Origin: a virus
Length of the DNA: 26,888 bases
Virus record (IMG/VR): IMGVR_UViG_3300025646_005431
Location: 1-26,888 of that record
Strand: one strand, 5' to 3'
The notes beneath the pieces are model-generated. The model had not been told where the DNA came from. It searched no databases and saw only the letters and a program-made list of their open reading frames with translations. Of the stretch, positions 1 to 26,888 are shown piece after piece. The stretch's first letter is position 1. The number at the start of each line of letters is the position of its first letter. The translations under genes and the position numbers were made by a program.

Positions 1-351
1 AGTACCACCAGAGTAACCTTGGATTTTAGGTACAAAGTAGAACAATTTACCGATAGGTAAGTTCATTGCTTGTACAGAAACGATATCGTTTGCTAATAAT
101 TTAGAGAATACACGTCTAACGATTGGGAATACAACAGTTTCGAAAGAACCTGAAGAACCGTCAGAAGTTGCTTCGTTAATTAAGAAAGATGCTTGGTTTT
201 CATATAACTGAGCAACATTCTCTTTTAGGTGGCCTTTAAGACCTTCAAGGAACCCTAATTTGTCCCATTTGTTAATTGTATCTTCTTTGATAACTTTAAG
301 GTGCTTAAGACCGATGTTACCAACAAGACCTGATTCTAATAATGCTCCCAT
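1..351 (-). CDS. Major capsid protein, gp23-like (N-terminal part, cut by window edge)
   Basis: The first 117 residues of a gene that runs off the left edge in frame. The stretch at residues 73-110 (VVFPIVRRVFSKLLANDIV, then VQAMNLPIGKLFYFVP) matches the conserved N-terminal region of T4 gp23, where an arginine pair is followed by an aliphatic helix and a VQPM-GPTG-like segment. Residues 58-60 are I-N-E followed by A61. This fits the (I/L)-x-E cleavage rule of T4 prohead protease and lies close to where gp23 is cut (after residue 65), so a 60-residue capsid-targeting peptide is likely removed during maturation. The ATG at 349-351 is the only reasonable start. The AT-rich 36-base leader shows no Shine-Dalgarno sequence. 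It is probably co-transcribed with the acidic gene upstream, since I see no promoter or terminator between them. Confidence 0.9.
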   Translation of the reverse strand, partial: MGALLESGLVGNIGLKHLKVIKEDTINKWDKLGFLEGLKGHLKENVAQLYENQASFLINEATSDGSSGSFETVVFPIVRRVFSKLLANDIVSVQAMNLPIGKLFYFVPKIQGYSGGT

Positions 352-387
352 TTTTTTGGTTTTTTATTAATTTTGTTTAGTTTATTT

Positions 388-2058
388 TTATTTAATTTTT
401 GCCATTAAATCTTTCATTCTTAAGAACTGAGGATTTTCATAAGTTTTAGACTCAATCAAGTTAACCGAAGAACCTGTAGCTTGTACGTTTTCAATTTTAC
501 GTTCAATAGACTCATTCATTGGTTGACTTGTCTTAACTGAAAGCTCATCTTTAATGACTTTATATAAGTTTTTAGATTCTTTTAGAGTTTCTACACCATC
601 AAATCTTCTCAAGATATTAATTTTTTCTTGCTTAGATGTTGAGTGTTCAGTAAACAAACGAGTTGCGTAAGCTAAGTTAGAATTAAACACAGCTACTTCA
701 TTCAATTTATTTCTGAATACATTAAGAGCTTTTCTGTACTCTTCATTTTTTAATCTAAGAACATTCATTTCTTTTACATCATTTTCTTTGATATTAGCAT
801 TAAATTCAGAATGTGCTCTTTGTTTTGGTAAACCACCTTTTCTGAAATACTTACCATTACCTAAAGTTCTTGATGCTTCTTTGGTTTCAACTTTTTTAAC
901 GGGTTTGTTTTTACCGTCCATGTTTTCACCTTCTTTATATTCAAATTTAGCCTTACCAGTACCCATGGTTTTGTTAACTTTTTTCTTAACAGTTTTAAAA
1001 CCACCATCTTGGTTTGGTTTGTTTGAATACTTAAATTTGCCAGGATTACCCATACCCATACCTTTAGGTTTAATAGTCATTTTGGATTCAGCCATTGGTT
1101 CTTGGATGTCGAACTCATCACCTTCCATTGGTTCTTGAATGTCAAACTCGTCACCTTCCTCAAGGTCATCATACATTTCTTCCATGTATTCTTCCTCAAG
1201 TTCATCACTTTCGTAATCTTTATAGTGACCATCAACATCACCAATTTTGTGACCACCACGTCTTTTAAAGTCGTGTTTGTTACCACCCCACATTTCCTCA
1301 AGTTCAGGGTCTTCATCACCCATTTCCTCGTCCATAACTATTTCATAAACAATTTGGTCTTCTTCTTCCATATGGTCAGCATAACCTCCCATATCTTCAC
1401 CATCTTCTTCATAAAGTTCAGGGTCTTCATCACCTTCTTGTTCAAAAAGGCCTTCTTCTTCGTAATCCACGTATTCTTCTTCGTCTCCGTCTTCACCTTC
1501 GTCTTCGTAGTCGTTAAACACTTTTGATACGATTTCTTCGATGCTGGCATCACTCATGCCCATATCATCCATTTCAGACCATTCGCCCTCTAACATATCA
1601 TCTTCTTCACCTTCACCAACAATCATATATTCATCTTCTTCATCTTTAAGGTTAATGTTTCCTGCTTCATCTTTTGTAACAACAATGTTATCATCAGGTC
1701 CCATTAAACGAAAAACTCTTAAGATTTCATCTTCATCGTCAACGTCAGTTAAATCGATAGTTTCTTCGTCGTCGTCTTCCATGTCATCCATGTCATCCAT
1801 GTCATCCATGTCTTCCATGTCTGCCATATCATCGTTATCTGTCTCCTCTTCGTCACCCATTTCAGGTTCTTCCATTTCGACATCTGTGTCAACCTCTACT
1901 TCGTCATCATCTTGTTCAGACAGAGATTCTTTTACTAGCTCTTTGATTTCTTCCTTCATTGTTGAAGCAAGTATTCCTTTTGCATTTTCAGCAACCGCTT
2001 CTTCCAAATTTTTCATTTGGATGATTGCTTCCTCTACTAAAGATTTTTCTTTTGCCAT
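388..2058 (-). CDS. Acidic protein in the prohead scaffold (gp22) position
   Basis: 556 aa, lying between the prohead protease and the major capsid protein, the T4 slot of scaffold gp22. Residues 1-48 form a likely helical segment (starts MAKEKSLVEEAIIQMKN). Roughly residues 50-340 are extremely rich in Asp, Glu and Met, with a run of DDM units and a tandem 11-residue repeat (EGDEFDIQEPM). A basic linker and a helical C-terminal domain (last about 150 residues) follow. Strong acidity and helical ends suit a core protein that is degraded or expelled before DNA packaging. It is larger than T4 gp22 (about 270 aa), and I see no direct sequence match, so the scaffold role comes from position and composition. 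A terminator and candidate late promoters just upstream suggest that it starts a unit with the capsid gene. Confidence 0.75.
   Translation of the reverse strand: MAKEKSLVEEAIIQMKNLEEAVAENAKGILASTMKEEIKELVKESLSEQDDDEVEVDTDVEMEEPEMGDEEETDNDDMADMEDMDDMDDMDDMEDDDEETIDLTDVDDEDEILRVFRLMGPDDNIVVTKDEAGNINLKDEEDEYMIVGEGEEDDMLEGEWSEMDDMGMSDASIEEIVSKVFNDYEDEGEDGDEEEYVDYEEEGLFEQEGDEDPELYEEDGEDMGGYADHMEEEDQIVYEIVMDEEMGDEDPELEEMWGGNKHDFKRRGGHKIGDVDGHYKDYESDELEEEYMEEMYDDLEEGDEFDIQEPMEGDEFDIQEPMAESKMTIKPKGMGMGNPGKFKYSNKPNQDGGFKTVKKKVNKTMGTGKAKFEYKEGENMDGKNKPVKKVETKEASRTLGNGKYFRKGGLPKQRAHSEFNANIKENDVKEMNVLRLKNEEYRKALNVFRNKLNEVAVFNSNLAYATRLFTEHSTSKQEKINILRRFDGVETLKESKNLYKVIKDELSVKTSQPMNESIERKIENVQATGSSVNLIESKTYENPQFLRMKDLMAKIK
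1092..1157. repeat. Tandem 33-bp coding repeat (two copies)
   Basis: Two adjacent 33-base units (1092-1124 and 1125-1157) encode two copies of EGDEFDIQEPM in the acidic protein. They differ at only a few positions, which suggests a fairly recent in-frame duplication. Confidence 0.85.
1779..1821. repeat. 9-bp tandem repeat encoding DDM units
   Basis: A short array of the 9-base unit ATCCATGTC (plus strand) encodes repeated Met-Asp-Asp in the acidic protein. The last copies are degenerate (TCTTCCATG). Such a microsatellite could change length by slippage without breaking the frame. Confidence 0.8.
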
Positions 2059-2079
2059 TTTTTCTTTTTATTTTTAATA

Positions 2080-2090
2080 TATAAATATCA
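2080..2090 (-). promoter_or_regulatory. Candidate late promoter motif for scaffold/capsid unit
   Basis: On the coding strand this reads TGATATTTATA, 21 bases upstream of the ATG at 2058. It belongs to the recurring nnATATTTAtw motif found before most virion genes in this window. A second similar copy (GTATTTATTAAT) lies at 2145-2156. Both are downstream of the terminator at 2175-2203. Confidence 0.5.
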
Positions 2091-2174
2091 CCCATTATCA
2101 AAAAAGTTTTATTTTTACTCATTCGATAATAGGTTTTTTATTTATTAATAAATACTTACATTTTTGTAAAAAAT

Positions 2175-2203
2175 AAAAAAGGGGACATATAGTCCCCCTT
2201 TTC
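2175..2203 (-). terminator. Bidirectional intrinsic terminator
   Basis: GGGGAC (2181-2186), loop ATATA, GTCCCC (2192-2197), flanked by A-rich and T-rich runs, so it can work on either strand. On the minus strand it ends the protease transcript before the scaffold/capsid unit begins. Confidence 0.85.
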
Positions 2204-2224
2204 AATTATTGAATGTATAAAAAT

Positions 2225-2434
2225 TTATTCTATCACCTCATCGATTTTACTTTCAACAATTGCAGTTATTCTCCAATCCTGAGTGTAGTTTTCGTAAACT
2301 TTAGTTACTTTAGCCTCTACATCAGTAGGATTATAACCCCTAACTAATTTTTCTTCTCTTAATTTTTTAACTTTACCCGAATTTTCATCAATCATATCGG
2401 TTGTTACTTTTGCTACAAAATATTTTTCGTCCAT
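2225..2434 (-). CDS. Small DUF4494-like phage protein
   Basis: 69 aa. The pattern (YFVAKV at the N-terminus, KKLREEKLVRGYNPTDVEA in the middle, then WRITAIVESKIDEV at the end) resembles DUF4494, a small family seen in Bacteroidota phages and genomes with the layout 'W-F-KV...K-V-E-YLVDA-sFtEAE...I-AIKkA-y-EI'. This family match is from memory and is moderate. The gene follows the prohead protease gene by 10 bases and precedes a strong terminator, so it is the last gene of that transcript. Its function is unknown, and by position it could be a minor head or core component. Confidence 0.75.
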   Translation of the reverse strand: MDEKYFVAKVTTDMIDENSGKVKKLREEKLVRGYNPTDVEAKVTKVYENYTQDWRITAIVESKIDEVIE

Positions 2435-2444
2435 AATTTAAATT

Positions 2445-3173
2445 TTATTTACCCAAATAATCGGATAATCTTTTCATTAAGTCAATAGATTTGTCAGATG
2501 TTACACCACCTGTTTGTCTTTGCATTTTCATTTTATTTTCTTCATCAAGATTTTCTTCAAAGTTAAATCTTTCTTCAGGTTGACTAAATAAATAAGCCCC
2601 TGGTGTTGATGGTGAAGACACTAAGTCAAAACAAATTAATTCAAAATCATCTTGTACTTCATTTTGTTCACCAACTTTTTTAAGTGAACCAACACCTCTA
2701 GACGATATACCTAATGTAACACCTTGTCTTAAATAGTTTGCCGCCATGTCCCCTTTAGTTGATACAATTCCCCTTTCATGAAAACCTGGTGAAGTTAATA
2801 ATTTTAATTTACCCATTAATACAGGTCCATCCCACCATATTTCGGTTATTATGTGTGAAACTCTGTCAAGGTCAATTAATGATGATTCAGGGTGGTTTAA
2901 CTCAGACAATGAAGTTCCTTTTTGAATCATCTTTTTATAATTGTCAGCCTCTCTTTTTAATATACGCTCAGGATATATTCTTCCGTTTCTATTTGGGGTG
3001 TTATATTTTTGTAGTACCGCGTAGAACTCAAATGGTTTTGAGTGGTCTAACATGTCTTTAGACTCTTTAATTATCTTGGCATTGTGTTCATCCGTTGGTG
3101 AAATATATCCAGCATCATATTCTACTAAAATACCTTTTCCTGATTCATAGGGTTTTAAAATTTTCAAATCCAT
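2445..3173 (-). CDS. Prohead core protease, gp21-like
   Basis: 242 aa. Resembles T4 gp21 and other phage serine maturation proteases. Visible motifs are S-E-L-N-H-P at residues 90-95 (likely catalytic His93), D-R-V-S-H-I-I-T-E-I-W at 103-113, G-I-S-S-R-G at 155-160 (likely nucleophile Ser157 or Ser158), and F-D-L-V-S-S-P-S at 182-189. These follow the conserved order of the family. The enzyme should cut scaffold, capsid and internal proteins after (I/L)-x-E. Suitable sites are visible in the capsid gene (INE-A) and in the gene at 20164-20577 (ISE-S). The length suits the family. A late-type motif overlaps the stop codon of the upstream gene, 15 bases before the ATG. Confidence 0.9.
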   Translation of the reverse strand: MDLKILKPYESGKGILVEYDAGYISPTDEHNAKIIKESKDMLDHSKPFEFYAVLQKYNTPNRNGRIYPERILKREADNYKKMIQKGTSLSELNHPESSLIDLDRVSHIITEIWWDGPVLMGKLKLLTSPGFHERGIVSTKGDMAANYLRQGVTLGISSRGVGSLKKVGEQNEVQDDFELICFDLVSSPSTPGAYLFSQPEERFNFEENLDEENKMKMQRQTGGVTSDKSIDLMKRLSDYLGK

Positions 3174-3188
3174 CTCAAATGTTTTTTA

Positions 3189-3199
3189 AATAAATATCA
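3189..3199 (-). promoter_or_regulatory. Candidate late promoter motif for prohead protease
   Basis: Coding strand TGATATTTATT, 15 bases before the protease ATG. Its TGA is also the stop codon of the upstream gene. The same overlap with a stop is seen before the gene at 3949-4668. Confidence 0.5.
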
Positions 3200-3667
3200 A
3201 ACATTTTCTAATTGTGGGACATCTAACTCTGTTTTACTTTTTTTTGTTAAGTAAAATCTAAAATATTCGTTATTATAAAAAACTTCATTAAAAATATTGT
3301 TTGATATTTTTTTAATACTGTCACGAATATCTTTAGATTTAAAATCTTTATTATCCTCAATTAAATAAAAGTTAACTTCTAAGTTCATAAATGATTTTTT
3401 TCCTAATGATATTCCACTTGACCTAAGGTCTAAATCAACGATAAACTTTTCTTCAAATAACTTTCTATCTACGGATTCATACACCGCATGTTTTATGGCT
3501 CTGCTCATATTGAGAACTGTCCGTGTCCAATTTTCACACTCATAAATTGGTTCAACCCACGTTTGAATATTCAAATAAATGGATTTTAGTTTAACTGAAT
3601 CTACTGTACCGTACACAACTTTCGCGCAATTCAGTCCTTGGATTTTTGAGGTTTTCCCCTTTTTCAT
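3197..3667 (-). CDS. Hypothetical protein in head gene cluster
   Basis: 156 aa, not recognised. It begins basic (MKKGKTSKIQGLNCAKVVYG), has a mixed alpha/beta composition without membrane segments, and contains phrases such as MSRAIKHAVYESVDRKLF and FIVDLDLRSSGISLGKKSFMNLEVNFYL that suggest a compact fold. It sits directly upstream of the prohead protease and divergent from the bS21 gene. It may be a minor head, neck or core component, but that is only positional. The ATG at 3665-3667 was chosen because the next upstream ATG (3675-3677) is out of frame. Confidence 0.75.
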   Translation of the reverse strand: MKKGKTSKIQGLNCAKVVYGTVDSVKLKSIYLNIQTWVEPIYECENWTRTVLNMSRAIKHAVYESVDRKLFEEKFIVDLDLRSSGISLGKKSFMNLEVNFYLIEDNKDFKSKDIRDSIKKISNNIFNEVFYNNEYFRFYLTKKSKTELDVPQLENV

Positions 3668-3709
3668 TAAAATTCATAATTTCTAAGTTTATTATTTATA
3701 GAATAATAG

Positions 3710-3727
3710 GTATATTTACTATTATAG
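3710..3727 (+). promoter_or_regulatory. Candidate late promoter for phage bS21
   Basis: Plus-strand GTATATTTACTATTATAG, 30 bases before the bS21 ATG. It matches the late-type motif (ATATTTA core) used by the minus-strand virion genes but is turned to face bS21. This points to late expression of the ribosomal protein. Confidence 0.5.
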
Positions 3728-3757
3728 TCAAAAAAATAAAACTAACCAAAAACATAT

Positions 3758-3952
3758 ATGATAATTGTAAAAGTAGAAGGAAAAATGAGTCTTGAAAAAG
3801 CTTTGAAAGTATACAAAAGCAAAGTTATTAAAACAAGACAGAGCTCGGAATTAAATAAAAGAAAAGAGTTTGTTAAAAAATCTGTATTAAGAAGACAACA
3901 GATTATGAAGGCCAAATACGTTCAGAAAAAATTTAAATCAAATAATGATTAG
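3758..3952 (+). CDS. rpsU: Phage-encoded ribosomal protein bS21
   Basis: 64 aa, strongly basic. The order of features is that of bS21: a short beta start (MIIVKVEGK), a helix with S-L-E-K-A-L-K-V-Y-K-S-K like the family's 'ALrryKrk' segment, then KRKEFVKKSVLRRQQIMKA, matching the Bacteroidota form in which a 'F-kPSv-rk' region leads into a basic C-terminal helix (KYVQKKFK). bS21 sits on the 30S platform near the anti-Shine-Dalgarno end of 16S rRNA. In Bacteroidota it is linked to hiding that sequence. A phage copy could replace host bS21 and alter which messages are started. It is the only plus-strand gene inside the left-hand virion block, with its own late-type promoter. Its stop overlaps by 4 bases the stop of the convergent gene at 3949-4668. 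Confidence 0.92.
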   Translation: MIIVKVEGKMSLEKALKVYKSKVIKTRQSSELNKRKEFVKKSVLRRQQIMKAKYVQKKFKSNND

Positions 3953-4668
3953 ATATTTTCATTTAAACTCTTAAGTTTAAAATAACTTAACTTATCATAT
4001 TTTTCAGAAATTACTTTTTCTAAAGTTTCATCAATTTTAGTTTTGGTATTTCTATCAACAGAATCTAATTTTAAAGTTTTTAACTTGTTAACAACACTTT
4101 CTTTTAAAGAATCAAAATCTTCTTTATATTTACTATCGTCTTCAGATAAAACTTTAAGTAGTTCTTTTTTATCTGATTCATTTAAAGAATCAATATAATT
4201 AGTAATTGTTTTATTTGCTAAATTAACCATAGAACTAATTGGAATTAAAGGTGTGTCTGACTTAGTTACAGGTTTTTTCTTTAATGTTTCCGCAATCATT
4301 CGTCTACCCTCTAATCTAGATTCTATCATTAGAACGTTAGTTGAAAACAAATCATCGATATTTTTATATTGATTCTCAACTACTACCCCACCAATCCAAT
4401 TTTTAATATTATTAATTTCAGATGGATTGATTTTATTAATTGAATTTTCATAAATTGTAATACATTCGTTAATATAATCTGAAACTAACGCACTATCCAT
4501 ACCCTTATTAGATGATAAATCATCATATAAATAAAATATTTTAGATATGTTTTTATTCTCTAAAATATATTTTTTAAAGTTCTTCAATTCGGTTTTGAAA
4601 GTACCTTTTTTATATGATTCTAGTAAAGTATTTTCAATTCTTGATTTTAATATTCCAAAATTTGTCAT
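3949..4668 (-). CDS. Hypothetical helical protein between portal and protease
   Basis: 239 aa, not recognised. Rich in Lys, Asn, Ser and Leu with long predicted helices (for example KKELLKVLSEDDSKYKEDF and KTKIDETLEKVISEKYDKL), no membrane segment and no Cys cluster. In T4 the small prohead core proteins gp67 and gp68 lie between portal and protease, and this gene fills that position. A core or virion role is possible but rests only on position. A late-type motif overlaps the portal stop codon 13 bases upstream. Confidence 0.75.
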   Translation of the reverse strand: MTNFGILKSRIENTLLESYKKGTFKTELKNFKKYILENKNISKIFYLYDDLSSNKGMDSALVSDYINECITIYENSINKINPSEINNIKNWIGGVVVENQYKNIDDLFSTNVLMIESRLEGRRMIAETLKKKPVTKSDTPLIPISSMVNLANKTITNYIDSLNESDKKELLKVLSEDDSKYKEDFDSLKESVVNKLKTLKLDSVDRNTKTKIDETLEKVISEKYDKLSYFKLKSLNENI

Positions 4669-4681
4669 TGTAGTTTTTTAT

Positions 4682-4692
4682 TATAAATATCA
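4682..4692 (-). promoter_or_regulatory. Candidate late promoter motif overlapping portal stop
   Basis: Coding strand TGATATTTATA, 13 bases before the ATG at 4668. The TGA is the portal stop codon. The 11 bases are identical to the motif at 2080-2090. Confidence 0.5.
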
Positions 4693-6513
4693 ACCATTTA
4701 ATAGTTTATCCAATTGACTTTCAATTTCACCTAACGAATTACTTCCTTTCGATAAATCAATATAATCGTCATGTTCGATTAAACCTTCATTTTCTAATAA
4801 AATATTCATGGTTTCTTTATTTATTGATTCAGGTGTAATTTCACCCCCACCTTCAGTTGGTGGTGGTGGAGGAGGAGCCCCTAAATCGGAGCCTAAATCA
4901 CCCCCCGTATCACCGCCTGGAGGAGGTGGTGGCACCGACCCCGCATTTGCGGTATCACCTGTTTTAGTACCATAAAGTTTATCAATGTTATCAAATACTC
5001 CTGTATGTGAAATAATAGTCGCGGTATTTGTTAATTCAGCACCAACAGCCTTTTCAATACGTTGTTGTTGTAAATCTAGTTTAATTTCTTCATCAGAAAA
5101 ACCTAAAACATGTTTTTTAGCCCACGTAACTGAAACAGGTGCGATACCCTCAATTGCCGTCACAGCATCTTTGTACAACAATACTTTTTCTTTCCAAACT
5201 TCAATTTTTAATAGGTCTGCCTGTGTTGATGGATTTGTTAACGCTAATGTAAAGTTTGATAACTCGTCTTCAAAACCTAATAAAAATAAATGAATAATTG
5301 CAATTTTGTTTAATTCAGCAATCATAGATTTTTGAATTCTATTAATTGTTCTTGCAAAACGTATATCCATTAATGATAAATTTTTACCATCACCAACAAC
5401 TTCCTCAAATCCTAAGAATGCTTTAGGAACACGAAGTGCTGTTAATAATTTCTTTTGGATATATTCAATATCGGCAATCTCTGATAGATTCTGAGCACCA
5501 GGTAAAGTGTCAATTGGGCTTGGTGCCGCAGGGTCTCTAACAGGGATAAAATAATCTTGGTCAACCGCCATTTGATTAAAACGTAAATCTACATTACCTG
5601 ATTTAGAATCAACCACTTGGTCTCTTTTAAATTTATTAGCAACACGTTGTACATATGGTTCGACATCTTTGTCGTCCATGTTTCCAACAAACACTTTGAA
5701 AACCCTTCTTTCAGGTGCTCTTGATGTTCTATAAATTAACATCGCGTCCTCTGATAATAAAAGTTGCTTCCAAATACGTCTAGCTTTTTCTAACATCGAT
5801 GTTCCGTATGGAAGTTTTCTATCATCACCTAATAATCTAAAATGCGCTATTTCCCAAGAATTAAATTCCATGTCTTTAGCTTTCCATGTAAATCTAAGAC
5901 CTTTATGTTCATCAGGTTCGTCAATTCTTGCCGATTTAGCGGTCATACCTCTTTCAAACCTTTCAATTTCAATATTTGGTAATTGCATACACCCAACAAC
6001 ACCTTTATCAGAATCTAATTTTAGATATACAAAGTTATCACCATATTTACAAGTGTTTCTTGTCCACATGGGTAAGTTTGTGTTAACATCTAAAACATTG
6101 TTAAATAAATCAACGAGGATTGATTTAATTCTTTTTGATTCAGAATAAATCTGTAACATGTAACCATTTTGGTCGACAGTTGTTGATTCTTCACCGTAAA
6201 TATCTAACGCTGCTGATATTTCAGGGGTATATTCCATGGACTCATAATCATAAAATGACGCTAAACGAGTTGGTTCATAATAAACGGCTTGGGTATATAA
6301 GTTACTTTCAATCTTAGTCCATTGATTCGCTAAGTAAAACGTTTGTTGAGCCTGCAACTTTTGCATCTCATACTCTTGTTTGGAAGTAGTTCTAAGTAAT
6401 TCTTTTTTATCTAACTTATATGTTGGGTAATCTTGGTTTAGCAAAGAATTTGGCCCAAAGGCTTGGGATAGTCTCTGCCAAACTGTAAATTGATTATTTT
6501 GATTATTCTCCAT
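4690..6513 (-). CDS. Portal protein, gp20-like
   Basis: 607 aa. The N-terminal half has the T4 portal pattern: E-Y-T-P-E-I-S-A-A-L-D-I-Y-G-E-E-S-T, then LPMWTRNTCKYGDNFVYLKL, and a central 'IAHFRLLGDDRKLPYGTSML' region typical of gp20, followed by the R-R-V-F-K-V-F-V-G-N stretch and a leucine/valine-rich clip and stem region. The portal forms the dodecameric ring at the capsid vertex through which DNA enters. It lies downstream of the terminase, as in T4 (17 before 20). The C-terminus (about residues 525-565) is unusual: glycine-rich with two pure proline runs (PPPPP and PPPPPP). This is longer and less ordered than the T4 C-terminus and may be a flexible tail outside the ring. Confidence 0.9.
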   Translation of the reverse strand: MENNQNNQFTVWQRLSQAFGPNSLLNQDYPTYKLDKKELLRTTSKQEYEMQKLQAQQTFYLANQWTKIESNLYTQAVYYEPTRLASFYDYESMEYTPEISAALDIYGEESTTVDQNGYMLQIYSESKRIKSILVDLFNNVLDVNTNLPMWTRNTCKYGDNFVYLKLDSDKGVVGCMQLPNIEIERFERGMTAKSARIDEPDEHKGLRFTWKAKDMEFNSWEIAHFRLLGDDRKLPYGTSMLEKARRIWKQLLLSEDAMLIYRTSRAPERRVFKVFVGNMDDKDVEPYVQRVANKFKRDQVVDSKSGNVDLRFNQMAVDQDYFIPVRDPAAPSPIDTLPGAQNLSEIADIEYIQKKLLTALRVPKAFLGFEEVVGDGKNLSLMDIRFARTINRIQKSMIAELNKIAIIHLFLLGFEDELSNFTLALTNPSTQADLLKIEVWKEKVLLYKDAVTAIEGIAPVSVTWAKKHVLGFSDEEIKLDLQQQRIEKAVGAELTNTATIISHTGVFDNIDKLYGTKTGDTANAGSVPPPPPGGDTGGDLGSDLGAPPPPPPTEGGGEITPESINKETMNILLENEGLIEHDDYIDLSKGSNSLGEIESQLDKLLNG

Positions 6514-6540
6514 GTATAAAATTTAATTACAATTAATAAT

Positions 6541-6551
6541 AATTAAATAGT
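6541..6551 (-). promoter_or_regulatory. Weak late-type motif upstream of portal
   Basis: Coding strand ACTATTTAATT, 27 bases before the portal ATG. It keeps the TATTTA core but differs at the 3' side from the other copies. The portal gene may instead be read from further upstream. Confidence 0.25.
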
Positions 6552-6706
6552 TAAGTTCGTTTAGTCTTTACGTCACTATTTGGCTTTTGTTCATTGATTT
6601 TATTATCTCCACCAGGTTTAACATTACTAATACCTTGGCCAGGAACATTTAATTTACTCCCATTTAAAACATTACCCGATTTTTTTCTTTGAACTAATCC
6701 CATCAT
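6551..6706 (-). CDS. Small basic hypothetical protein between terminase and portal
   Basis: 51 aa from the ATG at 6704-6706 (MMGLVQRKKSGNVLNGSKL). A frame extension upstream would use codons inside the terminase stop and promoter region and is not credible; a start one codon later (6703) is equally possible. Rich in Lys, Asn, Gly and Pro with no hydrophobic core, so probably disordered. A late-type motif begins right at the terminase stop. The function is unknown. T4 has the tail sheath and tube genes (18, 19) in this interval; they are not here. Confidence 0.6.
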   Translation of the reverse strand: MMGLVQRKKSGNVLNGSKLNVPGQGISNVKPGGDNKINEQKPNSDVKTKRT

Positions 6707-6715
6707 TATTTTATT

Positions 6716-6726
6716 TATAAATATTA
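6716..6726 (-). promoter_or_regulatory. Candidate late promoter motif overlapping terminase stop
   Basis: Coding strand TAATATTTATA, 9 bases before the ATG at 6706. The TAA is the terminase stop codon. This is the third case of motif and stop sharing bases. Confidence 0.5.
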
Positions 6727-8493
6727 CCTTGCACCAAATAACCACCCATATTTCATATAATCTTCCCTACTCATGTTTTGTCCCCCAAATTGTCGAATCC
6801 TTTCACCCGAATGTGGTATTACAGGGTTAAAAGCAATCGCCTCTCTTACATTTTCATTTGAGTTAACAGACCAAGAATCAATCATTGCTTTAGTATGTTC
6901 GGTAACTTTTGTTAGGTTTGAAAATGATGATTCAGCAACATAAGTTGCCATGGCAATTGACATAATTAAGTCATCGTGGTGACCTTTTTGGTGGTCAGGT
7001 CTACCGTTGATGTAAACAAAAGTGTTCATCTCGTTATACAAACGACTACTATAAATTTTAAAACCATGCCTCATTACTTCTTCAAAAGAGGCAATAATCT
7101 GAACACGCTTATTGTTAAAATTAAGACCAGGTATTTTTTCCATTGCTTTAGGGTCATATTTCCATTTGTTATTAGAATCAACCCCATCAATGTACAAGTT
7201 CTTAAAATTCATCTCTTGTAATTTTCTTGATGTGGAAACACCCATACCTCCCGTAATATCAATTACAACAAAACAAGAATACATATTAGCCCATTTGTAA
7301 CAAACCTCAGCCATTGTGTCAGGGGGTAATTTACCAACGAACTCAGCAACTTGTTCCCTCTCATCAAAGTCAATGATTTGGAATGAACTAAAGTCCTCAC
7401 TATCTCCACGGCTAACATCGACACCCATCACATATTTGTGGCCAACAACAGGTTCCTTCCATATCCATAGAGCATTACCCATCATTTTATTTTGGGGTTC
7501 ACGAATCATATTTTCACGAACCGTTTGTAATAATTTAGAGTCAAATACGTTGTCACCTGAACCCAAGAAGTTACATTCCAACTCCTGAGAAACTTTACGT
7601 TTATCATATTTTAATTTCTTAACCATAGCCTCAAACCATGTCGAACTTGGTTTGTAACCTTGATTTATCAATTCTTTTAACTCTTCATAGTCACGAGTCT
7701 CAAAAGGTTTTTCTTCCCAACTAATAATATCCTTTTCATTATACTCTTCTTTGTTTAACAAATAATGAATAATATCATCAGTCTTAACAAGATATAAATC
7801 TTTAGCATAACGAGGGTCTCTAAACCAAAACATCTCGGTAATCTTAAAATCATTCATGTTCCTTAACGCTTGGTCGTAAATCTCGTAATAGATTGGGTCA
7901 TATCCGTTAGGTGTTGATACAACAATTACTTTACCACCCGTAGATAGCGATGCCATACAAGCTGCCCAGAAGTCACTATCAGCTTCAATAAACGCCGCTT
8001 CGTCAAATACAAGAATCGTGGGGGTAAATCCACGTAAAGCATCCTTAGATGTTGCAACCGCTTTAACCTCACAACCGTTAGTTAACTTATAGTGTTTTTG
8101 TGAGTTTTTTTCAGGTGAAAAATCAACACCAACCCAACTAGGCCATTGACCCACAAATGAACGAATCTTATTAGCCATCTCCAATGAGGTGTCTAATTTA
8201 TTTGCAATAATAAGGATTTTTTCGGGTTTAACTTTTTTAGCAAAAACTAATTTTCTAGACATCCATGCGGCTGTTACTGTTGATACACCCGCTTGACGGT
8301 ATTTTAATGCAATATTTTCATTATAGTTTTCATAATCTTGCAATAAAGAAACTTGGTCAGGAAATAATTCTAATGGAACATATTTTGACACAGTATTGTC
8401 ATATGTCTGTAAATAAGTTTTAAGAGCGTACTTAATGTCTTTTTGACATTTGACATACTCTATTAAAACTTGTTCTTTTGTTAAATTACTCAT
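6724..8493 (-). CDS. terL: Terminase large subunit, gp17-like
   Basis: 589 aa, close to T4 gp17 (610). ATPase domain: Walker A-like R-Q-A-G-V-S-T at residues 66-72 after ALKY, Walker B I-L-V-F-D-E-A-A at 160-167, and coupling motif V-V-S-T-P-N-G at 191-197. Nuclease domain: MGVDVSRGDSEDFSSFQIID near 355-375 (first catalytic Asp), FVVIDITGGMG near 412, and GHHDDLIMSIAMAT near 520-533 (last acidic cluster). The enzyme pumps DNA into the prohead and cuts the concatemer. The ATG lies just after the stop of the gene upstream (8500-9855), with translational coupling likely. No truncation or frameshift is seen. Confidence 0.96.
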   Translation of the reverse strand: MSNLTKEQVLIEYVKCQKDIKYALKTYLQTYDNTVSKYVPLELFPDQVSLLQDYENYNENIALKYRQAGVSTVTAAWMSRKLVFAKKVKPEKILIIANKLDTSLEMANKIRSFVGQWPSWVGVDFSPEKNSQKHYKLTNGCEVKAVATSKDALRGFTPTILVFDEAAFIEADSDFWAACMASLSTGGKVIVVSTPNGYDPIYYEIYDQALRNMNDFKITEMFWFRDPRYAKDLYLVKTDDIIHYLLNKEEYNEKDIISWEEKPFETRDYEELKELINQGYKPSSTWFEAMVKKLKYDKRKVSQELECNFLGSGDNVFDSKLLQTVRENMIREPQNKMMGNALWIWKEPVVGHKYVMGVDVSRGDSEDFSSFQIIDFDEREQVAEFVGKLPPDTMAEVCYKWANMYSCFVVIDITGGMGVSTSRKLQEMNFKNLYIDGVDSNNKWKYDPKAMEKIPGLNFNNKRVQIIASFEEVMRHGFKIYSSRLYNEMNTFVYINGRPDHQKGHHDDLIMSIAMATYVAESSFSNLTKVTEHTKAMIDSWSVNSNENVREAIAFNPVIPHSGERIRQFGGQNMSREDYMKYGWLFGAR

Positions 8494-8499
8494 AATTTA

Positions 8500-9855
8500 T
8501 TAGCTTCTTGTAATACCCAAGCCACCTAATAAATCGTCAAGGTCATCATCACCTAAATCATCGTTGTTATCGTCAAACTTTTGTTGGACTTCATAATCAC
8601 GTAATTCACGAATAATTTCATCAACCATTCTTTGAATAAATTGATTACCTCTAGGGTCGCCTGAAAGTATAAGTTTAGCGATTTTGAAAAATTCTTCAGC
8701 ATTTAATTTAGAAAATCTCATAAATAGATAATGCTGAATATGTTTCATATCTTCCTCAAATAATTCAGCTGGATATGTTTGTGTAAACTTTTCCCAAAAT
8801 ATAGGACCTAATCTCATGTCCCATATTTCCGCAGGTAAAGTATCTTCAGCACCCATAACCATTTCAGCCTGTCTTGGGTCATCGGGTAAACCATGAGTAC
8901 CAAAAACTTCGTATACACCTTTAATTAATTCGTGCATTAATAATGGGAATGTTGCTGCTCTCGCTTTAACAGTTGGGGGGTCTGTTTCAGGCTCAATCTC
9001 TGTTTGACCTAATTGACCTCCACCTGAACCAGCCATCTGTTCCATATCAGGATAAACCCAATATAAGTGGTCCATCAATGACTGTGTGACACCGTACATA
9101 TTAACAAGTTCAGGATTTAATCGTTTTAACTCATCTTGAACTAAATGGAACATATAATGCCCCTTTTTGGCAGCACCCTGAATTAATGAATTAATGAACC
9201 TTCTTTTGGCTCTCTCCATATCAAACCTTTCAAATTCATCAACAAAATCCATTAAATCTTCTTTGTGTTCCTCAGCTTCTTTAAACGCGTCTTTAATATC
9301 TTCTTTACTTGGTTCTTCTGGTTTACTTCTCATACCTTCGGCAGAACCCATTGGACTTGAGACTAATTTAGCGTCAAATTGTAATGCTCCTTCAGGAATA
9401 CCCATTTCTTTTTTAACTAAATCAACCGCCAAATTTTCTAAGTATTCTTTATTTCTAGATTCAATAGACTGTATTTTTTGTAACCCTTGCATTGCCATCA
9501 TCATTAATTGCATTAAAGGGTTTGCACCTTGAAGTGGTTGTGTAGTTCCCAAATAATTTCTAACTTTATTAACTGAGTCTTTAAATCTTTTGGATGAAAC
9601 TAATTCAACAAAATCTCTATCACCTTTTGGCATTGCAGGGTGTGAAGAATAGGGTGTTTCTTTTGATGTAATTTTTCTTTCAATACCAGGTTCCATTCTT
9701 TCAGGACCTTCATAATCAATAGGGGCTTCTTTTAAGTTATTTTTAACTTCATTTAATAAAGCGTATTCATTTTTAGTTAAACCCTCGTTAACTAATTTTT
9801 TTTGTAACCTATTTTTAAGTTTTAAATTTTTTTCTATTTTAGGATTAAGACTCAT
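8500..9855 (-). CDS. Hypothetical virion-cluster protein upstream of terminase
   Basis: 451 aa, not recognised. It begins with a basic helix (MSLNPKIEKNLKLKNRLQKK). A Met-rich helix (PLMQLMMMAMQGLQKIQS) occurs near residue 115, charged helices fill the middle, and the tail ends in an acidic D-rich stretch (DDNNDDLGDDDLDDLLGGLG). No enzyme motif is seen. It lies between two other unknown structural-type genes and the terminase, with gaps of only 2 and 6 bases, so it is co-expressed with packaging genes. A neck, connector or small-terminase-related role is possible. The small terminase (gp16) is usually much shorter, so I do not assign it. Confidence 0.75.
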   Translation of the reverse strand: MSLNPKIEKNLKLKNRLQKKLVNEGLTKNEYALLNEVKNNLKEAPIDYEGPERMEPGIERKITSKETPYSSHPAMPKGDRDFVELVSSKRFKDSVNKVRNYLGTTQPLQGANPLMQLMMMAMQGLQKIQSIESRNKEYLENLAVDLVKKEMGIPEGALQFDAKLVSSPMGSAEGMRSKPEEPSKEDIKDAFKEAEEHKEDLMDFVDEFERFDMERAKRRFINSLIQGAAKKGHYMFHLVQDELKRLNPELVNMYGVTQSLMDHLYWVYPDMEQMAGSGGGQLGQTEIEPETDPPTVKARAATFPLLMHELIKGVYEVFGTHGLPDDPRQAEMVMGAEDTLPAEIWDMRLGPIFWEKFTQTYPAELFEEDMKHIQHYLFMRFSKLNAEEFFKIAKLILSGDPRGNQFIQRMVDEIIRELRDYEVQQKFDDNNDDLGDDDLDDLLGGLGITRS

Positions 9856-9857
9856 GG

Positions 9858-10946
9858 TTATCGTAATTTAATTCCTAATTCATCAAAAGATAACCACTTA
9901 GGCATCTTTTTTCTCGCTTTAGGTGCTGGTTTAACATTTGGTTTTGGTCTATACGGTGTATCAGGTTTTGAAGGTTTTGTTGGTGTATCAACACCAGGCA
10001 TAACATCAGGTCTAACAGGAGATTCTTTACCAGCTTTAGGTGCTGGTTTAACATTTGGTTTTGGTCTATACGGTGTATCAGGTTTTGAAGGTTTTGTTGG
10101 TGTATCAACACCAGGCATAACATCAGGTCTTGATGGCGCCGTACTAGGTGATTCGTTAACCAAATTTAAAAAATCTTTTTTACTCATTTTAGGTGTTATG
10201 TGTTTTTCAACCAATCTCAAAATATGTTTTTCAATTTCATTTTCACCAAATGTAGGATTAATATTTGTATTTTTCAACTTACTTTTTAAACCACCAGCAT
10301 ATGCCGCAGCAATTTTATTAGTAAGGTTATTCATACTTTCTTTAGTTTCTTGTTTTTTCTTTTCGGGTAATTTTTTGAAATTGGTTTTGTCCGCGAATTC
10401 TTCAGCCATTTTACACCATTTCTTTTGTTCTTTAGTTTTACCGTCACCACATTTGGCGAAGAAATATTTTTGTTGTTTCTTTGACTCAAATTTTTCCATT
10501 AAATTACTCTCATCTAATTCAGAGCCTTGACGTTCATCGTCAGTTCCATCGCCAGCGGCCACTTGTTTTGGTAATTGTGTTGTATAACCTGATTTAGCAC
10601 TTCCCATACTAACAGTCCCCAAGTCCTCTTCAGACATTTCTTCATAAACCTCAAATGTTGCGCCAGCTTGTTTAAGTTTCTCAACTTCAGCAGTGTTTTT
10701 ACCTGATACCATTACTTTTTCATTAGTATCCTCTTTAGTTTCTTTCTTTTTTCTACCACAATCACATTTTTTACAATCAGGTCCACAAGTACAGGTTTTC
10801 TTATCACATCCACAACCACACTTATCACTTTTTGATTCGGTAAGTCTTATAAATAATGAATTGACTTGTGACTCAGATAAATCAGTCACCGTAGATGGTC
10901 TTAGACCGTATTGAATTAACTTTAATTGTTTTTGGTTAGTTTTCAT
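9858..10946 (-). CDS. Virion-cluster protein with metallothionein-like Cys cluster and duplicated Pro-rich segment
   Basis: 362 aa from the ATG at 10944-10946; an extension of six residues would need a TTG start. Residues 43-63 hold eight cysteines in 21 positions, spaced C-x-C-x-C-x4-C-x-C-x3-C-x2-C-x-C, which looks able to bind Zn or other metals, as metallothioneins do. A further Cys pair occurs near CGDGKTKEQKKWC. The C-terminal third carries two near-identical 39-residue units rich in Pro and Lys (RPDVMPGVDTPTKPSKPDTP), from a perfect DNA repeat. The N-terminus (LSESQVNSLFIRLTES) resembles targeting peptides of other Bacteroidota phage proteins. It overlaps the upstream gene by 11 bases. 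Function unknown; structural or internal protein is plausible. Confidence 0.75.
   Translation of the reverse strand: MKTNQKQLKLIQYGLRPSTVTDLSESQVNSLFIRLTESKSDKCGCGCDKKTCTCGPDCKKCDCGRKKKETKEDTNEKVMVSGKNTAEVEKLKQAGATFEVYEEMSEEDLGTVSMGSAKSGYTTQLPKQVAAGDGTDDERQGSELDESNLMEKFESKKQQKYFFAKCGDGKTKEQKKWCKMAEEFADKTNFKKLPEKKKQETKESMNNLTNKIAAAYAGGLKSKLKNTNINPTFGENEIEKHILRLVEKHITPKMSKKDFLNLVNESPSTAPSRPDVMPGVDTPTKPSKPDTPYRPKPNVKPAPKAGKESPVRPDVMPGVDTPTKPSKPDTPYRPKPNVKPAPKARKKMPKWLSFDELGIKLR
9916..10130. repeat. Perfect 98-bp direct repeat, offset 117 bp
   Basis: Copies at 9916-10013 and 10033-10130 appear identical over 98 bases. The offset of 117 bases equals 39 codons, so the frame is kept. Perfect identity, including third codon positions, argues for a recent duplication or gene conversion in the Pro-rich tail of the 9858-10946 gene. 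Confidence 0.9.
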
Positions 10947-11346
10947 ATACCACCTTCTTTTCAAATTCTAAAACGATATCACGTTCATATAATTTATCTT
11001 TTACTAATTTTTCATCATCACCAAACTTAAAAACTAATCTGGTTTTGTAATCAAAATCAATATCCTCATTTTCATTTTCCCAAGATAACGCAATAACACC
11101 ATCAATCGCATCAATCATAGAAAAAAAGTCGGAGTTTTGGACTACCGACATTGTTATTTTATCATTTTTTAAAACACCTACTTTTTTTATGTGTTCTAAA
11201 TTAGGTGGGAACGGATATCCGTTTGATGGTTTAGATTCCCAATTCTCACCCCATATATTTTCTTTAGCGTCAGAAAAAATAAATTCATATATGTTATCCC
11301 CTTTGTAGTTAGGACCTAACTCGTTAACATATATTAAAAAACTCAT
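10936..11346 (-). CDS. Hypothetical protein in virion cluster
   Basis: 136 aa, not recognised. Starts MSFLIYVNELGPNYKGDNIYEF and contains WGENWESKPSNGYPFPPNL, hydrophobic beta-type stretches (KITMSVVQNSDFFSMIDAIDGVIALSW) and an acidic C-terminal part. Soluble, mixed alpha/beta. The ATG overlaps the stop of the upstream gene by 4 bases (ATGA), a sign of translational coupling, and its 3' end overlaps the downstream gene by 11 bases. By position it is probably a small virion or assembly protein. Confidence 0.75.
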   Translation of the reverse strand: MSFLIYVNELGPNYKGDNIYEFIFSDAKENIWGENWESKPSNGYPFPPNLEHIKKVGVLKNDKITMSVVQNSDFFSMIDAIDGVIALSWENENEDIDFDYKTRLVFKFGDDEKLVKDKLYERDIVLEFEKKVVYEN

Positions 11347-12608
11347 AGAATTTGACCTTTTGTAGTAACTCTATATTGTTTATCATTCATTTCAAAAACT
11401 AAATTCTTTTTAGAAGTTTTACCAACCAATTTAATTTTTGGGTATTTAGAAACTAATTTAGTTGATGCCACTTTTTGTGACACGCTTTCAGAAACATTTT
11501 TTATTTTATTAATAGTGTTTCTTTTAACCTCAACCAATTGATTTCTTTTATATTTAACTTCTTTTTTTTCATTTTCATTTAATGAAAAATATTTCTGTAA
11601 AATATTATCAACTTTTGATTCAGTAAAAATACCTTCAATCATTTCCTCAACTTTTTTCATGTGAGAATCTTCTTCGTTAGTATCGACTTCAATTTCTTCT
11701 TCTAAATCTGAAAACAAATAATCAACTAATTCATCAGGATTACCTTCAAATTCTTCACCCTCAGCCATTTCACCTTCAGGTTCTGCAACAGGTTCTGCTG
11801 TTTCCATATCAACGTCAACAACTTCTTCATCACCTTCCATATCACCTTCTTCTTCAACACCTTCAAGTTTGTTAATAATACTTTCAACATCGTCCTCCTC
11901 TAAATCGTTCAAGTTTAATGCTGAAAGAACAGAATTAATTACATACTTAATATCTTTAGAAGACATAGATTCTTCTTTATCCTCATCATCATTAAATGCT
12001 CTAATTTTTTGGGCTAACTTACCTGTTAACTTTTGAATTGTTTTATATGTTACTTTTTCCTCTTCTTCAGGTGCGTTTTCAACATCCTCAACGTCAACAT
12101 CCATTTCAACATCATCTACGGGTGTTTCAGGTGCGGGTTCAGCTACAGGTGCAGGTGCTGCGGGAGCAGGTGCTGCGGGAGCAGGTGCTGCGGGAGCAGG
12201 TGCCTGTTCTTTTGTTTCACCAAATTTTAAAATGTATTTGGTCGCTTCATCAGCCGCCTCAAATAAAGAAATGTTTTTATCATGACCTTCATTAATATTA
12301 ATTTCTTTAGCAATTAAATTTAACCTTTTAAAAGCCTGAGAATATGATGAATAATATTTTCTATTTTTCATAGGTTCAACGTAGTCTGAGCCAACAGATT
12401 CGTTTAGAGATTTTTTAATGACATAACCGTTTTTTTCTTTAACGATTGAATACTCATTACCGTCAGCAAGAGTCTTTGTGTACTCAACACTTTTATCCTC
12501 ATTAACAGGTTTTGGCATATGTTCATTATATCTAGCAATTTCAAGAATACGACTTAATTTATCTGTACCTTGTAACTTTTCACTTCCGATTGGTTTTAAG
12601 TTTCCCAT
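11343..12608 (-). CDS. Acidic Ala/Pro-repeat virion-cluster protein
   Basis: 421 aa, not recognised. Three parts can be seen: an N-terminal region (about 1-130) with a helix near KNRKYYSSYSQAFKRLNLIA; a low-complexity middle with repeated APAPA units and then many Glu and Asp residues (about 130-300); and a basic C-terminal part (about 335-421) ending in KLVGKTSKKNLVFEMNDKQ. The layout resembles the acidic scaffold-position protein at 388-2058, so both may be core or internal head proteins. It is the first gene of the packaging/head transcript, preceded by a late-type motif. Confidence 0.75.
   Translation of the reverse strand: MGNLKPIGSEKLQGTDKLSRILEIARYNEHMPKPVNEDKSVEYTKTLADGNEYSIVKEKNGYVIKKSLNESVGSDYVEPMKNRKYYSSYSQAFKRLNLIAKEININEGHDKNISLFEAADEATKYILKFGETKEQAPAPAAPAPAAPAPAAPAPVAEPAPETPVDDVEMDVDVEDVENAPEEEEKVTYKTIQKLTGKLAQKIRAFNDDEDKEESMSSKDIKYVINSVLSALNLNDLEEDDVESIINKLEGVEEEGDMEGDEEVVDVDMETAEPVAEPEGEMAEGEEFEGNPDELVDYLFSDLEEEIEVDTNEEDSHMKKVEEMIEGIFTESKVDNILQKYFSLNENEKKEVKYKRNQLVEVKRNTINKIKNVSESVSQKVASTKLVSKYPKIKLVGKTSKKNLVFEMNDKQYRVTTKGQIL
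12151..12204. repeat. 15-bp tandem repeat encoding APAPA
   Basis: About 3.6 copies of the plus-strand unit GCAGGTGCTGCGGGA. They encode alternating Ala and Pro in the 11343-12608 protein. The high GC of the array contrasts with the AT-rich surroundings. Confidence 0.85.
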
Positions 12609-12634
12609 TTTAGTTTTTTTTTTAAATTATTTTT

Positions 12635-12649
12635 TATATATAAATATAC
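12635..12649 (-). promoter_or_regulatory. Candidate late promoter at head of packaging/head operon
   Basis: Coding strand GTATATTTATATATA, 26 bases before the ATG at 12608. It is one of the best matches to the recurring motif and stands before a run of tightly packed genes (12608 down to 6724). Confidence 0.55.
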
Positions 12650-12665
12650 GGAGAATATAAAATGT

Positions 12666-14036
12666 TTATTTGGCTCCCGTTAAGGTCTTAAATGTAGATG
12701 TAAGCATTTTTAAATATTCGTCATCAGAAACGTTTAATTTATCTAAGAAATGTTTACCACTACTGGTTTCTAAACTACTTAAATCTGTTAAATCAGTAAG
12801 ACTTTTTGGCATATCAAGTTTATCAGTATCTGTCGGTGTTTTAGTAGTATTAGATAAATCAGATGGTTTATTACCTGAAAACATTTTATCTGATTTACCT
12901 AGTAATTCTCTAAGATGTGTACCATATGGTAAACCTATGTGTACGTGAGTCATAGAATCATGTCCTATCCATTCAGATATTTGACCAATATAATCACCAA
13001 CTTTAACAACATCACCTACGTTAAGTTTTACATTTTTTAAATGTGTATAGAAAATATCGGGATACCCATCATTACCTCGTATACTCACTTGAGTACCAAA
13101 TATTTTACCTGAGTTTTTACCAGTATCCCTAACTTTAATAACAGAACCATTAGTATAGGAATTAACTATAGTTCCAGCAGGTGCGAAAATATCCCACGCA
13201 TTATCTGATTGCCAATTTCCTAAAGCTCTACCACCATGGTTTTTCGGTCCGTTTTCTAAATCTGTTTTAAAATCACCCCCAATATTAGTTGTTACTTCTT
13301 TTATCGTAAGTCTTTTGTCAACTAGTTTGGTTTTACCACCTTTTAATTTTTCTAAATAACCATTTCTTCTTAATATTTTAAAAATTAAATTTTCTTCAGA
13401 ATATTCTCCACCTTTATCTAAACCACATTGTCTAAACTTTCTAAGTTTTGTTCTATATTTGTCAATTAATTTTTTAGCAGTTTCAATGTCTTCGTCTTGG
13501 ATGTTCTCCAAAACTCCGTCAATAATCCTCATCCATTGATTGGCCTTTTCTTTAATATTTTTAACATTGATTTTTATATTATTTTTTGAAGGGTAGGTTA
13601 GCCATTCATCATTCAAAATTGAAAACCTACCCACATTTTTAGTGTCTCTTGGTACGTTTTCATCTTCTACGTAAAGTTCAACATCATAATTGTAAATTGT
13701 AATGTCGTGTTTGGTTGAATAGATTGTTTTTTTCATTCTAAACAATTCATCATATAATTCATGAGAACCTTTTGGGAATTGGTTGTAATCAACAATAATG
13801 TGTATGTCAACATCTGAATATTTAGACCAATTAAAATTGGCTAATGAACCTGTCATTACTACATCACTAAACACTACATCAACATTTAATGAGTCTATAA
13901 AATCATATGCAATTTCAAGTAAATTACGTCTAATATTTGGTTTCATGGTATATTTACCATTCTTTAATGACCAAATACTTGGGTCTAATTTATCTTGTAA
14001 ATTAAAACTACTAATTATGGATTGGGCATTATTCAT
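12666..14036 (-). CDS. Nucleotidyltransferase-like / M23 peptidase-like fusion protein
   Basis: 456 aa. Residues 50-125 look like a nucleotidyltransferase fold: G-S-L-A-N at 63-67, S-D-V-D-I-H at 74-79 (two catalytic-type Asp), and a third acidic strand V-E-L-Y-V-E-D at 119-125. Residues 270-370 resemble M23/LytM peptidase or its fold: W-D-I-F-A-P-A-G-T at 281-289, Y-T-H-L at 330-333, G-D-V-V-K-V-G-D-Y-I-G at 341-351 and T-H-V-H-I-G at 363-368. In M23 enzymes the first zinc ligand is His in H-x-x-x-D; here that position is Asp278 (D-N-A-W-D), so activity is uncertain. The two domains in one phage protein are unusual. It may be a virion-associated wall or baseplate component. A late-type motif ends 4 bases before the ATG. 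Confidence 0.75.
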   Translation of the reverse strand: MNNAQSIISSFNLQDKLDPSIWSLKNGKYTMKPNIRRNLLEIAYDFIDSLNVDVVFSDVVMTGSLANFNWSKYSDVDIHIIVDYNQFPKGSHELYDELFRMKKTIYSTKHDITIYNYDVELYVEDENVPRDTKNVGRFSILNDEWLTYPSKNNIKINVKNIKEKANQWMRIIDGVLENIQDEDIETAKKLIDKYRTKLRKFRQCGLDKGGEYSEENLIFKILRRNGYLEKLKGGKTKLVDKRLTIKEVTTNIGGDFKTDLENGPKNHGGRALGNWQSDNAWDIFAPAGTIVNSYTNGSVIKVRDTGKNSGKIFGTQVSIRGNDGYPDIFYTHLKNVKLNVGDVVKVGDYIGQISEWIGHDSMTHVHIGLPYGTHLRELLGKSDKMFSGNKPSDLSNTTKTPTDTDKLDMPKSLTDLTDLSSLETSSGKHFLDKLNVSDDEYLKMLTSTFKTLTGAK

Positions 14037-14040
14037 CCAT

Positions 14041-14050
14041 TATAAATAGT
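14041..14050 (-). promoter_or_regulatory. Late-type motif directly before the NTase/M23 gene
   Basis: Coding strand ACTATTTATA with only four bases (ATGG) before the ATG at 14036. Transcription would begin at or near the start codon. The same ten bases recur at 23919-23928. Confidence 0.45.
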
Positions 14051-14066
14051 TTGTATTTTGAAATTA

Positions 14067-14309
14067 TTATAGTTTTGTGAATTTGTATTTTTTAGAAATA
14101 TCTGAACTAAAAAATTTACCCTGAGATTCGGTCATTCTAAAACGTGTGTATACTTCATGGGGAACCCCTTCATACTGGTATCTCATTCCGTTTTTAAACT
14201 CAACGACCATTAATTTTGACTCAGTATCAAACTCAGTTCTTACTATATTACTTGATTGGACTTCATTCAAAATCTTCGTCCCAAGTATCTCTTCTTTTGT
14301 TATCGCCAT
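14067..14309 (-). CDS. KTSC-domain protein
   Basis: 80 aa. Matches the KTSC domain, a small beta fold often found alone in phages: V-x-S-S-N-I near residues 17-22, L-M-V-V-E-F-K-N-G-M-R-Y-Q-Y near 33-46, and V-P-H-E-V-Y near 49-54, ending in a 'F-x(n)-I-x-x-x-Y' tail. KTSC proteins have been linked to nucleic acid binding or RNA metabolism, but no firm function is known. Its 5' end overlaps the upstream gene by 47 bases. No internal ATG would remove that overlap without cutting the domain, so the start is kept. Confidence 0.85.
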   Translation of the reverse strand: MAITKEEILGTKILNEVQSSNIVRTEFDTESKLMVVEFKNGMRYQYEGVPHEVYTRFRMTESQGKFFSSDISKKYKFTKL

Positions 14310-14601
14310 CTTCCAAAGGGGTTTTTAAATCTATTTTATATAATACATTTTTAAGATAATCTGAATAATCACTAAAGTCAACATCACCAAAAAAACTTTT
14401 AATCTCAAAAAATAATTTATCTCTAAGTTCATTAAACTTTTGAAAATTTCTCATTATATCAGTTGGGTAGTAAGGAGGTTTTTCTAAATCTTTTTCTGTC
14501 CACCCTTCTCTTTTAAATGCGTTTCTTAAATTAACATAAGTTTCTTTAATTTCTTTATCTGCATCCAATGTTTTAATAAACTTCTCCCAATGTTGTCTCA
14601 T
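14263..14601 (-). CDS. Hypothetical small soluble protein
   Basis: 112 aa, not recognised. Rich in charged and aromatic residues (MRQHWEKFIKTLDADKEIKE, REGWTEKDLEKPPYYPTD), mostly helical, with an acidic C-terminus. It is translationally overlapped with the KTSC gene, so the two are co-expressed. A late-type motif stands two bases before its ATG, and the ClpC-like gene diverges from the same small intergenic region. Confidence 0.7.
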   Translation of the reverse strand: MRQHWEKFIKTLDADKEIKETYVNLRNAFKREGWTEKDLEKPPYYPTDIMRNFQKFNELRDKLFFEIKSFFGDVDFSDYSDYLKNVLYKIDLKTPLEDGDNKRRDTWDEDFE

Positions 14602-14603
14602 GA

Positions 14604-14615
14604 TAATAAATATAA
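14604..14615 (-). promoter_or_regulatory. Late-type motif directly before the 14263-14601 gene
   Basis: Coding strand TTATATTTATTA, two bases from the ATG. The same 12-mer recurs exactly at 18668-18679 upstream of the gene at 17581-18651. Confidence 0.45.
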
Positions 14616-14622
14616 TGTTAGT

Positions 14623-14633
14623 TGATATTTGAA
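14623..14633 (+). promoter_or_regulatory. Candidate promoter for clpC-like gene
   Basis: Plus-strand TGATATTTGAA. It is intermediate between the late-type motif (TGATATTTATA) and the host -7 box (TAnnTTTG). It lies 40 bases before the ATG at 14674 and divergent from the motif at 14604-14615. Confidence 0.4.
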
Positions 14634-14673
14634 AAAACTATGTTTATCATTACCCTATAAAAAAATAAAATAT

Positions 14674-16716
14674 ATGATTGAATCAATGGATAACGGTAAC
14701 AAGGGTAAATCACCTAAATCAACGTCAGAATCCTCAACACCTGTTTTAGATAACTTCAGTAGGGATTTGATTAAATTAGCTGAACAAGGTAAGTTAGACC
14801 CTGTTATTGGTCGTGAAAGAGAGATTACAAGAATCGCACAAATTTTATCTCGTAGAAAGAAAAATAATCCCATTATTATTGGTGAACCTGGTTGTGGTAA
14901 GACCGCAATTGTTGAGGGGTTGGCAATTAAAATTTTTAACGGAGAATGTCCTCGTAATCTAATGGACAAACGTATTGTTTCATTAGATATGACATCAATT
15001 GTTGCTGGGACAAAATACCGTGGTCAATTTGAGGAACGTATGAAGGTGATAATTGAAGAGTTGCAAACAACACCAAATACTATTGTGTTTATTGATGAAA
15101 TTCACACGATTGTAGGCGCGGGGAATTCATCGGGCTCATTAGACGCATCTAACATTTTTAAACCAGCACTTGCTCGTGGAGAAATCCAATGTATTGGAGC
15201 AACCACTTTAGATGAGTATCGTAAGAACTTTGAAAAAGACGGAGCATTGGAGCGTCGTTTCCAAAAAGTAATTGTTGATGCCGCAACCAAAGAAGAGACC
15301 TTGGTTATATTAAAAAATGCTAAAGACAAATATGAAACATTCCATAAAGTTTCTTTTTCTGATGAAATTTTAAAATTGTGTGTTGATTTGGCTGATAGGT
15401 ATATTACTGATAGAGAGTTTCCTGATAAGGCTTTTGATATTATAGATGAGGTTGGTGCTCGTAGTCAGGTGGAGATTAAAATGCCCGAGATAATTGAGCA
15501 ATTAAAACAAGAGGCGTCTAAAGTTAAACAAGACAAACTTGATGTTGTTAAAAAACAAAACTACGAGGAGGCGGCCAATCTACGGGATAAAGAAAAACGA
15601 ATCTTAAATAAATTAGAAAACGAAAAAATTAAATTCGAAGAAGAATTACAAACTAAAAAGAAAGAGGTTTTACCTGAATTGGTTTTTGAGGTTGTTTCTA
15701 ATATGACTAAAATACCTTTAAATAAATTAAATGCTGACGAAACAAAATCATTGTCAGAATTAGAAAATGTATTATCTGATAAAGTTATAGGTCAGTCTGA
15801 AGCGGTTTCAAAAATCGCAAAATCAATTCGTAGAAATAGAATAGGAATTAAAGACCCTAAAAAACCTATTGGTTCGTTTATTTTCTTAGGGTCAACTGGC
15901 GTTGGTAAAACATATTTGGCAAAACAATTGGCTAAGGAAATTTTTGGTAGTGAAGAGAATATGATTCGAGTTGATATGTCTGAATACCAAGAAAAACATA
16001 CCATATCTCGTTTAATTGGTGCACCTCCAGGGTATGTTGGTTATGATGAAGGTGGACAATTAACAGAACAGGTTAAAAATAAACCATATTCCGTGGTGTT
16101 GTTTGATGAGATTGAAAAGGCTAATAAAGACATATTTTCAACATTACTTCAAGTATTGGATGATGGTCATTTAACTGATGGATTAGGTAGAAAAATTAAC
16201 TTTAAAAATTGTGTTATTATTATGACATCAAATGTTGGTGTTAAAAAATTACAAGATTTTGGAACAGGAGTTGGGTTTGAGACAAAGGCTAGTTCTTATA
16301 TTAAAGAGGAACAAAAACGCGAAATGTTAAAAAAAGAACTCAAGAGGTTCTTCGCACCCGAATTTTTAAATAGGATTGATGAGGTAGTTATATTCAACTC
16401 TTTAAATAAAGATGACGTTAAAAAAATTGTTAAACTTGAGTTACAACAACTTATGGTTAGATTGGAGTCTTTAAATTACAAAATTGTTTTAGACGACTCA
16501 ATTGTTGACACTATTTCTGAAGTAGGGTTTGATGAGATGTATGGTGCGAGACCAATTAAAAGAGCAATTCAAGATAAGTTGGAAGATTTTATTTCTGAAG
16601 AAGTTCTTAAGGGTTCTATTGTTGAAAACCAAGAATATGTTTTAATTTCGGAAAACAATGAAATTAAATTTAAAACCGAATCAAAGAGAGGTAGAAAGAA
16701 AAAAGAGGGTGGATAA
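14674..16716 (+). CDS. clpC: ClpC-like AAA+ unfoldase without N-domain
   Basis: 680 aa from the ATG at 14674; a TTG start at 14629 would lie on the promoter motif. Two AAA+ modules: Walker A GEPGCGKT at 70-77 and GSTGVGKT at 406-413, Walker B IVFIDE at 137-142 and VVLFDE at 474-479, pore loops KYRG (114-117) and GYVG (453-456), and sensor-type GARPIKR (624-630). The middle domain is short and carries a UVR-like segment ([18 protein letters not shown]), the mark of ClpC rather than ClpB. The loop with V-G-F at 533-535 matches the ClpP-docking tripeptide. The Clp N-domain, which binds adaptors, is absent: D1 starts near residue 25. It probably feeds proteins into host ClpP with changed selectivity. 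The tail is basic (KRGRKKK). The stop lies inside a terminator hairpin. Confidence 0.93.
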
Positions 16717-16730
16717 CCCTCTTTTTTTTT
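16699..16730. terminator. Bidirectional terminator between clpC-like and peptidase genes
   Basis: Stem AGAGGGT with ACCCTCT, loop GGATA, flanked by A6 and T9. The clpC stop codon (TAA, 16714-16716) spans the loop and stem. The convergent peptidase gene ends at 16729 in the T-run, so both genes share this terminator. Confidence 0.9.
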
Positions 16731-17562
16731 AATCAAATAAAGTAAATTGATAACCACGTTTTGGTTTAGGTGTTAGTTTATATTTTTTGTAACCCAAACC
16801 TTCGATTAACTCTTTACCCGTTTTAATTCCATTATAAACATCCTCAATAACAACATACTCATTCGGTGTGTGATATCGGTAATACCCAATTGCAAAATTT
16901 ATACAAGAAAAATCAAACAATTTTTTTAACATATAAACATCGGTGTATGGGTGTGATTGGTATTCTCGGTTTTTGTTAAATGTTTCTGTTAATACTTTAT
17001 CACAAGTTTTAAAAAAATCACCACCCTTTTCAAAAAGTTGTACCCCCATACAATATTCACTAACCATAGTATTACCTGGAGCGTCAAATTGTATTGCATA
17101 TCCAACATTGTCAAAAAAGTTTTTATTGGCGTTTTTTGACCCGTGACAACCAGTTTCTTCAGACACAAAAAAGGCCGCTTTAAGATTTGGTAATTCTTTT
17201 AGTAATTCTAAACAAGCATAAACACCACATTTATCATCACCACCAATACCAGTTGGCTTACCTTCATCATTATAACCTTTTAACGATAGTTTTAATTCCC
17301 CTTGGTCGTTTGGTAATTGTTCTTCATGAACATTAATAGTGTCTAATTGATGTACTGTATCAGTATGTGCAACAACACAGGGGAAATACTCAACATTATT
17401 GTCAGTTTGTTTTGTGACATATATGTTAAACATATCATCAATCTCAAAAAATAAATTGTTTTTGGTTAACCAATCGACCAAAAACTCAATCATTCTTTCT
17501 TCTTTATACGTTTTTGTTGGTACGGACAATACATCCTTTAACAACTGATAATCTCTTTCCAT
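16729..17562 (-). CDS. M20/M28-type zinc metallopeptidase (PepT-like)
   Basis: 277 aa from the ATG at 17560-17562; a longer frame would run through the promoter. Metal-ligand motifs of co-catalytic zinc exopeptidases are in order: A-H-T-D-T at 65-69, G-I-G-G-D-D-K at 105-111, S-E-E-T-G at 134-138, Q-F-D-A-P-G at 158-163, and Y-H-T-P-N-E-Y near 236. These would bind two Zn and cleave peptides or amino-acid conjugates. It is shorter than PepT (about 400 aa), suggesting the dimerisation domain is reduced or lost. Such enzymes are uncommon in phages. Next to an unfoldase gene, it may recycle peptides left by Clp proteolysis, which is inference. A complete host-type promoter lies directly upstream. 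Confidence 0.85.
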   Translation of the reverse strand: MERDYQLLKDVLSVPTKTYKEERMIEFLVDWLTKNNLFFEIDDMFNIYVTKQTDNNVEYFPCVVAHTDTVHQLDTINVHEEQLPNDQGELKLSLKGYNDEGKPTGIGGDDKCGVYACLELLKELPNLKAAFFVSEETGCHGSKNANKNFFDNVGYAIQFDAPGNTMVSEYCMGVQLFEKGGDFFKTCDKVLTETFNKNREYQSHPYTDVYMLKKLFDFSCINFAIGYYRYHTPNEYVVIEDVYNGIKTGKELIEGLGYKKYKLTPKPKRGYQFTLFD

Positions 17563-17566
17563 TATA

Positions 17567-17598
17567 CAAATATATAACAATTATTTCCAACCACCAAA
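17567..17598 (-). promoter_or_regulatory. Host-type promoter of the metallopeptidase gene
   Basis: Coding strand TTTG (17595-17598), 20-base spacer, TATATTTG (17567-17574), then TATA and the ATG at 17562. This fits the Bacteroidota consensus (TTTG...TAnnTTTG). With a start point 4-7 bases past the box, the message would be leaderless. The upstream gene's stop lies inside the spacer. Confidence 0.7.
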
Positions 17599-18651
17599 TT
17601 TTTTATGTTCAAATAATTCAGGTTGATATAAAAGTGTGTTGAAACTATCAATATCATAACTTCTTTTTTCTATATTAGCGCCAATATTTTGTTTTTGGAC
17701 TGAAACTATTATTTTATTTTCTTTTGGTTTAATATCATTTATCATAAATGCCAAAGTTTTATCTTTTGGTGTGCGATGCCATTTACCAATCTCATAATCT
17801 TGGAGTATTTTTGTTGCTTTAGAATAAAACTCGTTCGCACCTTCAATATCATAATCTTCTTCAATCTTAGTCATGATTCTTTCTAACTCCCAAGCAACTT
17901 CTCTATTAAATGATTCTCCATCATAATCAATACAATCTTGTTCATACATATATTCATACCATTGACCTCCAATAGATTTATCTTCACCCACTTTTTCTAA
18001 TACTTCATAAACAGTCATAGACGGATTGCCATACATTTTATACAATGAAAGTAATACCGAAACTGTAGTCACATAACTATAGAAACAACGACCAAGTGAA
18101 AAAATACCATAGTTCTGAAAAGCATTACAGGTTTCACTTTCTATCATTTGCATGGCACCACGTTCTTTACATCGGTTTCTTTCTGCCATGTACGCCCACT
18201 TCATCTCATCAGCTTGTCGTTCAAATAATCCATTTAATAATTCAGCAGCTTTTTCAAAATCCTCATCATTACCTAATTTAGCATATTTGGGGCCAATAAT
18301 CATTAAAATCTCTTTTAACTTCTCAATATTTTCACCATTAAATTCTCTAATTAAGTATCCCTGTTTCCAATCATCATTAGACCAATCTTCAGATTCAAAT
18401 TCAATAGTGTCGTAATTTGAATATATTGCATTGGCGAACCAAATATCATCTTCATTTAAATCAAAAAGTTTCCAATAGTCTTCATAATCACTAAATCTAA
18501 GTTTAACCATACTTTTACCTGGTGACGATGAATTAAACCTAACACTTTCGACAACATCATCCATTCTTTGTAATTCCCAATTAGAAATTTCCCTCCCTTG
18601 GCTAATTTTGACTAACGCGTCATATATATCACTGTTGTTTGAATCTTCCAT
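17581..18651 (-). CDS. Hypothetical protein, 356 aa
   Basis: Not recognised. Acidic and aromatic-rich, mostly soluble and helical. Notable phrases are KWAYMAERNRCKERGAMQMI and SLGRCFYSYVTTVSVLLSLY; the latter is hydrophobic but reads more like a buried helix than a membrane segment. No enzyme motif is clear. It is followed by the metallopeptidase gene, whose promoter overlaps its 3' end, so the two are not necessarily co-regulated. A late-type motif lies 16 bases upstream. A structural or regulatory role cannot be chosen from sequence alone. Confidence 0.7.
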   Translation of the reverse strand: MEDSNNSDIYDALVKISQGREISNWELQRMDDVVESVRFNSSSPGKSMVKLRFSDYEDYWKLFDLNEDDIWFANAIYSNYDTIEFESEDWSNDDWKQGYLIREFNGENIEKLKEILMIIGPKYAKLGNDEDFEKAAELLNGLFERQADEMKWAYMAERNRCKERGAMQMIESETCNAFQNYGIFSLGRCFYSYVTTVSVLLSLYKMYGNPSMTVYEVLEKVGEDKSIGGQWYEYMYEQDCIDYDGESFNREVAWELERIMTKIEEDYDIEGANEFYSKATKILQDYEIGKWHRTPKDKTLAFMINDIKPKENKIIVSVQKQNIGANIEKRSYDIDSFNTLLYQPELFEHKKFGGWK

Positions 18652-18663
18652 GAATATTTATAG
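18652..18663 (+). promoter_or_regulatory. Late-type motif for the 56-aa gene
   Basis: Plus-strand GAATATTTATAG, 30 bases before the ATG at 18694. It stands back to back with the minus-strand copy at 18668-18679. Confidence 0.45.
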
Positions 18664-18667
18664 TTAA

Positions 18668-18679
18668 TAATAAATATAA
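18668..18679 (-). promoter_or_regulatory. Late-type motif for the 17581-18651 gene
   Basis: Coding strand TTATATTTATTA, 16 bases before the ATG at 18651. Identical to the 12-mer at 14604-14615. Confidence 0.45.
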
Positions 18680-18693
18680 AAGAATAATTAATT

Positions 18694-18864
18694 ATGACAT
18701 CAAACTTTAGATATGTACTTAAAAATGCCAATACTGGCCAATACTTAACTGAATCGGGATGGAGTTCAAATATTTCCGATGCAAAAATTTTTGACTCATC
18801 TTCAGATTTAACAAATTTATCTACAGGGTATTATATACAAGAATTTGTTTGGGTTGTTGTTTAA
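18694..18864 (+). CDS. Small hypothetical protein (56 aa) upstream of tmRNA
   Basis: Sequence begins MTSNFRYVLKNANTGQYLT and ends in YYIQEFVWVVV. It resembles a loose class of small phage proteins with the pattern 'Y-V-L-K-N-x-x-T-G-x-Y-L-x(n)-W-x(n)-D-A-K-I-F', seen here as GWSSNISDAKIFDSSSD. Function unknown. It has its own late-type motif and its stop lies three bases before the -33 element of the tmRNA promoter, so the two genes are transcribed in the same direction with separate promoters. Confidence 0.7.
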   Translation: MTSNFRYVLKNANTGQYLTESGWSSNISDAKIFDSSSDLTNLSTGYYIQEFVWVVV

Positions 18865-18867
18865 AAA

Positions 18868-18898
18868 TTTGTTTTTTACAAAAAATTTATTATCTTTG
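18868..18898 (+). promoter_or_regulatory. Host-type promoter of tmRNA
   Basis: TTTG at 18868-18871, a 19-base spacer and TATCTTTG at 18891-18898 match the Bacteroidota primary-sigma consensus. The predicted start is about 20 bases before the mature tmRNA 5' end at 18925, leaving a short leader to be trimmed by RNase P. Confidence 0.8.
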
Positions 18899-18924
18899 TA
18901 CAAGAATTAAGTTCTTTAACATAT

Positions 18925-19314
18925 GGGGGTAACTCGGAATTGACTGACATTGTTGGTTATTCGGGGCACGCAGTGAGAGGGTTCCTATCACTTAAATCTA
19001 TGGAGTCAACAATTAGACGGCAACGTTCTAGACAAAATGGCGACTATCGGTCTTATCCGTGAAGACGCTGCGGTTGTAGCCTAATCAGATTAGGAAACAC
19101 CATTCGGGTCGGGAGGACATTAACCCAGGAACAGAAGTCCTTATAGGGTGGAAAAACGGTTGAACCATAAATCGAATCGTCCATTGGTTGTCAGGTTTAC
19201 GATGGTGAAGAACAAACCGACTATTTTGGAATATTAGAAAATATTATCCTAAGCGTGTAGTCCTTAGTAGTCAAGATGGGCAACACGAGGGTTCGAATCC
19301 CTCTACCTCCACCA
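18925..19314 (+). ncRNA. ssrA: tmRNA (SsrA RNA), phage-encoded
   Basis: 390 nt. The 5' GGGGGTA (18925-18931) pairs over 7 positions (one G-U) with TACCTCC at 19304-19310, followed by A and an encoded CCA. The T-arm GAGGG-TTCGAAT-CCCTC is intact, and AAGCGTGTAGTCC near 19252-19264 matches the conserved 3' domain seen in E. coli (AAGCAUGUAGUACC). The best tag frame opens at GCG (19040) and reads ATIGLIREDAAVVA, ending at TAA (19082-19084). The stop sits in the hairpin CCTAAT-CAG-ATTAGG, as expected for helix 5. The other two frames hit stops without a degradation-tag-like end. The tag ends AVVA, not the common ALAA. It would bind SmpB from the host, tag stalled proteins and free ribosomes. Confidence 0.95.
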
Positions 19315-19319
19315 ATTAG

Positions 19320-19348
19320 TCCCATTATAAAAAATAATGGGATTTTTT
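19320..19348 (+). terminator. tmRNA terminator
   Basis: TCCCATTAT (19320-19328), loop AAAAA, ATAATGGGA (19334-19342), then T6. It follows the encoded CCA by five bases. Confidence 0.9.
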
Positions 19349-19377
19349 GTAAAATATTTGCAATTACAAAAAGTTTG
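19346..19377 (+). promoter_or_regulatory. Possible host-type promoter of rhomboid gene
   Basis: TTTG at 19346-19349, 20-base spacer, AAAGTTTG at 19370-19377 (one mismatch to TAnnTTTG). It would give a start near 19383, just before the ATG at 19392. It overlaps the end of the tmRNA terminator. Confidence 0.4.
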
Positions 19378-19391
19378 TATAATTTCATGTT

Positions 19392-20132
19392 ATGAAAAAA
19401 ATTAAACCATATTTATCAAATCTACCAAAAGTTACTAAGTGGATTGTTGGGTTAAATTTTTTAATCTATGTTATTTTTTTAATGACAAAAATTTTCACAG
19501 GTGTAAATTTACAAGATTACTTTGCGGCATATCCAACATATTCCGAAAACTTTAATGTTGTCACTATTTTCACAAGTATGTTCGTACACGTAATATTTCC
19601 ATCACATGTGATAACAAACATGGTGTTAATTTTAATCTTTGCCCCATTTGTAGAAAACAAAATTGGTTCTAAAAACTTTTTATTCGCTTATTTTTTTATT
19701 GGGGTTTTTGGTTACTTGTCAGTGAACTACTCTTATCATGTCAATCAATATAATATTACTAAATCAATACAAAATGTCGGGTTGAATATTGGAGATATTA
19801 AAATTGATGGTGGTGTAGTATCTAACAATTATCTTTTATCATTAAAAGAAAATCAATCAAACGTAGTATCTAATTACAATTACGTTATTTCAAAAACTTA
19901 CGGAGCGTCCGCGGCACTTTATGGAATCTTTATTTTATACCTACTATTCAACATAGTCAACGTTAAAAAAATAATTTTTAATTTAACTGCATTATATTTT
20001 ATAGTTTATACGGTATTCGTGGTATTTAATAATCAACCAATCTTAAATGGTGGTGAATTTGCACACTTTGGTGGTATTGTTGGTGGATTTATTATATTTT
20101 TACTATATAAGACAAAAAAGGGTATCGTGTGA
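19392..20132 (+). CDS. Rhomboid-family intramembrane serine protease
   Basis: 246 aa, with about six hydrophobic segments. Rhomboid marks are present in order: H66 and H72-x-x-x-N76 in helix 2 (HVIFPSHVITNM), catalytic G-A-S173-A-A in GASAALYGIF, and catalytic H225 in EFAHFGGIVGG, followed by a last membrane segment. Rhomboids cut membrane proteins inside the bilayer. An insert of about 55 residues (roughly 112-168, Asn- and Ser-rich) between helix 3 and the Ser helix is longer than usual. Rhomboids are rare in phages, and this one keeps its catalytic pair, so activity is plausible. Possible roles are cleaving host envelope sensors, superinfection control or lysis timing, all inference. Confidence 0.88.
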   Translation: MKKIKPYLSNLPKVTKWIVGLNFLIYVIFLMTKIFTGVNLQDYFAAYPTYSENFNVVTIFTSMFVHVIFPSHVITNMVLILIFAPFVENKIGSKNFLFAYFFIGVFGYLSVNYSYHVNQYNITKSIQNVGLNIGDIKIDGGVVSNNYLLSLKENQSNVVSNYNYVISKTYGASAALYGIFILYLLFNIVNVKKIIFNLTALYFIVYTVFVVFNNQPILNGGEFAHFGGIVGGFIIFLLYKTKKGIV

Positions 20133-20143
20133 TACCCTTTTAT
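20113..20143. terminator. Bidirectional terminator after rhomboid gene
   Basis: AAAAGGGTATC, loop GTGT, GATACCCTTTT. The rhomboid stop (TGA, 20130-20132) starts in the loop. The minus-strand gene ending at 20164 can use the same hairpin. Confidence 0.9.
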
Positions 20144-20163
20144 ATTTTTTTAATTACGATGGA

Positions 20164-20577
20164 TTAAATCCAATTCTCACCACAAATCTCTTCTTTTGTA
20201 CTAAATTGTCGTAAGTGTCTTCTAAAATCTTTTAAGTACGGGTTATTACCTTGTTGTCCCCAATCAGCTATTGGAGCCGCCTGTGTTGAGTCATACTCCT
20301 TGGACCATCCCATATCGGTACCTATCCAACACATTATTGTTTTATATCCCGCCTTTTTCACTAAAGCCAATGCTTCATCATAGTCCGCCTTGTTTTTGAT
20401 ACTATAAACACCTTTAGCAACTTTATCTTCATCAGTTCCTAAACCTGCCATTCCGTCTTTAATAGTGTTAAATGCGGTAGTACCATTACCTTCGTGTAAT
20501 TTAATTTTTGATTCAGAAATAACTCTATTTACGATACGAACCAAATCAGATTCAGAAAGTCTAATAATTTTTTTCAT
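20164..20577 (-). CDS. Candidate internal head protein with annexin-like motif
   Basis: 137 aa. The N-terminus MKKIIRLSESDLVRIVNRVI followed by SE is a pattern I recognise from the start of many unrelated proteins of large Bacteroidota phages. It behaves like the capsid-targeting peptides of T4 internal proteins, cut after (I/L)-x-E: I20-S21-E22 fits, and L27-H28-E29 followed by G is a second site. The rest carries G-M-A-G-L-G-T-D-E-D (about 38-47), which resembles the G-x-G-T-D calcium loop of annexin repeats, and a VKKAGYKTIMCWIGTDMGW segment. The protein may be packed in the head and injected. Confidence in the gene is high, in the role moderate. Confidence 0.8.
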   Translation of the reverse strand: MKKIIRLSESDLVRIVNRVISESKIKLHEGNGTTAFNTIKDGMAGLGTDEDKVAKGVYSIKNKADYDEALALVKKAGYKTIMCWIGTDMGWSKEYDSTQAAPIADWGQQGNNPYLKDFRRHLRQFSTKEEICGENWI

Positions 20578-20604
20578 AATAATAATATTTTCTTTTTTTA
20601 TTAC

Positions 20605-20616
20605 TAATAAATATAC
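20605..20616 (-). promoter_or_regulatory. Candidate late promoter for internal head protein gene
   Basis: Coding strand GTATATTTATTA, 27 bases before the ATG at 20577. It lies between that gene and the terminator of the giant RNA. Confidence 0.5.
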
Positions 20617-20654
20617 TGGTCCACGAAAAAAAATTGGTTGTAAACTTAAATTAT

Positions 20655-20696
20655 AAAAAAAGGGGGAAGAAATAACTTTCGTTACACTTCCCCCTT
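20655..20696 (-). terminator. Strong terminator of the giant non-coding RNA
   Basis: On the minus strand AGGGGGAAG pairs with CTTCCCCCT (9 bp), enclosing an inner helix TAAC-GAAA-GTTA capped by a GNRA tetraloop, followed by T7. On the plus strand there is no T-run, so it acts on minus-strand transcripts only. Confidence 0.9.
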
Positions 20697-21976
20697 GTTT
20701 GTCCTAGGAATCTAAACCTACTGAGTTGTTAGTGACACAACTACAGAACCCTATATCGTTGGGTGGTGCTAGCATCACGGGTATCTGTTTTTGACATTTT
20801 ATGTTTAACGACCCAAAATGTCTGTGGTGATAATACCATCCACATCCTAAAAAGTGGTCTTCCTTATTTTTTTACTGTAACCAAGGTGGTCTTTAGGTTG
20901 ACCCAACAGGGAGCTTTACTTTTTTGTCCTTTTCTTTAAGGGAAAAACAGTCTGTGTTAAAGTTGCATAACTATCACATCCAAAAACCTACGTAATAATT
21001 TGAAGAACAGTTTTGATTCATGACTTCAGGTCTTAACGTAATCACCTTCCTTCTCGTGGTTGGAATCACTTCTTTATGGCTAAGGGCTGAGAATACACCT
21101 TGTTGTTGAGAACCTTTAGGGACATTATTGTTTCTTCCCGTTTCCACTTCTTTTTGAGAAGTATTTCTCAGTGACGGTCTTTTAGGTTTACCACTCCTTG
21201 AGGTTTGAATTACTCTCATCTTACTTGACTCTTTCCGAGGATGCCTCCCCAGTTCGTCCTTGCGGGACTAAAGGTTTTTCGGATAACTACACATCGGCTT
21301 GGGACCTTTGTGTGCAATGAACGGCTCATTACTATGTAGTCACCTTTCATTCAAACCTGACGAACACTTTTCCTTCTATTGTACTTTTAAATGGTCTTTA
21401 ATTTCAAATAAAGAGATTGTGTTGTGGATTGTCGAAGTAGTGGTCCGTCATAGGCTTTGTTATCTTTTGAACAACAAAATACCAAACTACTCCGTGAGAT
21501 GTCCCCACCTCCATACTTCAAGACTACTTCAAGACACATGCTTTGGTAAGCTAAGGTCAAGGATAATGTCGGCACCACCCGTTTGTTATCATACCTTTCG
21601 GTTTTAAGTCTCCTCTGATATTGGAACCCACAATAACGACGTTGGAACATCATTTTTTGTTTGATTCCTACGGGTTATTCCTATTGGTGTTCCCACCTCA
21701 AACAGACGACCCACATCGCCTGTTCATCTAATCACTTTCCCTACAGCGTTGCCCTCGGTACTAAAGATTAAACGGTATCCCGCTTGTGTACTCGACCTCG
21801 ATTTCTCAAGACGCAAACCCAACACACTAAGGGTTCACTTTATCCCACTTTCGTGGTTTATTTAACGACCATACACGGCCGATTATCATTTACAGATTAT
21901 CATCACCCCGAAGGGTTACTTTCACCTGATGGATAATTCATACTTCAAAGAACGTTATCGGACTTTTCCGATTTTG
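20655..21976 (-). ncRNA. Giant structured non-coding RNA candidate (about 1.3 kb)
   Basis: Bounded by a host-type promoter (21982-22013) and a strong terminator. No open frame exceeds 88 codons and none has a protein-like composition. GC is raised: sampled 60-base lines at 21661, 20761 and 21841 have 30, 25 and 22 G/C. Hairpins in RNA sense: ATCGGA-AAAG-TCCGAT at the predicted 5' end (21957-21972), ACCC-TTCG-GGGT (21905-21916), CCAC-GAAA-GTGG (21845-21856), GGTG-GGAA-CACC (21686-21697), a 7-bp stem at 21703-21722, TGAGAA-ATAC-TTCTCA (21155-21170), GTCC...GGAC (21256-21268), an 8-bp stem at 20793-20822 and one at 20721-20745. It has no rRNA, RNase P, SRP or group II domain V signature that I can see. 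Size and phage setting recall GOLLD and ROOL RNAs, but I cannot confirm membership. Confidence 0.75.
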
Positions 21977-21981
21977 TTTTA

Positions 21982-22013
21982 CAAAGTTAAGAAAAATTTT
22001 TCAATCCGTCAAA
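21982..22013 (-). promoter_or_regulatory. Host-type promoter P3 of the giant RNA
   Basis: Coding strand TTTG (22010-22013), 20-base spacer, TAACTTTG (21982-21989), giving a start near 21976, just before the first RNA hairpin. Its sequence repeats that of P2 at an offset of 91 bases. Confidence 0.75.
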
Positions 22014-22064
22014 TTTTTCTTTTACTTTTTTTGAGAGTTGTATCTGAATCGTTATCTCTCTCAT
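21987..22064 (-). CDS. Possible 25-aa mini-ORF between P2 and P3
   Basis: Reads MREITIQIQLSKKVKEKFDG and ends KNFS. The ATG lies 9-11 bases after the P2 -7 box, so it would be at or next to the transcript start. The stop overlaps the P3 -7 box. The sequence could form an amphipathic basic helix. Its 3' half is made of repeat A, and repeat B could encode a related string in another frame but without a start. It may be a chance frame in promoter DNA. Confidence 0.25.
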   Translation of the reverse strand: MREITIQIQLSKKVKEKFDGLKNFS

Positions 22065-22072
22065 TTGTTTTA

Positions 22073-22104
22073 CAAAGTTAAGAATAATTTTTTGATTTAC
22101 CAAA
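22073..22104 (-). promoter_or_regulatory. Host-type promoter P2
   Basis: Coding strand TTTG (22101-22104), 20-base spacer, TAACTTTG (22073-22080). It fires about 90 bases upstream of P3, so it gives either a longer form of the giant RNA or a leaderless mini-ORF message. Confidence 0.7.
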
Positions 22105-22121
22105 TTTTTCTTTCACTTTTT

Positions 22122-22256
22122 TTAATTTTCTTTTTCAATATACACTTCATTGGTTCCAAATTCAAAAGCTCTAATAACAGCAAACTCTTGGTTTGAGGTG
22201 TAGAGTCTTTGTCCTTTGTCATTGAAGTAGTAGAAGATAACATTTTCTTCTTCCAT
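22122..22256 (-). CDS. Small hypothetical protein (44 aa)
   Basis: Reads MEEENVIFYYFNDKGQRLYT and continues to IEKEN. Too short for many gene finders, but it has a good start, protein-like composition and a full host-type promoter (P1) with a leader of about 58 bases. The 'FYYFNDKGQRLYTSNQEFAVIRAFEFG' type pattern suggests a small beta-rich fold. No family is recognised. No terminator is seen between it and P2, so read-through into the giant RNA is possible. Confidence 0.65.
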   Translation of the reverse strand: MEEENVIFYYFNDKGQRLYTSNQEFAVIRAFEFGTNEVYIEKEN

Positions 22257-22319
22257 AAAAAAGTTTTAAAGGTTAATAATACGTCAAATAACTAATAAGG
22301 TTGTTTCCTTAATGTTTTA

Positions 22320-22349
22320 CAAAGTTAATAAAAAAAACCTTTCTGTCAA
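22320..22349 (-). promoter_or_regulatory. Host-type promoter P1 of the 44-aa gene
   Basis: Coding strand TTG (22347-22349), 19-base spacer, TAACTTTG (22320-22327). It shares the 16-base core with P2 and P3. A late-type motif (TAATATTTATAAC) lies about 30 bases further upstream at 22381-22393, so the gene may be read early and late. Confidence 0.65.
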
Positions 22350-22436
22350 TACCCTTAGTAAAGATTTTTTTTGTTTTGTAGTTATAAATATTATCTTTTT
22401 TTTAAAAGTTTCTATTTATTTCATTTATACCAATAA

Positions 22437-22449
22437 TTATATTTACTGA
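22437..22449 (+). promoter_or_regulatory. Late-type motif for lipoprotein gene
   Basis: Plus-strand TTATATTTACTGA, 15 bases before the ATG at 22465. Its ATATTTACT core is the same as at the bS21 promoter. Confidence 0.45.
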
Positions 22450-22464
22450 AATTAATAAGAACAT

Positions 22465-22632
22465 ATGAAAAAAATCATTTTTGCAACAATGGTTACTCTT
22501 TCTATGGTGATTGTATCTTGTGGTGGTAACACTACCGAAACCACAGTTGAATGTTCCGATACTTGCAGAGTTGATTCATCTGCAGTTTGTTCGGATTCGG
22601 CTATGGTAGATACTTTACAAGTGGTGAGGTAG
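22465..22632 (+). CDS. Small secreted lipoprotein (55 aa)
   Basis: MKKIIFATMVTLSMVIVSC begins with two Lys, a hydrophobic stretch and the lipobox I-V-S-C at residues 16-19, followed by G-G-N. Signal peptidase II should cut before Cys19, leaving a lipidated peptide of 37 residues, acidic and Thr/Ser-rich, with three further Cys (30, 34, 42). The residues after the Cys (GGN) are not the K-D-D-E-type export signal used for surface display in Bacteroidota, so a periplasm-facing place is likely. Similar tiny phage lipoproteins act in superinfection exclusion (such as Cor or Llp) or as spanin-like o-spanins; either would be inference here. Confidence 0.75.
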   Translation: MKKIIFATMVTLSMVIVSCGGNTTETTVECSDTCRVDSSAVCSDSAMVDTLQVVR

Positions 22633-22642
22633 TCTAAAAAAA

Positions 22643-22670
22643 GAAAAACCCCTCATCGAGGGGTTTTTTT
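22643..22670. terminator. Bidirectional terminator after lipoprotein gene
   Basis: CCCCTC-ATC-GAGGGG flanked by A5 and T7. It serves the lipoprotein gene on the plus strand and the gene ending at 22669 on the minus strand. Confidence 0.92.
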
Positions 22671-23289
22671 ATTTCAAAAGATTTTTAATTCTTTGTATAT
22701 CTTCTTTTAGATTTAAATCTTTAATACTTGTTTTACTTTTTTTGGAGGTATCAACAATACTTAGTGGGGATAGTAAAGCTCTTAAAAATAAATCCTCAAA
22801 ATCACCCTCAACTTTATTTTTGTCTTTATCTTTTTGTTTTTTGATTGTTTCCTTTTCTTTATCAGAATCTTTTTCTTTATCAGTATCTTTTTCTTTTTTA
22901 GATTTTTCCTTTTCCTCTTCCTCTTTATCTTTTGGTACTTGATAATAGAAAAAAGTTTTTAAAGATTTTTTACTGTCATTATCATCTTGAATTGAGTAGT
23001 GTATTTTATCATCAGCAAACCTACCTATAATTGACCCTCTTTTTAACTCATCGTTATTGGTAACCATAGGGTGTTTAACATTACAAAATACAGAATAAAC
23101 TTCTTTTCCATTAAAATCATGTTTAATTTTAATATAATTTTCACATGGAGGGGTCATATCATAGACAACTATCCCATCATATGGTAAAATTAACTTTGAG
23201 CCAGGGTAAGATATTAATTCAGCGTTTTTATCACCATTAAATTTAAAATTACCATAAGGTACTGGATTACTAAATGATGGTGTTTTCAT
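22669..23289 (-). CDS. Protein with degenerate M23-like fold and charged Lys/Glu/Asp repeat
   Basis: 206 aa. Residues about 25-105 follow the beta pattern of an M23/LytM domain (LILPYDGIVVYDM, then YIKIKHDFNGKEVYSVFC, then LKRGSIIGRFADDKIHYSIQ), but the H-x-x-x-D and H-x-H metal sites are missing, so it would be non-catalytic. Residues about 120-165 are an almost pure K/E/D repeat (KEKDTDKEKDSDKEKE), probably a solvent-exposed helix or disordered linker. The C-terminus (LKEDIQRIKNLLK) matches a tail pattern common in proteins of large Bacteroidota phages. It overlaps nothing and lies 2 bases after the gene upstream. A virion-associated role is possible. Confidence 0.7.
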   Translation of the reverse strand: MKTPSFSNPVPYGNFKFNGDKNAELISYPGSKLILPYDGIVVYDMTPPCENYIKIKHDFNGKEVYSVFCNVKHPMVTNNDELKRGSIIGRFADDKIHYSIQDDNDSKKSLKTFFYYQVPKDKEEEEKEKSKKEKDTDKEKDSDKEKETIKKQKDKDKNKVEGDFEDLFLRALLSPLSIVDTSKKSKTSIKDLNLKEDIQRIKNLLK

Positions 23290-23291
23290 AA

Positions 23292-23897
23292 TTATTTAGT
23301 ATTCATATGTCCCATTAATACACCACCAATAGAGGCTGAGTGATTTGTAAGATGATTAATAGATTCTATATCTAATTTTGTTTTTCTTTTAGTGTAATCT
23401 AACCCTAAAACACCAATAAATCTATCATCAATTGTTTTTATAGCGAATAAATAACCTGATTTACATCCAGTATCTTCAGCAACATATTTTAATCCATAAG
23501 TCGCAATTGTTTGGTCTTTAAAATCAGGGATTTCAATTACATCATTTTCCAATAATTGATTAATTGACCTACTAAACAAATTTACGGGTATGTTTTGAAA
23601 ATTCATCTGTATCGATGAGGTATTTAATGATACCGCCTCATATATAAAACTAAACTTGGCAATTGATTTTCCTGTTGGGTAAAAATTACCTCCGTTGTGA
23701 AACTGCATTATCCAAACTCTATCTGCAGAAAATTCATCTCTAATATGGTCAATTTTTGACGTAATTAACTCACTAACTCTTAACGCATCTTTTACAATGT
23801 CAGGTGTTTTCTTTTTATCTAAAATACTTTTAATGTATAATAATAGTATGGGACCAATAACCCCTGTAATAAATGCAACAATAACTTCTGTACCCAT
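23292..23897 (-). CDS. Membrane-anchored GAF-like domain protein
   Basis: 201 aa. Residues 4-22 form a membrane segment (EVIVAFITGVIGPILLLYI). The soluble part begins with a helix and then R-V-W-I-M-Q-F-H-N-G-G-N-F-Y at about 60-73. The pattern around it, with G-Y-L-F-A-I and F-I-G-V-L-G-L-D-Y near the end, fits a GAF-type fold. GAF domains bind small ligands such as cyclic nucleotides. No output domain is attached, so it may sense or sequester a signal at the inner membrane. The ligand is unknown. It has a late-type motif upstream and is followed 2 bases later by the gene at 22669-23289. Confidence 0.7.
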   Translation of the reverse strand: MGTEVIVAFITGVIGPILLLYIKSILDKKKTPDIVKDALRVSELITSKIDHIRDEFSADRVWIMQFHNGGNFYPTGKSIAKFSFIYEAVSLNTSSIQMNFQNIPVNLFSRSINQLLENDVIEIPDFKDQTIATYGLKYVAEDTGCKSGYLFAIKTIDDRFIGVLGLDYTKRKTKLDIESINHLTNHSASIGGVLMGHMNTK

Positions 23898-23918
23898 AAA
23901 AAATTAAATTTATATGAT

Positions 23919-23928
23919 TATAAATAGT
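23919..23928 (-). promoter_or_regulatory. Late-type motif for GAF-like gene
   Basis: Coding strand ACTATTTATA, 21 bases before the ATG at 23897. Identical to the motif at 14041-14050. Confidence 0.45.
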
Positions 23929-23936
23929 TTGGTATA

Positions 23937-23964
23937 AAAAAAAATACGACAAATTGTCGTATTT
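23937..23964 (-). terminator. Terminator of the 23980-26845 cluster
   Basis: AAATACGAC-AATTT-GTCGTATTT on the minus strand, continuing into T9. It closes the accessory-enzyme cluster before the GAF-like gene's promoter. Confidence 0.85.
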
Positions 23965-23979
23965 CAATATTTATTAGTT

Positions 23980-24063
23980 TTACCAACCATCCATATCTGT
24001 TAAATCTAATTCAGCATTAGCTTTATGACTATATACTGAAATCCCATTACCAAATATAGTCAT
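23980..24063 (-). CDS. Possible 27-aa protein at end of accessory cluster
   Basis: Reads MTIFGNGISVYSHKANAELD and ends LTDMDGW. It overlaps the 3' end of the phosphoesterase gene by 17 bases in another frame and stops shortly before the terminator. Composition is protein-like but the frame is too short for a firm call. No family recognised. Confidence 0.35.
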   Translation of the reverse strand: MTIFGNGISVYSHKANAELDLTDMDGW

Positions 24064-24697
24064 AAGTGTGGTGGTCTTCATACATTTCTGACATAATTGG
24101 TCGTTTCTTTAACATAGGAACCACCTCACGTAAAATGTGGTAAGGTCGGAACTCAGGGTGTCCATCCATACCAACATCCATACGTTGTCCTTTACCGAAT
24201 CGTAATTCAGTTGGTAAGTGACAGTGACCGTGTAAGTGCATTACACCTTTGTTAAGACCATCCCAAGAACTGATTGGGTAGTGCATCAACTTAAATGTGT
24301 GTTCATCAATCTTCAGAGTGTTGTAGTGACTAACACTTAAGAATAGTCGTTGAATGTTTCCTCGATTGTTTTCGATGTGGTGGTCATGGTTACCCAAAAC
24401 CAAGTGAATGTTTTTACAAACAATTCGATTCCAAAACTCCTCAATAGAATCAAAACCACCAAAAGACCAGTCACCAAGACAAATCAAAATATCGTCTTGC
24501 ATAACATTGTCGTTGATATTGTTAACAATGGTTGAGTTCATTTTTTCCAAATCAGGAAAATCACGAGTTTGACTGATAGGAATAGTCCCATCAGGTAACA
24601 ACCAGTTTGTCACACCACGACATATATTTTTATGGTTGTAATGTGGGTCTGAAAAAATCCACACATTACCTTTAAAACCTTTATCTATCTTAATCAT
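24047..24697 (-). CDS. Calcineurin-type metallophosphoesterase
   Basis: 216 aa. All motifs are present: F-S-D-P-H at 15-19, C-L-G-D-W at 73-77, L-G-N-H-D-H-H at 101-107, H139 in LMHYPIS, and H-G-H-C-H at 156-160, giving a two-metal site. Single-domain phage enzymes of this type may act on nucleotides, cyclic nucleotides, RNA ends or phosphoproteins; the substrate cannot be told. It starts 8 bases inside the upstream reductase-like gene. A TATCTTTG box lies four bases before the ATG, but no -33 element is found at the right distance. Confidence 0.9.
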   Translation of the reverse strand: MIKIDKGFKGNVWIFSDPHYNHKNICRGVTNWLLPDGTIPISQTRDFPDLEKMNSTIVNNINDNVMQDDILICLGDWSFGGFDSIEEFWNRIVCKNIHLVLGNHDHHIENNRGNIQRLFLSVSHYNTLKIDEHTFKLMHYPISSWDGLNKGVMHLHGHCHLPTELRFGKGQRMDVGMDGHPEFRPYHILREVVPMLKKRPIMSEMYEDHHTYDYIW

Positions 24698-25385
24698 GGG
24701 TCAAAGATAATAAAAAATTTTCAAACTTACTAATATCCATTGTGACGTTTTTTGGAATATGTGGGGGAGATATTGTTTCGGTAACATCTTTAGTCCGAGA
24801 TGCCAATTCGTAGATGGTTTTAGTTGGGGTACCGACATTATATAAACCACTTGCACCGTTCTCTATCAATTTAATAACCAATTCTGAGATTACAGGTGTG
24901 TAGTCAGCGTTAGTTAAAACGTCGCCCCAAGCCTCATCGTAGGGGAATGGATATGGTTTGTGGGACAAACGACAAATTAGGTAATCACGACAGAATAATA
25001 CGATATGTTCATCTGCCAATAATTTAGATAAACTATACCAACTTCTATCAGGTACAGGAACACTGGTTTCAGAGGCGTTTTCAACCGAATTTACATAAAC
25101 ATAGTCGGTTGATATGTGAGCCAATTTGATACCCATCTCGTCACAAAATGTTGTCAAATATGTGACAAATTTATAATTAGTATCTAGTATTGATTTGTAA
25201 TCTTCTGAATATGTATTCGTATTTGCAATACAGTTAAGGATTACATCATATCCATTCATTTTCCAACACCAATCGTCGAATGTTAAAACGTCAATATTAT
25301 CTTTTTTACGTGATAATAAATCCCACCCTGTTTGATTAACGATTTCTTGACCTAATCGACCATCACCTAATACTAATACTTTCAT
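24690..25385 (-). CDS. RmlD-like NAD(P)-dependent sugar-nucleotide reductase/epimerase
   Basis: 231 aa, extended short-chain dehydrogenase type. Rossmann motif G-D-G-R-L-G at 7-12, N-C-I-A-N at 51-55, H-I-S-T-D-Y-V-Y at 90-97, and catalytic Y-S-L-S-K at 117-121 match dTDP-4-dehydrorhamnose reductase and relatives. It is shorter than bacterial RmlD (about 290 aa). It may change sugar nucleotides for glycosylation of host surface or phage DNA or proteins. Its ATG overlaps the stop of the upstream gene by 4 bases, so translation is coupled. Confidence 0.85.
   Translation of the reverse strand: MKVLVLGDGRLGQEIVNQTGWDLLSRKKDNIDVLTFDDWCWKMNGYDVILNCIANTNTYSEDYKSILDTNYKFVTYLTTFCDEMGIKLAHISTDYVYVNSVENASETSVPVPDRSWYSLSKLLADEHIVLFCRDYLICRLSHKPYPFPYDEAWGDVLTNADYTPVISELVIKLIENGASGLYNVGTPTKTIYELASRTKDVTETISPPHIPKNVTMDISKFENFLLSLTHD
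24702..24709 (-). promoter_or_regulatory. Possible internal -7 box before phosphoesterase gene
   Basis: Coding strand TATCTTTG, then ACCC and ATG. It has the same 4-base gap as two other starts. It lies within the coding end of the upstream gene and lacks a well-spaced -33 element, so it may be chance. Confidence 0.3.
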
Positions 25386-25882
25386 ACTAAATCTAACTCA
25401 AATTTAAACCATTTAGGAACGTCACGATTTTTCCACTTAGCAAACCCTGATTTAGCCCCCATATAGTAATTACGATATGACTGAACAACATCTTTGACTT
25501 TATATTCGTCAGGCATTGCCTTTGCGGGTTCTGTAAATCCTAAATCAGGAATGTTAGGTCTATTTGTAATACACCATAAAATCACCTGTTCGGATTTGTG
25601 ACGTTTCCCATAACGATAAGTGTATTCATTACAGAGCTCAAGTCCTAACTCACACAAATATAAATAATTTGTTAAACTCTCACGAGCCCAAATGGCACAA
25701 GGGTGATTTTTGTGTGATAATTTGTATGGGACTTGGGGGGTAACTTGGGGGGTAACTTGGGGGGTCATATGATGAACACCACACAAAAGTTGTGCGGTCT
25801 CAAGTATCATCTTGACTACGTGTTTGTCAACATGATACTGAGCACACTTTTTAACATCTAAATCTAAGATAAAAATATTCAT
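25382..25882 (-). CDS. Conserved phage protein of unknown function with TPQV repeat
   Basis: 166 aa. The frame is of a widespread phage family that I recognise by pattern but cannot name with certainty: N-I-F-x-L-D-x-D at the start, C-A-Q-Y-H-V-D-K-H-V-V-K-M-I-L-E-T-A-Q-L-L at 13-33, N-H-P-C-A-I-W-A-R-E-S at 59-69, E-Y-T-Y-R-Y-G-K near 90, A-M-P-D-E-Y near 125 and a final F-A-K-W-K-N-R-D-V-P-K-W-F. The many conserved His, Cys, Asp and Glu residues suggest an enzyme. Between HHM and PYKL, where relatives have a short variable loop, stands a triple T-P-Q-V repeat coded by a 12-base tandem repeat. Confidence 0.75.
   Translation of the reverse strand: MNIFILDLDVKKCAQYHVDKHVVKMILETAQLLCGVHHMTPQVTPQVTPQVPYKLSHKNHPCAIWARESLTNYLYLCELGLELCNEYTYRYGKRHKSEQVILWCITNRPNIPDLGFTEPAKAMPDEYKVKDVVQSYRNYYMGAKSGFAKWKNRDVPKWFKFELDLV
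25731..25764. repeat. 12-bp tandem repeat with G6 runs
   Basis: Plus-strand unit CTTGGGGGGTAA, about three copies (G6 at 25735-25740, 25747-25752 and 25759-25764), with GGG at 25728-25730. Four G-runs with 4-6-base loops could form a G-quadruplex on the template strand of the gene. Confidence 0.85.
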
Positions 25883-25883
25883 A

Positions 25884-26324
25884 TTATACGTCGTGAGGGA
25901 ATTGAACTCTGATGCAATCTTGGGGTAAACGGTGGATATGTTTGTAGTTGTTGATATAACCCATCATGTTAGCAGCTCCGATAGCATTTGCTGAATGAAC
26001 AACAACTCTAACAATAGGTTTTCCGTCCATCCACTGATTAACCAACCACTTGGTACAATCCATACCAGTCTTTTCAGTGATGTTGTCATAGTTGATTGTG
26101 TAGTTTTTAACAACACCGTATAACCACTCATTCATCGCACTATCACCTAAGTCGTGGTCCAAAGAAATTAAATCAATGTTCTCCAAACCAATTTCAGTTA
26201 CCTTTGCAACAAACTCATCGTAAGAGCGAACAACAGTCCACTCAGGATTACCATCAACCCATTCATTATTGATTGGATGAGGTGTTCTCACATCATCTAA
26301 GTAAATTATGTATCTATTTTCCAT
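25884..26324 (-). CDS. Cyclic-phosphate processing receiver-like (cREC) protein
   Basis: 146 aa from the ATG at 26322-26324; the longer frame would need a TTG start inside the previous gene. Receiver-like pattern: L-D-D-V-R at 9-13, W-T-V-V-R-S-Y-D-E-F at 29-38, I-S-L-D-H-D-L-G at 53-60, and V-V-H-S-A-N-A-I-G-A near 116-125. This matches the cREC family, stand-alone receiver-fold proteins predicted to act on cyclic phosphates. It lies in the same cluster as a metallophosphoesterase, so a joint role in nucleotide or RNA-end chemistry, or against cyclic-nucleotide immune signals, can be proposed. Confidence 0.85.
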   Translation of the reverse strand: MENRYIIYLDDVRTPHPINNEWVDGNPEWTVVRSYDEFVAKVTEIGLENIDLISLDHDLGDSAMNEWLYGVVKNYTINYDNITEKTGMDCTKWLVNQWMDGKPIVRVVVHSANAIGAANMMGYINNYKHIHRLPQDCIRVQFPHDV

Positions 26325-26341
26325 TTTAACAAGTTTAATAA

Positions 26342-26845
26342 TTATGAACCAATTTTCCAAGCCGCATGAACCCTCATACGTTTCTTTTTTGAATCCTCAA
26401 AATTACCAATTACCACACCATCTTTAATTGTGAATGCGTGACGTGAAACTGTAAGGATAAAAGTACCTTTAGGGTTTTTCTTAGTGAAAGTACCAACGGT
26501 CATTTGACGAGTAACCTTCTCACCCTTAACCTTAACATCATAATTCAATGTGTAGAATGAACTACGCTCGTTTAAAGGCTTACCCATAGGTTTACAGGTT
26601 TTACGACCAATACGAGTTCTTTCTTCAGCAATCTTATTCATACCTCTTACAAACCCGAAAGTTCCCCGACCGTCTTTACGACCAAAGGTTTCCTTAACAA
26701 ATTGGTGCGCTCGGTTATAGTCAATATCAAATCCTGAAGCAATTGCTCGGACAACACAATCGTTAGTTTCATTTTTAGCAATTACGGATTCAGTGTATCC
26801 TTTAATAGCTTCAGATGTCTTACAATATGGGAGTTGATTTTTCAT
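26342..26845 (-). CDS. Papain-like Cys/His phage protein
   Basis: 167 aa. N-D-C-V-V-R-A-I-A at 28-36 (Cys30) and G-T-F-I-L-T-V-S-R-H-A-F at 127-138 (His136) follow the pattern of small papain-fold phage proteins with a 'E-x-N-D-C-x-V-R-A' start and a 'G-H-A' strand. GRKDGRGTFGF in between also fits. A cysteine peptidase or amidase activity is plausible; the target is unknown. It is the first gene of the cluster. A TATATTTG box at 26850-26857 lies four bases before the ATG. Confidence 0.8.
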   Translation of the reverse strand: MKNQLPYCKTSEAIKGYTESVIAKNETNDCVVRAIASGFDIDYNRAHQFVKETFGRKDGRGTFGFVRGMNKIAEERTRIGRKTCKPMGKPLNERSSFYTLNYDVKVKGEKVTRQMTVGTFTKKNPKGTFILTVSRHAFTIKDGVVIGNFEDSKKKRMRVHAAWKIGS

Positions 26846-26849
26846 AATA

Positions 26850-26857
26850 CAAATATA
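26850..26857 (-). promoter_or_regulatory. Host-type -7 box at cluster start
   Basis: Coding strand TATATTTG followed by TATT and ATG. This nearly repeats the arrangement at 17562-17574 (TATATTTG-TATA-ATG). No -33 TTTG is seen in the last 30 bases of the window. A leaderless message is suggested. Confidence 0.5.
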
Positions 26858-26888
26858 CGAAAAAAAAATTAATCTAAAAAATATTGGT

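Follow-up and report, generated by a model that had tools for sequence, protein, structure and literature searches.

The DNA analysed here, a viral fragment of 26,888 nucleotides referred to throughout as the window, contains between positions 20655 and 21976 a 1.3-kb stretch free of genes, and the question raised by this locus is what kind of RNA it encodes. The initial annotation proposed a giant ornate phage RNA, either a divergent member of a class such as GOLLD or ROOL or a representative of a new class. We conclude that the stretch is a GOLLD RNA gene, and not an especially divergent one, because it contains a full-length, 331-bit match to the Rfam family RF02032. Taken jointly, the identity of the RNA, its predicted transcript and its multimer formation have, in our estimate, a probability of about 0.72, a figure that excludes the role in translation considered below. 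GOLLD is a natural RNA known to assemble with its own copies into hollow cages that exceed the ribosome in size. The neighbouring genes include those for a T4-type terminase, portal and prohead protease, so that the window is a fragment of a T4-like tailed phage genome; the host is probably a member of the Bacteroidota, to judge from the promoter type alone.

The Rfam match and the alignments of relatives delimit the following parts of the RNA:

21084-21494, minus strand: GOLLD 3' domain, full-length match to RF02032, with covariation.
21368-21431, minus strand: variable linker of the 3' domain, with no tRNA inside.
21495-21976, minus strand: GOLLD 5' domain as found in this phage group, with about 20 helices, from its own alignment and covariation.

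The covariance-model search that the initial annotation had proposed was run with the families of Rfam 15. In the cmscan output, RF02032 matches 21084-21494 on the minus strand with 331.2 bits (cut-off 150, E-value 2e-95) over model positions 1-416 of 416; ROOL, OLE, HEARO and raiA gave no match in the stretch, even with E-values up to 1, and the proposed kinship with ROOL thus finds no support in the Rfam covariance models. Of the two alternatives offered earlier, membership in a known class holds, and a new class is ruled out for 21084-21494 by the full-length match together with the covariation of the Rfam structure. Neither the 5' domain nor the region beyond the 3' domain has an Rfam match, which could speak for a new class of RNA that only resembles GOLLD; yet a 5' region specific to the family is in itself characteristic of GOLLD (PMC12286853), and, given the match and the covariation, we regard such a class as highly improbable. 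The other hallmarks of GOLLD are a length above about 800 nt and a phage setting, and here the predicted length is about 1,320 nt and the terminase, portal and protease genes are present. GOLLD genes also often lie near tRNAs; none was found in the window, but relatives carry a tRNA-Met at the junction described below.

Relatives were sought through the neighbouring Clp ATPase, through patterns of the 5' and 3' domains, and among the huge phages in GenBank. About 90 distinct homologous loci were gathered from what are largely metagenome fragments, and profile searches yielded 99 distinct loci with both domains. RF02032 exceeded the cut-off in 42 of the 43 records tested, the sole miss (L304) being a locus that breaks off inside the 3' domain. 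A 3'-domain pattern with 14 fixed bases retrieved 120 viral stretches; neither nhmmer nor the profile recognised GOLLD in any of them, and their sole use was as random contigs in the tmRNA control below. The 5'-domain pattern, run against bacterial and archaeal genomes, gave no match, and hence names no host or prophage.

The Rfam structure provides the strongest test of the fold because it was taken from Rfam and not from the alignment. Imposed on a MAFFT alignment of 32 phage homologues, it has 92.9% of its cells paired, 74 of its 93 pairs changed on both sides, and 506 double-change cells compared with 137 +/- 11 in shuffles (which, like all shuffle tests here, ignore phylogeny); sliding the partners by 1-3 columns abolishes the signal. 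The conserved secondary structure of the GOLLD 3' domain is thus shown to be kept by compensatory changes. For the 5' domain, whose structure was predicted from its own alignment, 96.9% of cells are paired, 75 of 104 pairs are changed on both sides and 437 double-change cells compare with 124 in shuffles, so that the covariation anticipated by the initial annotation extends to both domains. No such 5' domain was detected in L006, the GOLLD of an Acinetobacter phage, in line with the less conserved, separately folded 5' region typical of GOLLD. Two metagenomic huge phages (L004 and L005, 635 and 642 kb) carry the same 5' domain, which is therefore not confined to one phage group. Such a large aligned set of freshwater phage GOLLD RNAs with a covarying 5' domain provides material for structure work.

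Covariation between columns, scored by a weighted G-test with APC correction in 83 sequences below 95% identity, ranks highest column pairs that are nearly all standard base pairs, and reveals three pairings outside the nested Rfam structure. One is a pseudoknot with 100% of cells paired and 5 of 7 pairs changed on both sides; another joins the loop of the P22-equivalent hairpin to the preceding linker (A2 columns 322-324 with 310-312); the third connects the two domains and stands at rank 69 of the G-test list. The elements involved are:

21443-21449, minus strand: 5' strand of a pseudoknot helix absent from the Rfam structure, partner 21359-21365, from covariation.
21709-21714, minus strand: 5'-domain hairpin loop GUGGGU, which can pair and covaries with the linker AUCCAC at 21424-21429.

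We considered equating the last contact with bridge B7 of env-38 GOLLD (L20 with J13/15) and do not claim this identity; the env-38 numbering could not be mapped.

The transcript is delimited by the following elements:

21982-22013, minus strand: flavobacterial-type (sigma-A) promoter motif, TTTG-N20-TAACTTTG, with the -7 box consensus from PMC9723704.
22073-22104, minus strand: another promoter of this type, 91 bases farther upstream.
21957-21972, minus strand: hairpin at the predicted 5' end of the transcript, AUCGGAAAAGUCCGAU, covarying helix 1 of the 5' domain.
20655-20694, minus strand: intrinsic terminator, a hairpin at 20662-20694 followed by a minus-strand U-run at 20661-20655.

The flavobacterial -7 box TAnnTTTG sits at -12 to -5 (PMC9723704), which would place the start near 21977 and suggests transcription by a host-type RNA polymerase. 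The promoter motif occurs four times in the window against 0.75 expected, a count reached by 1 of 100 shuffles, and with a 19-20-nt spacer it precedes 66 of 99 distinct homologues; in those examined for this, its distance to the start hairpin is the same. A further upstream copy with a TTG box lies near 22349. The GOLLD promoter is repeated in tandem on the minus strand at 22060-22360, and behind each copy comes a very short reading frame (by eye, 25 and 43 codons); promoter copies are also seen in relatives, among them L213, L264 and L284. A small predicted lipoprotein gene at 22462-22632 on the plus strand (MKKIIFATMVTLSMVIVSCGG...), with its own terminator, adjoins this promoter region.

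At the other end, the terminator is not listed by a simple terminator scan, and the predicted transcript, from about 21977 to about 20655, would measure about 1.32 kb. The initial annotation was accurate on these points: its host-type promoter, start hairpin and strong minus-strand terminator are all present, and its limits for the stretch differ from those of the predicted transcript by no more than a few bases. The compact tetraloop hairpins that it noted (UUCG at 21915, GAAA at 21855 and 21602, GGAA at 21696, among others) and the raised GC content (40.5% against 32.3% for the window) were recovered as well. A protein-coding reading, which it had dismissed, is ruled out by stop-free runs no longer than those in shuffles and by indels of which just 6-20% are multiples of three; no reading frame is conserved. 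Just behind the terminator, 20164-20577 on the minus strand encodes a 137-aa protein that begins MKKIIRLSESDLVRIVNRVI and has no significant match to a Pfam or PHROG family; an annexin-like reading of it is unsupported by Pfam.

The env-38 GOLLD forms a 14-mer with D7 symmetry, and GC and CG covary in its loop L21a, the pattern to be expected where a loop pairs with a second copy of itself (PMC12286853). The likely counterpart in the window, to judge from its order and sequence, is:

21260-21264, minus strand: loop CGCAA, putative L21a equivalent, with a self-complementary central dinucleotide.

The equivalent loop reads CGCAA in 50 of 83 sequences, (G)UCGA(A) in 22 and CAUAA in 2, with few other forms, so that its centre is GC, CG or AU, that is, self-complementary, in nearly all of them. 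The self-complementary centre therefore supports multimer formation, short of demonstrating multimers. By analogy with env-38, the copies are likely to join into a closed RNA cage, in which the linker at 21368-21431 would face the interior (PMC12286853).

Beyond the canonical 3' end, the RNA appears to continue into a second structured region:

20653-21073, minus strand: structured 3' extension of about 420 nt that opens with AGTGAYTCC, found in 19 of 92 GOLLD loci.
21074-21083, minus strand: junction at which relatives hold a tRNA-Met gene of 73-78 nt, absent here, from ARAGORN and alignment.

Among the 92 distinct loci with enough downstream sequence, ARAGORN finds a tRNA-Met(CAT) between core and extension in 14 of the 19 with an extension and in none of the other 5, which include the window; 8 further loci have the tRNA-Met without the extension. 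The gap between the core and AGTGAYTCC is accordingly 11 nt in the window and 82-89 nt in the tRNA-bearing relatives. In L231, a tRNA-like stretch is kept that ARAGORN does not accept. Within the extension, 16 of 28 pairs are changed on both sides, with 57 double-change cells against 22 in shuffles, evidence weaker than that for the core because the structure was derived from the same 13-sequence alignment. We therefore describe the extension as a candidate new domain. It could instead be an unrelated small structured RNA behind an ordinary GOLLD gene of about 900 nt, the two sharing a terminator: processing of the tRNA-Met that separates them in 14 loci would cut them apart, and in 59 of the 92 loci GOLLD is accompanied by neither the tRNA nor the extension. 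However, core and extension stay adjacent in the window, L207, L232 and L345, where the tRNA is missing, and wherever the sequence reaches beyond an extension hit on the GOLLD side, a GOLLD stands directly before it (the sole other hit, L132, begins at the end of a contig). Two separate genes thus strike us as a real possibility, albeit on the doubtful side.

On the opposite strand, and convergent with the GOLLD gene, lies a set of elements connected with translation and proteolysis:

18925-19314, plus strand: phage tmRNA, tag GNVLDKMATIGLIREDAAVVA, RF00023 match of 74.6 bits (cut-off 47).
18868-18898, plus strand: promoter motif of the GOLLD type before the tmRNA.
14629-16716, plus strand: Clp-type AAA+ unfoldase, same strand as the tmRNA.

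The tmRNA has the ends GGGGGUA/UACCUCC, a tRNA-like part with G3-U70 and an open tag frame, as expected of RF00023; ARAGORN misses it in the window, though it finds the tmRNA in relatives. In 36 GOLLD contigs found without reference to tmRNA, a tmRNA exceeds the cut-off in 14 (in one more it falls just below, at 45.6 bits), compared with 0 of 31 random viral contigs; the literature rate among phages is 2.3% (PMC9004378). The loci retrieved with the Clp query that hold GOLLD have a tmRNA in 29 of 29 cases.

Whether this proximity reflects a functional link is an evenly balanced matter, given that large phages might simply cluster their RNA genes in one island. GOLLD is known near tRNA clusters (PMC12286853, PMC6582537), tRNA arrays adjoin it at several of the present loci, and many tmRNA-bearing relatives are without GOLLD in the stretch examined. 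Against such an island, no tRNA is detected near the tmRNA-GOLLD pair in the window and many relatives, and the pair is close and oriented: of 45 distinct pairs, 39 converge, at distances of 0.13-3.5 kb, and 6 lie on the same strand, and 13 of 15 tmRNAs are within 3.5 kb of GOLLD, where random placement gives a mean of 1.4 and a maximum of 9 in 200,000 draws, all these statistics being uncorrected for relatedness. The existence of two arrangements suggests at least two origins of the tmRNA-GOLLD association. In L293, L315 and L354, the tmRNA shares the strand of GOLLD, which it precedes by about 0.5-0.7 kb, and has unrelated tags (ANVDYSTEYYAVAA, DEMSTMTFADLMDFVGADLAIA).

The tag in the window is 21 aa long, and 26 variants conserve an inner GNV[LI].K....GL.R as well as the hydrophobic end V.VA; this inner conservation is odd for a simple degradation tag. 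The unfoldase has a VGF-like loop, GTGVGFETK, which by eye we take to resemble the ClpP-docking loop of ClpC, and it could pass tagged proteins to the host ClpP.

The course of events that we envisage starts with transcription of the GOLLD gene of this T4-like phage by a host-type RNA polymerase, probably near 21977. The RNA would fold into the covarying 5' domain and the canonical 3' domain and most likely multimerise into a closed cage. Past the canonical 3' end, the transcript would continue through the second structured region, some 420 nt long, as far as the terminator. In relatives, RNase P would be expected to part core and tail at the junction tRNA-Met; in the window, this tRNA is missing, and the tail therefore probably stays joined.

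GOLLD is reported to rise during lysis and to bind ribosomes in pull-downs (PMC12286853). This published binding, the neighbouring tmRNA and the tRNA-Met end in relatives together hint that GOLLD helps to handle ribosomes or translation in the infected cell, a role that we tentatively put forward as its likeliest function, although at well under even odds; it may instead package or protect a different cargo. Whatever the role, it may be a mild one, since GOLLD is reported to be dispensable for production of an L. brevis prophage (PMC7567579). The recurrent, close and mostly convergent tmRNA link and the tRNA-Met end in relatives nevertheless offer a testable genomic lead towards translation. 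A more specific scheme, which we consider unlikely, is that the cage, the tmRNA with its own tag and the Clp unfoldase form a ribosome-rescue module, with the extension as a third domain that recruits a partner or cargo; if so, they would jointly act on stalled host ribosomes or their products. Counting against our main reading of the locus, the extension is absent from most loci, and most tested GOLLD contigs, many of them fragments, have no tmRNA above the cut-off.

Among known systems, ROOL is likewise a large ornate phage RNA, comparable in size and setting, and it too forms a cage, but the sequence and structure in the window are those of GOLLD. With the GOLLD family, including the marine env-38 RNA (PMC12286853), the RNA shares the whole conserved 3' domain and its structure, a separate 5' domain, the variable linker, the palindromic L21a-type loop, the phage setting and the link to tRNA genes. 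It differs from env-38 in length (about 1.32 kb instead of about 0.83 kb) and from known GOLLD RNAs in the structured 3' extension and the convergent tmRNA neighbour, as well as in the tRNA-Met at the junction between core and extension in relatives; the accessible GOLLD literature, which does not include the original description, yielded no mention of either the extension or the tmRNA link. A phage-borne tmRNA is shared with Bacillus phage G, mycobacteriophages and Melnitz (PMC4131195, PMC9004378), whereas the tmRNA described here is distinguished by its link to GOLLD and a Clp unfoldase and by a conserved tag of 21-22 aa (GNV...GL.R...V.VA).
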